From contig SPJM01000245.1 of assembly GCA_006844585.1 (NCBI GenBank), positions 1 through 59,874 of the forward strand: a DNA stretch of 59,874 nt, written 5' to 3'. The position numbers were made by a program, and so were the translations under genes. Shown one piece after another: positions 1-59,874 of this stretch. This stretch comes from Methylococcaceae bacterium (GTDB taxonomy: Bacteria; Pseudomonadota; Gammaproteobacteria; Methylococcales; Methylomonadaceae). The notes under the pieces were generated by a model. The model was not told where the DNA came from, did no database searches, and was given only the letters and a program-made list of their open reading frames with translations. How positions within the stretch are numbered: the stretch's first letter is position 1; each line of letters starts with the position of its first letter.

Positions 1-224
1 CGAACTTTTAGTTGCTGAATTTCTTGTTGGTCTGCCGTTAACGCTGGACTTGTCGTAGGGGTAATGCCTCCGCGCTCTGCTTTTAATTGATCGACCCATC
101 GGCGTAAAGCAGTGGAACCAATGCCCATTGCTTCACATGCCTCTTTGTACGTATAGCCTTGGTCAACTATTAAACTGGCCGCTTCAAGTTTGAATTCTGC
201 ACTGAAACTTCTTCTTTTCGTCAT
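1..224 (-). CDS. IS3-family transposase OrfA, helix-turn-helix protein (partial)
   Basis: Reading the minus strand from ATG at 224 gives a protein beginning MTKRRSFSAEFKLEAASLI and continuing with a helix-turn-helix (YKEACEAMGIGSTALRRWV) and a Q/K-rich linker. This is the classic N-terminus of the Tnp_1 (OrfA) family of IS3 elements, which binds the terminal repeats and is extended by frameshifting into the DDE catalytic OrfB. About 74 codons are visible and the 3' part is cut by the window edge. The family call is firm. The IS subgroup is not determined. Confidence 0.85.
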   Translation of the reverse strand, partial: MTKRRSFSAEFKLEAASLIVDQGYTYKEACEAMGIGSTALRRWVDQLKAERGGITPTTSPALTADQQEIQQLKV

Positions 225-295
225 TTATATTTTCTCGTTCATTGATTGAGGTATTTTACTCCTATCAATGTGTCCAAGATTATTAAACCACTACA
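1..295 (-). mobile_element. End of an IS3-family insertion sequence (truncated by window edge)
   Basis: The first 224 bases encode the start of an IS3-type OrfA on the minus strand. The stretch that follows ends in a motif typical of IS3-family terminal repeats: on the minus strand TGTAGTGGTTTAAT followed by TCTTGGACA. The outer end is therefore placed near base 295. The other end and orfB lie outside the window, so whether the element is intact cannot be judged. It sits just upstream of the cas operon, so CRISPR-Cas genes beyond it may exist. Confidence 0.6.
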
Positions 296-296
296 C

Positions 297-380
297 CGCG
301 TCTCGAATCAAGACGCAGAGCGTCATCCCAGGCATTCCCACGCAGAGCGTGGGAACGATGAGCCGTCTATTTTCCCACTG
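297..380. repeat. Palindromic intergenic repeat, copy 1
   Basis: This 84-base unit contains two hairpins. The first is GCGTCT/AGACGC (298-303 with 311-316). The second is a perfect 9-bp stem TTCCCACGC/GCGTGGGAA with a 3-base loop (335-355). It is followed by a second, almost identical unit seven bases later. It resembles the scattered REP-like palindromes of gammaproteobacteria. It is not a CRISPR repeat: the unit is long, has internal dyads and has no spacer. Confidence 0.75.
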
Positions 381-386
381 AGGCTC

Positions 387-469
387 CGCGTCTCGAAACA
401 AGACGCAGAGCGTCATCCAGGCATTCCCACGCAGAGCGTGGGAACGATGAGCAGTCTGTTTTTCCACTG
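387..469. repeat. Palindromic intergenic repeat, copy 2
   Basis: This is the second copy of the preceding unit and differs by only a few bases and one deletion. It carries the same two hairpins: GCGTCT/AGACGC (388-393 with 401-406) and TTCCCACGC/GCGTGGGAA (424-432 with 436-444). The two copies together fill most of the gap between the IS element and the cas operon. No gene is seen in 225-537. Confidence 0.75.
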
Positions 470-537
470 GCTTTTTTTATTGCTGACAAGCTTGCCAACT
501 CCTCATAAATATGTTTTTTCCGTTAGGATGCAGGGCT

Positions 538-822
538 ATGAAAAAACGAATTCTTTATATCGCCGCTTATGATATTCGTCATGCTAAACGTTTGCGTCGG
601 GCATTAAAAGTGGTGCGCCAATATGCATCCGGCGGTCAAAAGTCCGTTTTTGAATGTTTTTTAACGCCTGCCGAAAAAAAGGATTTACTGAATGAAATTG
701 AAACAGTGCTGGATTGCAGTGAAGACAGTTTCTTTTTATTAAGGCTGGATCAGCGCTGTACGGTGATGACTTTTGGCAAGGCGGTTCCGCCGCAAGACGG
801 CAGTTTCTATTATGTGGGGTAA
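538..822 (+). CDS. cas2: CRISPR-associated endonuclease Cas2 (first copy)
   Basis: This 94-residue protein has the ferredoxin-like Cas2 fold. It opens with a beta strand ending in the conserved acidic residue (YIAAYDIRHAKRLRR), followed by a helix and the strand QKSVFECFL. Cas2 dimers bridge two Cas1 dimers in the spacer-integration complex. ATG 538 is chosen because an in-frame ATG at 511 only adds non-conserved residues. The gene is followed after one base by cas1. It differs clearly from the second Cas2 at 2514: it lacks the ISDPKRL signature and has a different C-terminus. The family call is secure. Whether this copy forms homodimers or pairs with the other Cas2 is unknown. Confidence 0.9.
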   Translation: MKKRILYIAAYDIRHAKRLRRALKVVRQYASGGQKSVFECFLTPAEKKDLLNEIETVLDCSEDSFFLLRLDQRCTVMTFGKAVPPQDGSFYYVG

Positions 823-823
823 T

Positions 824-1777
824 ATGAGCACCTTGTATTTGGATCGAAAAAATTTAACGGTAAAGCTGGATGGCGGCGCGATGGCTTTATATGAGGAGGG
901 CGAAAAACGCGGAACAGTGCCGTTAACGCTTTTGGAGCGCATGGTAGTGCGGGGCAATATTAATGTTGAAAGTCGTTTGTTATGTGAAATGGGGAAACGA
1001 AAAATTGATGTGATTTTTTTATCCGCTCGGCATTCATATGAATCGGCAATGGCCTTTTCCCATTCTCATAACGATGTGCGGCGTCGATTAAGTCAGTATC
1101 AATCTTATTGGAATGAGACTCAACGGCTCATGTTAGCGACTGAATTGGTTGCGGCAAAATGCGCAAAACAATCTCAGTACTTAAAGCGTGCTTTAACATT
1201 ACGCCCTGATAAGCGTCGGCAGCTTTTTAAAGGCGTTAAGGTTTTGCAAAATATTATTGGGCAGTTGGATAGTTCGATGGCGATAGATCGTTTGAGAGGG
1301 TTGGAAGGGAGCGCTGCAGCGCATTATTTTTCCGCCTATCAAGCTTTATTCGCGGCAAAGCTGGGTTTTAACAAACGTCAGCGCAGACCGCCGCCTGATC
1401 CGGTGAATGCCTGCTTGTCCTTGGGGTACACTTTGCTGCACTTTGAAGCGGCGACAGTTTGTCGACAAGTGGGTTTGGAACCTTTTTTGGGGTTTTATCA
1501 TGAACCGGCGTTCGGACGCGAATCTTTGGCCTGTGATTTGATCGAGCCGTTGCGACCGCGATTGGATGAGTGGGTCTGGCGTTTGTTTCGGGATAAGCAG
1601 TTGGATAGCGCACATTTTTTTAGCGAAAATCAGCGCTGTTTATTGAATAAAGCCGGCCGTAAAATTTTTTATGCGCAGTACGAGTTGTTTTGTCATCCCC
1701 TGCGGCGATTGTTGCGCTTGCAGGGTTATCGCTTGGCGCAATTTTATTTACAATCGGCGGAGGCGGATTTTAAATGA
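824..1777 (+). CDS. cas1: CRISPR-associated endonuclease/integrase Cas1
   Basis: This 317-residue protein is the metal-dependent integrase that inserts new spacers at the leader end of a CRISPR array. The N-terminal beta domain (about 1-85) and the helical catalytic domain are both present. The metal-binding triad is intact: E161 in LEGSAAAHYF, H226 in GFYHEP and E241 in CDLIEPLRP. ATG 824 starts one base after the cas2 stop, whereas the longer reading from 773 overlaps cas2 and is not needed. It ends in an ATGA overlap with the next, Cas1-like gene, so the two are translationally coupled. Subtype cannot be assigned without interference genes. Confidence 0.93.
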   Translation: MSTLYLDRKNLTVKLDGGAMALYEEGEKRGTVPLTLLERMVVRGNINVESRLLCEMGKRKIDVIFLSARHSYESAMAFSHSHNDVRRRLSQYQSYWNETQRLMLATELVAAKCAKQSQYLKRALTLRPDKRRQLFKGVKVLQNIIGQLDSSMAIDRLRGLEGSAAAHYFSAYQALFAAKLGFNKRQRRPPPDPVNACLSLGYTLLHFEAATVCRQVGLEPFLGFYHEPAFGRESLACDLIEPLRPRLDEWVWRLFRDKQLDSAHFFSENQRCLLNKAGRKIFYAQYELFCHPLRRLLRLQGYRLAQFYLQSAEADFK

Positions 1778-2514
1778 GATCTTTATATTTAACAGCTTGT
1801 CTTGGGATGCAGGTGGTTTACGATGAACCGGCGCTGGTTGTGTGTAGTCCAGAAAAAACAAATCAACTATTTCCACTGGTCAGGATTTCCAATGTTATTG
1901 TCACCGGGTTTGTGGAATGGAGTACCGAGGCTTTTTTAGCTTGTGGGGAGGCTGGGGTTTCGGTCGTTTTTTTGGATGGAGATGGAAAAGTGAAGGGGCG
2001 TTGGTCGGCGGTGTGCAGTTCTCAGTACGCGGTATTGGAATCGGTATTTCAACGTCTAGGTCAGCCGAGAAGTGAGATAAAATACCGGAATTGGTTGAAC
2101 GGCATGCGTCGTTTGGCGGTCAGAAGCGCGGCCAGGCGTTTGGGGTTTACCGATTGGCGAAATATGGATTCTGATGCATTAAATTTCTGGTCGGTAGAAC
2201 ATCTTGGCGTTGAATGGCAAGCTATTCGACATTGGCTGGAAGGCGCGCTGAACGGTTGGGTTTTGCATCAACTTCAACAATTCGGACTTAATGCCGAAGT
2301 TGAGCAACAGTTATCGATATGTTTGGTTGATGATCTTGCCGGGTTATTGGTTGTTGATTTTTTGCCTATGCTTTTTGCAATGCAACGACAAAATTTATCT
2401 CTACCCTGCGGGGAAAGTTTAGCTGGATTATTGGAAGGGCGTAAAGCCAGGCTGGAAAATCTGTTGAATGCTCTGCTGAGTAAGTTGCATGATTGTTTTA
2501 CGGAGATCCATTAA
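1774..2514 (+). CDS. Divergent Cas1-like protein, catalytic residues apparently lost
   Basis: This 246-residue protein begins like a Cas1 beta domain: PALVVCSPEKTNQLFPLVRI, a strand-rich stretch IVTGFVEWSTEAFLACGEAG and VVFLDGDGKVKGRW. The C-terminal half has the helices expected of the catalytic domain (LEGALNGWVLHQLQQFGLN, then DLAGLLVVDFLPML). By eye the last segment aligns with SLACDLIEPLRP of the upstream Cas1. The third acidic position would then be Asp, the histidine is missing, and the loop with the first glutamate is absent. It starts by ATGA overlap with cas1 and ends by TAATG overlap with the second cas2. It is probably a non-catalytic Cas1 paralogue. The alignment was made without tools. 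Confidence 0.7.
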   Translation: MRSLYLTACLGMQVVYDEPALVVCSPEKTNQLFPLVRISNVIVTGFVEWSTEAFLACGEAGVSVVFLDGDGKVKGRWSAVCSSQYAVLESVFQRLGQPRSEIKYRNWLNGMRRLAVRSAARRLGFTDWRNMDSDALNFWSVEHLGVEWQAIRHWLEGALNGWVLHQLQQFGLNAEVEQQLSICLVDDLAGLLVVDFLPMLFAMQRQNLSLPCGESLAGLLEGRKARLENLLNALLSKLHDCFTEIH

Positions 2515-2834
2515 TGGCGATGCATCAACCGGCGCAGTTTTTGGTTTGCTATGATATTTCTGATCCTAAGCGATTACAGCGTATTCATCGGGCGTTGAAG
2601 AAGGAGGGGTTTCCGATTCAGTATTCGGTGTTTTCGGTGGTGATGAGTCAGGCGAAGATCGGCCTATTTATGCAGCGGCTGGCGTTGCTGATGGATCAGC
2701 ATGAGGATGATTTGCGTTGTTATCGTTTACCGGCGGATATGCAATGCGCTACATTGGGTCGGCAAATGTTTCCTGATGATGTCATGTTGGTTGCGAAAGG
2801 CGTGCCGCAGTTTATGTGGCCTACAAATGTTTAA
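2514..2834 (+). CDS. cas2: CRISPR-associated endonuclease Cas2 (second copy)
   Basis: This 106-residue protein carries the canonical Cas2 signature CYDISDPKRLQRIHRAL followed by GFPIQYSVFS. It then has the DDLRCYRLP strand and a C-terminal tail ending in QFMWPTNV. The start at 2514 overlaps the stop of the Cas1-like gene (TAATG), so it is coupled to it. It is more typical of the family than the first Cas2 of the operon, and the two are clearly not recent duplicates. No further cas gene and no CRISPR array follows. The next gene is the housekeeping rimP. Confidence 0.92.
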   Translation: MAMHQPAQFLVCYDISDPKRLQRIHRALKKEGFPIQYSVFSVVMSQAKIGLFMQRLALLMDQHEDDLRCYRLPADMQCATLGRQMFPDDVMLVAKGVPQFMWPTNV

Positions 2835-2954
2835 TCTTATTATCATGCCAGGAATGATCAAAATTTTGTTGAAAAACATTGACTAAACAAGAATAGATGT
2901 TTATTATAAGCCGGATATTGATATACGGTTAGTCAGAAATAAGCAAGCGAATGG

Positions 2955-2976
2955 AGCCCCGATTTATGGGGTTTTT
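2955..2976 (+). terminator. Short GC hairpin with T-run upstream of rimP
   Basis: A stem AGCCCC/GGGGTT (2955-2960 with 2968-2973, including one G-T pair) with a 7-base loop is followed by a T-rich stretch. It lies between the cas operon and rimP, with a second and stronger hairpin 55 bases downstream. It could end cas transcription or act as a leader attenuator for the rimP operon. No gene is seen in 2835-3074. Confidence 0.5.
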
Positions 2977-3030
2977 TACTTTCTGGGTTTGAGGATTTCA
3001 TTGCTTATGACTAATCTGGACTGTTATGGA

Positions 3031-3054
3031 AGAGCCTGTGGGCTCTTTTTTTTT
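3031..3054 (+). terminator. Rho-independent terminator/attenuator before rimP
   Basis: A perfect stem AGAGCC/GGCTCT (3031-3036, 3041-3046) with a 4-base TGTG loop is followed by nine T residues. It sits only 20 bases before the rimP start. A promoter upstream of it would therefore be read through an intrinsic terminator, as in the leader of the rimP-nusA operon in other gammaproteobacteria where NusA controls its own operon. Confidence 0.75.
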
Positions 3055-3074
3055 GTTTGTAATAAGGTGATTAG

Positions 3075-3560
3075 ATGAAACAGGCTCCTGGGCATTTGGT
3101 GGATTTAATTGAGCCGATTGTTGAAGGTCTAGGGTATGAATGCGTCGGAATAGAGTTTAACTCGCATCCGAAAAACGGTATGTTGAGAGTTTATATAGAT
3201 TCAGAGAACGGTATTTTATTGGATGATTGTACCCGTGTCAGCCATCAGTTAAGCGGCATGTTGGATGTTGAAGACCCGATTCAGGGTGAATATAACCTCG
3301 AAGTGTCGTCGCCGGGAGCGGATAGGCCGTTTTTTAAATTATCGCAATTCGAAAGATTTGTCGGTAGTTTGGTTGATGTCAATTTATTTACCCCGATTAA
3401 TAAGCGTAGAAAATTAACCGGCGCCATTGTAAAGGTGGAAGATGATGTGATTTTTCTGCAGGAGCAGGATGAGATTCATGAAATACCATTTAAAGCAATG
3501 AGCAAAGCGCGCTTAGTGCCTGATTTTTCACTCAATAAAGGAGTTCGCAGTGGCAAATAA
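3075..3560 (+). CDS. rimP: Ribosome maturation factor RimP
   Basis: This 161-residue protein is needed for late 30S subunit assembly. Family hallmarks are seen in order: LIEPIVEGLGYECVGIEF at the N-terminus, MLRVYIDSENGILLDDCTRVS, the strand-turn segment NLEVSSPGADRPF and the C-terminal SH3-like part KLTGAIVKVEDDVIFL. Length is normal (E. coli about 150). It is the first gene of the rimP-nusA-infB-rbfA-truB operon and overlaps nusA by 11 bases, which implies coupled translation. Confidence 0.97.
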   Translation: MKQAPGHLVDLIEPIVEGLGYECVGIEFNSHPKNGMLRVYIDSENGILLDDCTRVSHQLSGMLDVEDPIQGEYNLEVSSPGADRPFFKLSQFERFVGSLVDVNLFTPINKRRKLTGAIVKVEDDVIFLQEQDEIHEIPFKAMSKARLVPDFSLNKGVRSGK

Positions 3561-5067
3561 AGAAATTTTGTTGGTTGTTGATGTTTTTGCAAATGAAAAA
3601 GAAATTGATAAAGAGATTGTGTTTCAGGCCATTGAGTCCGCCTTAGAAGCTGCTGCGATTAAACGCCACACCAATCAAATTAAAGTCAGAGTTGAAATTG
3701 ATAGAGTTACCGGAGATTATGATACTTATCGCCGCTGGGAAGTGGTTGAGCCGAATGATGAAATAGACGGCGATGTTGAGTTTCCGGACTCGCAGATATT
3801 ATTGGAAGCGGCCCAGATTGATAGCCCGGATATTAAAGTCGGCGATTTTGTGGAAGAACAGATTGAGTCGGTGGCGTTTTGTCGGATTGCCGCGCAAACC
3901 GCTAAACAGGTCATTATCCAGAAAATTAGAGAAGCGGAAAGAAAGAAAATTGTTGCCGCTTATGAAGATCGTGTCGGCGAGTTGCTGACGGGTACGGTGA
4001 AACGCTTGGAAAAAGGCAGCGTTTATTTAGATTTGGGCGGACATGTAGAAGCGTATATTGCCCGCGAAGAAATGATTCCTCGCGAATCCGTGCGTATCGG
4101 CGACCGCATCCGCGGCTATTTAAAAGCAGTGCGTTCGGAACCGCGCGGGCCGCAATTGTTTGTCAGCCGCACCGCACCGGAATTATTGTTGGCGCTGTTT
4201 CGACTAGAGGTGCCGGAAGTCGGCGAAGGCGTTATCGATGTCTTACGTGCGGCGCGTGATCCGGGCTCCCGCGCTAAAATAGCCGTACGCAGTTATGATC
4301 CGCGCCTGGATCCGGTGGGCGCTTGCGTGGGCATGCGCGGCTCCAGGGTTCAGGCGGTATCAAATGAGTTGGCCGGTGAGCGGGTTGATATTATTCTATG
4401 GAACGAAAATGACGCCCAGTTTGTGATAAACGCGATGTCGCCTGCTGAGATTCAGTCGATTGTGGTGGATGAAGATAAACACAGTATGGATGTGGCGGTG
4501 GCGACTGATAATTTGTCGCAAGCAATTGGACGCGGCGGGCAGAATGTGCGTTTGGCGACCGAATTGACCGGTTGGGAATTGAATGTGCAGGATGCGCAGG
4601 CGGCTGAAAAAGAACAGGGTGATGCGTCGGCCAAAATTAAGGATGAGTTCATTGATCAATTGGATGTTGATGAGGAGATTGCTCAGTTGTTGGTCGATGT
4701 CGGTTTGACTAATGTTGAAGAAATTGCTTATGTGCCGGTCGATGAAATGTTGGAAATTGAAGGTTTCGATGAAGAGTTGGTGGATGCGTTAAGAAGCCGG
4801 GCGAAAGATGCTCTGTTGATTAGTGCGATTGCTTCCGAAGAAAAAATCGAAACCTCTGAACCGGCGGAAGATTTGTTGGCGATAGAGGGTATGGATGATG
4901 AGTTGGCGCATGAAATGGCGGCCAACGGCATTATAACCATGGATAATTTAGCGGAGCAGGCGATTGATGATATTCTGGAGTTTACCGGAATGACTGAAGA
5001 GAAGGCGGCGAAATTGATTATGATAGCTCGCGAACCTTGGTTCGCAAATGAGCAGGCAGAAAAGTAG
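3550..5067 (+). CDS. nusA: Transcription termination/antitermination factor NusA
   Basis: This 505-residue RNA-polymerase-binding factor modulates pausing, termination and antitermination. It has an N-terminal polymerase-binding domain (about 1-130), an S1 domain (about 135-200, [17 protein letters not shown]) and two KH domains. KH1 is at about 240-300 ([15 protein letters not shown]) and KH2 at about 310-345 ([13 protein letters not shown]). Two acidic C-terminal repeats follow (about 378-425 and 440-497), as in other gammaproteobacteria. The start codon is GTG 3550, supported by AAAGGAG just upstream and by overlap with rimP. Confidence 0.97.
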
Positions 5068-5077
5068 GGGAGAGCGT

Positions 5078-7855
5078 ATGAGTGAAAAAACTGTTGAGGA
5101 ATTGGCCAAAGTTGTTGGGATGCCGTTGGATCGCTTCTTGGAACAATTGGAAGAAGCGGGATTGAAAAATCACTCCCCTGAAGATGTCGTCAGTGAAGAT
5201 GAAAAAGTTAAACTGTTGGCGCATTTAAGAAAGCGTCATGGTAAGTCAGATGGTGATGATGCGGCGACGCCTAAACGAATTACTTTAAAAAGGCGTAAAG
5301 TGACTGAGCTGAAGCAGGCGACAACGCCGGGTTCGGCCACTAAAACGGTTAATGTAGAGGTTCGCAAAAAGAAAACATATATTAAGCGTAGCGAAACTAA
5401 TACGGCCGAGCAAGAGCAAGAAGCCTCGAAAGCCAAGCAGGCTTTGGATGATCAGCAACAACACATTGCTGAAGAGGAGGCTGTACGCCAACATCAGGAA
5501 GCCAAACTGAAAAAATTGGCTGAAGAAAAGAAACAGCAGAAAGAAGCGGCCGAATTGGCTAAAAAACAAGCTGAGCAAGAAGCGGCGGTTAAACAGCAAC
5601 AGCAGGAGGCTAAAGAGGAAGAAGCTGAGCCGGTTGTTGAAGCTGTTGCAGAAAAGAAAGCTGAACAAGCAGAGCCGGTGGTTGTTGAGCAAGCGGCTGA
5701 AGAGAAAAAGCAGCCGGTGGAAGCTAAAGCTAAGGAAGCGGTTGCAGAAGAATCCGCAGAGCCGAAATTGTCGGAAAAAGAATTAAAGGCGAAAAAGCTA
5801 GAGGAAGAGAAAAAACAACGTCAAGAGGCTTCTGTCCAACGGATGGCGGAAAAAGTCAGAAAACAGGCTGAAGCCAAAAAACAAGGTCAACAAAAGAAAA
5901 AGACCGCCGGTCCCGCTGCCGCTCGTCCGGGACGAAATGCCGATCCGGCGAAAGCGAAGCAGGATAATGATGGCGGTGGACGCAAAGGGCGCGGCAAGAA
6001 GGGCAAACAAAGCCGTAGGGACAAAGAAAGGGATGAAAAAGAATTGTCCTTAAATGCCAAACATAAGTTTGAAAAGCCGGTCGCGCCGGTGATAAAAGAT
6101 ATCGCTATTCCTGAAAATATTATTGTTTCGGATTTAGCGCAAAAAATGAGCATCAAAGCCGCCGAAGTCATTAAGCATTTGATGAAATTGGGTATTATGG
6201 CGACCATTAACCAAAGTATCGATCAGGAAACGGCGGTGATTTTGGTTGAAGAATTGGGGCATAACCCGGTCATGCAAAGTGAGGATGATCTGGAACAGGA
6301 AATGCTTGCAGAAGTGACTGGCCCGGAAGATGATCGGGAACAGAAGCTGCGTGCGCCGATTGTAACGATTATGGGGCATGTTGATCACGGTAAAACCTCG
6401 CTATTGGATTATATTCGTGAAACCCGCGTGGTGGAAGGCGAAGCAGGCGGTATTACCCAGCATATCGGAGCCTATCAGGTGATTACCGATCACGGCTCGG
6501 TAACCTTTTTGGATACTCCGGGACACGCCGCGTTTACTGCGATGCGGGCGCGCGGCGCCGAATTGACGGATATTGTTATTGTGGTGGTGGCTGCCGATGA
6601 CGGGGTGATGCCGCAAACTAAAGAGGCGATTGAGCATGCTCGCGCCGCTGAAGTGCCGTTGATTATCGCGATTAATAAAATCGATAAGCCGGAAGCGAAT
6701 CCTGATAAGGTGATGCAGGAGTTGGCGACGATTAATGTTGTGCCGGAGGAATGGGGTGGTGATGTTCAGTTCTTGAAAGTTTCCGCGAAAACCGGTGAAG
6801 GCGTTGATGATTTAATCGAGGCATTGATTCTGCAATCCGAGATTCTGGAACTGAAAGCGCCGGATGAAGGCGTTGCTTCGGGGATTTGTATAGAATCCCG
6901 TCTCGATAAAGGTCGCGGCGTTGTGGCCACAGTGCTGGTGCAAAAAGGCACCTTGAATAAAGGCGAGATTGTGCTTTGCGGCCATGAATACGGGCGGGTC
7001 AGAGCAATGTTTAATGAAAACGGCAAGGCCGTCAAGCATGCAGGGCCTTCGGCGCCGGTGGAGATTTTAGGTTTATCCGGCACGCCGGACGCCGGCGATG
7101 AGTTCTTGGTGGTGCCCAGCGATAAGGCGGCCAGAGAATTGGCCGAACACCGCGAAGATCGTAAGAAGAGTAGTAAACATGCCGCCCAGGCTGCGTCTAA
7201 ATTGGATGAAGTTTTCTCGAAAATGTCCGAAGGCGAAACCGCAACGGTTAATTTGGTTATCAAAACCGATGTGCAGGGTAGTTTGGAAGCCTTGCGCGAA
7301 TCTTTGGTTAAGCTTTCCTCCGATGAAGTGCAGGTTAAATGCGTCTATGGCGGGGTCGGCGGGATCAACGAAGGCGATGCTAATTTAGCATTGGCTTCCG
7401 GCGCCATTTTGATGGGTTTTAATGTGCGAGCCGATGCGGCGGCGCGTAAGTTGATCGAAGAAAAAGAAATCGATCTGCATTATTACAGTGTTATTTATGA
7501 CGCCATCGATGAGGTAAAACGCGCGATCAGCGGTATGTTGTCGCCGGACATTCAGGAAAATATCGTCGGTTTGGCGGAAGTGCGGGATGTTTTCCGTTCA
7601 CCGAAATTCGGTGCGATTGCCGGATGTATGGTAGTGGATGGTTTTGTGAAGCGTAATTTGCCGATCAGGGTGTTGCGCGACAATGTGGTGATTTACGAAG
7701 GCCAGTTAGAATCTTTGAGACGCTTCAAAGACGATGCTCTGGAAGTCAAAATGGGCATGGAGTGCGGTATCGGCGTGAAAAACTACAACGATGTCAAAGT
7801 CGGCGATCAAATCGAGGTTTATGAGCGCGTAGAAGTTAGACGGGAAGTCGAATAG
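5078..7855 (+). CDS. infB: Translation initiation factor IF-2
   Basis: This 925-residue GTPase brings initiator tRNA to the 30S subunit. ATG 5078 follows GGGGAG and gives [20 protein letters not shown], the usual IF2 N1 domain. The in-frame start at 5048 only adds residues overlapping nusA. A highly charged Ala/Glu/Lys/Gln-rich linker spans about 100-320. A second IF2N domain follows (about 345-395), then the G domain with GHVDHGKTS (near 433), DTPGHAAF and NKIDKP, and domains II-IV. It is slightly longer than the E. coli protein (890) because of the linker. The stop TAG abuts the rbfA ATG. Confidence 0.97.
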
Positions 7856-8212
7856 ATGGCGAATGAATTCGGGCGCAATCAGCGCGTTGCATCACAAATG
7901 CAAAAAGAATTGGCGGAAATTTTTCAACGAGATATTAATGATCCCCGGTTGGGGTTCATTACCGTCAATGAAGTTGTGTTAACGAAAGATTTAGCGGTGG
8001 CGAAAATTTATATTACCGTGTTGAACGCTGATGAAGCGGGCAAAAAGGAAAATATAAAGATATTGAATGAAATCGCGCCGGTGGTGCGTCATGACCTGGC
8101 TAAGCGCATGCGTTTAAGACATGTTTCCGAGTTGCGTTTTTATTACGATAACTCGTTTGATAACGGCATGCGCGTTGCTGAATTATTGAGCGAAGATCAG
8201 CAAAAGGATTAG
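7856..8212 (+). CDS. rbfA: 30S ribosome-binding factor RbfA
   Basis: This 118-residue KH-like protein acts in 16S rRNA 5'-end maturation and cold adaptation. It has the family start (NQRVASQMQKELAEIF), the DPRLGFITVNEVVLTKDL core and the segment RLRHVSELRFYYDNSFDNG. Length is typical. It begins immediately after the infB stop codon (TAGATG) and ends five bases before truB. Confidence 0.96.
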   Translation: MANEFGRNQRVASQMQKELAEIFQRDINDPRLGFITVNEVVLTKDLAVAKIYITVLNADEAGKKENIKILNEIAPVVRHDLAKRMRLRHVSELRFYYDNSFDNGMRVAELLSEDQQKD

Positions 8213-8217
8213 GCGGG

Positions 8218-9117
8218 ATGGCGAAACGAAAATCCGGGCGCAATATTCACGGAATATTGTTGCTGGATAAACGCGAAGGCGTATCTTCCAATCGCGCATT
8301 GCAGGAAGTTAAAAGACTTTTTAACGCCAATAAAGCCGGTCATACCGGTAGCCTGGATCCTTTAGCAACCGGCTTATTACCGCTGTGTTTCGGCGAGGCG
8401 ACTAAGGTATCGGGTTTAATGCTGGATGATCATAAGCGCTATACGACCACAGTGAAGTTGGGCGTGATGACCGATACCGGCGACGGCGAAGGTCAGATTA
8501 TCAAGCAAAAACTGGTTCCTGCGTTAAACGATGAAAAAATCAACGCTTGTTTAGATGCCTTTCACGGCGAGATTGAACAAGTGCCGCCTATGTACTCGGC
8601 ATTGAAACATCAAGGCAAAAAGCTTTATGAATTGGCCAGAGCCGGAGTGCATGTCGAGCGTAAGGCGCGAACCATTGAGATATTTGAATTAAAGCTTCTT
8701 GCCGCGTCCGAAAATGAGTTGGAGCTTGATGTTTATTGCTCTAAAGGGACTTATATCCGCTCTTTAGCTGAAGACATCGGCGCTTATTTAGGGACTTGCG
8801 CGACGGTTAAAACATTGCGTCGCACCGGCGCCGGGCGTTTTTCCATAGATCAGGCATTGAGCTGGGAGCAGTTGCAAGCGATGAGTCCGACGCAATTGGA
8901 GTCCGCTTTAATTGATGTAGACGCTCCTTTGCAGACTATGCCAGCAGTGCATGTTTCACAAGACCAGGCTTTGTGCATTCGCCAGGGACAGCAGTTACAT
9001 TTGAACGAGTCCATACAAGGTATGGTGAGAATGTATTGCGAACAGGTTTTTTTAGGTTTGGGGGAAATGCTAATGGATGGTAAACTAGCGCCCAAAAAAT
9101 TGTTTCATTTGACGTGA
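8218..9117 (+). CDS. truB: tRNA pseudouridine(55) synthase TruB
   Basis: This 299-residue enzyme makes pseudouridine 55 in the T-loop of tRNAs. The catalytic motif HTGSLDPLATGLLP with its aspartate is present near residues 43-56. The KLGVMTDTGDGEG, PPMYSALKHQGKKLYELAR and CSKGTYIRSLAEDIG motifs are also present. Length matches the bacterial family (about 300). It starts five bases after rbfA and is the last gene before the rpsO leader. Confidence 0.97.
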   Translation: MAKRKSGRNIHGILLLDKREGVSSNRALQEVKRLFNANKAGHTGSLDPLATGLLPLCFGEATKVSGLMLDDHKRYTTTVKLGVMTDTGDGEGQIIKQKLVPALNDEKINACLDAFHGEIEQVPPMYSALKHQGKKLYELARAGVHVERKARTIEIFELKLLAASENELELDVYCSKGTYIRSLAEDIGAYLGTCATVKTLRRTGAGRFSIDQALSWEQLQAMSPTQLESALIDVDAPLQTMPAVHVSQDQALCIRQGQQLHLNESIQGMVRMYCEQVFLGLGEMLMDGKLAPKKLFHLT

Positions 9118-9139
9118 TTATACGTCAAAATTTTGGTGT

Positions 9140-9176
9140 CCGGTTGCTACACCCTATAGTGGAAACCGGGCTTTTT
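9140..9176 (+). terminator. Stem-loop with T-run between truB and rpsO
   Basis: The outer stem CCGGTT/AACCGG (9140-9145, 9164-9169) encloses a small CAC/GTG stem. It is followed by GGCTTTTTAT. It may be a partial terminator separating truB from rpsO, or part of the rpsO leader that S15 binds in other gammaproteobacteria. The sequence alone does not decide this. Confidence 0.45.
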
Positions 9177-9228
9177 ATGTTATTGAAAAATAACTTAATT
9201 TTTACTCATTGATAGGGATTTAAAAACT

Positions 9229-9498
9229 ATGCCTTTTACAGCAGAACAAAAACAAGCCGTTATTGAAGAATACCGTATTTCAGAAACCGATACAGGTTCT
9301 CCTGAAGTGCAGGTTGCTTTATTAACTGCGCATATTACCCATTTAACTCCGCATTTTGCTGAGCACAAAAAAGACAATCATTCTCGTCGCGGTTTATTGA
9401 GAATGGTGAATCAACGTCGCAAATTGTTGGACTATCTGAAAAAGAAAGACGTGGCGCGCTATCGTACTTTAATCGAGCGTCTGGGTCTGCGTAAATAA
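9229..9498 (+). CDS. rpsO: 30S ribosomal protein S15
   Basis: This 89-residue primary 16S rRNA-binding protein has the full family sequence, including the block [20 protein letters not shown]. The [25 protein letters not shown] core and the C-terminal [12 protein letters not shown] also match. Length is exactly standard. It lies in the conserved truB-rpsO-pnp order, with a strong terminator directly downstream. Confidence 0.98.
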
Positions 9499-9506
9499 TT
9501 TGATGG

Positions 9507-9534
9507 AAACGGCGCTATAGCGCCGTTTTTTTAT
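9507..9534 (+). terminator. Rho-independent terminator after rpsO
   Basis: A perfect palindrome AACGGCGC-TATA-GCGCCGTT (9508-9527) is followed by a run of T residues. It ends the rpsO transcript. In E. coli some transcription reads through to pnp and RNase III cuts between the two genes, and a similar arrangement is possible here. Confidence 0.9.
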
Positions 9535-9579
9535 TATTTAATTTTTTTTCAAACAACCTTTTTATAAAGGAATCTTATA

Positions 9580-11667
9580 GTGAATCCTGTCAGGAAAGAA
9601 TTTCAATATGGTGGGCGTAAAGTCACTCTGGAAACCGGAGAAGTCGCTCGCCAAGCAAACGGCGCCGTAATCATTGATGTGGAAGGCACATCTTTATTGG
9701 TTTCGGTGGTAGGTAAAAAAGAAGCGACGGGCGGGGATTTTTTTCCGCTGACCGTCAATTATCAGGAAAAAGCTTATGCAGCGGGTAAAATTCCTGGTGG
9801 TTTTTTTAAACGTGAAGGCAGACCTTCTGAAAACGAAACGCTGATTTCACGATTGATCGATCGTCCTATTAGACCTCTTTTTCCTGATGGTTATACCAAT
9901 GAGGTTCAAGTCATTTTGACTGTGGTTTCCTTGAACCCGGAAGTAGATACCGAAATTCCTGCCATTTTGGGGACTTCCGCCGCATTGGCGGTATCCGGGT
10001 TGCCGTTTAACGGTCCGGTCGGGGCGGCTTGCGTCGGCTATCAAGAAGGCGAATATTTATTAAACCCTGCTGCTGAAGCTTTAAAAGAGTCTCAGCTGGC
10101 GTTGGTGGTTGCCGGTACTGAGCATGCTGTTTTAATGGTTGAATCAGAAGCTGATTTGCTGCCTGAAGAAGTTATGTTGGGTGCGGTGTTGTTTGGGCAT
10201 GAGCACATGCAGGTTGCTATAAATGCGATTAAAGAATTTGCTGCTGAAGTAGCTACGCCTTCAATTGAATGGACTGCGCCGGAAGTAGACCAAACTTTGG
10301 AAAGCCAAGTGATAGCGGATGCGGAAGCCGACATTCGAGAAGCTTATCAAATTGCCGAAAAATTGGTCAGACAAGATCGCTTGGGCGAAATTCGTTCGGC
10401 GATTATTGAAAAATATACCGCAGATGAACAATATGAAGAGCTGAAGATTCGCGATATTCTTGAGCATTTGGAAAAGAAAATCGTGCGTGGTTCTATTTTG
10501 AATGACAGCAAGCGAATTGACGGTCGTGATTTAGATAAAGTCAGACCGATTTCCGTACGCACCGGCGTATTGCCGAGAACTCACGGATCGGCTTTGTTTA
10601 CTCGCGGCGAGACGCAGGCTTTAGTGGTGACGACATTAGGCACCGATAGAGATGCGCAAATTATTGATGCCTTGGCCGGTGAATATAAAGATCCGTTTAT
10701 GTTGCATTATAACTTCCCGCCATATTGCGTTGGGGAAACCGGTTTTGTCGGTTCGCCGAAACGTCGTGAAATCGGTCACGGTCGATTGGCTAAACGCGGG
10801 GTTGGCGCAATCATGCCGAATATGGATGAATTTCCTTATGTCATTCGGGTGGTTTCTGAAATTACCGAGTCCAACGGTTCCAGCTCAATGGCTTCGGTTT
10901 GCGGCACCAGTTTGTCGTTGATGGATGCCGGGGTGCCGACCAAAGCGCCGGTTGCCGGTATCGCGATGGGCTTGATTAAAGAAGGCGATCAGTTTGCGGT
11001 ATTGTCTGACATTATGGGTGATGAGGATCATTTAGGCGATATGGATTTCAAAGTGGCGGGCGCCGAAGAAGGCATCACTGCTTTGCAAATGGATATCAAG
11101 ATCGACGGCATTACCCCGGAAATTATGAAAGTGGCTTTGGATCAGGCGAAACAAGGTCGTTTACATATTTTAGGCGAAATGAATAAAGCCTTGTCGAGCA
11201 ATCGTGAAGAAATGTCGGATTTCGCGCCGAGAATCATTACGATGAAAATCGACCCGAACAAGATTCGCGAGGTAATTGGTAAAGGCGGGGCGACCATTCG
11301 CAGTATTACCGAGCAAACCGGCGCCAGCGTTGATTTAACGGACGACGGCGTTGTTAATATTGCTTCCGTGGATAAAGCCGCCGGTGAAGAAGCGCGGACG
11401 ATTATCGAAAAAATTACCGCTGAAGTTGAAGTCGGTAAAATTTACGAAGGAAAAGTGGTTCGTTTAATGGACTTCGGCGCTTTCGTAACGATTTTACCGG
11501 GCAAAGACGGCTTAGTCCATATTTCACAAATCTCTGAAGAACGCGTTGAAAAAGTCAGCGATAAGTTATCTGAAGGCGATGTGGTTAAAGTGAAAGTACT
11601 GGAAATCGACCGTCAAGGACGGGTGAGATTGAGTATGAAAGCAGCGGATGTTGAATCCGAAGCCTAA
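9580..11667 (+). CDS. pnp: Polyribonucleotide nucleotidyltransferase (PNPase)
   Basis: This 695-residue trimeric exoribonuclease degrades RNA phosphorolytically and is a degradosome component. Domain order is RNase PH 1 (about 10-145, with [22 protein letters not shown]), an alpha-helical linker, RNase PH 2 (about 320-460, [10 protein letters not shown]), KH (about 548-610, [14 protein letters not shown]) and S1 (about 616-690, [19 protein letters not shown]). The start is GTG 9580 preceded by AAAGGA. Length is normal for the family (E. coli 711). Confidence 0.97.
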
Positions 11668-11690
11668 AATTGCGCTGATTTTCGTTTAAA

Positions 11691-11721
11691 AAATAAAAAA
11701 GGGCTGGAAAGCCCTTTTTTT
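11691..11721. terminator. Bidirectional-type terminator after pnp
   Basis: The stem GGGCT/AGCCC (11701-11705, 11710-11714) with a GGAA loop is flanked by an A-tract before and a T-tract after. The A and T tracts extend the helix. It lies 33 bases after the pnp stop. Confidence 0.88.
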
Positions 11722-11732
11722 ATGTGCTGTTG

Positions 11733-11882
11733 GGAAGCTGGGGCTTCCAGAACAAGTTTCCCAAGCAGGAGCTTGGGAAACAGCAAAAATCAGTACCACA
11801 TAAATAATTGATAAATTGAGGCGCAGGCTAAAGCCTGCGCCCCAAGTTTTTGAATATTATTTATTATCGGACTGAAGTCCGA
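11733..11882. repeat. Cluster of four perfect palindromes
   Basis: Four unrelated perfect dyads occur in 150 bases. They are GGAAGC/GCTTCC (11733-11748); GTTTCCCAAGC/GCTTGGGAAAC with an AGGA loop (11756-11781); GGCGCAGGCT/AGCCTGCGCC with an AA loop (11820-11841); and TCGGACT/AGTCCGA with a GA loop (11867-11882). They have no T-run and do not look like terminators. Such short palindromes are typical of repeat families scattered between genes in large gammaproteobacterial genomes. No gene is seen in 11668-11938. Confidence 0.7.
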
Positions 11883-11938
11883 CTTACGATTTGCCTATAC
11901 GGTACAGTGTATGTACAGTTAAATAAGCTGGGTAAAAT

Positions 11939-12574
11939 ATGCAGGAAAAAATAACTTTTGACCCATTGTGCCGCTTGTGTCCGCGTTTGGCGGTTTTTTT
12001 GGATGAAGTCAAACTCAAGCATCCGCAATATCATGCCGCGCCGGTGGCGGCGTTCGGCGATAATAAGCCTAAATTATTGATTGTCGGTTTAGCGCCGGGT
12101 ATGCATGGGGCAAACGCCACCGGCAGGCCGTTTACCGGCGATTACGCGGGTTTGCTGCTGTATCAAACGCTTTATAAGTTTGGTTACGCCAATCAAGCGG
12201 AATCTACGGCATTGGATGACGGTTTACAGTTGAAGGATTGTAAAATTACCAATGCGGTCAAATGTCTGCCGCCGCAAAATAAACCGCTGGGTGTTGAGAT
12301 TAATCAATGTAATGGTTTTTTGGCGCTGGAATTAGAACAGTTGACGGATGAGGCGATTGTCTTAGCTTTGGGCAATATCGCCCATCAAGCGGTGCTGAAG
12401 GCCTATGGTTTGAAATTAAGCGCGGCAAAATTCGCCCATAATAGCTGTTTTGCTTTGCCTGACGGTAAGACTTTGGTTAGCTCTTATCATTGCAGTCGTT
12501 ACAATATTCAAACCAAAAGATTGACCGAGTCAATGTTCCATGATGTCTTTGAACAAATACGGCTATTGAGCTGA
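11939..12574 (+). CDS. Uracil-DNA glycosylase, Fe-S type (family 5-like)
   Basis: This 211-residue base-excision repair enzyme is predicted to remove uracil or deaminated bases from DNA. Motif 1 is VGLAPGMHGANATGRPFTGD, which matches the UDGb/family 5 pattern better than family 4. Cysteines that could hold the 4Fe-4S cluster are seen in CRLCPR and KCLPP, with another near SSYHCSRYN, which sits where the catalytic His motif is expected. It stands 20 bases before uvrC and probably shares its transcript, giving a small DNA-repair unit. The family is clear, the exact subfamily is my judgement. Confidence 0.85.
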   Translation: MQEKITFDPLCRLCPRLAVFLDEVKLKHPQYHAAPVAAFGDNKPKLLIVGLAPGMHGANATGRPFTGDYAGLLLYQTLYKFGYANQAESTALDDGLQLKDCKITNAVKCLPPQNKPLGVEINQCNGFLALELEQLTDEAIVLALGNIAHQAVLKAYGLKLSAAKFAHNSCFALPDGKTLVSSYHCSRYNIQTKRLTESMFHDVFEQIRLLS

Positions 12575-12594
12575 AAATCGCAGGCCGAGTTAAG

Positions 12595-14433
12595 GTGGTG
12601 GAAGAAAAACAGGCTGAACCGTTTGATGTTAAAGCGTTTTTAAAAACGCTGACGCAAATGCCGGGCATTTATAAAATGCTGGATGAAAAGCATGAAATCA
12701 TTTATATCGGCAAGGCGAAAAATTTAAAAAACCGCGTTTCCAGTTATTTTCGCAGTCAATCCGCGTCACCTAAACAACAAGCAATGGTGGCGAAAATCGC
12801 AGCCATCGAGGTGACTGTTACCCATACCGAGGGCGAAGCTTTATTGCTGGAAAGCCAGCAAATCAAACGCTATAAGCCGCGCTATAATATTTGTTTGCGC
12901 GACGATAAGTCGTATCCTTATATTTTTATTTCCACCGAACATCCTTTTCCGCAAATTACTTTTCATCGCGGCGCGAAAAAACGTAAGGGTCAATATTTCG
13001 GTCCTTATCCCAGCGCCGGGGCTGTTAAAGAAACGCTGAAGCTTTTGCAAAAGATTTTTCCGGTGCGCCAATGCGATGATTCTTATTACAATAATCGCAC
13101 CCGACCGTGCCTGCAATATCAAATCGAGCGCTGCACGGCGCCTTGCGTCGGCCTGGTAGCGAATGAGGTTTATCAAGAGGATTTGCAAAATACCGTCTTT
13201 TTTCTGCAAGGGAAAGGCAATCAGTTGATTGAATTATTGATTGAAAAGATGGAAAATGCATCTACTCGGTTGGATTTTGAGCAGGCGGCCGTTTACCGCG
13301 ATCAGATTGTCAGATTGCGCTCTGTGTTGGAAAAACATTTTGTTCACGGCGAGAAGGGCGATGTGGATATTGTGGCCTGCGCCGCGAAAGCAGGCGTTGC
13401 TTGTGTGCAGGTGTTTTTTATTCGCAACGGTCAAAATCTGGGTAACAAGATTTTCTTTCCCAAAATGACGGATCAGTATGAGTCGGGCAGTATCCTGCAG
13501 GCGTTTATCAGTCAATATTATTTGGATAAACAGTTGCCTTATGAGTTAATTGTTAGTCATCCGCTGGCAGAAACAGATTTGTTGACGGAAGTATTATCAG
13601 CGCAAGCTAAACATAATTTAAGCATTACCGCCAATGTGCGCGGCGAGCGTTTAAAATGGCTGCAAATGGCGATGACGAATGCCGAAAATGCGCTCAATAG
13701 TAAATTGGCCGACAAACAAGGCGTTTATGCGCGTTTTTTAAGTTTACAGGAAGAGTTGGGTTGTCCGGATGTGCCTGCGCGGCTGGAATGTTTTGACATC
13801 AGCCATACCCAAGGCCATCAAACAGTGGCTTCATGCGTTGTTTTTGATCGGGAAGGACCGGTCAAATCGGCTTACCGGCGATTCAATATAGAAAATATTA
13901 CCGCAGGCGATGATTATGCGGCTATTCATCAGGCTGTTTATCGACGTTTTAAACGTTTGAAAAAAGGCGAACATCCGGCGCCGGATATTCTCTTTATCGA
14001 TGGCGGTCGCGGTCAGGTGAACGAAGCGCAAAAGGCGTTGGCGGAATTAGGGTTAAATGATGTTATGATAGTGGGCGTTTCTAAAGGTCCTGATCGTAAA
14101 GCCGGGATGGAAAAAATTATTTTGCCGGATCAACAACACGCTTTAGATGTCAATCCCGGCGCCAGCGCTTTATTGCTGATTCAACATATCCGCGATGAGG
14201 CGCATCGATTTGCGATCACAGGACACCGGCAGCGAAGGGCTAAGGCGCAGAAAAAATCGGTGCTGGAAAGCATCAACGGATTAGGGCCGAAAAGAAGACA
14301 GAATTTATTGAAACAGTTTGGGGGCCTACAGGGCGTATCAAACGCCGGGGTCGATGCATTGGCCGGCGTTGAAGGTATCAGTCGGCAATTAGCGCAAAGA
14401 ATTTACGATATATTTCATCATCAAGATGGTTGA
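12595..14433 (+). CDS. uvrC: Excinuclease ABC subunit C
   Basis: This 612-residue nuclease makes both incisions in nucleotide excision repair. Domains in order are GIY-YIG (about 20-97, PGIYKMLDEKHEIIYIGKAK), a UVR motif that binds UvrB (about 205-240), the RNase H-like second nuclease domain (about 385-540, with ECFDISHTQG and LFIDGGRGQVN) and tandem HhH (about 555-612). The start is GTG 12595 preceded by GAGTTAAGG. GTG 12598 in the same frame is an equal alternative. It overlaps pgsA by 8 bases, the conserved uvrC-pgsA pairing. Confidence 0.97.
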   Translation: MVEEKQAEPFDVKAFLKTLTQMPGIYKMLDEKHEIIYIGKAKNLKNRVSSYFRSQSASPKQQAMVAKIAAIEVTVTHTEGEALLLESQQIKRYKPRYNICLRDDKSYPYIFISTEHPFPQITFHRGAKKRKGQYFGPYPSAGAVKETLKLLQKIFPVRQCDDSYYNNRTRPCLQYQIERCTAPCVGLVANEVYQEDLQNTVFFLQGKGNQLIELLIEKMENASTRLDFEQAAVYRDQIVRLRSVLEKHFVHGEKGDVDIVACAAKAGVACVQVFFIRNGQNLGNKIFFPKMTDQYESGSILQAFISQYYLDKQLPYELIVSHPLAETDLLTEVLSAQAKHNLSITANVRGERLKWLQMAMTNAENALNSKLADKQGVYARFLSLQEELGCPDVPARLECFDISHTQGHQTVASCVVFDREGPVKSAYRRFNIENITAGDDYAAIHQAVYRRFKRLKKGEHPAPDILFIDGGRGQVNEAQKALAELGLNDVMIVGVSKGPDRKAGMEKIILPDQQHALDVNPGASALLLIQHIRDEAHRFAITGHRQRRAKAQKKSVLESINGLGPKRRQNLLKQFGGLQGVSNAGVDALAGVEGISRQLAQRIYDIFHHQDG

Positions 14434-14986
14434 TCAATTTAATTTACCCACCTATTTAACTTTACTACGCATCGCCATGATTCCTTTATTGGCGATTGTC
14501 TTTTATTTACCTTGGGAATATTCCAATATTGCCTGTACGGGTATATTTATTTTAGCCGGTTTTACCGATTGGTTGGATGGTTATTTAGCCCGAAAAATGC
14601 AGTTGGAAACCGCTTTCGGAGCCTTTTTGGATCCGGTAGCGGATAAATTGATGGTAACCATTGTTTTAGTTTTGTTAGTGCAGTCAGAGGCCTCGCTTTA
14701 CCTGGCGATACCTGCTGCGGTTATTATCGGCAGAGAAATTACCATAGCTTCGTTGCGTGAATGGATGGCGGAAATCGGTCAACGGGCTAAAGTTAAAGTT
14801 TCACGTTTAGGAAAATGGAAAACCACCCTGCAAATGACGGCGATTGGTTTTCTTCTCTATCATGATGATGTGATCGGAATACCTGTCAATATTACGGGTT
14901 ATATTCTGCTATATGGGGCGGCTATTTTAACTTTATGGTCTATGGTCAATTATTTGGTAGCCGCATTTGAAACTTTAAGAGAGTAG
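14426..14986 (+). CDS. pgsA: CDP-diacylglycerol--glycerol-3-phosphate 3-phosphatidyltransferase
   Basis: This 186-residue inner-membrane enzyme makes phosphatidylglycerophosphate, the committed step to phosphatidylglycerol and cardiolipin. The CDP-alcohol phosphotransferase signature DG-x2-AR-x8-G-x3-D-x3-D is complete in DGYLARKMQLETAFGAFLDP. There are about five hydrophobic helices. Its start overlaps the uvrC end. No tRNA gene follows, unlike E. coli where glyW-cysT-leuZ lie downstream. Confidence 0.96.
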   Translation: MVDQFNLPTYLTLLRIAMIPLLAIVFYLPWEYSNIACTGIFILAGFTDWLDGYLARKMQLETAFGAFLDPVADKLMVTIVLVLLVQSEASLYLAIPAAVIIGREITIASLREWMAEIGQRAKVKVSRLGKWKTTLQMTAIGFLLYHDDVIGIPVNITGYILLYGAAILTLWSMVNYLVAAFETLRE

Positions 14987-15109
14987 AGTTATTTATAAAC
15001 CCCTTTTGGATTGTTTTTGGAATTTGCTTATGCGATTTCACCCATTCAAAAAGAGTATAAATAGTTTTATGGAAAAGATTAACGGTTGATCAAACCGTGT
15101 ATTAAACAC

Positions 15110-15709
15110 ATGGATAATGAAAATAAAGAACAACAAAAGACAGTGTTGACTAAAGATGATGTTTTACTGACTTCGCTAAAGCTTTTTGCCGATAAAGGCT
15201 ATTTCAATACATCATTAACTGATATTAAAGACGCATTGGAGATAAAAACCACCCGCGGCATTTATCAACATTTTAAAACTAAGCAGGCAATAGCTGAAAC
15301 GCTGTATGAAAATATTTTGGATAGCCTGAGTATTTCAATTGATGATATAAGGCGACGCAACAGACGAAGTTCAGAGCAATTACGGGAGATAGTCGATTTA
15401 TTGTTTAAATTAACCGATGAGGCTCCGGAAGTGATGAAGTTTTTATTGCAGTTGCGGGTTGAGGAATTTCTGCCTGAACAAAAACCGTTGATGGAAACGG
15501 CGCCGTATACCAAAATTAAGCGTATTTTTCAGAGCGGTATTAAGGAAGGCGAGTTGCGTTCAATTGATCCGAACTTGGCTTATGTGTATTTTTTCGGCAT
15601 TATTAATCAGGCCTTAATTATGGTTTTGAATGGTGTATTGAATAAAAACGCCGATAGCTATCAATCTCAAGTGTGGATGACGGCCTGGGCCAGTATTGTA
15701 AAAAAATGA
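15110..15709 (+). CDS. TetR/AcrR-family transcriptional regulator
   Basis: This 199-residue protein has an N-terminal TetR helix-turn-helix (about 16-62: LLTSLKLFADKGYFNTSLTDI, then TRGIYQHFKTKQAIAETLY) and an all-helical C-terminal ligand/dimer domain. ATG 15110 is chosen over an upstream TTG at 15086 because the extra residues are not conserved and no better ribosome site is seen. It is isolated, about 120 bases after pgsA, with no obvious adjacent target. Ligand and regulon cannot be predicted. Confidence 0.85.
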   Translation: MDNENKEQQKTVLTKDDVLLTSLKLFADKGYFNTSLTDIKDALEIKTTRGIYQHFKTKQAIAETLYENILDSLSISIDDIRRRNRRSSEQLREIVDLLFKLTDEAPEVMKFLLQLRVEEFLPEQKPLMETAPYTKIKRIFQSGIKEGELRSIDPNLAYVYFFGIINQALIMVLNGVLNKNADSYQSQVWMTAWASIVKK

Positions 15710-15733
15710 TTATACTTCGCACGCATGTTGTAG

Positions 15734-15751
15734 GTCGGGCGTCAGCTCGAC
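15734..15751. repeat. Short palindromic repeat fragment
   Basis: The dyad GTCGGGC/GCTCGAC (15734-15740, 15745-15751, one G-T pair) with a 4-base loop lies between the TetR gene and miaB. It resembles the TAGGTCGGGC-type intergenic palindromes common in these genomes. Downstream, a perfect -10-like TATAAT (15814-15819) lacks a good -35 at the proper distance, so no miaB promoter is called. Confidence 0.45.
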
Positions 15752-15868
15752 ATAAGGCCGAATGTTTAACTTGTATGTTCGTTTAACACATACCCTATAA
15801 TTTGATTACACGCTATAATGGCGGGTTTATTTACAGTAGATTAATGTAGTTGGAGTATCTACGAAACA

Positions 15869-17224
15869 ATGACAGAGAAACTTTATATTCAAACTAATGG
15901 TTGTCAGATGAATGAATACGATTCCGATAAAATGCGGGACGTATTACAGGCATCTCATCATTTGGAAATGACCGATGATCCTGCACAAGCGGATGTTTTA
16001 TTATTAAATACCTGTTCCATACGAGAAAAAGCTCAGGAAAAAGTGTTTTCGGCTATCGGTCGCTGGAAAAAAATCAAGGATAAAAAACCGGGAATTGTGA
16101 TCGGCGTAGGCGGTTGCGTCGCCAGCCAGGAAGGCGAGGCCATACAAAAACGCGCGCCTTATGTTGATATTGTATTCGGGCCGCAAACCCTGCACCGATT
16201 GCCGGAGTTATTGAATCAAGCTCGCAACGAGCAGCGTAAGGTAGTCGATATTTCATTTCCGGAAATTGAAAAATTCGATGCCTTGCCGGAACCGAGAGCC
16301 GAAGGGCCAAAAGCCTTTGTTTCAGTCATGGAAGGCTGTAGTAAATATTGCACCTATTGCGTGGTGCCTTATACTCGCGGCGAAGAAATTAGTCGCCCGC
16401 TCAATGATGTTATCGCTGAAATCAGCTTTTTGGCTGAACAAGGTGTGCGGGAAATCAATCTATTAGGGCAGAATGTTAATGCTTTCCGGGGCGAAATGGA
16501 AGACGGCGAGATTGCCGATTTTAGTTTGTTGTTACATTATGTCGCCGCTGTCGAAGGCATAGAGCGGATTCGCTTCACAACTTCCCATCCACTGGAGTTC
16601 ACTGATGATATCATCGAAGCGTTCGCAGAAATTCCGCAATTGGTGAATCATTTGCATTTACCGGTGCAAAGCGGCAATAACCGCATTTTATCGGAAATGA
16701 AAAGAGGGCATACGCGTGAGGAGTACCTTGAAATCATGCGAAAAATTAAAGCGGTGAGACCCGGGATTAGTTTGTCTTCCGACTTCATTATCGGCTTTCC
16801 GGGCGAAACCGAAGCTGAATTTGAGGATACTATGGCTTTGATTGAAGAAATCGGCTTCGATTTTTCCTATAGCTTCATCTTTAGCCCCAGACCGGGAACC
16901 CCGGCCGCGGACTATCCGGATGATGTCAGTGTTGATGAAAAGAAATTACGCCTGGCGCGCTTGCAAAAACGATTGGATGAGATGACGCAAGCGATTTCGC
17001 AATCTATGGTCAATACAGTTCAAAGTGTTTTGGTCGAAGGCAAATCGAAAAAGAATCCTTTATTTATGTCGGGCCGCACAGAAAACAATCGTGTGGTGAA
17101 TTTTGCCGCCCACCCGCGTTTGGCGGGTCAATTTGTCGATGTTTTGATCACCGAAGCCTTGCCGAATTCGTTAAGAGGGCGCATGGTTGAATCTTCAATG
17201 GATAAAATTCTGCAAACCGCATAA
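15869..17224 (+). CDS. miaB: tRNA-2-methylthio-N6-dimethylallyladenosine synthase MiaB
   Basis: This 451-residue radical-SAM methylthiotransferase modifies A37 of tRNAs reading UNN codons. The N-terminal UPF0004 domain has its cluster cysteines in [19 protein letters not shown] and GGCVAS. The radical-SAM motif is C157-x3-C161-x2-C164 (CSKYCTYC). A C-terminal TRAM domain follows (about 375-440). The length and the motif [11 protein letters not shown] identify MiaB rather than RimO or MtaB. It is the first gene of the miaB-ybeZ-ybeY-corC block conserved in gammaproteobacteria. Confidence 0.97.
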
Positions 17225-17227
17225 GCT

Positions 17228-18217
17228 TTGAATATCCCAATCAGTTCACAAGAAATCACCTTATTGCCCGCTGATAATCATCGATTATCCAATTTTTGCG
17301 GGCAATTCGATAGTCATCTTCGTCAAATAGAAAAACGCCTGCATGTTGAAATTGCCAATCGCGGCCACCATTTTAAGATTCAAGGACAGGCTGTTGCCGT
17401 TCAGGCAGCCTGCGCTATTATGGAAAAATTATTTACGATGACCGAACAGGAAGAATTAACTCCGGAACAGGTACATTTGGCGCTGCAAGATGCAAATGTT
17501 GACCAGCTCGTGCAAAACTCCGAAACTTCAAAAAAAGAGTCTGCAGATCAGGTTGTGATAAAAACCAAACGCGGCGTGATTAAAGGCCGAGGTGAAAATC
17601 AACAAAATTATTTGCGAAAAATCTTAAGCCATGACATCAATTTCGGGGTAGGTCCGGCGGGCACCGGGAAAACTTATCTGGCCGTTGCTTGCGCAGTCGA
17701 ATCTTTATTGAAAGAGGAGGTTAGGCGCATTGTTTTAGTCAGACCGGCGGTTGAAGCCGGTGAAAAGCTGGGCTTTCTGCCGGGCGATATGGCGCAAAAA
17801 GTCGATCCTTATCTAAGACCCTTATATGATGCCTTATATGAAATGCTAGGCTTTGAAAAAGTCGACAAGCTGATCGAGCGCAATATCATTGAAGTTGCGC
17901 CGCTGGCCTTTATGCGCGGTCGCACATTAAATGATTCATTTATTATTCTGGATGAAGCGCAGAACACCACTACTGAACAAATTAAAATGTTTTTAACCCG
18001 GGTAGGGTTTGGCTCAACCGCTGTGGTCACTGGCGATATTACTCAAATTGATTTACCCAATGAAAAAATGTCGGGGTTGATTCATGTGTTGAAAGTTTTA
18101 GACAATGTTGAGGGCATCAGCTTCACTTTCTTCGGCGTCAAAGACGTGGTCAGGCATCCTTTAGTGCAACGAATTATCGGCGCTTATGAACGTTATGAAC
18201 AGAAACAGGAACGTTAA
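17228..18217 (+). CDS. ybeZ: PhoH-like ATPase YbeZ
   Basis: This 329-residue PhoH-family P-loop NTPase has a small N-terminal KH-like region (about 1-100), a Walker A motif GPAGTGKTYLA (near 141) and a Walker B motif FIILDEAQNTT (near 238). TRVGFGSTAVVTGDITQIDLP follows. In E. coli YbeZ pairs with YbeY in rRNA handling, and the ybeY gene follows here. The start codon is TTG 17228, three bases after the miaB stop, with no ATG at the conserved N-terminus. Length is close to E. coli YbeZ (346). Confidence 0.94.
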   Translation: MNIPISSQEITLLPADNHRLSNFCGQFDSHLRQIEKRLHVEIANRGHHFKIQGQAVAVQAACAIMEKLFTMTEQEELTPEQVHLALQDANVDQLVQNSETSKKESADQVVIKTKRGVIKGRGENQQNYLRKILSHDINFGVGPAGTGKTYLAVACAVESLLKEEVRRIVLVRPAVEAGEKLGFLPGDMAQKVDPYLRPLYDALYEMLGFEKVDKLIERNIIEVAPLAFMRGRTLNDSFIILDEAQNTTTEQIKMFLTRVGFGSTAVVTGDITQIDLPNEKMSGLIHVLKVLDNVEGISFTFFGVKDVVRHPLVQRIIGAYERYEQKQER

Positions 18218-18273
18218 TTCAGCCTTTGCTTTTCAAGTAATCAACATTTTCCAGACTCGGTTTTGAAATCGGC

Positions 18274-18726
18274 ATGAATCATCTGGACTTACAAATAGTT
18301 GCGCCGATGAATAATCTGCCCAGTTCTGAACAACTGCAATTATGGGTTGATAAAGCATTAGCAAATTATCAAAAGGATTCTGAAATCGTCATTCGCATTG
18401 TCGATGATGCTGAAAGCGCTGAATTAAATCAACAATTCCGCAATAAAAGCGGTTCGACCAATATATTGAGTTTTCCATTTCAAGCGCCGGAAGGGGTTGA
18501 GTTGGATTTGTTGGGAGACTTAGTCATTTGTGCGCCGTTATTGGAAAAACAAGCATTACAACAAAAAAAACATTTGCATGATCACTGGGCGCATATTGTC
18601 GTCCATGGCGTTTTACATTTATTAGGTTATGATCACATAGAAGAAGATCAAGCCGAACAAATGGAATCGTTGGAAGTAAAAATACTTAAAGAGTTGGATA
18701 TAAAAGACCCTTATCAGGAGGGATAG
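18274..18726 (+). CDS. ybeY: Endoribonuclease YbeY
   Basis: This 150-residue zinc-dependent endoribonuclease acts in 16S rRNA maturation and 70S quality control. The metal motif H-x3-H-x5-H is complete (H111, H115, H121 in HGVLHLLGYDH). The upstream segment NKSGSTNILSFPF is also diagnostic. It follows ybeZ in the standard order and ends four bases before corC. Confidence 0.96.
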   Translation: MNHLDLQIVAPMNNLPSSEQLQLWVDKALANYQKDSEIVIRIVDDAESAELNQQFRNKSGSTNILSFPFQAPEGVELDLLGDLVICAPLLEKQALQQKKHLHDHWAHIVVHGVLHLLGYDHIEEDQAEQMESLEVKILKELDIKDPYQEG

Positions 18727-18730
18727 CAAT

Positions 18731-19579
18731 ATGAGTGACGATAAACCCCCGAGTAGTAGCCAGACGCATCAGAAAAGTTTTATAGACAGAATCGGGCAAA
18801 TTTTAACTGGTGAACCGCAAGATCAGGAAGAACTGCTGGAAATACTGCGAGAAGCGGAAGAGAGACACTTATTAGAGCCGGATGCCTTATCAATGATTGA
18901 AGGCGTACTGCAAGTGAGTGAAATGCGGGTCAGGGATATTATGGTTCCCCGAGTACAGATGGTCGTGGTTCCTAAAGATGCTGAATTGGAGACTATTTTT
19001 CCTTTGGTCTTGGAATTCGGGCATTCGCGCTTTCCGGTGATTGAAGATGATCGCAGTAAAGTTGTCGGCGTTTTGATGGCGAAAGATTTACTCGCTCACG
19101 CATTGCAGAATAAAAAACTGAAAGTTGAAGAAATCATGCGGCAACCGAATGTGGTGCCGGAAAGTAAACGTTTAAATGTGCTGTTGCGGGAATTTCGCAC
19201 CGAACGTCATCATATGGCTATTGTTGTTGATGAATATGGCATGGCGGCCGGTTTGGTTACAATTGAAGATGTGTTGGAACAAATTGTCGGTGAAATTGAA
19301 GATGAGCATGATGCCGATGAGGAAGAATACATTCATCAGCGCAACGGCAAGGAATATACTTTAAAGGCACTGACGCCGATTGAAGAGTTCAACGAATATT
19401 TTTCAGCGGATTTAGATGAAGAAGAATGCGATACAGTAGGTGGTTTTATTGTTCAACAGTTAGAGCATTTGCCTAAGAAGGGCGAAAAACTGGAATTCGA
19501 TCAATTCCGTTTTGAAGTGATCAGAGCCGATAACCGGCGGGTGCATTTGTTGAAATTAAAATTATTGGAAAATAATTAG
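18731..19579 (+). CDS. corC: CorC/YbeX-type CBS-domain protein (Mg/Co efflux family)
   Basis: This 282-residue protein has an N-terminal acidic region, a CBS-domain pair (about 68-190; VRDIMVPRVQM, GHSRFPVIEDD and MAIVVDEYGMAAGLVTIEDV) and a C-terminal CorC/HlyC transporter-associated domain (about 205-280). It is soluble and has no DUF21 membrane part, like E. coli YbeX. The usual name links it to magnesium and cobalt efflux, while in E. coli its gene lies with ybeY and affects ribosome maturation. Its stop overlaps the stop of putA on the other strand by three bases. Confidence 0.92.
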   Translation: MSDDKPPSSSQTHQKSFIDRIGQILTGEPQDQEELLEILREAEERHLLEPDALSMIEGVLQVSEMRVRDIMVPRVQMVVVPKDAELETIFPLVLEFGHSRFPVIEDDRSKVVGVLMAKDLLAHALQNKKLKVEEIMRQPNVVPESKRLNVLLREFRTERHHMAIVVDEYGMAAGLVTIEDVLEQIVGEIEDEHDADEEEYIHQRNGKEYTLKALTPIEEFNEYFSADLDEEECDTVGGFIVQQLEHLPKKGEKLEFDQFRFEVIRADNRRVHLLKLKLLENN

Positions 19580-22500
19580 GTCGAGTTGTTTTTACAAAGC
19601 AAATTCAAATTTCCCCCGACAGCCGCCGTATTGATGCTGATGGCTTGTTCGTTACACAGTCTCCGTAAATAATTCACGCCGCCGGCTTTCGGGCCGGTGC
19701 CTGATAAGCCGGTTCCGCCGAACGGCTGGCTTTCCACTACCGCGCCTACCATATTGCGGTTAACATAGATGTTGCCGATTTGGCTGTGGCGGCAGATATA
19801 ATCAATATTTTTTTGAATGCGGCTGTGTATGCCCATGGTCAATCCGAACTGCATAGCGTTAATGTGTTGTAGTAGCTCAGGGAGTTCATCGGGTTGATAA
19901 CGGAATACATGTAAAATCGGGCCGAATTGTTCTGCTTGTAATTGTTGTAGCTGCGTTAATTCTATGATGGTTGGTGGAAAATAGCGTTGTGCGGATAAAT
20001 TTTCCGCCAGTGGGTATTGATACAATATTTGATTGTCTTTCCTGAATTTTGCTACGTGTTTTTTTAATTGTTTAACGGCTTTGGGGCTGATCAGGGGACC
20101 GATGTCTACATTGATTTCAACCGGATTACCGATAGTCAATTGTTCAGTTGCGCCAATAAGCAGCGGTAACAGGCGCTCCGCTAAATCATTCGGCAAACAT
20201 AAAATGCGTAAGGCGGAACAGCGTTGACCGGCGCTGTTGAAGGCAGATTGAATAACATCTTCAACGAGTTGCTGAGGATGGGCGGAATTATCGGCGATCA
20301 ATACGTTTAACCCTCCGGTTTCCGCAATAATGGGAATGATTTTGGGAAATCGGGCAATTTGTTGATGTATCGATTGCGCTGTAGCGCATGAGCCGGTGAA
20401 AAGCACGCCTGCGATTCGCCCATCATTTAATAATGAGCATCCTACGCTGTTTCCTTGCCCCGGCGTTAATTGCAGAACGTTTTCCGGGATGCCGCTTTGA
20501 TAAAATAATCGACTGCAAAAGAACGCAGTAATAGGCGTATGTTCGGAAGGTTTGGCGATCACGCAATTGCCGGCGACCAGTGCGGCTGCGATTTGGCCGA
20601 TAAAAATGGCGACCGGAAAATTCCAGGGACTGATGCAGATCATGACCCCGCGCCCGTGATAATGAAATTGGTTTTCTTCACCGGTCGGCGACGGTAAGCT
20701 TGAGTCACTGCTTAATAATTGCAATGCTGATTGTGCGTAATAGCGGCAGAAATCAATGGCTTCGCGGATTTCCGAATCGGCGTCGGTTAAGGTTTTGCCT
20801 GCTTCACGAATGCATATGGAAATGATTTCCAAACGATTTTCATCCAATAAATTCGCCATTTTATAGAGATATTCACAGCGACTTGTTAATGTCGATAAGC
20901 GCCATGCCGGGAAAGCTAAGGCGGCAATATCAATAGCGGATTTGATCTGTTCCTGTGTTGTTTCCTGAACTGTGCCTAACGGTAGTTGATTGGCTAATGT
21001 GAATACCGGCTGTTTGTCGCCGAATGTGGTTTCTTTGCCGATTAAAGGAAAACAGGCATATTGTTTTTCATTACTTTTTAGCTTGTATTGTAATTGTTGC
21101 AATAAATCCAGGTCAGCCAGATTGAGGCCTGCTGAATTTTTTCTGGGTGAAAAAATTTCGCCGGGTAAAGCTAAGGGCTGTGCTTTCCATTGTTTGCTCC
21201 TGATTAAACGGACTGGATCTTCACTGAGTGCTTCGGTAGCTATATTTGGATTAGCCAGATTATGTACAAATGAGTTATTAGCGCCGTTTTCTAACAATCG
21301 TCTGACTAAATAAGGCAGTAAATCGTGAAATTGGCCGATCGGCGCATAGATTCGACAAGGTTGCGCCATGCTGTCATGCTGATATAATTCCGCGCCCATG
21401 CCTTGCAGACGTTGAAATTCGTATTGCTGCTGCGCCCCCATATGCTGAATGGCGCTTAGAGTGTGGGCGTTATGGGTGGCTATTTGCGGATAAAACTGTT
21501 CAGGGTGCTGCAGCAACCATTTTGCGCAGGCCAGATAACTGAGATCAGTCGCCGTTTTGTCGGTGAAAACCGGATAATTGCTTAATCCTTGTTGTTGCGC
21601 CCATTTTATTTCGCTGTCCCAATAAGCGCCTTTGACCAGCCGTATCGGAATTCGGCTGCTGGTTTGAGCGGCCAATTCCGTTAGCCAATGCAAAACCGGC
21701 CATGCGCGTTTTTGATAGGCTTGCACAGCTAAACCCAAGCCGTTCCATCCCGCTAAACGCTCATCGCGGCGTAGCCCTGCAAATAATTGTAATGACATCG
21801 CCAGCCGGTGACTTTCTTCAGCATCCAGCGTCAAATTGATATTGGCTTGTTTGGCCGCCTGCGCTAATTGTAATACCGAAGATCGCAGTTTTTGTAAGGC
21901 CTGATTTTGATGAATGGGATGGTAAGTTGCGCACAGCGCGGAAAGCTTAATCGAAATCCCCGGTTTTTCCAGCATGGTTTGATTTTGATGAGTGTCGGCC
22001 AATGCTTGAATTGCCTGCAGATAGGCTTGTTGATAGCGTTGTTCATCCGCTGAAGTTAACGCCGCTTCGCCCAACATATCGAAAGAATAACGCCAAGTTT
22101 GATCATGACCGATTTGTTTAAGCGCGTTAGGTAATGATTCGGCTAAAATGAAATGTTCCGCCAGTAATTGAATGCCGTGTAAAACCGCCTGCCGCATCAG
22201 CGGTAGGCCCAGGCGTTTATCCAGGTTGGCAAGAATATTCGCCACCGGCGGATGGTCGGTCGGCTTGGAATAAGTGGATAGCAGATTGGCGGCGCTGTGT
22301 ATCCACCATAAACTGTCATCCGGTAAATCGGCGAGCCAATCGACGGCTTGTAATTTTTCAGATAAAAGTTGGGTTTGAGTCGCTTGATCGGGAATCCGTA
22401 AAATGGCTTCGGCAAGGCTCATCAATACCTTGCCTTCAGCAGAGTTGAGTTGATAAGTTTGTAAAAATGCCTCGATGACGTTGGCGTTATCCGGTTTTTG

Positions 22501-22647
22501 GCGTATCTCCAAAATCAGTTCTCGGGTTTTTTGAATAATAGGCTCCGCCTGATAATCCGCCAAATACTCCAATAACGGTTTGATCGCTTGCGCTTGCGGT
22601 TGCAAGTAGGCTGGATTGATGTTGCGCCATTTTTCTTCGATAGACAT
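19576..22647 (-). CDS. putA: Bifunctional proline dehydrogenase / delta-1-pyrroline-5-carboxylate dehydrogenase PutA
   Basis: This 1023-residue enzyme oxidises proline to glutamate in two steps with FAD and NAD, channelling the intermediate. The proline dehydrogenase barrel spans about 190-460 (ISIKLSALCATYHP, LTLDAEES, RLVKGAYWDSEIK). The aldehyde dehydrogenase part spans about 550-990 (ISPWNFPVAIFIGQ, AETGG, FNSAGQRCSALR with catalytic Cys). At this length it lacks the N-terminal ribbon-helix-helix DNA-binding domain and the C-terminal extension of E. coli PutA (1320). It is the short form and should not repress its own gene. It lies 33 bases after the ACT-protein gene and is probably cotranscribed with it and the decarboxylase. 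Confidence 0.95.
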   Translation of the reverse strand: MSIEEKWRNINPAYLQPQAQAIKPLLEYLADYQAEPIIQKTRELILEIRQKPDNANVIEAFLQTYQLNSAEGKVLMSLAEAILRIPDQATQTQLLSEKLQAVDWLADLPDDSLWWIHSAANLLSTYSKPTDHPPVANILANLDKRLGLPLMRQAVLHGIQLLAEHFILAESLPNALKQIGHDQTWRYSFDMLGEAALTSADEQRYQQAYLQAIQALADTHQNQTMLEKPGISIKLSALCATYHPIHQNQALQKLRSSVLQLAQAAKQANINLTLDAEESHRLAMSLQLFAGLRRDERLAGWNGLGLAVQAYQKRAWPVLHWLTELAAQTSSRIPIRLVKGAYWDSEIKWAQQQGLSNYPVFTDKTATDLSYLACAKWLLQHPEQFYPQIATHNAHTLSAIQHMGAQQQYEFQRLQGMGAELYQHDSMAQPCRIYAPIGQFHDLLPYLVRRLLENGANNSFVHNLANPNIATEALSEDPVRLIRSKQWKAQPLALPGEIFSPRKNSAGLNLADLDLLQQLQYKLKSNEKQYACFPLIGKETTFGDKQPVFTLANQLPLGTVQETTQEQIKSAIDIAALAFPAWRLSTLTSRCEYLYKMANLLDENRLEIISICIREAGKTLTDADSEIREAIDFCRYYAQSALQLLSSDSSLPSPTGEENQFHYHGRGVMICISPWNFPVAIFIGQIAAALVAGNCVIAKPSEHTPITAFFCSRLFYQSGIPENVLQLTPGQGNSVGCSLLNDGRIAGVLFTGSCATAQSIHQQIARFPKIIPIIAETGGLNVLIADNSAHPQQLVEDVIQSAFNSAGQRCSALRILCLPNDLAERLLPLLIGATEQLTIGNPVEINVDIGPLISPKAVKQLKKHVAKFRKDNQILYQYPLAENLSAQRYFPPTIIELTQLQQLQAEQFGPILHVFRYQPDELPELLQHINAMQFGLTMGIHSRIQKNIDYICRHSQIGNIYVNRNMVGAVVESQPFGGTGLSGTGPKAGGVNYLRRLCNEQAISINTAAVGGNLNLLCKNNST

Positions 22648-22680
22648 TAATCCATCCTTACACTGTTTTCGAAATCAGGT

Positions 22681-23076
22681 TCATGCCACCAACACATCGG
22701 CGATGAGTTGCAGCGTTTCTTCGCTACGTTCTGCAGAAATGGCGACTAAACCGACTTCTTCATTGCGTTGTATAAAGCGGATGCTGCGCAAACCTATTCC
22801 GGCGTTGGTAAAACGACGGGTAATCCGCGCTAAAGCGCCGGGTTGGTTTTTTAGTTTTACTAATATCGCGTCTTCGGTAACGATTTTCAGGTTTTCAAAT
22901 GGGTGTAATAATTCCAGAGCGTGGTCATATTGATCTACTTCCAGGACGATGATGACCATGCCGCCCACTAAATGCGCATCCAGATTTTCTATGTTTATTT
23001 TATGCTGGGCAAGCGTTTCGCTAATGTCGGATACGATGCCCAGATAATTATCGGCAATCAGAGTCATTTGTTTCAT
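22681..23076 (-). CDS. Tandem ACT-domain protein
   Basis: This 131-residue protein consists of two ACT domains. The first is about 1-65 (TLIADNYLGIVSDISETLAQ, INIENLDAHLVGGMVIIVLEV). The second is about 70-131 (VKLKNQPGALARITRRFTNAG, GLRSIRFIQRN). Such stand-alone ACT pairs usually bind an amino acid and regulate an enzyme. It overlaps the stop of the decarboxylase gene by one base (TAATG), so the two are translationally coupled. A role as an amino-acid-sensing partner of the decarboxylase or PutA is inference from position. Confidence 0.85.
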   Translation of the reverse strand: MKQMTLIADNYLGIVSDISETLAQHKINIENLDAHLVGGMVIIVLEVDQYDHALELLHPFENLKIVTEDAILVKLKNQPGALARITRRFTNAGIGLRSIRFIQRNEEVGLVAISAERSEETLQLIADVLVA

Positions 23077-24236
23077 TAGGCTACCTCTTGATCAAGTTGC
23101 CGTATATCTTGAATGAACCGGTCGATATGGTTGCGACTGACATGCGACATGGTAATTAAGTGCGCGAAATCCTTTTCCGTGGCGATTTGCCAACGTTTCA
23201 AGATGATTTCGGGAACTTTGCGGCGAGCAAAAACGACGGTAATGGAATTGGGGTTTCGCCAAGCTTCAATTCCGATTGCGCGTAGTTCTGCTATGGCGTA
23301 ATCGGCTATTTCTATACAGCGCTGACAGATTTTTTTGAAGCCGTCGAAGCCTTTTGTATTGATGGCGTACCAGAGAAATAAAGGAGTGATGGCGTTTCGC
23401 GAACCCGAAATTGTAGTGTCAAAAGTGCCGATGTATTCAATCGCCCGGCTAATGCTATCGACATGTTTTTTTCGCGCCAAAGCGATGCCGCAGGGTAACG
23501 GCGAACCGATCATTTTGTGACCGCTGATCGCAATACTGTCGATGTCGGCATCAAAACCAAAGCTTTCCGCGCCTTCTATAAAGGGTAGCAGCATACCGCC
23601 TAAAGCTGCGTCACAATGAATATAGTAATGCTTGATCGATAATTGCTTAAGAATTTGTTTAATATTTTCAATATTATCGACGGCGCCGGTCATGGTGGTG
23701 CCGATATTGGCGAATATGATTGCCGGGAGGTCACGGTGGATTTTCAAGGTTTCAAATAAATCCCGATAATCAATTTCACCGTTGTATTGACTGCGGATTT
23801 GAATACTTCGGGCGTTGACCATGCGCAATATTTTCGGTACGCTGTAGTGAGTGGCTTCCGAATAGTAAAGCATGCCTTGCGGAAACAATTCCCTGGCTAA
23901 GTAAATGCCGTACATATTACCTTCAGTACCGCCGTTGGTGACATACCCCCAAACCTCAGCCGCATCAGCGCCGCATAATCGGGCAAAAAAATCTACGACT
24001 TCGCGTTCAAATTGATGGGAGTTCAAATGATAACGACTGGCGCGAAAAGGATCGCCGACATTATTCATGGGTAATTGTAAAAATTGAAACAAAGTTTGAT
24101 AATCAAACTCACGCGTACAAGGATAACCCAGAAAATGATCTGCTTCATTTTGCAAAAAATGCAGATGTTTATTTAATTTCTGAATTTTATCAGCCGTCAA
24201 TGGACGCATTTCTTCAGAATTTAATACCTCGTTCAT
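23076..24236 (-). CDS. hdc: PLP-dependent group II decarboxylase, probable histidine decarboxylase
   Basis: This 386-residue fold-type-I PLP enzyme has TNGGTEGNMYGIYLARE (phosphate-binding region), HYSVPKILRM (ring-stacking His), HCDAALGG (PLP-pyridine Asp) and the Schiff-base lysine K241 in SGHKMIGSPLPCG. These motifs and the length near 380 match the PLP-type histidine decarboxylases of Gram-negative bacteria. Serine decarboxylase is a close alternative. GGAGG lies five bases before the start. It is first in an apparent decarboxylase-ACT-putA unit. Substrate is predicted only from family resemblance. Confidence 0.78.
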   Translation of the reverse strand: MNEVLNSEEMRPLTADKIQKLNKHLHFLQNEADHFLGYPCTREFDYQTLFQFLQLPMNNVGDPFRASRYHLNSHQFEREVVDFFARLCGADAAEVWGYVTNGGTEGNMYGIYLARELFPQGMLYYSEATHYSVPKILRMVNARSIQIRSQYNGEIDYRDLFETLKIHRDLPAIIFANIGTTMTGAVDNIENIKQILKQLSIKHYYIHCDAALGGMLLPFIEGAESFGFDADIDSIAISGHKMIGSPLPCGIALARKKHVDSISRAIEYIGTFDTTISGSRNAITPLFLWYAINTKGFDGFKKICQRCIEIADYAIAELRAIGIEAWRNPNSITVVFARRKVPEIILKRWQIATEKDFAHLITMSHVSRNHIDRFIQDIRQLDQEVA

Positions 24237-24490
24237 AACACCTCCAAAACCGCAAAGATATTTCGCTTAAACATTTGATTGCATACCGCCTTTCTAAGCA
24301 ATGCATTGCAAATGTTTAGCTGTTTAGAATAGAGAAAAGACGGGTGAGTTCCGGTTTGGAATATTAATTTGAGATGATGCTGATTAATGCTTGTTTTTAT
24401 TGGGAAAATATTTTTTTAGAATAGAGCTGTAGAATGAAAGTCATAGTCGGTTTTGAGTCAGAGGTCGATTTTATGATAATTCATAGTCAA

Positions 24491-24518
24491 TTGACATGAT
24501 GTAGACTAAGATTATTAT
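24491..24518 (+). promoter_or_regulatory. Sigma-70-type promoter for the TMEM43-like gene
   Basis: A perfect -35 TTGACA (24491-24496) is followed after 16 bases by the -10 TATTAT (24513-24518, five of six consensus bases). It sits 28 bases before the start codon. The 309-base gap 24237-24545 is the divergent intergenic region with the decarboxylase operon. Beyond this promoter nothing else clear was seen there. Confidence 0.6.
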
Positions 24519-24545
24519 TTATGCTCAATTCATTGGAGATCTGCT

Positions 24546-25700
24546 ATGGATAACGATTCCTATACTGAAGTCACTAGCCAAGGTTGGTTTAGCCGCATCG
24601 GCGAATCTATCAAAGGAATATTGTTTGGATTTTTTCTTTTTATCGCCGCTTTCCCATTGCTCTGGTGGAATGAAGGCCGTTCCGTGGAGCGCTATAAAAC
24701 CTTGAAAGAAGGGCAAGGTTTGGTGGTCAGTATTTCCGCAGATATTGTAGAATCGGCTAATCAGGATAAATTAGTGCATCTGCAAGGGCTGGCGGTGACC
24801 GAAGAAGTATTGAACGATGAAGAATTCGGCGTTTCCGCTAATGCCATTAAGCTGAAAAGGAACGTGTCGATGTATCAATGGCGGGAAAATGTGAAAACAG
24901 AAACCCGCGAAGAGGTCGGCGGCACGAAAACTACGACCAAGACTTATTCTTATGTTAAACAATGGAGCCAGTCGCCGATAAATTCTTCCCAATTTAAAAA
25001 GCCCGGCTATGATAACCCGCCGATGTTGTATCACAGTAAAGTGCTGGAAGCCAAGCATGTGACTTTGGGCGATTTTAAGTTGAATGCTTCGCAAATCAAT
25101 CGCATTGGAGGTGAAAATACGGTCAGTTTGCATAGTGTTGAAATGCCTGCGCAATTGGGTGGTAAAAAGGTGAGTCTAGTGGATAATAATTTCTATCTGG
25201 GCGATTTTCCAGGGGAACCTGTGATCGGCGATTTAAAAATCGGTTTCACTCAGGTGGGCGACAGCGAAATCAGTCTAGTGGCGCAACAATTGAATCAAAG
25301 TTTTGGGCCTTATCAAACTGAAGCCGGTGGAACCATCGATTTATTAAAAATGGGATTGATGGATGCGGAAGCCATGTTTGCCGCCGCACATAAGGAAAAT
25401 ACTTTGTTAACCTGGGGCATACGTATTGGCGGAACGCTAGTGATGTGGTTTGGTTTATCATTGATTTTTAAACCATTATCCGTAGTGGGGAGCGTATTGC
25501 CATTGTTGGGCAATTTGCTGGCGATGGGAACCGGCATATTCGCTTTCTTGATCACACTTCCCTGTGCTTTGATAACCATCGCTTTAGCCTGGGTTTACCA
25601 CCGCCCTATACTGGCCGGAGTGTTGATTGCAATTGCCGTGGCGGCAATTATTGCAATTAAATTTATGCCGAAACGCGAGCCGGTATTAGCGCAAAACTAA
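24546..25700 (+). CDS. TMEM43-family membrane protein
   Basis: This 384-residue protein has one N-terminal membrane helix (about 25-45) and the family segment LLWWNEGRSVERYKTLKEG. A large soluble domain with the family motif VSMYQWREN follows, then four hydrophobic helices near the C-terminus (about 293-375). It matches TMEM43/LUMA, a nuclear-envelope protein family in animals that also occurs in bacteria with unknown function. It is monocistronic, with its own promoter. Its stop overlaps the stop of the convergent secreted glycosidase-like gene. Confidence 0.85.
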   Translation: MDNDSYTEVTSQGWFSRIGESIKGILFGFFLFIAAFPLLWWNEGRSVERYKTLKEGQGLVVSISADIVESANQDKLVHLQGLAVTEEVLNDEEFGVSANAIKLKRNVSMYQWRENVKTETREEVGGTKTTTKTYSYVKQWSQSPINSSQFKKPGYDNPPMLYHSKVLEAKHVTLGDFKLNASQINRIGGENTVSLHSVEMPAQLGGKKVSLVDNNFYLGDFPGEPVIGDLKIGFTQVGDSEISLVAQQLNQSFGPYQTEAGGTIDLLKMGLMDAEAMFAAAHKENTLLTWGIRIGGTLVMWFGLSLIFKPLSVVGSVLPLLGNLLAMGTGIFAFLITLPCALITIALAWVYHRPILAGVLIAIAVAAIIAIKFMPKREPVLAQN

Positions 25701-26986
25701 TCGCATAAAGTATCGGAAAGACGTTGAAAATCCGTTAACCAGGGCTGTTCGCCGTTGAAGGCGGCGTCGGCGTCTTGAGTATACAGCTCAAAATAGCGAG
25801 TTTCCCAAGTTTCATTGGCCCATTCCATAGCGCTGATCGGGTTGCCGCCGGTAACCTGATTGCCGCTGGTGAATGGTTGATCCCAGGAAGTCAACATTTG
25901 AAAACCGGTATAAACTTTATCTACTGCGTAGCTAATCGGACTGGCTTGACCATCGGGATTCGGGCCGAATTTTTCAACGTCGTTAATATCGCTATGTTGT
26001 AAATTTTCCTGTAAAACGATAATGGAAGGGTTGTCCGGCGCGCCGAATTCAGCGGCAATTTTATCCAATAATTCAGTCCATAAAGGATTAACGGCATCGT
26101 CATCTTGCACCGGCCAAATCATGACCTGATGAACGATATTCGGAAAGATGAGATGATGCATGCGCATATTATCCAATGTCGCGGTTATCAGTTTTTGCCG
26201 GCTGTAATCCGGCCAGTTTTCTACCTGAAACCCTATTTCTCTTATTCTTCCCCAACCGACCAGCGAAAATAACACTTGATCCAGCAAAGGGTGATCAGCC
26301 AAACGGATGTCTGCGCCCTGGTAACTCATTTGATGATCGGCTAACGCTTGCAACATAGCCTGTTGACGCTCCAGACTGTAGGCGTCCCAGGGCAAAGGGC
26401 GGGAACAGCCGTCTTCATCAGCGCAATCGCCGGAATGGCGCGGATTCGGACCGAACCAGGTCCAGTTCGCTATTGCATTTTCAGCGATATGATCCGGTTC
26501 GCTGCCGATTAATTGTAGGGTTAATGTTTGCTTTAAGGCTTCAAGCTCCAGCAAAATATTTTCAATTGCCGAAAAATCATAGACGCCGGATGATTTTTCA
26601 ATATCCGTCCAGCCGATACGTAACACATAGCCCTTTACAAAATCATAATCACGCATGCCGCCGAAACTCAGGGACCCGTTTCTATCGCTGCGAGTGCTTA
26701 ATAAATGGATGCCGCAAGGTTGTTCAAAAACGGGTTCCGGTTCAGGTTTTGGATGCGGCGATAAATCATAATCTTCCCAGGCATCTTCTCTATCGCGCAG
26801 GCAGCGGCGCGGCAAGCGGCTTTGTTTGTGAGTCGTTTGTTTCGGATTGAAAAACGCTTGCCGAGCGCTGGGTTTTATATATTCGTCATCATCTTCATAT
26901 TCTGCCAAAACGAAGGGCGGAAATAAGAATAGGGTGAGGATGGCGCTGGATAAAACGAGAAAATGATTGAATTTGAAAATTGCCAT
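25697..26986 (-). CDS. Secreted glycoside-hydrolase-like protein
   Basis: This 429-residue protein has a clear signal peptide (MAIFKFNHFLVLSSAIL, cleavage near VLA-EYE). ATG 26986 follows GGAG by five bases and is preferred over the longer reading from 27046. After a low-complexity acidic/proline linker (about 30-75) the body resembles a TIM-barrel glycoside hydrolase of the GH42/GH5 type: LRIGWTDIEKSSGVYDFSAI, LQLIGSEPDHI and a late SAMEWANETWETRYFELY. I could not place catalytic glutamates with certainty. Function and substrate are unknown. Confidence 0.6.
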   Translation of the reverse strand: MAIFKFNHFLVLSSAILTLFLFPPFVLAEYEDDDEYIKPSARQAFFNPKQTTHKQSRLPRRCLRDREDAWEDYDLSPHPKPEPEPVFEQPCGIHLLSTRSDRNGSLSFGGMRDYDFVKGYVLRIGWTDIEKSSGVYDFSAIENILLELEALKQTLTLQLIGSEPDHIAENAIANWTWFGPNPRHSGDCADEDGCSRPLPWDAYSLERQQAMLQALADHQMSYQGADIRLADHPLLDQVLFSLVGWGRIREIGFQVENWPDYSRQKLITATLDNMRMHHLIFPNIVHQVMIWPVQDDDAVNPLWTELLDKIAAEFGAPDNPSIIVLQENLQHSDINDVEKFGPNPDGQASPISYAVDKVYTGFQMLTSWDQPFTSGNQVTGGNPISAMEWANETWETRYFELYTQDADAAFNGEQPWLTDFQRLSDTLCD

Positions 26987-27260
26987 ATCGACTCCATGAA
27001 AAGTTAACGCGTTGTATAAAAAACAAAAACAAGCTACTCCAAGCATAGGCGAAGTGAATGTTAAATTGGGTTGTCGTTTGGTAATAATTGATAACTAAGA
27101 TGTAAAATTTTGTAACAATTCCGAAAATTGATATGCGAATAGCTAACGTCATGTGCTAAATTTAGAAAATACAAAGAATAGCGAACAGTAATGAGGACTT
27201 TGCAATTATAATAAAACTGAGTCCACTTTCTTGTAGTGGTTTTCAAATGGTTGTAAACAA

Positions 27261-27623
27261 ATGACAAAGAAAATATTAATCGTAGATGATGATGAGTTTT
27301 ATCGCTCCTTATTAGTAAAAGCTTTAGATGCTTTCGGTTTTGAAGCGGTCACCGTCAATAACGGTTACGAGGCGATGAAGATATGTGAAAATCACCTTTT
27401 CGATTTGATTATCACTGATATTTTTATGCCGGATATGGACGGATTGGAGTTGATAAAAAATATTTCCAGTCGGAAAACGCCTATTCTCGTTATTTCGGGA
27501 GCTAATGCGGTCGGCGTTGATTATTTGAAAACTGCGATGATGTTTGGCGCAAGCGATGTTTTATACAAACCTATTGAATTTGATATTTTACAGGAGAAAA
27601 TTGATCGCTTGATTTCTCAATAA
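27261..27623 (+). CDS. Single-domain response regulator (CheY-like receiver)
   Basis: This 120-residue protein is a bare receiver domain. It has the acidic pocket DDD (residues 9-11), the phospho-acceptor D53 in IITDIFMPDMDG, the switch residue S in LVISGAN and the conserved K in VLYKPIEF. No output domain follows, so it acts by protein contact or in a phosphorelay. It precedes the spermidine-synthase-like gene by 38 bases and a roadblock protein lies further on, so the three may form one unit. The partner kinase is not adjacent. Confidence 0.92.
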   Translation: MTKKILIVDDDEFYRSLLVKALDAFGFEAVTVNNGYEAMKICENHLFDLIITDIFMPDMDGLELIKNISSRKTPILVISGANAVGVDYLKTAMMFGASDVLYKPIEFDILQEKIDRLISQ

Positions 27624-27661
27624 GTCTTTTTCTATTTGATTAACTTTTAGCCTCAGGAAAC

Positions 27662-30172
27662 ATGAACAAGGAAGATCGACTCAAACATCAAAACTTTTTA
27701 TTTCAAATTGTCATTTTTTGTTTAATTTTTCTTTCCGGCGCCGCAGCTTTGATTTATGAAGTATTGTGGATGCGGGAAACCGGTTTAATATTCGGCAATA
27801 GCGCCCATGCGGCGGCGACAACCTTAACCGCTTTCTTTTCCGGCTTGGCGATAGGCGGCCATTATTGGGGAAAGCGGGTCAGTCAATATAGAAAACCCTT
27901 AGCCCTTTATGCCGTTCTGGAATTGGCCACAGCGCTAACCGCGTTAATTTATTTTTTTATAGCGGATATTTATTCGGCAATTTATCCTTTTTTGTTTAAT
28001 AATTTTTTACCGAATAGTGTTAGCTTTTTGGTGCTGAAATTTTTGATGTGCGTGTTGCTGTTATTTCCCCCTGCTTTTTTTATCGGGGGGACTTTACCGG
28101 TCATCAGTCACACCCTGGTCAACCGAATTCAGCTATTGGGCAATAAAGTTTCACTTATTTATGCGGTTAACTTGATGGGAGCAGGGATCGGGGTCATCGC
28201 CGCAGGGTTTTATTTACCGCAAAAATGGGGGATTGAAACCACTTATTATATGGCCGTGGTGATCAACATATTGATTGGTGTGGCGACCTTGGCGTTGATG
28301 TATCGATTTCGATTATTGTTTCGTGAAATAGATAAAGATCATGCCGTCTCCTCGGCAATGCCTGAACAGAGCAAAGGGAAATTATATTCTGTTTATGGGC
28401 TGGCTTTTCTGTCGGGATTTGCAGCATTGGCTTTGCAGGTTTTTTGGAATCGTATGTTCAGCCAGGTGCTGCAAAATTCGGTATACACCTTTTCGGCGAT
28501 TTTGGTGGCGATTTTACTATTATTGGCGTTGGGATCCTTATTAGCCAACAGAATTATGAAATTGCAGATCCGACCGCACACAACATTACAATGGCTATTG
28601 TTTTCCGCATCAATTCTGTTACTGATTGCCAATAAGGCGTTTTTTGCGATGACCGGAAATTTGCAATATTTCGGCAATCAGCATGACTGGCAAGCCTATA
28701 TATTTGAAGTTTGTAGCTTAATAATCATAGTTATATTTCCACCCATGTTGGTTTTAGGCGCTTTCTTCCCCTATTTATTAAAAATGCTTGAATATGAGAC
28801 CAACAGCGTCGGTTACGCCGTCGGCAATATGACGGCGATTAATACTTTAGGAGCCATTATCGGTTCAGCAACTGCCGGTTTTTTGTTTCTTAAGCTGTTC
28901 GGTCCTTGGGGCGGAATAGAGTTTGTCGCCCTCATTCTGTTGTTCTGTGGATTGGTTTTGGCGCTTAAAAATGATTATAGAAAGCCAAAAGCGTTGCTTT
29001 TGCCGCTTTTTGCCGCCTTAACGGCGTCAATATTATGGTTTCATGTCCGCCAAATTCAGTTGGACGGGTTTCGGCCTGAGCAAGAGCAGATTTTGTTACA
29101 AACTTGGCAAGGGGCCGGGGCCACGGTAACCGTCACTGAGGATCAACAGACCGGCGACCGCCAAATTAATATTAATCGTCATTATTCACTGGGCGGCAGC
29201 GCCACAGCCGCCCTGGACGAAATACAATCAATCATTCCCTTAGCTTTGCATCGGCAGCCCGAATCGGTTTTTTTATTAGGCTTAGGAACAGGCATCACCG
29301 CCGGGGCCGCTTTGCAATTTCCGATAAAAAAACTGGTGGCGACGGAACTATCTCCGGAAGTGATTAAGGCCTCTAAACAATATTTTCAACAACAAACTCG
29401 CAAACTTTTCGATGACAATCGTGCGCATATCTTTGCTGAAGATGGACGGCAATATTTAATGGCTACCGAGGAACAATACGATGTCATCATTGGCGATTTG
29501 TTTTTACCCTGGAAGGCGGGTAGCGGCAATTTATATACCGTAGAGCATTTTCAAGCAGTGCGAAAGCGGCTGAAAGATGAAGGGCTTTTTATGCAATGGT
29601 TGCCGAATCATCAAATTACTGAACAGGAATTTATGATTATCGCCAAGACTATGTTGCAGGTTTTTCCCAGAGTGACATTATGGCGCGGCGATTTTGTGCC
29701 GCGCTGGTCGGTAGTCGGCCTGCTAGGGCAAATTGACGCATCGCCTGTAAACCAGGAAGCTAGTGAAGTTTGGCTAAGACGCATGGAGTTCAATTATAAA
29801 AAAGTACCGTTGTTAGCGCATTATATGGGCAATTTGTCTTCAGTTTCCGCCTTGTTCAATAATCAGCAATTGAACACAGATGACAAACCAATCATCGAAT
29901 ACTTAGCGCCGATCAGTGAAAGAAAGCGTATTGCCGGTCAAGTCTCGGTATTTAACGGCAGTCAATTACTCACATTTGCACAACAACTGAGAACAAAAGC
30001 GCCATTTGAACAGGATGAATATTTGCATGCTTTGCCTTATAAAATGAACTCTCTGCCCGAAGCCGGGTTAATTTTGCATAAAGCATCAGTCGATCAAATG
30101 CTCGGTGACAAAGTACGCGCCGCTGCTGGATTTAAGCAATATCATCAACAAGTCAGTCGGGCTTTTAAATAA
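27662..30172 (+). CDS. Fused membrane transporter-like / spermidine synthase-like protein
   Basis: This 836-residue protein has about 13-14 hydrophobic helices in its first 480 residues, resembling an MFS-type permease. A soluble spermidine-synthase-like Rossmann domain follows (about 500-700) with FLLGLGTGITAG (near 537), LVATELSPEVIKAS and VIIGDLFLPWKAG. This fused architecture is widespread in environmental bacteria. Whether it makes a polyamine is not established, because the aminopropyl-transfer residues are not conserved in all members. The neighbours are a lone receiver upstream and a roadblock protein downstream. Confidence 0.85.
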   Translation: MNKEDRLKHQNFLFQIVIFCLIFLSGAAALIYEVLWMRETGLIFGNSAHAAATTLTAFFSGLAIGGHYWGKRVSQYRKPLALYAVLELATALTALIYFFIADIYSAIYPFLFNNFLPNSVSFLVLKFLMCVLLLFPPAFFIGGTLPVISHTLVNRIQLLGNKVSLIYAVNLMGAGIGVIAAGFYLPQKWGIETTYYMAVVINILIGVATLALMYRFRLLFREIDKDHAVSSAMPEQSKGKLYSVYGLAFLSGFAALALQVFWNRMFSQVLQNSVYTFSAILVAILLLLALGSLLANRIMKLQIRPHTTLQWLLFSASILLLIANKAFFAMTGNLQYFGNQHDWQAYIFEVCSLIIIVIFPPMLVLGAFFPYLLKMLEYETNSVGYAVGNMTAINTLGAIIGSATAGFLFLKLFGPWGGIEFVALILLFCGLVLALKNDYRKPKALLLPLFAALTASILWFHVRQIQLDGFRPEQEQILLQTWQGAGATVTVTEDQQTGDRQININRHYSLGGSATAALDEIQSIIPLALHRQPESVFLLGLGTGITAGAALQFPIKKLVATELSPEVIKASKQYFQQQTRKLFDDNRAHIFAEDGRQYLMATEEQYDVIIGDLFLPWKAGSGNLYTVEHFQAVRKRLKDEGLFMQWLPNHQITEQEFMIIAKTMLQVFPRVTLWRGDFVPRWSVVGLLGQIDASPVNQEASEVWLRRMEFNYKKVPLLAHYMGNLSSVSALFNNQQLNTDDKPIIEYLAPISERKRIAGQVSVFNGSQLLTFAQQLRTKAPFEQDEYLHALPYKMNSLPEAGLILHKASVDQMLGDKVRAAAGFKQYHQQVSRAFK

Positions 30173-30216
30173 AAGGAATTAGTGAGATAAAATAGCGTCA
30201 ATAGTTTTAAAGAAAT

Positions 30217-30645
30217 ATGATGACGATTTTATCCCAAACCCTATTGGATATTCTTGACGAATTAAATGATTCATCAAGTCATATTCAAGCTTCTGCGATT
30301 ATTTCCATTGATGGGTTAGTGATGGCCGCATTGATCGAGAATACCGTTGATGAAGACCGGGTTGGAGCATTGACTACCGCGATTTCTGATCAAGCCGGTA
30401 GGGTAGCTCAGGAAATGAAATTGGGTTCATTGCAACAAGTATTGATAAAGGCTGAGCAAGGTTTGGTGTTAGTTCGGCGGGCCGGGGAGCAAGCGGTTTT
30501 AATCGTGATTATGGAAAAGGCGGCGCAATTGGGATTTATTTTTTTAAAGTGTCGGCAAAGCGCTGATAAAATAGTCGCCAGTGGTATTGTTAAACCTAGC
30601 CCTCGACTCGGCTTGGTTTATTTGGGGCGACGAAAGGATAATTGA
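30217..30645 (+). CDS. Roadblock/LC7-domain protein
   Basis: This 142-residue protein carries one roadblock/LC7 domain (about 20-115: QASAIISIDGLVMAALIE, then LVLVRRAGEQAVLIVIMEKAAQLG). Bacterial members, such as MglB-type proteins, regulate small GTPases or form dimers on membranes. No GTPase gene is in the window. It lies 44 bases after the fused spermidine synthase-like gene and 24 bases before a secreted protein gene. Confidence 0.82.
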   Translation: MMTILSQTLLDILDELNDSSSHIQASAIISIDGLVMAALIENTVDEDRVGALTTAISDQAGRVAQEMKLGSLQQVLIKAEQGLVLVRRAGEQAVLIVIMEKAAQLGFIFLKCRQSADKIVASGIVKPSPRLGLVYLGRRKDN

Positions 30646-30669
30646 AGTATGCGTTACGGAGTTTAGATA

Positions 30670-31521
30670 ATGAAATTGAGTATTAAAAACAGTGTATTAG
30701 TCTTATTTATCTGGGCTTCCTATCAGACGGTTTATGCCTGTTCGCCTGCTCCGGGAGAGCAAGCTTCCAGCATTGCCGAAAAGGTAGAAAACGCTGAATA
30801 TGTTTTTTCCGGAACGGTCATTCAGGTTAACGAGGACGCGGTTGTTGTTTCAGTGCACCAATATTTTAAAGACGAGGGGCCGTCTGAAGTTAACGTTTCA
30901 GGTTTTAATACTCACTCTTGCAGTGATTTTCTCAGTGCGGGACAAACAGCGGTGTTTTTCGCTGAAGGCGATATCCTATCTACCTTAACCGCAGTTTATG
31001 ACGGCGCTTTTGGTTCGGTTCGTTCACCGTCTATCAGCGTTTTTAAAGAATTGTCGGCAACTAAAGAATGTATGGCTTCTTTTGAAAACGGCGTTTTATC
31101 CCTGCCATGCGTTGCTATTCCTGATTTACAACAAACTTTTAACGCGGAACTGGCGTTTCAAAATAATGCATTTGAATTGACTGCGGCGGAAGCTAAAACC
31201 TCCATCGTTTCCAAACAGAAAAAAGCGCCGGTAGACCATGTTGAAGTCCAAATCCTGGAATCTTTTCCCGTTCAAGTGAATGTAGTTGCGAGCGGCTCTT
31301 TCCCAAACGGTTGCGGACGTTTAGACCAAACTATGGTCGATTTTAACGATTCAGTGTTTTCTGTTTTTATCGGCATGAAAACGGTCGGCGAAATTTGCAC
31401 CTTAGCCTTTGTTCCTTTTTCGACAACCGTTTCTTTGCCGGTTGCCGGTTTAAAAGCCGGTGAATATCAGGTTATTGTTAACGACGTTTCTACCCGTTTT
31501 AATTTAGAGATGGATAATTAG
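30670..31521 (+). CDS. Secreted protein with TIMP/netrin-like N-terminus and an inhibitor-associated C-terminal domain
   Basis: This 283-residue protein has a signal peptide ending at ...VYA-CSP. The mature protein starts with the CSPAPGEQASSIAEKVENAE pattern followed by YVFSGTVIQV, which resembles bacterial netrin/TIMP-like (OB-fold) domains whose first Cys is N-terminal. Further cysteines lie in THSCSDF. The C-terminal domain (about 195-280: VEVQILESFPVQVNVVASG, NGCGRLDQ, LPVAGLKAGEYQVIVN) resembles a domain found in secreted proteins annotated as protease inhibitor-associated. A papain-like protease gene lies about 560 bases downstream on the other strand. The inhibitory role is inferred only. 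Confidence 0.6.
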   Translation: MKLSIKNSVLVLFIWASYQTVYACSPAPGEQASSIAEKVENAEYVFSGTVIQVNEDAVVVSVHQYFKDEGPSEVNVSGFNTHSCSDFLSAGQTAVFFAEGDILSTLTAVYDGAFGSVRSPSISVFKELSATKECMASFENGVLSLPCVAIPDLQQTFNAELAFQNNAFELTAAEAKTSIVSKQKKAPVDHVEVQILESFPVQVNVVASGSFPNGCGRLDQTMVDFNDSVFSVFIGMKTVGEICTLAFVPFSTTVSLPVAGLKAGEYQVIVNDVSTRFNLEMDN

Positions 31522-31621
31522 TATTCTTGTAATCTTTTGCATTTTTGGCTACGAGCCTATCGATTCCACAACATTCACCCGAATTATAATATTGAACAGC
31601 ATCCTCAAAATCACCAATCCA

Positions 31622-31813
31622 AAGCACCCAAGCAAATAGAACCGTATTTTTGGAAGTAATGATTTTTTATTCCATCAACTAAGATCATGAGTTTTTGAAA
31701 AAGTTGTAACTTGCATATGTTAGGCCATTGATTTCAAATTGTTTATGAGTTCTACAAGCGAATCAGAATCAGCTCAGTCAATCCAATGTTAAATTAATTG
31801 TGCTTGGGTGCTT
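31622..31813. repeat. Pair of 13-bp perfect inverted repeats bounding a gene-poor 192-base segment
   Basis: AAGCACCCAAGCA at 31622-31634 is repeated as its exact reverse complement TGCTTGGGTGCTT at 31801-31813. The segment between is AT-rich and holds no intact gene. Short minus-strand reading stretches look like protein remnants, for example one around 31499-31685 containing AVQYYNSGECCGID without a start codon. It could be a miniature transposable element or decayed coding DNA. The gap 31522-31811 holds nothing else that I recognise. Confidence 0.5.
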
Positions 31814-32081
31814 ATAATCGGCATTCATTATGAAAATAAGCCCACTGCTCGCAAGTCTTGTTATTGGCGGTATTGATACAATGAAAAGTAGAACTTACAT
31901 TGTTAGAGGACGGTTTTTCGGTTAATTGAAAACCGTCATCAATACATTTTTGACTGGCGGGATTCGCCAGATTCATTGTTTCTATGTTGGGCGATGCTTG
32001 TTTTTCGCGGTTGCACGCGCTTAGAATCATAAGGCCTGCTAAGCATATGGCGGTGATTGTTATGGTTTTCATTATTTTCAT
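31812..32081 (-). CDS. DUF333 lipoprotein
   Basis: This 89-residue protein has a lipoprotein signal peptide with the lipobox LSAC (residues 20-23). A DUF333 domain follows: NPASQKCIDDGFQL, then CINTANNKTCEQWAYFHNEC. Proteins with this domain are often loosely named putative hemolysins, but the function is unknown. The start overlaps the stop of the upstream protease gene (ATGA), so it is coupled to it. ATG 32072 is an alternative start. Confidence 0.82.
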   Translation of the reverse strand: MKIMKTITITAICLAGLMILSACNREKQASPNIETMNLANPASQKCIDDGFQLTEKPSSNNVSSTFHCINTANNKTCEQWAYFHNECRL

Positions 32082-34612
32082 TGTTCTGTTAGGTCGGCGC
32101 TTTCCATATTATGCCCTTGGGTTAAAGGAAAGATGACTTTATCGAAAGCGGAAAGCCGCTTAGGCAAAGGCAGTTGCTTATCGCTTTTACCGATTTTTCT
32201 CATGACAGTTTTGCCGTTTTTAGCTTGTCGGATTTCAATTTTCTGAATCTTAGCCGTATCGGGCAGCACTCGGCCATTGTAGGCTTTGATATTGTTATCG
32301 ACGGTTTTATTGCCGGAACGGGTATTGATAGGGATGAGTCCGTTGTTAAGAGAGAAATTATTATTTTCGTTGGATTCGGCGATGACCTGAGTATCATCCA
32401 CCCAGAACGCCATGTAATAATTTCCAGCCGGTATGGCATTTCCATTGATATCAGAGAATATATTGAAGTTTAAAAAGGTGAATTCATCTCTGAATACCGC
32501 TTCCCCTGGTATTAAATCAATCAGTACCGTTTCGTAAACCAACCATCTCTCATCACCGTTACCGATAATCGGATCATTACTCAGCACCAAATTTAAATCC
32601 CAACCGCTGGTCGCAGTACTGGCGCCGATATTACGCACGGTGTAAATCAAACCGCTGTTGCCGAATAAATCTAAAACTTCGGCATACCAGGACTCTATGC
32701 TAAGATCCGCCAAATCATTCTGAAAACGAATGGTGTTTTGGCCTATGCTGATATTATCATCTTCATTGCTTTCTGTAATCGTATTCAAATCATCAACCCA
32801 TAGCGCCATAAAATACTGGCCGGCGGCTAGATTGGTGGGAAAGTTGAAGTTAATAGGCGCTGAGTTATCGCGGAAGGCAAATTGCCCTGAAGGCAGATCA
32901 AAAGGAATCTGTTCATAAATAATAAAAGTATCGTTACTGTTAAATTGGGCATCAGTGGACAGCATGAGGTTGACATAGGCGCCCGCCGGAGCTGTTGCGG
33001 AACCGGTGTTACTGACTTTGTAGGTTAATGATCCGCTGCCGCCGGGCCGGTTGTCGTAATTGATGTTCCAGTCGCTGACCGTCAAGTTAGGCAGGTTGCC
33101 GCTGGGCGGCGGTTCGGTTTGCTCATTAACAGGATCAGTGGTGACATTGCTGTTATTGGCGTCGGTTAAAGACATTGATACCATGAGAACGCTCGTGTTA
33201 TACGGCAGCCAGAAATAACCGCCATCGCCCCAACTGGTTCCCCATGAATTGATGACTTTGAATGCGCCGCCGTATTTGTTGTCATCATAACCGACAACAG
33301 TGACCGCATGACCGCCTAAGGCATTGCCGGAATAATCATTGAATACTGAATCCGGGCCGCGCAGTTGCATGAGCTGATTATAAGTTTGTATGCCGATCAA
33401 TACCGGGTTTCGATTCGCCAAAGTGGCTTTCATGTCTTGAACGCCGCGCACGGCAGCCCAGGAAGCGGCCTTGAACTTAGCGGCTTCGGTTTTTGCTGCG
33501 GCGCTGGGTTGGGCAAACGGGTTGTTGACATCATAGGGCATACTCGCCCAGCTGGAAACGCCGGAATTGACGATTAGATCAAATGCATCGGATGGCAGCG
33601 AACCGCGATCCTGACCGCCGTTAATTTGGTTGTATATAAAGCCGGGGCTGAACAAATGTTCCGGGGTGTTGAGCGACCAATTCATTTCCACTTTTTCATG
33701 ATAGCTTTTTAAGGCATAAGCGGAAGCCCAGCCAACACAACTGCTCTGCGTACCCTGATCGCCGGGAATTGGGAAGTTATCGCTTAAATCAATGCTGCCG
33801 GGCAAACTGGCGTCTGCGCCGGGGGCGCCGAATAAATTGGCGTTCGGCGCGCTGAAATTAAAACCGGCGTATGTTTCCGGCGGTATATCCTGCAAACCCA
33901 AACTACGGCTTTCCGTTCCAGCACCCACCGATAAGGTGATTGTGGCGGTGTTGCTGAAAACCATGCCGTCGGTAGCGCGATATTGAATGATGACTTCGCC
34001 GCTGAAATCGTCCTTAAGCGTGATGTATAAGCGGGGAACTTGGGGGTTGATGTAGGCGCTGTCATATCCGCTTCCGGTTGTTGAAGAAACCAGTTCATAA
34101 GTCAAGGCATCGCCGTTTTGATCGTTGGCGATTAAATCAACGACTTGGTAAAGCACTGAATTATTGGCTTGTCTGCTCAGCGATGAGGCGGTAGGCGCTT
34201 GGTTTTCACCGTCGGCGGCGAGCGAAGTAAAATCAATCAGCGCCAAGCGGTATTCATTATTGACGATTTTCAAGGCCATTCGTACCGAATATCTAAGATT
34301 CGTGTTCGGGACTTCTAATCTATCCAGATACACTGTATTACCCGCCAGAGTCCCTAATGCTGAACAACCTTCGCTTGGGCTGACTGTATTGGCGCTGGTT
34401 AAAGACCAAGTGTGTTGGTTATCGATAACGCCTAAGTATTGGAACTGCACATTATAAAAATTAGAAGCAATGCTGAAATAATTCAGGGTTAAGTCAAAAT
34501 TATTCAGCGCCAACGTATTGTCGGTTGTCGTGGCGCAGTCTTCCGCCTGAGAATTTATAGGCATTACTGAAATCAACAAACCGATAACAAACAACTTGAA
34601 TAGCGATTGCAT
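32078..34612 (-). CDS. Secreted papain-like (C1A) cysteine protease with CARDB repeats
   Basis: This 844-residue protein starts with a signal peptide (MQSLFKLFVIGLLISVMPI). ATG 34612 follows AGGAGG by six bases and is chosen over the reading from 34642. A beta-rich N-terminal region includes a cadherin-like segment (about 140-235). The C1A peptidase domain (about 265-490) has a complete triad: C292 in QGTQSSCVGWAS, H435 in GGHAVTVVGYDD and N455 in INSWGTSWGDGG. Two CARDB modules follow (about 515-620 and 630-755; AGQYFMALWVDD and AGNYYMAFWVDD), then a Lys-rich tail. It is probably exported for extracellular proteolysis. It is coupled to a DUF333 lipoprotein gene. Confidence 0.88.
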   Translation of the reverse strand: MQSLFKLFVIGLLISVMPINSQAEDCATTTDNTLALNNFDLTLNYFSIASNFYNVQFQYLGVIDNQHTWSLTSANTVSPSEGCSALGTLAGNTVYLDRLEVPNTNLRYSVRMALKIVNNEYRLALIDFTSLAADGENQAPTASSLSRQANNSVLYQVVDLIANDQNGDALTYELVSSTTGSGYDSAYINPQVPRLYITLKDDFSGEVIIQYRATDGMVFSNTATITLSVGAGTESRSLGLQDIPPETYAGFNFSAPNANLFGAPGADASLPGSIDLSDNFPIPGDQGTQSSCVGWASAYALKSYHEKVEMNWSLNTPEHLFSPGFIYNQINGGQDRGSLPSDAFDLIVNSGVSSWASMPYDVNNPFAQPSAAAKTEAAKFKAASWAAVRGVQDMKATLANRNPVLIGIQTYNQLMQLRGPDSVFNDYSGNALGGHAVTVVGYDDNKYGGAFKVINSWGTSWGDGGYFWLPYNTSVLMVSMSLTDANNSNVTTDPVNEQTEPPPSGNLPNLTVSDWNINYDNRPGGSGSLTYKVSNTGSATAPAGAYVNLMLSTDAQFNSNDTFIIYEQIPFDLPSGQFAFRDNSAPINFNFPTNLAAGQYFMALWVDDLNTITESNEDDNISIGQNTIRFQNDLADLSIESWYAEVLDLFGNSGLIYTVRNIGASTATSGWDLNLVLSNDPIIGNGDERWLVYETVLIDLIPGEAVFRDEFTFLNFNIFSDINGNAIPAGNYYMAFWVDDTQVIAESNENNNFSLNNGLIPINTRSGNKTVDNNIKAYNGRVLPDTAKIQKIEIRQAKNGKTVMRKIGKSDKQLPLPKRLSAFDKVIFPLTQGHNMESADLTEQ

Positions 34613-34731
34613 TATCGCCTCCTGTTTTTGAATGGCATACATCCTGTGACAGTGACTGTAACGTCCGGTTGCAGTGATTAGTTTATGTTTAGCATATATT
34701 TTATAACATTACAATGATAGTGGTTTTTGAT

Positions 34732-35526
34732 TTAGTCATCTAAAAACATCATCGTTTCTTTCCACCAGGACTGATAAGGCTGCATCGGCAAACTATTGTG
34801 ACCGGCCTGAAAACGCCATAACTTTTTGTTTCCGGAAATGGCGTTAAATAAGGCAAGGGTGTTGTCTTTTGGAATAACTTCATCTTGTTCAGCCAGGATG
34901 ACCGCTGTATTACCTGCATATCGGCTCAAGCGGTCAATATTGTCATATTTATCCAGCGTTATCCATTTGCCGAACAAATACCAATAATGATGTTGGGCGA
35001 CTTCACTCATTTTGTCGAATGGGGTTATTAATAATAAGCCTTTTACGGTGACTTCGCCGGAATCAACAATACCTGAAACAATCCCGCCGCCTAATGATTC
35101 GCCAAGCAGAAATAACGGGGATTGGAAGGTTTGCTGAACAAGCCGGGCGGTTTCAATGCCGTCTTTAATTAATCGCTTTTCCGATGGCGAACCCGGACGA
35201 ACGCCGTAGCCGGGGTATTCGGCGATGATGACGCGATAATCCAGCTTTTCAAATGCTTCGATAAAATATTGTCGATGGATAGCCGACCCGGCATTGCCGT
35301 GAAAAACCAAGATTACGCCTTTAAGATCGGTTATAGGCGTTCGACTGATCAATCCTCGGATATTGTTTTCATTCGGCCAGGCCTGCATATTGCTCATTTT
35401 AAGCATAGCGCTATGCTCGGATGGGTTGTAGCGCGCCGGGAAATACATCAGTTTACGTTGCGCCAAAAACACCAAGGCCAACAGGAGTAAATAGCCGATT
35501 AATAAAGTCATCATTGAACTTTTCAT
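34732..35526 (-). CDS. Membrane-anchored alpha/beta hydrolase (BEM46-like)
   Basis: This 264-residue protein has one N-terminal membrane helix (about 5-22, LLIGYLLLLALVFLAQ) followed by an alpha/beta-hydrolase domain. The oxyanion segment FHGNAGSAIHR is present. The nucleophile elbow is GESLGGG, the acid is in AEQDEVIP and the catalytic His is in AGHNSLP. It resembles BEM46/ABHD13-like hydrolases of unknown substrate. The start lies in the short divergent gap with the SRAP gene. Confidence 0.87.
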   Translation of the reverse strand: MKSSMMTLLIGYLLLLALVFLAQRKLMYFPARYNPSEHSAMLKMSNMQAWPNENNIRGLISRTPITDLKGVILVFHGNAGSAIHRQYFIEAFEKLDYRVIIAEYPGYGVRPGSPSEKRLIKDGIETARLVQQTFQSPLFLLGESLGGGIVSGIVDSGEVTVKGLLLITPFDKMSEVAQHHYWYLFGKWITLDKYDNIDRLSRYAGNTAVILAEQDEVIPKDNTLALFNAISGNKKLWRFQAGHNSLPMQPYQSWWKETMMFLDD

Positions 35527-35564
35527 CTTTAATAATAGCGTTATTATTGACTGTGTGAGCAGCT

Positions 35565-35598
35565 GTAGGAAGGGCGTGTTGCGCTTTGCCCATCCTAC
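35565..35598. repeat. GTAGGATGGGC-type palindromic repeat, copy 1
   Basis: An imperfect palindrome runs from GTAGGA (35565-35570) to TCCTAC (35593-35598) with GCGCTTTGCCCA in its right half. A near-identical unit occurs at 45455-45488. It belongs to a widespread bacterial intergenic palindrome type with the core GTAGG-TGGGC-GCGCTTTGCCCA-CCTAC. Confidence 0.7.
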
Positions 35599-35644
35599 AT
35601 TAAATCTTACAATACATTATCTATTTTTTTCGAGAAGAGATGCT

Positions 35645-36298
35645 ATGTGTGGACGATACCTGTTAACCGCGTCTGCGGATCAATTGATGGAAACTTTTGC
35701 TTTGCTGCGTTTGCCGCGTTATCAAACCAGTTATAACATTCCGCCCGGTCAAAAAATTCTGACTGTGGTAAAACTGGACAAAGGCGATTACAAAGCTGTT
35801 TATCTGCATTGGGGATTAATGCCGCATTGGTTAAAGGATCAAAAAAAGTCATACAGCATGTTCAATGCGCGCGCAGAAAGTCTGGCGGATAAACCGGCTT
35901 TTAAATCAGCTTTCCAACAACGACGCTGCTTGATTCCAGCCAGCGGTTTTTATGAATGGCAAACCAGCGAAGAGGGTAAACAGGCATATTGCATTCGACC
36001 TCAATCCGATGCGCCGGTAGCCTTTGCCGGGTTATGGGAATACTGGGAAGGGAAGAGTGAAACGATTTACAGTTGTACAATCATCACTACCGCCGCCAAT
36101 GCATTAATGTCGCCGATTCATCAGCGTATGCCGGTGATTATTGATGCTGATAATTACGCGCAATGGCTGGATAAAAACGCCAGGCAGTCATCCTTGTTAT
36201 CATTATTATCGCATGATGCTTATCAAAACATGCAAACAGAAGCAGTTAGCGATTGGGTGAACAATCCCAGACATGACGACCCCAATTGTTGTATGTAA
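35645..36298 (+). CDS. yedK: SRAP-domain protein (YedK/HMCES family)
   Basis: This 217-residue protein crosslinks to abasic sites in single-stranded DNA through its N-terminal cysteine. The start at 35645 puts the essential C2 right after Met (MCGRYLLTASADQLMETF), which settles the start choice over the longer reading from 35555. Other family motifs are YNIPPGQ, WGLMPHW, FNARAESLADKPAF, CLIPASGFYEWQ (with the catalytic Glu) and HQRMPVII. Length is typical. Confidence 0.93.
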   Translation: MCGRYLLTASADQLMETFALLRLPRYQTSYNIPPGQKILTVVKLDKGDYKAVYLHWGLMPHWLKDQKKSYSMFNARAESLADKPAFKSAFQQRRCLIPASGFYEWQTSEEGKQAYCIRPQSDAPVAFAGLWEYWEGKSETIYSCTIITTAANALMSPIHQRMPVIIDADNYAQWLDKNARQSSLLSLLSHDAYQNMQTEAVSDWVNNPRHDDPNCCM

Positions 36299-36315
36299 CC
36301 TTTTTCCCCTGCTTT

Positions 36316-36331
36316 TGTCGCCTTTGCGACA
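36316..36331 (+). promoter_or_regulatory. NifA upstream activator site for nifE
   Basis: TGT-N10-ACA is met exactly (TGTCGCCTTTGCGACA) and is largely self-complementary. It lies 42 bases upstream of the sigma-54 promoter, with an IHF-type site between them. This predicts NifA-dependent activation of the nifENX operon. Confidence 0.85.
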
Positions 36332-36343
36332 AACACTAATCAG

Positions 36344-36356
36344 TAAGTCTTTGATA
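36344..36356 (-). promoter_or_regulatory. IHF-type bending site in the nifE control region
   Basis: TAAGTCTTTGATA matches the IHF consensus on the minus strand (YAA-N4-TTGATW) without mismatch. It sits between the NifA site and the sigma-54 promoter, where IHF normally bends DNA to let NifA reach the polymerase. Confidence 0.65.
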
Positions 36357-36372
36357 GTTAATGTCTTAAAAA

Positions 36373-36388
36373 TGGCATATTGTTTGCT
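36373..36388 (+). promoter_or_regulatory. Sigma-54 (-24/-12) promoter of nifE
   Basis: TGGCATATTGTTTGCT has the invariant GG (36374-36375) and GC (36386-36387) separated by exactly 10 bases, close to the consensus TGGCAC-N5-TTGC. The nifE start is about 84 bases downstream. Confidence 0.88.
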
Positions 36389-36471
36389 TTCCTGTAGATA
36401 AATGTAATACCGCGTCCACCATTTCAAACGGATGCCGTGGACGGGCAGATTATTTCAAACAGGCGCCATCA

Positions 36472-37869
36472 ATGAAATCGAATAAAGATATTGCTGAATT
36501 ACTGGATGAACCGGCTTGTGAGCATAATAAAAAGGAGAAATCCGGCTGCGCCAAGCCTAAGCCGGGTTCCGCTGCGGGCGGATGCGCCTTTGACGGCGCC
36601 CAAATCGCCCTATTGCCAATAGCCGATGTGGCTCATATCGTACACGGGCCGATTGCCTGCGCAGGTAGCTCATGGGATAACCGGGGTACGCGTTCTTCCG
36701 GTGCGCAACTGTACCGCACCGGCATGACTACCGATTTAACCGAGCAGGATGTGATCATGGGGCGCGGCGAAAAACGTCTTTTACATTCCATCAAGCAAGC
36801 CGTCGAAACTTATCAACCGCCAGCCGTTTTTATTTATAACACCTGTGTGCCCGCCTTGATCGGCGACGATATTAACGCTGTTTGTCAGACGGCCGAAAAA
36901 AAATGGGGCGTTCCGGTGGTGCCGATTGATTGCGCCGGATTTTACGGCACTAAAAATTTGGGTAACCGGATTGCCGGGGATGCAATGGTGAAACATGTCA
37001 TCGGTACGCGAGAACCGGATGCTTTACCGGCTGATTTAGCCGCAGAAAAACAAGTTCACGATGTCAATTTGGTCGGTGAATACAATATCGCCGGTGAATT
37101 TTGGCATGTGTTGCCTTTATTAGATGAATTGGGACTGCGTATCCTATGCACGCTATCCGGCGATGCCCGATTCCGGGAAGTGCAAACCATGCATAAGGCG
37201 GAAGTCAATATGATGGTCTGCTCCAAAGCGATGGTTAATGTCGCTCGAAAACTGCAAAAAGAGTACGGGACGCCCTGGTTTGAAGGCAGCTTTTACGGCA
37301 TTACCGATACCAGCCAGTCGCTACGCGATTTTGCCCGATTGATAGGCGATGAAGATTTAACTCGCCGCACCGAAGTCCTGATTGAGCGCGAGGAAAGCCG
37401 CATCAAAGCAGCTTTGGAACCTTGGAAAGCGCGGTTAAAGGGTAAACGGGTGTTGTTATACACCGGTGGCGTGAAAAGTTGGTCGGTTATTTCCGCATTG
37501 CAGGATCTGGGCATGGTGGTGGTCGCCACCGGCACCAAAAAATCTACTGAGGAAGACAAGGCGCGGATTCGTGAATTAATGGGCGAAGAAGCCTTAATGA
37601 TTGAAGACGGCAGTCCCAAAGCCTTATTGAAGGTGGTGGCGGATTATCAGGCGGATATTTTAATTGCCGGGGGGCGCAATATGTACACTGCGCTGAAAGC
37701 CAAAATACCTTTCCTGGATATTAATCAGGAACGCGAGTTCGGTTACGCCGGTTATCAGGGCATGCTGGAATTGGTCAGACAATTGGCCTTGACTATTGAA
37801 AGCCCGGTTTGGCCAGCGGTTAGAAAACCAGCGCCTTGGCGCAAAACTCAGGAGGCATCGCATGGCTGA
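36472..37869 (+). CDS. nifE: Nitrogenase iron-molybdenum cofactor scaffold protein NifE
   Basis: This 465-residue protein forms the NifE2N2 scaffold on which the iron-molybdenum cofactor precursor is matured before transfer to dinitrogenase. Visible NifD-like cluster regions are [33 protein letters not shown] (positions about 36-68, with cluster-binding Cys), [15 protein letters not shown] and [16 protein letters not shown]. It is the first gene behind a NifA/sigma-54 control region and ends eight bases after the nifN start. The split quotation here spans several motifs; the key residues are the cysteines in GGCAF and IACAG. Confidence 0.95.
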
Positions 37870-39250
37870 AATACTTAAACGCAAAAAAGCATTATCGGTT
37901 AATCCCTTAAAAGCCAGCCAGCCGATGGGCGGCGCTTTGGCCACCTTAGGATTTAACCGCGCCATGCCGATGTTGCATGGTTCGCAAGGTTGCACGGCTT
38001 TCGCCAAAGTCTTTTTTGTACGCCATTTCAGGGAACCAATACCGTTGCAAACAACTGCGATGGATCAGGGTAGTTCAGTGATGGGCGCAGATGAAAATGT
38101 TGTTGAAGGCTTAAAGAATATTGCCGAAAAAAGCAAACCGGCGTTGATTACAGTGTTGACCACCGGGTTGGCGGAAACCCAGGGCGCTGACGTTCAACGC
38201 AATGTCCGTGAATTTCGAGAAAAATATCCTCAATATAATGATGTTGCCGTGGTGGCGGTGAATACCCCGGATTTTAGCGGTTGTGTGGAAACCGGCTACG
38301 CCTCAACGATAGCCGAGATCATTAATGTATTGGTTCCAGATGTTGAGCAAGCGCAAACTCGTCCCGGCAATCGGCAGCGTCAAGTCAACGTGCTTTGCAG
38401 TCCAATGCTGACGCCGGGAGACATTGAGGCGTTAACGGATTTAATTGAGTTGTTCGGCTTAAGACCGGTTTTCATTCCGAATGTGGCTAACTCTCTGGAC
38501 GGCTCGTTAACAGATGAGCCTTTTTCGCCGGTGACTATCGGCGGCGCATTAGTCAGTGAAATGCAAACGGTGGGCGAAAGTAAAGCCACGCTGGTTATCG
38601 GCCCTTCAATGAAAAAAGCGGCGCAAATTCTTAACAAAAAAACCGGGGTTCCCGAATATTATTTTGATCATCTTTATGGTTTGCAAGCCAATGATGATTT
38701 TATCAGCGCATTGATCGAGATCAGCGGTCAGGATGTGGCCGCCAAGGTGGAAAGGCAGCGCATGCAATTACAAGATGCGATGCTGGATACCCACTTCATG
38801 TTGGGTCAATTACGGGTTGCCTTGGCGGCCGATCCTGATCAGGTTAACGGTTTGGCGCATCTGATTCAAGAAATGGGCGGCGAGGTTGCCGCCGCTGTGG
38901 TTCCCGCTGCTGCGCCGATTTTAGCGGATCTACCGATTGATCAAGTCAAAATCGGCGATTTGGAAGATTTGGAAAACCTTGCCCGCCAACACAAAGCGCA
39001 ATTACTGATCGGCAATTCGCATGCGGTTGATACCGCTGAACGATTGTCTGTGCCGATTTTACGGGCGGGATTTCCGCAATATGACATGATCGGCGGCTAT
39101 CAGAAAACCTGGGTGGGTTATCAAGGCTCCAGACAAGCCTTATTTGATTTGGCCAATTTAGTGATTAATTTTGCGCATGAAGAAATTCCGGTTTATCACT
39201 CGATATATGCGCAGAAACCCGATAACGAGCGTGAACGGATATGTCATTAA
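37862..39250 (+). CDS. nifN: Nitrogenase iron-molybdenum cofactor scaffold protein NifN
   Basis: This 462-residue protein is the partner of NifE. The start ATG 37862 gives [20 protein letters not shown], the family N-terminus. The reading from 37796 overlaps nifE too far. Family features are [19 protein letters not shown]-like cysteine region ([20 protein letters not shown]), [14 protein letters not shown] and [13 protein letters not shown]. The overlap with nifE by 8 bases and with nifX by 10 bases suggests coupled translation and balanced subunit output. Confidence 0.95.
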
Positions 39251-39726
39251 GTCGGCGTATGCGTGTTTTACAAAGTGAGGATAGCAAAGCGATTATGGAT
39301 ACATCATTGAAGGTTGCGTTTGCGACCACTGATATGAAACATGTGAACCAGCATTTTGGATCGGCTAAATCGTTTGCGCTTTATGCGGTTAACCCGGATG
39401 CCGCCGAGTTTCTTGAAGTGGCTGAATTCGGGGTTTTAGCGCAAGATGGCAATGAAAATAAATTAGCCGTGAAAATGGATCTGATTAAAGACTGCGTTGC
39501 GGTTTATTGCCAAGCGGTGGGTTCTTCAGCCGTTAAACAATTGGTCGGCTTAGGCATACAACCTGTAAAAGTGCAGGAAAACAGCGCCATAGCGGATTTG
39601 ATCAGCGAATTGCAGAATGAACTTAAATCAGGGCCGTCCAGTTGGTTGGCGCGGGCCTTAAAACAACAATCCGTTTCACCGGATGACCGCTTGGATAATA
39701 TGGCGGATGAAGATTGGCAAGAGTAA
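39241..39726 (+). CDS. nifX: Nitrogenase cofactor carrier protein NifX
   Basis: This 161-residue protein binds and shuttles NifB-co or related cofactor precursors between NifB and NifEN. The dinitrogenase iron-molybdenum cofactor domain starts at about residue 22 (LKVAFATTDMKHVNQHFGSAK), with the family His in NQHFG. It continues to KDCVAVYCQAVGSSAVKQL. The C-terminus is longer than the minimal domain. It starts inside nifN. ATG 39295 would give the minimal 143-residue form. No ribosome site clearly separates the two. Confidence 0.92.
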   Translation: MSLSRRMRVLQSEDSKAIMDTSLKVAFATTDMKHVNQHFGSAKSFALYAVNPDAAEFLEVAEFGVLAQDGNENKLAVKMDLIKDCVAVYCQAVGSSAVKQLVGLGIQPVKVQENSAIADLISELQNELKSGPSSWLARALKQQSVSPDDRLDNMADEDWQE

Positions 39727-39866
39727 TCGGCGCCAGGGCAAAGGCAGGTAAATCTTTAGACTTACAAGGCCAATGCCGTGATGGATGTCTTTTGCTAACG
39801 GTATCGTGTAGACGCTTATTAGAAGTTTGATGGGTGCGCTTGGAAAACTGTATCGAATACTTTAAA

Positions 39867-39962
39867 TATCAGTCACTTACTCTAGAAGACGCCGTGAATA
39901 CATCCATGTAGGCTTGAATGTGACATCCCTGTCACAGATGCTTCTTACGTAAGTAACTGATA
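39867..39962. repeat. MITE-like element with 14-bp terminal inverted repeats in the nif cluster
   Basis: TATCAGTCACTTAC (39867-39880) is matched in inverse by GTAAGTAACTGATA (39949-39962) with one mismatch. Inside lies a perfect dyad TGTGACA-TCCC-TGTCACA (39919-39936) and the phrase GCCGTGAATACATCCATGTAGGC, typical of a repeat family in related genomes. It occupies the middle of the 312-base gap 39727-40038 between nifX and the DUF269 gene. No sigma-54 promoter is seen in that gap. Confidence 0.6.
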
Positions 39963-40038
39963 TTAAGTTATTTTTGTTATTTAAATTACACTGAATAGTT
40001 ACCCCGATTTTTAAATAATTATTTTTGGAGAAGTAAAG

Positions 40039-40512
40039 GTGGATGTAGCAGAGCAAGTAGTCGAAGAAAACGACCCGAATTTAGAAACCCCGTTTGTTGC
40101 GGAAATGTTGAAGCAATTAAGATCCTTGGATTCATATGATACTTATGATGGTTGGTCTAAGGCTAAAATCATTGATCCTTTGGTGTTAACCAAAGAGCGC
40201 AAACAGGAAATCCCTGTTATCGGCGACCCGGATGAAATTACTTTGGCCAGAGTGAAGGCCTATTACAACGCTATTGCTTCAAGTATTGAAAAAGACTGCG
40301 GGTTGATGGCGGTGTCTTTCATCAATATTACTCATGAAGGATTCGGTCGCGCTTTAATCATGGTCGGCAAATTAATCGTTGTTGATAAAACCTTGCGGGA
40401 TATTCATCGCTTCGGATTCGCCAATCTGGATAAAATGTGTGATCAAAGCGATAAGTTAATCAGTAAAGCCAAAACGCTGATTGAGCAATATTCAGAAGCC
40501 GCAAACGATTAA
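40039..40512 (+). CDS. NifX-associated nitrogen fixation protein (DUF269)
   Basis: This 157-residue protein belongs to the DUF269 family found beside nifX in most diazotrophs: ETPFVAEMLKQLRSLDSYDTYDG, DPDEITLARVKAYYNAIASSIE and FGRALIMVGKLIVVDKTLRD (quoted as separate motifs). Its biochemical role is not established. GTG 40039 is the start, with a ribosome site TTGGAG about eight bases upstream. It opens the second half of the nif block and is followed closely by the genes up to 45009. Confidence 0.92.
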   Translation: MDVAEQVVEENDPNLETPFVAEMLKQLRSLDSYDTYDGWSKAKIIDPLVLTKERKQEIPVIGDPDEITLARVKAYYNAIASSIEKDCGLMAVSFINITHEGFGRALIMVGKLIVVDKTLRDIHRFGFANLDKMCDQSDKLISKAKTLIEQYSEAAND

Positions 40513-40524
40513 CGAGGAATGAGT

Positions 40525-40740
40525 ATGACTCCGGAAGAAGTTAAAAAACTGGAAAAAAACGTTAAAAAAAACAAACGTATCGCCAGCGAAAAAGCAATGG
40601 AATTGCATGATCTGGTGGAAGATCGATTACCAGCCGCTTATCAGGAAATTATGGGTATTGCCCAGGAAACCTTTGATGCTTGTAAAGCCTGGGATGATGC
40701 CAACCAAGCCTTGAAAGCGGCGCAAACTGAAACCGCGTAG
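40525..40740 (+). CDS. CCE_0567-family small nif protein (DUF683)
   Basis: This 71-residue, highly helical and charged protein (MTPEEVKKLEKNVKKNKRIA, HDLVEDRLPAAYQEI) matches the CCE_0567/DUF683 family. In cyanobacteria and other diazotrophs this family forms a metal-binding helical dimer in nif operons. ATG 40525 is preferred over ATG 40519 because the GAGGA ribosome site ends right at 40518. Confidence 0.88.
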   Translation: MTPEEVKKLEKNVKKNKRIASEKAMELHDLVEDRLPAAYQEIMGIAQETFDACKAWDDANQALKAAQTETA

Positions 40741-40749
40741 GAGATTGCT

Positions 40750-41067
40750 ATGAGTGATTTTGTGACCGGGGTGACTTTTGATGGCGCTGTTTGGACGCCT
40801 TCTTATGTGACCGATTTAAATCAAGAGACCTGTATCGGTTGCGGAAGATGTTTCAAAGTATGTCCGCGCGATGTGTTCGATTTGGTTGAGAAAGATGAAG
40901 TCCTGGATCCTGAGGATTTTGATGATGATTACGGCGACTTTGAAGATGACGATGATAACAGCATGGTGATGAGTCTGAAAAACAGTAATGACTGTATCGG
41001 TTGTGAGGCCTGCTCCAAAGTATGTCCCAAAAGCTGTTTCACGCATGAACATAAACAAGCTGCATAA
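40750..41067 (+). CDS. fdxB: Ferredoxin III, nif-specific (FdxB)
   Basis: This 105-residue ferredoxin has two 4Fe-4S motifs: CIGCGRCFKVCPRD (about 28-41) and CIGCEACSKVCPKSC (about 78-92). Between them lies a very acidic insert of Asp and Glu residues (about 48-72), the mark of nif-specific ferredoxin III. It probably delivers electrons for nitrogenase or cofactor assembly. It sits nine bases after the DUF683 gene in the same operon. Confidence 0.93.
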   Translation: MSDFVTGVTFDGAVWTPSYVTDLNQETCIGCGRCFKVCPRDVFDLVEKDEVLDPEDFDDDYGDFEDDDDNSMVMSLKNSNDCIGCEACSKVCPKSCFTHEHKQAA

Positions 41068-41078
41068 AGGAGATTTAA

Positions 41079-41402
41079 ATGCCTAAACCGCAAAAACATG
41101 TATTTGTCTGCACCCAAAACCGTCCTCAGGGTCATCCGCGCGGTTCATGCGCCAGCAGTGGTTGCGCCGAAGTCATGAATGAATTTATGAACGAGATACA
41201 GGCGCGAAATTTATTTGAAACCATCGGTTTAACTAATACCGGCTGTATCGGGCCTTGCATGATGGGGCCCAGTGTTCTGGTCTATCCGGAAGGCGTGATG
41301 TACGGTCAAGTGAAAAAAGATGATGTTAAAGTCATTATTGAGGAGCACTTGCTGGGCGACCAACCGGTTGAACGACTCAAAGTTCCCGCTGAGGTGTGGT
41401 AA
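41079..41402 (+). CDS. Thioredoxin-like (Shethna-type) 2Fe-2S ferredoxin
   Basis: This 107-residue protein opens with KHVFVCTQNRPQGHPRGSC and continues with TNTGCIGPCMMGPSVLVYPEG. The four cluster cysteines are seen in VCTQNRP, GSC and GCIGPC. The pattern matches the 2Fe-2S thioredoxin-like ferredoxins such as Azotobacter FeSII, the Shethna protein that protects nitrogenase from oxygen. A protective rather than catalytic electron-transfer role is possible but is inference. It follows fdxB by 11 bases after AAAGGAG. Confidence 0.88.
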   Translation: MPKPQKHVFVCTQNRPQGHPRGSCASSGCAEVMNEFMNEIQARNLFETIGLTNTGCIGPCMMGPSVLVYPEGVMYGQVKKDDVKVIIEEHLLGDQPVERLKVPAEVW

Positions 41403-41912
41403 ATGTCGGCATCCGTCAAATTTTCAGAAGACGCAATACTATTCAGCCCCGACATGCCGCAGGAGGTCAATTTCTTATTGCAAACTGCCGTTGTCGCCGG
41501 TCGCTATGATAAGGCTAAAGCTGAAGATTTGTTTTTGCAGGCCTTACAAATTGATCGCCAATGTCTGCAAACGTATTTCGCATTGTATAAATTTTATTTT
41601 TATCAGGCTCGTTTGCAAGATGCCGAGCGTTACGTATTGGCTGGTTTGCAGGAGGCGGCTCGACAGGGAGGTTTTCCTGATGATTTTGCTCTATTGACGG
41701 AACAGCCGAAACGATGGGATATGTATCAAAATGAGATGGCCTTGTTTTATTTATATTCCATGAAAGCGTTGGCCTTTATTCGTTTGCGGCTACAACAAAG
41801 ACCATCAGCCGAGGTGGTTTTAAGCTGCTTACAGCGTCTGGATCCTGAAGATCGTTCCGGCGGTTCAGTTATTATGGATTTAGCCCTTGCTTTGCAGGAG
41901 GAGGGCGAATGA
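41403..41912 (+). CDS. Nif-cluster TPR-like protein of unknown function
   Basis: This 169-residue protein is mostly helical, with a tetratricopeptide-like stretch (about 28-80: AKAEDLFLQALQIDRQCLQ, YFALYKFYFYQARLQDAERY). It starts directly after the upstream stop (TAAATG) and overlaps the next gene (ATGA). It is tightly locked into the nif operon, so a role in nitrogenase assembly or support is likely. No specific function is known to me. Confidence 0.75.
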   Translation: MSASVKFSEDAILFSPDMPQEVNFLLQTAVVAGRYDKAKAEDLFLQALQIDRQCLQTYFALYKFYFYQARLQDAERYVLAGLQEAARQGGFPDDFALLTEQPKRWDMYQNEMALFYLYSMKALAFIRLRLQQRPSAEVVLSCLQRLDPEDRSGGSVIMDLALALQEEGE

Positions 41913-42286
41913 ATGGTTTAGACGTTGAGAAGTGCTATCTAAGCTATCAACTGAGGGGGGAGGAAATCTGTAGCAAGATGATAGAAGCGATCCAAAACCT
42001 TGGATTTGGCGATACTGATATTGAGCGATTACCGGTTTATTCCGCTGCGGATTTTAATTTAATAAAAGATCCTTATACGGCTGAATTCAACCTGGTCGGC
42101 GTATGGCTGGATTCCCACAAACATCAAATCGGCAATATTCAGTTTCTGGGCAATGGTTCTTTTTATGCGGAATATGATGTCGTTAAACAGCACCCGAAAA
42201 AGAGCCAATGGTTTGTTGAAGCCATGACGGCTTGGGGTAAAGACGGCAAAATCAAAACTGAAGCGAAATTGCTGCCTTCATTATGA
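41909..42286 (+). CDS. Nif-cluster protein of unknown function
   Basis: This 125-residue soluble protein has no motif I recognise. Visible features are an N-terminal MNGLDVEKCYLSYQLRGEEI, a core with EFNLVGVWLDSHKHQIGNIQFL and a C-terminal FYAEYDVVKQHPKKSQWFVEA. It is coupled to the TPR-like gene (4-base overlap) and followed by a DUF364 gene. It is clearly expressed as part of the operon by position. Function unknown. Confidence 0.72.
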   Translation: MNGLDVEKCYLSYQLRGEEICSKMIEAIQNLGFGDTDIERLPVYSAADFNLIKDPYTAEFNLVGVWLDSHKHQIGNIQFLGNGSFYAEYDVVKQHPKKSQWFVEAMTAWGKDGKIKTEAKLLPSL

Positions 42287-42296
42287 GGTGTGAAAT

Positions 42297-43289
42297 ATGG
42301 ATGATCCAAAAAGATTATATGAATGTATGTTGGATTATTGCAGTGCGACTCGCAAAATCGAACGAATAGGCATTGGCCAGGTGTGGACGGTATGTCAGAC
42401 AAAAAAACTGGGTAAATATTATTCCGGTCTGGCGATGAGTCCGGCGGTTGCCGTGCGCACTTTGAAATGGTCCGGCGAGTTGAGCGGAAAATCGCTGAAA
42501 GATGTGGCGCGCGGAATCCTGGAGTGGGAGCCTTTTCAAGCCACCGTAGCGATGTCGGTTTTGAATTGCAGCATCAATAATAATCGTTATATACCGGAGG
42601 GTCAGTTATTAGATGTCAAAACCGCAAACGCAAATTTGACCGTTTTCGAGCATTTTTTACCTCGCTTGAAAGAACAGAAGGTTGTTGTGATTGGTCATTA
42701 TCCGGGTATTGAGCCTTATGTAGAACAATATGGCTGGCAGGTCTTGGAGCGTATGCCGCAGCTTGGTGATTTACCGGATACGGCCTGTGAATTCTTGTTG
42801 CCTGAAGCGGATTGGGTGTTTTTGTCGGCCAGCGCCATTATTAACAAAACTTTTCCGCGATTGGCTGAATTAAGCCGTAATGCGAAAACCGTGTTGATGG
42901 GGCCAACTGTTCCCTGGTTGCCTGAGTTATATGAATTCGGTATTGATTATTTGGCGGGGGTCGAGGTCTATGACGGCGAAGCGCTGTTCCGAACAGCCAT
43001 AGAAGGCGGCGGAGTGCGTATTTTTGAAACCGCCGTGCGCTATAAATTGGTTGAATTAACGCCTCAATCAAGCTTGGACTGGTTAAAACAACAAATCAGC
43101 GATACCTGCGCTGATAAAGAGGCTTTAACCATGGCGATGAATAATTGGTATACCAATGGAAAATCACAACGATTCCCGCAATATGAAAAACTGAACGCCA
43201 CCAATGTTCAACTTTCACGGTTGGACAGCACTTATAAAAAACTTTGGGACAACCATAACGGTCATTCCTTTGCCCATTTAGATTCATGA
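42297..43289 (+). CDS. DUF364/DUF4213 family protein (putative metal-chelation enzyme)
   Basis: This 330-residue protein has an N-terminal DUF4213-like domain (IGQVWTVCQTKKLGKYYSGLAMSP in pieces, about 25-50) and a C-terminal DUF364 Rossmann-like domain (about 120-240: VVVIGHYPGIEPYV, DWVFLSASAIINKTFPRLAEL and TVLMGPTVPWLP). The family is described as putative heavy-metal chelation and has members in molybdenum-related loci. A role in Mo or Fe handling for nitrogenase is a fair but unproven inference. It overlaps the next gene by four bases. Confidence 0.8.
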   Translation: MDDPKRLYECMLDYCSATRKIERIGIGQVWTVCQTKKLGKYYSGLAMSPAVAVRTLKWSGELSGKSLKDVARGILEWEPFQATVAMSVLNCSINNNRYIPEGQLLDVKTANANLTVFEHFLPRLKEQKVVVIGHYPGIEPYVEQYGWQVLERMPQLGDLPDTACEFLLPEADWVFLSASAIINKTFPRLAELSRNAKTVLMGPTVPWLPELYEFGIDYLAGVEVYDGEALFRTAIEGGGVRIFETAVRYKLVELTPQSSLDWLKQQISDTCADKEALTMAMNNWYTNGKSQRFPQYEKLNATNVQLSRLDSTYKKLWDNHNGHSFAHLDS

Positions 43290-43714
43290 GCCCACAAATT
43301 TATCTTATCCTCTTTTACAAAGGGGACATCAGCGCCTTGACCTTATTTTGTCAACAACTCGACGACGGCGCCGTCTGTTTTCCGCCGTTACCGGCATTAA
43401 GCGATGTCGTCGATGAAGATCAACGACAACAACAGGAAAATAATTTGTTGCCGGGATCGCTTATCCAGGAAATCAATCGCCAGTTGCAATTGGATGACGA
43501 TATATTACACATTGAACCCGCTTTTTATGAACAAATTGAAACCCCGGATGGTATTGCTTCGGTTTATATGGCTCGCTTCAAAATGCTTGACCCCCCTCAT
43601 GATTTGATGGCCGAGCGCGGCTGCAAAATGCAGACTTTGACCGCTTTGATCGGTCGTCCCCCGGCAGAAATGGAGCTATTAAGAAGAGCTTATACTGCTG
43701 TGATGGAGAGTTAA
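43286..43714 (+). CDS. Nif-cluster protein of unknown function
   Basis: This 142-residue soluble protein begins IYLILFYKGDISALTLF. It has an FPPLPALSDVVDEDQ segment and ends with the well-formed motif GRPPAEMELLRRAYTAV. No catalytic motif is obvious. ATGA overlap with the DUF364 gene shows coupling. It precedes the GlcF-like gene by 29 bases. Function unknown, probably nif-related by position. Confidence 0.7.
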   Translation: MSPQIYLILFYKGDISALTLFCQQLDDGAVCFPPLPALSDVVDEDQRQQQENNLLPGSLIQEINRQLQLDDDILHIEPAFYEQIETPDGIASVYMARFKMLDPPHDLMAERGCKMQTLTALIGRPPAEMELLRRAYTAVMES

Positions 43715-43743
43715 CCCTTAGCATTAAAAAAGTTGGGACGAAT

Positions 43744-45009
43744 ATGGATGATTTTATGGATTTTGCTGTAACCGAGGACATTGTTCCGCAAGGCCCTTAT
43801 CTGCCTGAAGCGATGGACTGCATGCGCTGCGGTTTATGTCTCAACAGTTGCCCTACCTATCAATTGAGCGGCGATGAGCAGGAAAGTCCGCGCGGACGAG
43901 TGAATTCCTTAAGAACATTGGTTCAGCAAAACGCTATGATTGATGCTGAAGCCCGACAGCATTTGCAAAGCTGCTTACAATGTTATGCCTGTGAGACTGT
44001 GTGCCCCAGTCAAATGAATTATCGGCATTTTTTTGAACAGGGTGTTCAACAATTGAATGAACAACATGGTCGTACTTTATTGGCGAATGCGGCTTTTTAC
44101 CTAATCTCTCACAAAAAAGCGTTGAACCGTTTTTTGCCATTGCTGAAGCTGTATCAAACCAGCGGTCTGCAATGGATGTTGCGAAACTTCAATATGTTAG
44201 CGCCGTTCGGTTTAAAACGAGCTGATGAGTTGGCTGTTATCCCCGATCTTTCCAGATTACCAGCTCGTTTTCCGCTTGCAAATCCGCGTGGATCAGTCGC
44301 TTTGTTTACTTCATGCATTAGCAGCGCATTTGATCGCGAAACAGTCATTTCCGCCATTCGAGTGTTAAATGCTATCGGTTATCAGGTGATCATGCCGGAA
44401 TCTATACAGTGTTGCGGCGCCATTCATTATCACAACGGCGAACAGGCGCAGGCGGCGTCATTGATGCGGGCAAATTTAGATTGTCTCAATAGTTTAGAGG
44501 TGGATGCGGTTGTCTACACGGCAAGCGGTTGCGGCTCTCATTTGTACGCTTATCCGGAAATGTTAAGTTTAAATGATATGGAAAGCCGCAGTCTGCAAGC
44601 GCGTATGTTCGATGTTTCTGATTTTGTTGAACAGCATTGGCCGGATCAACTGCAACTGCCGGAAAAAACAATCAAAATCGCTGTTCATGAACCTTGTAGT
44701 CAACGTAATGTTCTGAAAAATCAACAAGCAGTGTACCAACTCTTGAATCGGATCAGCGGCGCGGAAGTGATTTCAGCAGCGGAGAATCATTTATGTTGCG
44801 GAGCAGGGGGGACTTATATGCTTAGCCATCCGCAAACCGCAGATCAGCTAAGAGATCGCAAACTCAAGGAAATCATGGCTTTAAAAGCCGATTATATTGT
44901 TTCCGCTAATATCGGTTGCGCAATGCATTTAAATCATAGCGCGGCTGATGCCGGGCGAGCAGTACTGCATCCAATCAGTTTGCTGGCGAGGTTGCTTGAA
45001 CACGTTTAA
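43744..45009 (+). CDS. GlcF-like Fe-S oxidoreductase (glycolate oxidase iron-sulfur subunit family)
   Basis: This 421-residue protein has two 4Fe-4S motifs (CMRCGLCLNSCPTY, about 22-35, and CLQCYACETVCPSQ, about 77-90). Two CCG domains follow (IQCCGAIHYHNGE and HLCCGAGGTYML, with CGSH and EPCSQ). This matches GlcF, the electron-transfer subunit of glycolate oxidase, but no glcD or glcE is adjacent. Its place at the end of the nif operon suggests it serves another dehydrogenase or nitrogenase electron supply. It is convergent with and overlaps the hemerythrin gene by 35 bases. Confidence 0.85.
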   Translation: MDDFMDFAVTEDIVPQGPYLPEAMDCMRCGLCLNSCPTYQLSGDEQESPRGRVNSLRTLVQQNAMIDAEARQHLQSCLQCYACETVCPSQMNYRHFFEQGVQQLNEQHGRTLLANAAFYLISHKKALNRFLPLLKLYQTSGLQWMLRNFNMLAPFGLKRADELAVIPDLSRLPARFPLANPRGSVALFTSCISSAFDRETVISAIRVLNAIGYQVIMPESIQCCGAIHYHNGEQAQAASLMRANLDCLNSLEVDAVVYTASGCGSHLYAYPEMLSLNDMESRSLQARMFDVSDFVEQHWPDQLQLPEKTIKIAVHEPCSQRNVLKNQQAVYQLLNRISGAEVISAAENHLCCGAGGTYMLSHPQTADQLRDRKLKEIMALKADYIVSANIGCAMHLNHSAADAGRAVLHPISLLARLLEHV

Positions 45010-45382
45010 TATGGGCAACCAGAGCGCTGTCCATCGTCGCCAAATGTAAGGAAAACCATTGCGGCAAGCGTTCCTTGATTAATGCTTTTGCCATTGAGAG
45101 CTGGCCTTTATCGACTCTTTTCTTAAACTGCTTGATCTCACCGATCACCCGCTGGTGCTCGCCTTTATGTTCAGCGATAGCGGGAAAGTTAAATTTATCC
45201 ATCAACTGGTTTTCCTTTTCAAAATGGGTTTCCACATGTTCCAGTAATTGTGCGAACAATGATACAAAGCTTGGCGCATCACAGTTTTCCAATTGATTCA
45301 GCATATCGGCGAAATGCTGGTGATCTTCATCAAGCTCCGGATAACTCAGCGTTAAAATGTTTTCAATAATTATAATAGTCAT
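44975..45382 (-). CDS. Bacteriohemerythrin-like oxygen-binding protein
   Basis: This 135-residue protein, with the start taken at 45382 (MTIIIIENILTLSYPEL), has the di-iron ligand set of hemerythrins: LDEDHQHF, HVETHFEKE, EHKGEHQRV and SLHLATMD. It would bind oxygen or nitric oxide. Longer starts at 45433 and 45451 exist, and the domain itself begins after residue 10 of the short form. It lies between two nif transcription units. An oxygen-buffering role near nitrogenase is inference. Its 3' end overlaps that of the GlcF-like gene. Confidence 0.87.
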   Translation of the reverse strand: MTIIIIENILTLSYPELDEDHQHFADMLNQLENCDAPSFVSLFAQLLEHVETHFEKENQLMDKFNFPAIAEHKGEHQRVIGEIKQFKKRVDKGQLSMAKALIKERLPQWFSLHLATMDSALVAHIKRVQATSPAN

Positions 45383-45454
45383 AAAATGCGTTTTGTGAAA
45401 ATATGAAAAGTCTGTTGGTAACGGCTCCGCCATATTTATCTTGAAATACACGAA

Positions 45455-45488
45455 GTAGGATGGGCGCGCTGCGCTTTGCCCATCCTAG
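45455..45488. repeat. GTAGGATGGGC-type palindromic repeat, copy 2
   Basis: GTAGGATGGGCGCGCTGCGC (45455-45474) is followed by TTTGCCCATCCTAG, an almost perfect palindrome closely matching the unit at 35565-35598. It lies upstream of the hemerythrin start. The remainder of 45489-45813 is the control region of the second nif unit. Confidence 0.75.
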
Positions 45489-45617
45489 ATAAATTCTAAT
45501 TTTCTGGATTTTCTTTATTTAAGCAATATTTGAACCATCTGTTTTTTTCTGAAATGAGGACTAAGTCTTTGTTTAATGAATGAAGCCAATTAATCAGTAA
45601 ATGCGGTTGGAATCAAT

Positions 45618-45633
45618 TGTCGCTTTTACGACA
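45618..45633 (+). promoter_or_regulatory. NifA upstream activator site for the nafY unit
   Basis: TGTCGCTTTTACGACA fits TGT-N10-ACA exactly and is nearly identical to the site upstream of nifE (TGTCGCCTTTGCGACA). It lies 94 bases upstream of the sigma-54 promoter. Confidence 0.85.
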
Positions 45634-45686
45634 TAAATTCCGATAAGGTTTGTTTATTACCCCACATTCAGCAGGTTAAACAGCAT

Positions 45687-45699
45687 TAACTGATTGATG
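45687..45699 (-). promoter_or_regulatory. IHF-type site in the nafY-unit control region
   Basis: TAACTGATTGATG fits the reverse IHF consensus YAA-N4-TTGATW except for the last base. It lies between the NifA site and the sigma-54 promoter, the expected position. Confidence 0.5.
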
Positions 45700-45726
45700 T
45701 GGCAATAAAAAACAAAGCTATAGAAA

Positions 45727-45742
45727 TGGCAAGCGATTTGCT
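45727..45742 (+). promoter_or_regulatory. Sigma-54 (-24/-12) promoter of the nafY unit
   Basis: TGGCAAGCGATTTGCT has GG (45728-45729) and GC (45740-45741) separated by exactly 10 bases. It lies 71 bases before the start codon of the first gene and closely resembles the nifE promoter. Confidence 0.88.
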
Positions 45743-45813
45743 TAATGTACTGAAAGGGTTGTGAATTGCTCTATTGCAATCACCGCCATTGTTGACACTT
45801 TCGGAGATTTTTC

Positions 45814-46383
45814 ATGTTGCTTGAAACTTTTAATGACCAGGGCTTATTGTTGATTACATCAGTAATAGGCGAGACTACGGAAACCGGTAAGTTTGCTTTC
45901 AGGGGAGATTTAGTACTGAAGGAAGGCGAATTAAGAGAGGGTTCTGACCGGGATCGTAAACCGCCAGAATTTGTAATTCATCAAGCCGTTGTTTTGTCTT
46001 CCGAACAATCAATGATTTTTGTCAGCGGATTGTTTTACGAATTGGATCAAATTGAAAAATTTGTCGCCAAGTATAAGGAAGCATTAACGCCGGAAACCGT
46101 GTTGATGTTTTATGTGGAAAATATTGACGCGAAAATGAAACTGGCTTACGAAGGCTTAACTTTTCAATTATTACCGTATACGGAAGGTATGATTTGGAAT
46201 GAATTACTGGATACTTTATATCTGGAAAAAAGTGATTTAAAAGGTCAATCTGCGGAAGATAAAGTGATGACTGTTTTCGACGCCGCCAAGGATTTTGATG
46301 TAAAAACCGACGCTTTGACCTTGGCGGCCGCTTTGGAAAAAACCATCATAGTTGATAAAGAACTGAGCACAGGCCCGGTATAA
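45814..46383 (+). CDS. Nif-regulated protein of unknown function
   Basis: This 189-residue soluble protein is not a family I recognise. Visible features are an N-terminal LLITSVIGETTETGKFAFRG, a central VSGLFYELDQIEKFVAKYK and a long acidic helical C-terminus. It has no signal peptide or cysteine pairs. It is the first gene behind a NifA/sigma-54 control region, followed after four bases by a rhodanese gene and then NafY. A nitrogen-fixation role is therefore likely, but the activity is unknown. Confidence 0.75.
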   Translation: MLLETFNDQGLLLITSVIGETTETGKFAFRGDLVLKEGELREGSDRDRKPPEFVIHQAVVLSSEQSMIFVSGLFYELDQIEKFVAKYKEALTPETVLMFYVENIDAKMKLAYEGLTFQLLPYTEGMIWNELLDTLYLEKSDLKGQSAEDKVMTVFDAAKDFDVKTDALTLAAALEKTIIVDKELSTGPV

Positions 46384-46387
46384 GGCT

Positions 46388-46696
46388 ATGAAAAAGTTTA
46401 AAGATATTTCCGCTGCAGAATTAAGTTCACAGTTAAGCGATGATGATTTTATGTTGCTGGATTGCCGGGAGATGAAAGATTATCGCGCCGGGCATATTGA
46501 AAACGCCATGCATTTACATGAAGGTCTGAAAGAGAGCTTGTTAAAAAATGGCGATAAAGGCAAGAAAATGATTATTTATTGCTATTACGGACATGCCAGC
46601 GAACATGTAGCGGAAATGTTTTGCGACTTCGGATTTAACGATGTATTCAGTTTGAGCGGCGGATACAGTAGCTGGAAAGAAAGTCTTTCAGCATAA
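46388..46696 (+). CDS. Single-domain rhodanese-like sulfurtransferase
   Basis: This 102-residue protein is one rhodanese domain: LLDCREMKDYRAGHIENAMH and the active-site loop CYYGHAS with the catalytic Cys, then DVFSLSGGYSSWK. Similar GlpE-type proteins carry sulfur as a persulfide. Within a nif-regulated unit it might supply sulfur for Fe-S or cofactor assembly, which is inference. It sits between the unknown gene and nafY. Confidence 0.9.
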   Translation: MKKFKDISAAELSSQLSDDDFMLLDCREMKDYRAGHIENAMHLHEGLKESLLKNGDKGKKMIIYCYYGHASEHVAEMFCDFGFNDVFSLSGGYSSWKESLSA

Positions 46697-46724
46697 CCTA
46701 TAACTCACTTTCAAGGTGGTAACT

Positions 46725-47435
46725 ATGGAACTTGATCGCGATCTTGCTTTGCGCATAGCGCTGGCTTCAAGAATTTTACCCGGCGTATCGGTCGGGGAAC
46801 TGGTCGAAATTTTACACCAGCGGGTAGGGCCGCCGTTAACCGATGATAAGTTAAAGGCGGTAACGGTAACCAATTTAAAAACCGGCATCGGGAGCCATGA
46901 CGGCGAAGAAGATGGTGAAGATATCGGCATTGGTTTAGAAAATATTAAATTGGCGGTACGCTATCTATGGGGGGAAGAGGCTGAAGATGAAAATATCCCG
47001 GAAATTCAAACTTATCAAGACGGTGAAATGGCGGACTCCATACGAGTGGCGGTCGCATCTAATAGCGGCGCCGATTTAAACGGTCATTTCGGTTCTTGTT
47101 TGCGGTTTTTAGTTTATCAATTATCCCGCAATGATATGAAGCTGATCGATATTCGTTCCACGATTGAGGCGGATGATTCCGATGATCGTAATTTGTTTAG
47201 AGTCAATCTGGTTGATGATTGCCAAGTCATGTTCGTGCAATCTATCGGCGGTCCGGCGGCGGCTAAAGTCATACGCGCCGATATTTATCCGATTAAAGTT
47301 CCTGATGTGATTGGAGCCGCAGATAAACTGAAAGAATTTCAAACCGTGTTTGATGCGCCGCCGCCTTGGTTGTCTAAGGTCTTGGGGGTTTCTGCAGAAG
47401 CTCGTAAGCGCTTTGATTATGCGGAGTCTGATTGA
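46725..47435 (+). CDS. nafY: Nitrogenase accessory factor NafY
   Basis: This 236-residue protein has an N-terminal helical domain (about 1-90, ELDRDLALRIALASRILPG, LVEILHQRVGPPLTDDKL) and a C-terminal NifX-like cofactor-binding domain (about 105-215, RVAVASNSGADLNGHFGSC, with the cofactor-binding His in NGHFG). This two-part build is that of Azotobacter NafY, the gamma subunit that holds apo-dinitrogenase and hands over the iron-molybdenum cofactor. ATG 46725 follows AAGGTGG. The in-frame GTG 46716 overlaps that ribosome site and is less likely. Confidence 0.88.
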   Translation: MELDRDLALRIALASRILPGVSVGELVEILHQRVGPPLTDDKLKAVTVTNLKTGIGSHDGEEDGEDIGIGLENIKLAVRYLWGEEAEDENIPEIQTYQDGEMADSIRVAVASNSGADLNGHFGSCLRFLVYQLSRNDMKLIDIRSTIEADDSDDRNLFRVNLVDDCQVMFVQSIGGPAAAKVIRADIYPIKVPDVIGAADKLKEFQTVFDAPPPWLSKVLGVSAEARKRFDYAESD

Positions 47436-47484
47436 TTTTGTTTTTGCTTTTTTACCGAAGCCCTTTGCTCTGTTTTCTCACCCA

Positions 47485-47507
47485 GCGTCAGTGCGCCATG
47501 CTGACGC
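47485..47507. repeat. Hairpin repeat after nafY
   Basis: GCGTCAG (47485-47491) pairs with CTGACGC (47501-47507) around a 9-base loop. There is no T-run, so it is more likely a repeat fragment than an intrinsic terminator. Confidence 0.4.
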
Positions 47508-47550
47508 CGGTTTGAAAGGCGCGCCGGGTGAACAAGGCGCCAAACTCACT

Positions 47551-48210
47551 TTAACATCGTAAGTACCTGAGGATGCGAAAATTGTCCCTGCCTCTTATCG
47601 GTTGAGTCAGCTGTTCAATTTTGTTGTATGTTGTTTGAGTTAGATCGTAACCAAAAGCGTTCATATTTCTGCTAAAGCTGTTATGATTATTTCTGCCGGG
47701 ATCGATTATGATAATTTCAGAAGTTTGTTTCGCATGTTGATGGATAAATCCTGCTAATAAATTAGCATGCCCCCTTTCATAAAGGAGATCACTACCGATT
47801 ATTAAATCAAATGCGCCCAAATTTGTTTTGTCATCTTCCCAACCTGTCCTAACAAAGGGTATCTTTCTGCCATTATTTAGATTAATATTTTCACGAAGAA
47901 ATTCTTCTGCTTTGGGATGATAGTCAGTTGTGGTAATATCTGCTAATCTAGTATTCAGCACCAAACTTGCTAAAGCGATGCCGCAGCCTACTTCGAGAAT
48001 TCTTTTTCCTTCTATTTCATGTTCAAACATGAGGTTGGCTAAAACTTCTCCAGAAGCCCATATTACGCCGAATAATGACCAGTTTGCTGATGAAATGCCA
48101 AATTTTGAAGCAATATGTTCAGGATCGGAAAATTGTTGTCGGTCGCGCAGTGTCCTAACATGAACATCTGTATTGCCAAACTCAAAAGTTTGATAGCGGA
48201 AACGCAACAT
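47551..48210 (-). CDS. Class I SAM-dependent methyltransferase (METTL21-like)
   Basis: This 219-residue methyltransferase has the SAM-binding motif ILEVGCGIALASLVLN, then TTTDYHPKAEEFLREN and FDLIIGSDLLYE. GVIWASGEVLANLM precedes the SAM site. The pattern resembles the lysine/protein methyltransferase group (METTL21/EEF-KMT) rather than small-molecule enzymes. ATG 48210 is preferred to GTG 48219 because AAAAGG lies eight bases upstream. The substrate cannot be told. It is convergent with the nafY unit. Confidence 0.82.
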   Translation of the reverse strand: MLRFRYQTFEFGNTDVHVRTLRDRQQFSDPEHIASKFGISSANWSLFGVIWASGEVLANLMFEHEIEGKRILEVGCGIALASLVLNTRLADITTTDYHPKAEEFLRENINLNNGRKIPFVRTGWEDDKTNLGAFDLIIGSDLLYERGHANLLAGFIHQHAKQTSEIIIIDPGRNNHNSFSRNMNAFGYDLTQTTYNKIEQLTQPIRGRDNFRILRYLRC

Positions 48211-48464
48211 TTTTTGCACCTTTTCGTATTAGGGAACGTAGAAGGCTCAATAGATGCAGTTTTGCTACGTAGAGGAAGCTATTGTAGGCTCTTCGCTAAC
48301 AAATTGATAGCTCTCAATTTTTTAGTCGTTGGCGTGGTGCGTTTCTAGGTGGTTTATTATGTTGTTTATAGTAAAATAAGTATTGCTAATATATATTTTA
48401 AGTTCGCGCCGGTGAAACCGATCTTAATATTTTTTTTATTTCACCAATCTGTAGAGTATAGTAA

Positions 48465-48671
48465 ATGAGTAAAGGTACAGTTAAATGGTTTAACGCGGAC
48501 AAAGGTTTTGGCTTTATCACACCTGATGATGGAGGAAAGGATCTTTTTGTCCATTTTTCAGAAATACAAAGTGCTGGTCAATACGCAACATTGAATGATG
48601 GTCAGCAAGTTGAATATGAAGTCGGGCAAGGTCAAAAAGGGCCTTGTGCAAACAAAGTAGTTGCAATTTAA
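48465..48671 (+). CDS. Cold-shock protein (CspA family)
   Basis: This 68-residue protein is a single cold-shock domain with RNP1 [10 protein letters not shown] and RNP2 LFVHFSEIQ, and starts [10 protein letters not shown]. It binds single-stranded RNA and DNA as an RNA chaperone. The 254-base gap upstream (48211-48464) holds no other gene and is partly the 5' leader, which in csp genes is often long and structured. No strong hairpin stood out there. Several hairpins follow downstream. Confidence 0.96.
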
Positions 48672-48747
48672 GGATATACAGAACGTTGCTTTGCTACGGA
48701 CGCAGTCGTTTTTGCGCCTGCTCCGTTCAATGCGGTGTGAAAAAATA

Positions 48748-48860
48748 GGCGACCACGAATAAAATCGTTGTTGGGTGGTTGCCTGTTTCCTTAGAAACTT
48801 CAATTTTCCGTCTTACCGACATTTTCATTTGAAGAGCAAATGGATTTGTCGATAAGACGG
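48748..48860. repeat. Two large stem-loops downstream of the cold-shock gene
   Basis: The first is GGCGACCAC (48748-48756) with GTGGTTGCC (48775-48783). The second is a 24-base imperfect inverted repeat starting CCGTCTTACCGACA (48808-48831) and ending TCGATAAGACGG (48837-48860), with about four mismatches and a 5-base loop. No T-run ends either. They may form the 3' structure of the csp transcript or be a small mobile repeat. No gene was seen in 48672-48904. Confidence 0.5.
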
Positions 48861-48904
48861 ATTAGAGGTTTACAGCTGTCTTTCTTTTTATTCCGACATA
48901 TAGA

Positions 48905-49561
48905 TTAATGAACGGAATTTGATAAGGATACTGAGTTATTATTTCTTCTCAAATAAGCCATGCCAAAAACGCTTAAAGCCATCATTACAATCAGCGGCGC
49001 TTCCGGCACAGCTTGATTTGAAGCAGTAGGCGGAGAGGCGGCGGTTAATAATTGCCAATCCGATGCGCCGGACTGTTTAATAGATGTTTCCAACACCGCA
49101 GCGCCGAAATTTTCATACCAAAACATTTCAACATTATGAAGGCCTGCGCTTAAATTCATGGAGCCGGTATTGAGCGTCGGCGCATGAGGCCCGGGATTAA
49201 TGATCGTTTCCACTCCATCAATAAGCAGTTGAAAACCGTCATCCGACCAACTGGCAAAGTCATATAAGCCTGATTGAGCGATTTCAAATTGCCCGGTGAT
49301 ATGTGCCGCAAAGGTTTCAGTATGCGCCACAGGCCATAAATTTTCATTTCCGAAAAAGCCTTTGACGCCCCAGTCTGAAAAGTTAATTACATTATATTGA
49401 TGCGTACTGGTTGGGCTGTTTGTGTCAACATAGCTCCTCAATTGATCGGTATGGTGAAAAGAACGGTTAGTATCGTAGATTTCAACGATAAATGAAGCCC
49501 GCGCATTGAATGATAGAATCAATAAGGCGGTTATGAACGCCATCGGTTTAAGATGATACAT
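48905..49561 (-). CDS. PEP-CTERM-type secreted protein with PA14-like domain
   Basis: This 218-residue protein has a signal peptide (MAFITALLILSFNARA region). A central beta domain resembles PA14/GLEYA modules (SGLYDFASWSDDGFQLLIDG and GLHNVEMFWYENFGAAVLE). The C-terminal sorting signal is VPEAPLIVMMALSVFGMAYLRR, a PEP-CTERM variant with a hydrophobic helix and an Arg-rich end. Such proteins are processed by exosortase and linked to exopolysaccharide. The exosortase gene is not in the window. Confidence 0.82.
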   Translation of the reverse strand: MYHLKPMAFITALLILSFNARASFIVEIYDTNRSFHHTDQLRSYVDTNSPTSTHQYNVINFSDWGVKGFFGNENLWPVAHTETFAAHITGQFEIAQSGLYDFASWSDDGFQLLIDGVETIINPGPHAPTLNTGSMNLSAGLHNVEMFWYENFGAAVLETSIKQSGASDWQLLTAASPPTASNQAVPEAPLIVMMALSVFGMAYLRRNNNSVSLSNSVH

Positions 49562-49785
49562 AAGGATTATTTCTCCTAGAGTTAAAGTTAATTTAAGTTT
49601 ATTAGGCTTTTACGTCTAACACTTTTATTCAGTTCGCATTCTCTTAACGGTAAGTTTGTATTTGTTCACAGTTATTACTTTTTTTCGCAGACAAAACTGA
49701 CATGACAGCCTATAGAAAACCGCAACTGTGGCCGTGCGAAGTATATAATGAGCGTTTTTTAGCCGACTCTTAAATCACTATTGCC

Positions 49786-50199
49786 ATGAGCATTCAATCT
49801 TTTCTACTCAAATCTATTATCAATTTAACGCCCAATTTTATGATTATTTGGGTATCGAATATCGTGCTGAAAGGTATTGCGGAATTATTGGAGTTTCGCT
49901 TCGATATTGATCAGCGTTCTCTTTATGTTCAAACCCAACTCTATGGCGAAGAAGGCACTATAGAAGTTTTATTGGAGGATTTTGCCGTTTTTAATGATGG
50001 CGATAGTTATCGTTTTATTCTTCATCACGCCAGTTCGGATCGCCCGTGGTTAAACAATATTTTGGCGAAAGTGATTGGTAGGGCCTGGAAAATACCGGCA
50101 TTGCCACAGTTTTCAGCGCAACTGGATGTTCTGGTTGAACTGTTCAAAGCCAAACCGGCGGAGTTGCCGACTGAAAGTTCTGATTCAAATAATGAGTAA
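49786..50199 (+). CDS. Conserved protein of unknown function
   Basis: This 137-residue protein has an N-terminal hydrophobic stretch (about 12-30, LTPNFMIIWVSNIVLKG) and a beta-rich core (LEFRFDIDQRSLYVQTQLYG, VLLEDFAVFNDGDSYRFILH). It ends in a polar tail. It is not a family I can name. It precedes a TonB-dependent receptor gene by 50 bases, but no functional link is evident. Confidence 0.65.
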   Translation: MSIQSFLLKSIINLTPNFMIIWVSNIVLKGIAELLEFRFDIDQRSLYVQTQLYGEEGTIEVLLEDFAVFNDGDSYRFILHHASSDRPWLNNILAKVIGRAWKIPALPQFSAQLDVLVELFKAKPAELPTESSDSNNE

Positions 50200-50249
50200 T
50201 ATTGCTATCTGAATTCGACAATTCGATAGGTCTTGACTATCTTTATTGA

Positions 50250-52157
50250 ATGATGCGATTCAAAAAATCAGCTTGTAAATTAACTCAACAAGCTAAATTG
50301 TTTATTTTATTTATTTGGCTTAGCTTGTGTTCTTTGACTCAGGCTGAGACGGAAAATGTCGATTATTCCGAATCTGATCAGGAATTATTAGATGAGTTAA
50401 TGGCGATAGTCGATGAAAGCACCGCGATTGCTACGCAAACGCGGATGAACGCCAACTCTGTACCGGGCATCGTTTCAGTTCTGGATGGCGCGGAAATGGA
50501 GTCATTGGGAATGCGTAGCGTATGGGATGCGCTATCTTGGGTGCCGGGGCTGATGACGACTCGCGATGGCTCCGGCATTTCCCTGACGGCCAGAGGCTTA
50601 AGTTTTCCGTTTAGCTCAGGGAATATCAAGGTATTGTTGAATTCCAAGTCAATGAGCCAGGAGAGTTCCGGCATCAACAGCACTATTTTACAAATTCCAA
50701 TTGAGCAGGTGGAAAGAATAGAGGTCGTGCGTGGGCCGGGCGCTGTTGTTTATGGCGATAACGCTTTCATGGGGCTGGTTAATATTATTACCAAAAGCGA
50801 TGAAAACCGGGTGTTTTCTCGATTTGAAAGCAACGGCGCTATCGCCGGCGGCGCTAACGGCGTTTATCTTGATGAACGCAACAAAGTAAAAGTTGCTGCA
50901 AATGTTTACGCTTTTGATCATCAATCCGCAACAACGCCGAATGACAGATTTGCCTCAGAAGATAGGCAATTCGGGGTGTTTTCCTTGCAATACAAAGATC
51001 TGGCGATATCCGCGCAGTCTTATCATCGCGACTATGATCTCAGAGATAGAAACAAAATTCGCGAGGGCAGCGATGCTATTACTTTGCAGCAGAGCTGGGC
51101 TTTTTCAAATGAACTTAAAAGCGATTGGTCGTTCGCTTATTCACAAAATGATTATCAGTTGGAACGGAATGACTTTTCAGGCAATCGTTTCGAAGGCGGC
51201 GTCGATTTACATTGGTCAGGGTGGCGGTCACACCAGTTTTGGTTGAAGTTTTCTTATGTCGATGAACATATTGATCAGGCGCGTATGCAAAGGGCGAGGC
51301 CGTCGCAATTTAATCGTCCGCCGCCGCCGCTGCGATTGAATGATGTGACGCGAACGTATTACAGTATCAGTTTACAGGATCAATTTGAGGTGACTGAAGA
51401 CTTGACGATTACCGCCAGCCTACGGTTTGATCATCGCGATGATATAAAAGAAGACTTTTTCACACCGAGGGTTTCCGCCGTTTGGCGTATTAATGATGAG
51501 CATATACTGAAAGCTCAGTATGCCGAGGGTTTTCGCGCGCCTACTTTTTTTGAATTCTATCCCAATCCTCAGCATAATTTGAATCAGGAAACCATTGAAA
51601 CCACCGAGTTAAGCTATATCCATCATCAGGCGAATTACACGGGCAAGGTGGTGTTTTTCTATTCCCATATCGACAATATGATTTATCCGTTTCGCGAACG
51701 TTTCAATAATGATAAAGAAGCCGAAAGTTTCGGCGTGGAATTAGAGTGGATGCAGCAATTGACGCCCTATTTCAAATGGCAGGCGAATGTCTCTTATGTG
51801 GATTCGTGGGATACCCGGAATCGCAATAACAGCCGCTCAGGCGACCCGACGGCGGCAAGCTGGTTAAGTAATATCGCTTTATTTTATAAGCCGATGGAAA
51901 AAATCATGATCACCGCCCGCTGGAATTACGTCGGCGAACGCAATAATTCTACGACGGATGTGGACGCAGTGCATCGCTTGGACTTAACTCTCAATGCGAC
52001 TGATTTATTTGATTCAGGGTTTTCTTTAAAACTCGGCGTCAATAATCTATTCAGCGATCAACGTCATCATTTGCTTAATTTACCGGTAAGCGGCGCAACA
52101 TTATTGGATTATGGCAATCAAGCCGATGTATGGTTGCAATTGTCTTATAAACATTAA
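50250..52157 (+). CDS. TonB-dependent outer-membrane receptor
   Basis: This 635-residue protein has a signal peptide ending near QAE and a plug domain (about 60-190: SVPGIVSVLDGAEMESLG, RVERIEVVRGPGAVVYGDN-like segment with VVRGPGAVVYGDNAF). A 22-strand barrel follows, ending in an aromatic-containing strand (QADVWLQLSYKH). It resembles vitamin B12/colicin-receptor-like plugs. Cargo is unknown. It is followed by a small periplasmic protein and a hybrid kinase, a conserved receptor-regulator arrangement rather than a plain transporter. Confidence 0.9.
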   Translation: MMRFKKSACKLTQQAKLFILFIWLSLCSLTQAETENVDYSESDQELLDELMAIVDESTAIATQTRMNANSVPGIVSVLDGAEMESLGMRSVWDALSWVPGLMTTRDGSGISLTARGLSFPFSSGNIKVLLNSKSMSQESSGINSTILQIPIEQVERIEVVRGPGAVVYGDNAFMGLVNIITKSDENRVFSRFESNGAIAGGANGVYLDERNKVKVAANVYAFDHQSATTPNDRFASEDRQFGVFSLQYKDLAISAQSYHRDYDLRDRNKIREGSDAITLQQSWAFSNELKSDWSFAYSQNDYQLERNDFSGNRFEGGVDLHWSGWRSHQFWLKFSYVDEHIDQARMQRARPSQFNRPPPPLRLNDVTRTYYSISLQDQFEVTEDLTITASLRFDHRDDIKEDFFTPRVSAVWRINDEHILKAQYAEGFRAPTFFEFYPNPQHNLNQETIETTELSYIHHQANYTGKVVFFYSHIDNMIYPFRERFNNDKEAESFGVELEWMQQLTPYFKWQANVSYVDSWDTRNRNNSRSGDPTAASWLSNIALFYKPMEKIMITARWNYVGERNNSTTDVDAVHRLDLTLNATDLFDSGFSLKLGVNNLFSDQRHHLLNLPVSGATLLDYGNQADVWLQLSYKH

Positions 52158-52237
52158 GGAACGTGAATTTGAGTTTATTTAATAATGCATAGATTTTTTG
52201 TCGCCATTTTCAAAGGTTGGGCCAAGCTGAATTTGTT

Positions 52238-52822
52238 ATGAAAGCAGGGAAGCGTTATTGGCTCACATTTCTGCTGTTGAGTTTGCTGGCTGTTAATCAA
52301 TTGTGGGCATTTGATCAAAAACAACAGCGCATAAACAGTATAGGATTAAAGTTATTTCGTAGTCTGTTGGCTTCAGATTTAGATATTGACGCAAAAATCG
52401 GCGCTGACCGGCAATTGTCCATTTTGTTTATTTATGCGCGCGAACAGGCAATGGCCAAACAATTAGCGGACGATTTTTTAAAAATCGGTAAACAACCCAA
52501 GCAAGGCAAGATTCATCAGATTCCGGTTTCGGCGACCGCTGTTTCCGCCAGTGATTTAGAGATGGCTTTGCAACAACGCATAGCCGGGGTATTCATTGTG
52601 GATCAAATGACCGAGCGCCAATTAGTCAAGGTGATCGATTATGCTCGTAGCAAGCGTATCGTGGTTTTTTCACCTTATCCCGGCGATGTTCAGGCGGGGG
52701 TCGCTGCAGGTTTGGATATTGGGGTGAAGGTGAGGCCTTTCCTCAACATGTCGGCGTTACAAGCATCCGGCTTGAATATCAAAAAACTGTTCATCAAAGT
52801 GTCAAAGCGCTATGAAGACTAA
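52238..52822 (+). CDS. YfiR-like (DUF4154) periplasmic protein
   Basis: This 194-residue protein has a signal peptide (MKAGKRYWLTFLLLSLLAV, cleavage near WAF). The body has alternating strands and helices and ends with VRPFLNMSALQASGLNIKKLFIKV (here in two pieces), which resembles the end of DUF4154/YfiR proteins. YfiR-type proteins are periplasmic brakes on inner-membrane signalling enzymes. It lies between a TonB-dependent receptor and a hybrid kinase whose start it overlaps by 11 bases. ATG 52238 is chosen because the signal peptide starts there. Confidence 0.7.
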   Translation: MKAGKRYWLTFLLLSLLAVNQLWAFDQKQQRINSIGLKLFRSLLASDLDIDAKIGADRQLSILFIYAREQAMAKQLADDFLKIGKQPKQGKIHQIPVSATAVSASDLEMALQQRIAGVFIVDQMTERQLVKVIDYARSKRIVVFSPYPGDVQAGVAAGLDIGVKVRPFLNMSALQASGLNIKKLFIKVSKRYED

Positions 52823-55800
52823 AGCAGCCTCAAAAAAATCAACAATATACAGGCAAATTAATTTTGCTTTTTTGATGTTGGCTATCGCTTTGGAATCGTT
52901 GTTGTTCGGTTATTGGTATTTTATGTTGCAGCCTCGTTTATATCAGGAAGCAAAAGTAGCGGCGACCTTGATCGCACAGGCGGAAACCGACACATTGGCG
53001 GGGTCGTTTTCTTATCGTCCGGTGAGTGAACAGGATATTTTGGCGGCATTGGATGAAATTTTATTATCCAGCGATGAAAAGGGCGAAACGCTGGTGAAAT
53101 GGATTTCTGTTGAGTTAGACGGTGATTTGTTTGATGACCATTTGAGTTTGCTTTATCAAGGAGGCGATGTCTGCCAATCTTGTTTTGAGGCTGCTATCCC
53201 GATTTATGATCGCGACTCATATGAGCTATTAGGGGTTGCCTCATTTCATATCAGTAACGCTTTTTTTCGTTCGCTGGATGCCGATGTTAAAGTTAAATTA
53301 TTGATTGAATCCGCAATCAGTTTATTGTTTTTGGCGTTAACCTGGCGCTTCGTTATTCGCCTCAGTAAAAAACTGGAGCAACAAACGCAGAATCGTAAAC
53401 AAGCGGAATCGGCGTTATGGGCGAAAGAACAACAGTATCAACGTTTGTTGAGTCAACTCAGTCAGTACTTTGTTTATCAACGGGATTTATCGGGTCGGAT
53501 CAGCTTTGAAGAGGAAACCTTAAAACAAAGATCAGGCTTTGGCTTGGATGAATTTCAACATTGTTATAGCGAAGATTTAAAAAACCAATTAACGGATGGG
53601 TTATCCGGACAATCCGCAGAACATCGGCGGGAATTAGAGTTGCTTGATGAGTCCGGTAAGAAACATTGGTTGGAGCTTTCCGAGATTCCGCTGATGGATA
53701 GCAAAGGCGACATTATCGCCTATGAAGGTATTGCTCGGGATATTAGCGAAATTCGGGTTTCTCAATTGAAACTGGAAAAGGCTAAGCAGCTGGCTGAACA
53801 CGCCAATCAAACCAAAAGCGACTTTTTAGCCAACATGAGTCATGAAATACGCACGCCGATGAATGCGATTATCGGGATGTGTTATTTGGCGTTGAAAACG
53901 GATTTGGATGCCCGGCAATACGATTATTTGAGCAAAATTGAGCTTGCTTCTAATAATTTATTGGCAATCATTAATGATGTTTTGGATTTTTCTAAAATCG
54001 AAGCCGGTAAATTGACCATGGAACACACCGACTTTGATTTACAAGATGTTCTCGATAATTTGGCGACAATTTGTTCGCCGAAATCTGATGAGAAAGGATT
54101 GGAATTCATTATTCATCACCCGCGCGCCCATTATCAATTACTGGTCGGCGATCCTTTACGCTTAGGGCAGGTGTTGATTAATCTAACCAGCAATGCGATA
54201 AAATTTACCGAACAAGGCGAAGTGATTGTCTGCGTTGAGTTTCTACAACAAATCTTTGATCAGGTGCAAATTCGTTTTTCGGTTAAAGACAGTGGCATCG
54301 GCATTGAGGAGAATCAAATTCAGCGCTTGTTTGATTCTTTTTCACAGGTTGATAGTTCAACTACTCGGCAATACGGCGGCACCGGATTAGGATTGGCGAT
54401 CAGCAAGCGTTTGGTTGATTTGATGAATGGTCATATCAGCGTTAACAGCAAGCCGGGCGATGGCAGTTGTTTCAGTTTTACTGTTTGGCTAGGATTAAGC
54501 GATAAAAAAGCGGTTCAATCCACCACTGCGGTAGATCACTCATTAAAAGGTTTAAAGGCTTTGATTGTGGATGATAATCAAACAGCTTGCGAAGTGCTGG
54601 CTGAAACATTGTCGCGTCATGCTATTAAAGCCGTTACCGTGAACTCAGGGGCGCAAGCAATCGACGCTTTGGCGCAGGCTCAACAAACCGGTTCCGGTTT
54701 CGATCTGTTGCTGATGGACTGGAAAATGCCGGAACTGGATGGCTTGGAAACGGTTAAATCGATTCACGCGAATCAATCTATTCAACAAGTGCCGACAATT
54801 ATTATGGTAACCGCTTTTGACCGGAATCAATTAATGAGTCAAATTGATGATGTTGATATCAAGGGCGTTATCACTAAACCGTTTAATGATTCTATTTTAG
54901 TCGACAGTATTATGAAGGCGTTCGGCAATCATGGCGGGTTCCCGCCGTTGAAAAAACAAAGCCGAAAAGCAGGACTATCATTCAAGTCGCGTTGGTCGGG
55001 TAAGCGCGTTTTGCTGGTAGAAGATCATTCCATTAATAAACAAGTGGCTACCGAGTTGTTACAGCAAACCGGCGTATCGGTGAGCGCTGCGGCCAATGGT
55101 CAAGAAGCGCTCGGGTTGGCGGCGGAATCGCAATTCGATTTGATTTTAATGGATTTACAAATGCCGGTGATGGATGGCTATCAGGCGACCCGGAAAATAC
55201 GGCAATTGCCCGCCGGGCGAGACATTCCGATTATTGCGATGACGGCGCATAATATGTCCGGAGATCGTGAGAAATGTTTGGCGGCCGGGATGAATGATCA
55301 TATCGCCAAGCCGATTAAGGTTGAAATTCTTTTTCAAGTCATGAGCGCTTGGTTGGGTGTCGGCGAAAATGCGCTGATATCTGCATCAGTCGTGCAAAAA
55401 AATCAGCCCGCTGATTGGTTGCTTGACTTGCCGGAGATTGACGTGCAATCTACATTGATTCAACTGGACAACAAAACAACGCTGTATCATAAATTGTTGC
55501 TGGAGTTTCATCTGGATTATCAACATTATGCCGATGACATAAACAAATTGATTTACCAACAAAAGCATGACGCCGCCAGTAAACAGTTACATGGTTTAAA
55601 AGGCGCGGCAGGGAATATAGGCGCACAAGCGCTTTATCAAAATTGTTCGCGTTTGGAACAATGTTTGAGTAAAGGTGATGAATATGGGGATAACTTGCAA
55701 CAATTTCAAAAGTCTTTTCATAGCGTGATGTCGGGTTTGCAAACATTGCCGGAATTGGAAAAGCTTGTTCCCGATACGAATTTTGCGATGGATTGCGATA

Positions 55801-56021
55801 AAATTTTAACTTTAATTGATGCATTAAGAAGCAGCTTGAAAAATTCCAGTTTTCAATCCGCTCAGGATCTTGCTGAACTCATTCGCCAATCAGACGCTGT
55901 TCATCATGACACCTTGATGAGGTTACAACAACAAGTGGATAACTTCCAATTTGAGCAAGCTTTAGAGTCTTTATATGAATTTGAATCGTTTTTTAAGCAA
56001 AATCAATCAAGTGACCGATAA
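52812..56021 (+). CDS. Hybrid histidine kinase with two receivers and HPt domain
   Basis: This 1069-residue sensor has an N-terminal membrane helix (about 14-35) and a periplasmic region with CQSC, then a second helix (about 165-185). A PAS domain (about 205-315) and HisKA with H344 in [11 protein letters not shown] follow. HATPase comes next ([24 protein letters not shown]). Two receivers have D636 ([13 protein letters not shown]) and D781 ([13 protein letters not shown]). The HPt domain has H927 ([13 protein letters not shown]). The chain resembles BarA/TodS-type kinases. The periplasmic region and the adjoining YfiR-like protein suggest sensing of an envelope signal. The GGDEF gene overlaps its end. 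Confidence 0.93.
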
Positions 56022-56919
56022 GCCCAGAATTTTGCTGGTTGATGATGATCGAACCAATATTAATATGTTGGGTAATATGTTGCAGCAAAATTATGAGATT
56101 ATGGTGGCTTTGGATGGCGAACAGGCGCTTAAGCAAGCTAATTCCGGATTGCCTATTGACTTGATTTTGTTGGATATACAACTGCCGGGCATAGACGGTT
56201 TTGAGGTTTGTCAGAAGTTTAAGGCGAACGAAGAGTTTAAGGAGATTCCGGTTATTTTCATCACCGCCAATACCAATTTGGATGCTGAACGCATAGGTTT
56301 ATTGATGGGCGCGGTCGATTATATCACCAAGCCTTTTAATAAAAACATTGTCGAATTGCGGGTAAAAAATCAATTGGAACTAAAGCGTCAACGTGATTTG
56401 CTGGCGCGTTTGTCTAAATTTGACGGTTTAACCGGAGTATTCAATCGCCAGTATTTTGATGAGTTTCTTGCTGCTGAGTGGGCTAGATCGTTTAGAGATA
56501 AAACACCGTTATCATTAATTATGATTGATATTGATTGTTTTAAGGATTTTAATGACAGTTATGGGCATATAGCCGGTGACGAGTGTTTAAAAAAGGTTGC
56601 CGTGACCATTGAAGAATCCTTGGAAAGACCGGTAGATTTCACTGCCCGTTATGGCGGCGAAGAGTTTGTTTGCGTGTTGCCGAATACCAATGCCGACGGC
56701 GCCCATTATATGGCGGAGTTGATACGCCAAAATATCATCGACTTAAATATTCCACACCAACAAAGCGAAGATATTTCGGTGGTCAGCATCAGTTTAGGGG
56801 TGAACAGCATGGTTGCTGATAATGGCAACTCTCCGCTGACTTTTCTGAACACCGCTGATCAGCGCTTATATCAAGCGAAAAAAAACGGGCGGAATCAAGT
56901 TGTCAGTGTTCTTTTATAA
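55975..56919 (+). CDS. Receiver-GGDEF diguanylate cyclase (PleD/WspR-like)
   Basis: This 314-residue response regulator has a receiver domain with phospho-acceptor D67 (ILLDIQLPGIDG) and a GGDEF domain (about 140-310). The active-site motif is RYGGEEF. The product-inhibition I-site RPVD lies five residues before it, so the enzyme should be an active, feedback-inhibited cyclic-di-GMP synthase. The start overlaps the kinase gene by 47 bases, so the hybrid kinase is the obvious phosphodonor. Confidence 0.93.
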   Translation: MNLNRFLSKINQVTDKPRILLVDDDRTNINMLGNMLQQNYEIMVALDGEQALKQANSGLPIDLILLDIQLPGIDGFEVCQKFKANEEFKEIPVIFITANTNLDAERIGLLMGAVDYITKPFNKNIVELRVKNQLELKRQRDLLARLSKFDGLTGVFNRQYFDEFLAAEWARSFRDKTPLSLIMIDIDCFKDFNDSYGHIAGDECLKKVAVTIEESLERPVDFTARYGGEEFVCVLPNTNADGAHYMAELIRQNIIDLNIPHQQSEDISVVSISLGVNSMVADNGNSPLTFLNTADQRLYQAKKNGRNQVVSVLL

Positions 56920-56934
56920 CTTGACGAAGAAACT

Positions 56935-58032
56935 ATGCTGAAATTTTTACGGTGGGCCTTTTTATCGATAATCATGATGGTGGCGATCCTTATTGCCGGA
57001 CGCGAAATTTTGTTCGTCGGGCCGGTTCAGACTGTTACCCCATTACCCACCGATAAAATTCTGGATATGCATGTGCATGTGGCCGGCATCGGCGCCGGGA
57101 ACAGCGGCTGCTTCGTTTCCGAGCAAATGCGCGACAGCTATAAATTTGACTATTATTTGAAGGCGTTTGGCGTTAGTCGGCAGGAAATTATCGAACAAGG
57201 CGATCAGTTGGTATTTAAACGTTTGGCGGAAAAACTGAATGCCTCCCGATATGTCGGTCAGGCGATCATACTTGCTTTAGACGGCGTCATAGACGAGCAG
57301 GGCCGTTTGGATAAGCAGAAAACCCAGGTCTATATCCCCAATGAATTTGTCGCCGCACAGACAGCACAGTATGAAAATCTGTTATTCGGCGCCAGCATCA
57401 ATCCTTATCGGAAAGACGCTTTGCAACGCTTGGAAACAGCTTATCAGCAGGGCGCTCGATTGATTAAATGGATACCTAGCATACAACATATTGATCCGTC
57501 CGATAATCGATTAATTTCGTTTTACCATAAAATGCGGGATTTAGCTTTGCCCTTGTTGTCTCATACCGGGCAAGAGCGTTCATTCCACACCGCCATTGAT
57601 GAATACGCCGATCCAAAAAGATTACAACTGCCATTAAGTTTGGGCGTGACGGTTATCGCCGCTCATGTGGCGACCACCGGCGAGAATCAGCAACAAAACA
57701 ATTTTGAACGTATTTTACCGATGTTCAAGCGTTTTCCTAATCTCTTCGCCGATATTTCCAGTCTGACTCAGATTAACAAATTAGGTTACTTGGCTAAAGC
57801 GTTGACAGCGGCCGAGTTAAAAGGGCGTTTGTTATACGGCAGCGATTTTCCGTTGATCAATATGATACTGGTTTCACCGTATTATTTTCCGTTAAATCTA
57901 AGTATCGGCGAAATGCGCCGAATCGCCGAAATCGAAAATCCTTGGGATAGGGATGTTGTATTGAAACAGGCTTTAGGCGTACCGACTGAACTGTTTGTCC
58001 AAAATCAGCGGTTTTTTTATAGCGCTAATTGA
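56935..58032 (+). CDS. Amidohydrolase-family metal-dependent hydrolase (TIM barrel)
   Basis: This 365-residue protein has an N-terminal membrane helix or signal anchor (about 8-24). Metal ligands are seen in DMHVH (HxH), SHTGQE, AAHVATTG and YGSDFPL. This places it in the amidohydrolase/TatD-like superfamily, close to the amidohydrolase-2 group. Substrate is unknown. It follows the GGDEF gene by 15 bases and may be cotranscribed with it. Confidence 0.82.
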   Translation: MLKFLRWAFLSIIMMVAILIAGREILFVGPVQTVTPLPTDKILDMHVHVAGIGAGNSGCFVSEQMRDSYKFDYYLKAFGVSRQEIIEQGDQLVFKRLAEKLNASRYVGQAIILALDGVIDEQGRLDKQKTQVYIPNEFVAAQTAQYENLLFGASINPYRKDALQRLETAYQQGARLIKWIPSIQHIDPSDNRLISFYHKMRDLALPLLSHTGQERSFHTAIDEYADPKRLQLPLSLGVTVIAAHVATTGENQQQNNFERILPMFKRFPNLFADISSLTQINKLGYLAKALTAAELKGRLLYGSDFPLINMILVSPYYFPLNLSIGEMRRIAEIENPWDRDVVLKQALGVPTELFVQNQRFFYSAN

Positions 58033-58045
58033 TGATTAAATAACA

Positions 58046-59188
58046 TTGGAAACACATCTGCTTGCCCCTCAAGGCGAATTCGAATTATTACGCAAACCGC
58101 ATCACCCCAAAGATAATTTACGAGCCTGGGATGCGGCCGATGAATATCTAATAAAACAGATTGCGGCTGAGCCGATCAACGCTGATTGTCATATGTTGAT
58201 TTTAAATGATAGTTTCGGCGCATTAAGTGTATTCTTGCATCCATTCAAACCGGTGTTGATTTCCGATTCTCATTTAGCCCAGGCGGCGACAATAGAGAAT
58301 TTGACTAGAAACAAGCTTGCCCCCGACAGCGTGACGATCCGCCATAGTTTGTATGTTCCTCAAAAAGTCGTTGATTGCTTAATCATTAAAGTCCCAAAAA
58401 CATTGGCTTTGTTAGAATTTCAACTGATTCAATTAAGACCTTGGCTAAGCGATAATACTCGGATCATGGTTGCCGGTATGGTTAAAACCATGCCCAAATC
58501 GGTTTGGGAAATGTTGGAGCGCATTGTCGGCCAAACAAATACCCAATTAGCCTGGAAAAAATCACGCATTATTCGCGTACAAGTGAATTCTGAAGTCGAT
58601 ATTCCTAATAACCCCTATCCAGTGAGTTATCGATTAGAAAACACCGATTATCAATTAATTAATCACGCCAATGTTTTTTCCCGCGATAAACTGGATATCG
58701 GAGCGCGTTTTTTTCTGCGACATTTACCGGTCAATAGACAAGCGCGGAGTATTATTGATTTAGGTTGCGGCAACGGCGTATTAGGGTTGTTGATGGCGGA
58801 ACAACATCCGCAAGCGGAGATAATATTTATAGATGAATCGTATATGGCGGTTTGTTCGGCCTCGGAAAATTTCAAACACGCTTTTCCCGGTCGCGATCAA
58901 GCGCGTTTCATACACCAAGATAGTTTGAGCGGACAAGCTGAAAACAGCGCCGATATCATTGTTTGCAATCCGCCTTTTCATCAGCAACATGCGGTGGGCG
59001 ATCATATTGCCAGAAGAATGTTTCAGCAAGCGCTTAAAGTATTAAAAAAAGGGGGGGAACTGCGCATTATCGGGAATCGACATTTAAATTATCATATTTT
59101 ATTAAAGCGCTATTTCGGCAATTGCCGAACAGTGGCCTCAAACAAAAAATTCGTGGTTTTGCAGGCTATTAACTCAGTTTTGCCATAA
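58046..59188 (+). CDS. rlmG: 23S rRNA (guanine(1835)-N(2))-methyltransferase RlmG
   Basis: This 380-residue protein has an N-terminal non-catalytic methyltransferase-like domain and a C-terminal SAM domain. The SAM motif is IDLGCGNGVLGLL (near 236) and the catalytic N-P-P-F motif is CNPPFHQQHAV (near 307), with VLKKGGELRIIGNRHL further on. RlmG rather than RsmC is favoured by the N-terminus and by HQQHAVGDHIA. TTG 58046 is the only start giving the whole N-terminus. Confidence 0.9.
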   Translation: METHLLAPQGEFELLRKPHHPKDNLRAWDAADEYLIKQIAAEPINADCHMLILNDSFGALSVFLHPFKPVLISDSHLAQAATIENLTRNKLAPDSVTIRHSLYVPQKVVDCLIIKVPKTLALLEFQLIQLRPWLSDNTRIMVAGMVKTMPKSVWEMLERIVGQTNTQLAWKKSRIIRVQVNSEVDIPNNPYPVSYRLENTDYQLINHANVFSRDKLDIGARFFLRHLPVNRQARSIIDLGCGNGVLGLLMAEQHPQAEIIFIDESYMAVCSASENFKHAFPGRDQARFIHQDSLSGQAENSADIIVCNPPFHQQHAVGDHIARRMFQQALKVLKKGGELRIIGNRHLNYHILLKRYFGNCRTVASNKKFVVLQAINSVLP

Positions 59189-59198
59189 AGATAAATGA

Positions 59199-59874
59199 CT
59201 ACAGCCATTTCTTGAGAATATGAGCAATTTGTTGTTGGGTAACCGGTTTACTCAGAAAATCATCCATACCGGCTTGCAAACACTCGATGCGGTCATTTTC
59301 AAAAGCATTGGCGGTTAAAGCAATAATCGGAATTTGCCTCTTTTTCTGATTTTGCAGGAATTGACGTATCAATTTCGTGGCTTCAAAACCATCCATTTCC
59401 GGCATTTGACAATCCATGAAAATAAGATCGTAAGTATATTGTTTAACGGCGTCTAAGGCGGCTTGGCCTGAAAGCGTTTCATCAATATCGGTAAATCCGA
59501 GCATTTCTAAATGATTACGCACCACAAACAAATTGATTTCCACATCATCCACTAATAGTAATTTGCGGTCTAATAAATGGGGGCTTATATCTTCATTTTC
59601 TTCTAATAAAGATTGATGGGTATGATTGGATGTTTCGGCATATTGCAATTGAATGGAAAAAGTAAAACAACTGCCTTTACCCGGTTCGCTTCTAAGACTG
59701 ATTTCGCCTTTCATGAGCTTGACCAATCTTTTAACAATAGCCAACCCTAGCCCGGTGCCTTGATAACGCCGATTATAACGGCTATCGATTTGGACAAACT
59801 CATTAAATAATTTTTTCTGTTGTTCCGGGGCAATGCCGATACCGGTATCCTCAATTTCTATAGTCAGTTTGCAA
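59199..59874 (-). CDS. Hybrid histidine kinase, C-terminal part (partial)
   Basis: The minus-strand reading frame is open to the window edge. It gives the end of a HATPase domain (IEIEDTGIGIAPEQQKKLF, then [18 protein letters not shown]) and a receiver domain with the phospho-acceptor Asp in LIFMDCQMPEMDG and the conserved Lys in FLSKPV. The upstream part with PAS/HisKA lies outside. It ends ten bases after the rlmG end and is convergent with it. Confidence 0.9.
   Translation of the reverse strand, partial: CKLTIEIEDTGIGIAPEQQKKLFNEFVQIDSRYNRRYQGTGLGLAIVKRLVKLMKGEISLRSEPGKGSCFTFSIQLQYAETSNHTHQSLLEENEDISPHLLDRKLLLVDDVEINLFVVRNHLEMLGFTDIDETLSGQAALDAVKQYTYDLIFMDCQMPEMDGFEATKLIRQFLQNQKKRQIPIIALTANAFENDRIECLQAGMDDFLSKPVTQQQIAHILKKWL

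Follow-up and report, generated by a model that had tools for sequence, protein, structure and literature searches.

A conserved cas2-cas1-cas1'-cas2' operon, probably a two-part spacer-integration machine of proteobacterial type III CRISPR systems

Among the closest described systems to the locus studied here is the canonical Cas1(4)-Cas2(2) integrase, known from E. coli type I-E, P. aeruginosa I-F, Synechocystis and E. faecalis. In the known complexes each Cas1 dimer holds one catalytic and one non-catalytic copy, the latter touching Cas2 (PMC6395717; PMC6895254), and a C-terminal tail has been placed in this non-catalytic, Cas2-contacting subunit (PMC6395717). For the Cas4-Cas1-Cas2 complexes of type I-C it has been proposed that asymmetry of the integrase defines spacer orientation (PMC6519985). 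What makes a symmetric Cas1-Cas2 complex insert its spacers in a single orientation is not settled, least of all for type III. PADLOC already has a profile for a degenerate Cas1, PDLC01185, under the name 'Cas1, diverged variant, second in the loci'. This entry consists of the profile and a one-line description, and we found nothing on its function, on a paired Cas2 or on a linkage to type III. Among the open-access papers searched we found none that deals with a paired Cas1/Cas1' module or with the function of Cas1', although the module may be mentioned elsewhere. Both the function and the paired module appear to be undescribed in the papers that could be searched.

The operon that we describe shares with the canonical integrase the Cas1 fold, an intact Cas1 active site and the Cas2 bridge family, but four genes instead of two would supply the positions of the complex. 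It lies in a window of 59,874 nucleotides, the whole stretch of DNA that was analysed, from contig SPJM01000245.1 of a Methylococcaceae bacterium. Four intact genes on the + strand fill positions 538-2834 of this window in the order cas2-cas1-cas1'-cas2'. They are cas2 (538..822, 94 aa, the upstream Cas2 type; PF09827 53.1 bits, TIGR01573 over cut-off), cas1 (824..1777, 317 aa, an integrase with intact catalytic residues; PF01867 249.8 bits, TIGR00287 206.5 bits), cas1' (1774..2514, 246 aa, a shortened protein with the Cas1 fold that lacks the catalytic Glu and His) and cas2' (2514..2834, 106 aa, the downstream Cas2 type; PF09827 56.5 bits). A spacing of 1 base separates cas2 from cas1, cas1 and cas1' share an ATGA overlap, and cas1' and cas2' a TAATG overlap. 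All four products pass their Pfam cut-offs (PF09827 twice, PF01867 twice), and according to Pfam and NCBIfam two of them are Cas2 and two Cas1-type proteins; where the homomeric layout has one cas1 and one cas2 gene, this operon has two of each in a conserved order. Gene calls, Pfam and the identity of only 25% between Cas2 and Cas2' thus confirm the initial annotation, which had described four tightly coupled genes for two unlike Cas2 and two unlike Cas1-type proteins. The start of an IS transposase gene (HTH_Tnp_1, 3..224, - strand, PF01527 62 bits) is found at the contig end, the contig start falling inside this gene, and it sits between the operon and the place where relatives have their array. 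Between the IS and cas2, at positions 296-469, we noted an ~86-bp repeat unit that occurs twice and carries the palindrome CACGCAGAGCGTGG; a similar motif is present near the end of contig C148 of the same genome.

By BLASTP the two Cas1-type proteins are barely alike. Profile comparison (hhalign) finds Cas1' homologous to Cas1 over its whole length (E 7.5e-8), and PF01867 scores 29.7 bits on Cas1' against a cut-off of 22.3. The best PADLOC match of Cas1', the second cas1 product of the operon, is PDLC01185 (1.1e-9), with which it shares the length of 246; the Cas1' proteins of relatives also match this profile best, in L193 with 134 bits from end to end. Residues E161, H226, D238 and E241 of Cas1 are invariant (n=27 sequences), and E161 and H226 align to gaps in the Cas1' profile, so the Glu/His/Asp set of a catalytic Cas1 is incomplete in Cas1'. 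The earlier description of one active and one degenerate Cas1 is borne out by these alignments. Purifying selection is seen on all four genes. Interruption or lack of conservation of cas1' would have spoken against the heteromeric integrase suggested in the initial annotation; in most genomes the gene is uninterrupted and under purifying selection, with a dN/dS of 0.07-0.22.

The AF2 model of Cas1' (pLDDT 89.5, pTM 0.85) has the Cas1 fold, aligning to the TM1797 Cas1 over 239 residues (Z 19.2, rmsd 3.3). In every E. coli Cas1-Cas2 entry listed (VIA list), the chain that matches this model best is B or D; in 5DQZ the matching chains are B and C, with ~300 ordered residues each, so that they would include the C-terminal tail of the non-catalytic, Cas2-contacting subunit. 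The B/D conformers may therefore be the non-catalytic Cas1 copies, a match that is only suggestive. As proof of a non-catalytic position for Cas1' the Foldseek conformer match was given up, because the control model of the active Cas1, with a poor domain arrangement and domains placed differently, was uninformative.

An order limited to a single genome would also have spoken against that suggestion, and this is not the case. In the GTDB family of the window, cas1' was found in 31 of 201 genomes and in 14 of 29 genera, and 25 of 30 loci have the complete cas2-cas1-cas1'-cas2' order; the other loci run into a contig end or have decayed, and in one the order is swapped (L058, identical to L107). 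When named genomes were scanned, we found the order in 28 of 35 loci, many of which are identical to those of the family search so that the counts overlap; the four-gene set is present in Methylotuvimicrobium buryatense 5G, Methylobacter, Crenothrix, Nitrosomonas, Plasticicumulans and Thiohalocapsa. A class-wide sample showed a clear cas1' in ~20 of 369 gammaproteobacterial genomes; the full order is present in 17 of the 18 new loci, the remaining one being truncated where its contig ends. Loci with the four-gene set occur in a second class of the same phylum as well. Hence the four-gene order is conserved far beyond chance and spans many GTDB families and two classes, all searched genomes belonging to one phylum. 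A phage or plasmid origin of cas1' was considered and rejected: the gene was not found in IMG/VR by close-relative patterns, nor in PLSDB by tblastn.

Some loci deviate from the common arrangement. In three of them a histidine-kinase-like gene stands between cas1 and cas1' (L118:3933-4715, with HisKA and HATPase_c; L119:1356-2147; L120:1651-2442). Nitrosomonas sp. ACE_PRO54 has two copies of the four-gene set (L126 and L135), and the cas1' of L135 is broken up over two reading frames. Two loci read cas2-cas1-cas2': in L206 (2484-2643) the gap begins like cas1' (VKALYIVGPQDTKVILNGPAL) and is a remnant, and in L204 (307-2036) cas1 is broken and cas1' absent. With cas1' reduced to a remnant or lost, L206 and L204 count against a single heteromeric integrase.

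The surroundings of the set point to type III. In relatives it adjoins a CRISPR array whose conserved 36-37-nt repeat mostly ends in GAAGGGATTAAGAC, along with Cas6, CARF-domain effectors and the effector genes of type III-A (csm) or III-B (cmr). A leader of ~70 bp at the array end facing away from cas2 can be recognised as conserved between genera and families, and also in the array of the window's genome. Close relatives had 0 spacers in common in five comparisons, which together with the conserved leader points to active acquisition. As had been stated before, the window itself contains no effector, Cas6 or array. They are found on other contigs of the same assembly, and the system served is type III: on contig C148 there is an array whose repeat and leader are of this kind, beside a Card1-like gene, and the end of contig C274 carries Cas6, a III-B Cas10/Cmr2, a Cmr1-like gene and one CARF gene. 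As an adaptation module of type III the set is thus identified by its adjacency to effector genes and arrays in relatives; for the window's genome, where the parts lie on separate contigs, we infer this adjacency. Neither Cas4 nor a reverse transcriptase was seen among the open reading frames and family matches near the loci read.

Several other genes were noted around these systems. In L036, L038, L042, L047, L048, L051 and L088 the neighbourhood of the csm/cmr operon and array encodes a fusion of a CARF-like protein with an adenosine-deaminase-like domain, and the same loci also have Card1-like and TIGR02710 CARF genes. L075 (2619-3218) encodes a protein of 199 aa whose N-terminus looks hydrophobic and which matches TIGR02710 CARF weakly; comparable genes are found close to the cmr operon of L077 and L088. 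The window's genome has further Cas1 proteins, one next to an array whose 29-nt repeat is type I-E-like (L057, contig C33) and one near a type I-F Cas2-Cas3 (L056, contig C129).

Among the 201 family genomes, a Cas1 search returned 26 full-length proteins at 52% identity or above, the window's own included, and all of them come with cas1'. A neighbouring clade comprises 11 Cas1s at 36-42% identity in plain type III cas1-cas2 loci (L166-L176). These resemble the four-gene loci in their related Cas1, a similar 36-nt repeat and, where read, type III effectors, but they have no cas1' and a single Cas2, which groups on the Cas2' side of the Cas2 tree. In the Cas1 tree four-gene and plain loci share a clade (100/100), in which the plain loci make up a single branch that lies either within the four-gene loci or next to them. 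This backbone fits a plain clade that is ancestral as well as one that was reduced later, and either state could be ancestral. In the Cas2 tree the upstream type is a single clade (support 99/97) and the downstream Cas2' its own clade (97/91), and both span distant families. Each Cas2 type is hence an old clade of its own, which indicates that the pair was inherited together.

As known integrases have a catalytic and a non-catalytic Cas1 in each dimer, the simplest reading of the operon is that these two roles, and likewise the two Cas2 positions, are encoded separately, and all the findings are consistent with it. The initial annotation had suggested such a heteromeric, asymmetric integrase, one side of which could sense protospacer ends or fix the direction of insertion, and as a mechanism this is plausible. 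The four-gene set would then probably be a built-in two-part spacer-integration machine. Cas1 would be the only catalyst; Cas1', keeping the Cas1 fold, would pair with it through its N-terminal beta-domain, in which the conservation of Cas1' is concentrated, and fill the seat of the second, non-catalytic Cas1 copy in each dimer of the known complex. The central bridge would consist of Cas2 and Cas2', probably as a heterodimer, which would make the complex asymmetric by construction, and new spacers would enter the array next to its conserved leader, on the side of the effector genes. Complex formation, asymmetry, subunit pairing, stoichiometry and the Cas2-Cas2' heterodimer are what we infer in this scheme. 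That the asymmetry sets the orientation or length of spacers is speculative, a guess. In type I-C it is Cas4 that makes the complex asymmetric, and no Cas4 was seen in the loci read here; it is possible, if doubtful, that in Cas4-less type III systems an integrase made asymmetric by its gene content, with split Cas1 roles and a Cas2-Cas2' bridge, fixes spacer orientation.

Other readings have to be weighed against such an integrase. Cas1' might be a regulator or adaptor outside the integrating core. By binding Cas1 (or Cas2') it would connect the integrase with a nuclease, with Cas6 or with the type III effector, or it would hold integration back until loading of a proper prespacer. The median pI of Cas1' is 6.2, compared with 9.7 for the basic Cas1; such an acidic protein is a poor fit to a DNA-binding integrase subunit and leaves room for a regulatory role. 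The same reading would account for a C-domain that is shortened and poorly conserved (0.42, against 0.66 for the N-domain; in Cas1 the values are 0.61 and 0.67) and for the faster evolution of Cas1', the dN/dS of cas1' exceeding that of cas1 in most pairs. However, Cas1' retains the full two-domain Cas1 fold, more than a simple adaptor needs, and is locked into an operon with its own Cas2, so we consider this role rather unlikely.

It is less probable still that the operon encodes two assemblies, a standard homomeric Cas1-Cas2 (or Cas1-Cas2') integrase and a Cas1'-Cas2' or Cas2-only activity with another job, for example DNA end processing. The gene order can indeed be read as cas2-cas1 plus cas1'-cas2', the Cas2 clades have remained separate, and the neighbouring clade manages with one cas1 and one Cas2'-like cas2. 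Yet a Cas1' without the catalytic Glu and His could hardly integrate together with Cas2' alone, and the strict co-inheritance of all four genes argues for a single machine. Finally, Cas1' and the second Cas2 could be decaying leftovers of a duplication, as the broken or missing cas1' of L135, L206 and L204 might suggest. We regard this as highly improbable and largely refuted, since in nearly all loci of many families cas1' keeps its full length without interruption and evolves under purifying selection; decay or an assembly artefact was rejected on the same dN/dS values and wide conservation. The module is the one for spacer acquisition in a widespread proteobacterial type III branch, and with moderate rather than firm confidence we favour the reading that it makes one heteromeric integrase with Cas1' as its dedicated non-catalytic subunit.

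If the roles are indeed split over four genes, each position of the complex could be mutated alone, which is impossible in two-gene systems. The four-gene set is fairly common among the sampled gammaproteobacterial genomes, and as such it belongs to ordinary bacterial immunity and is not a rarity.
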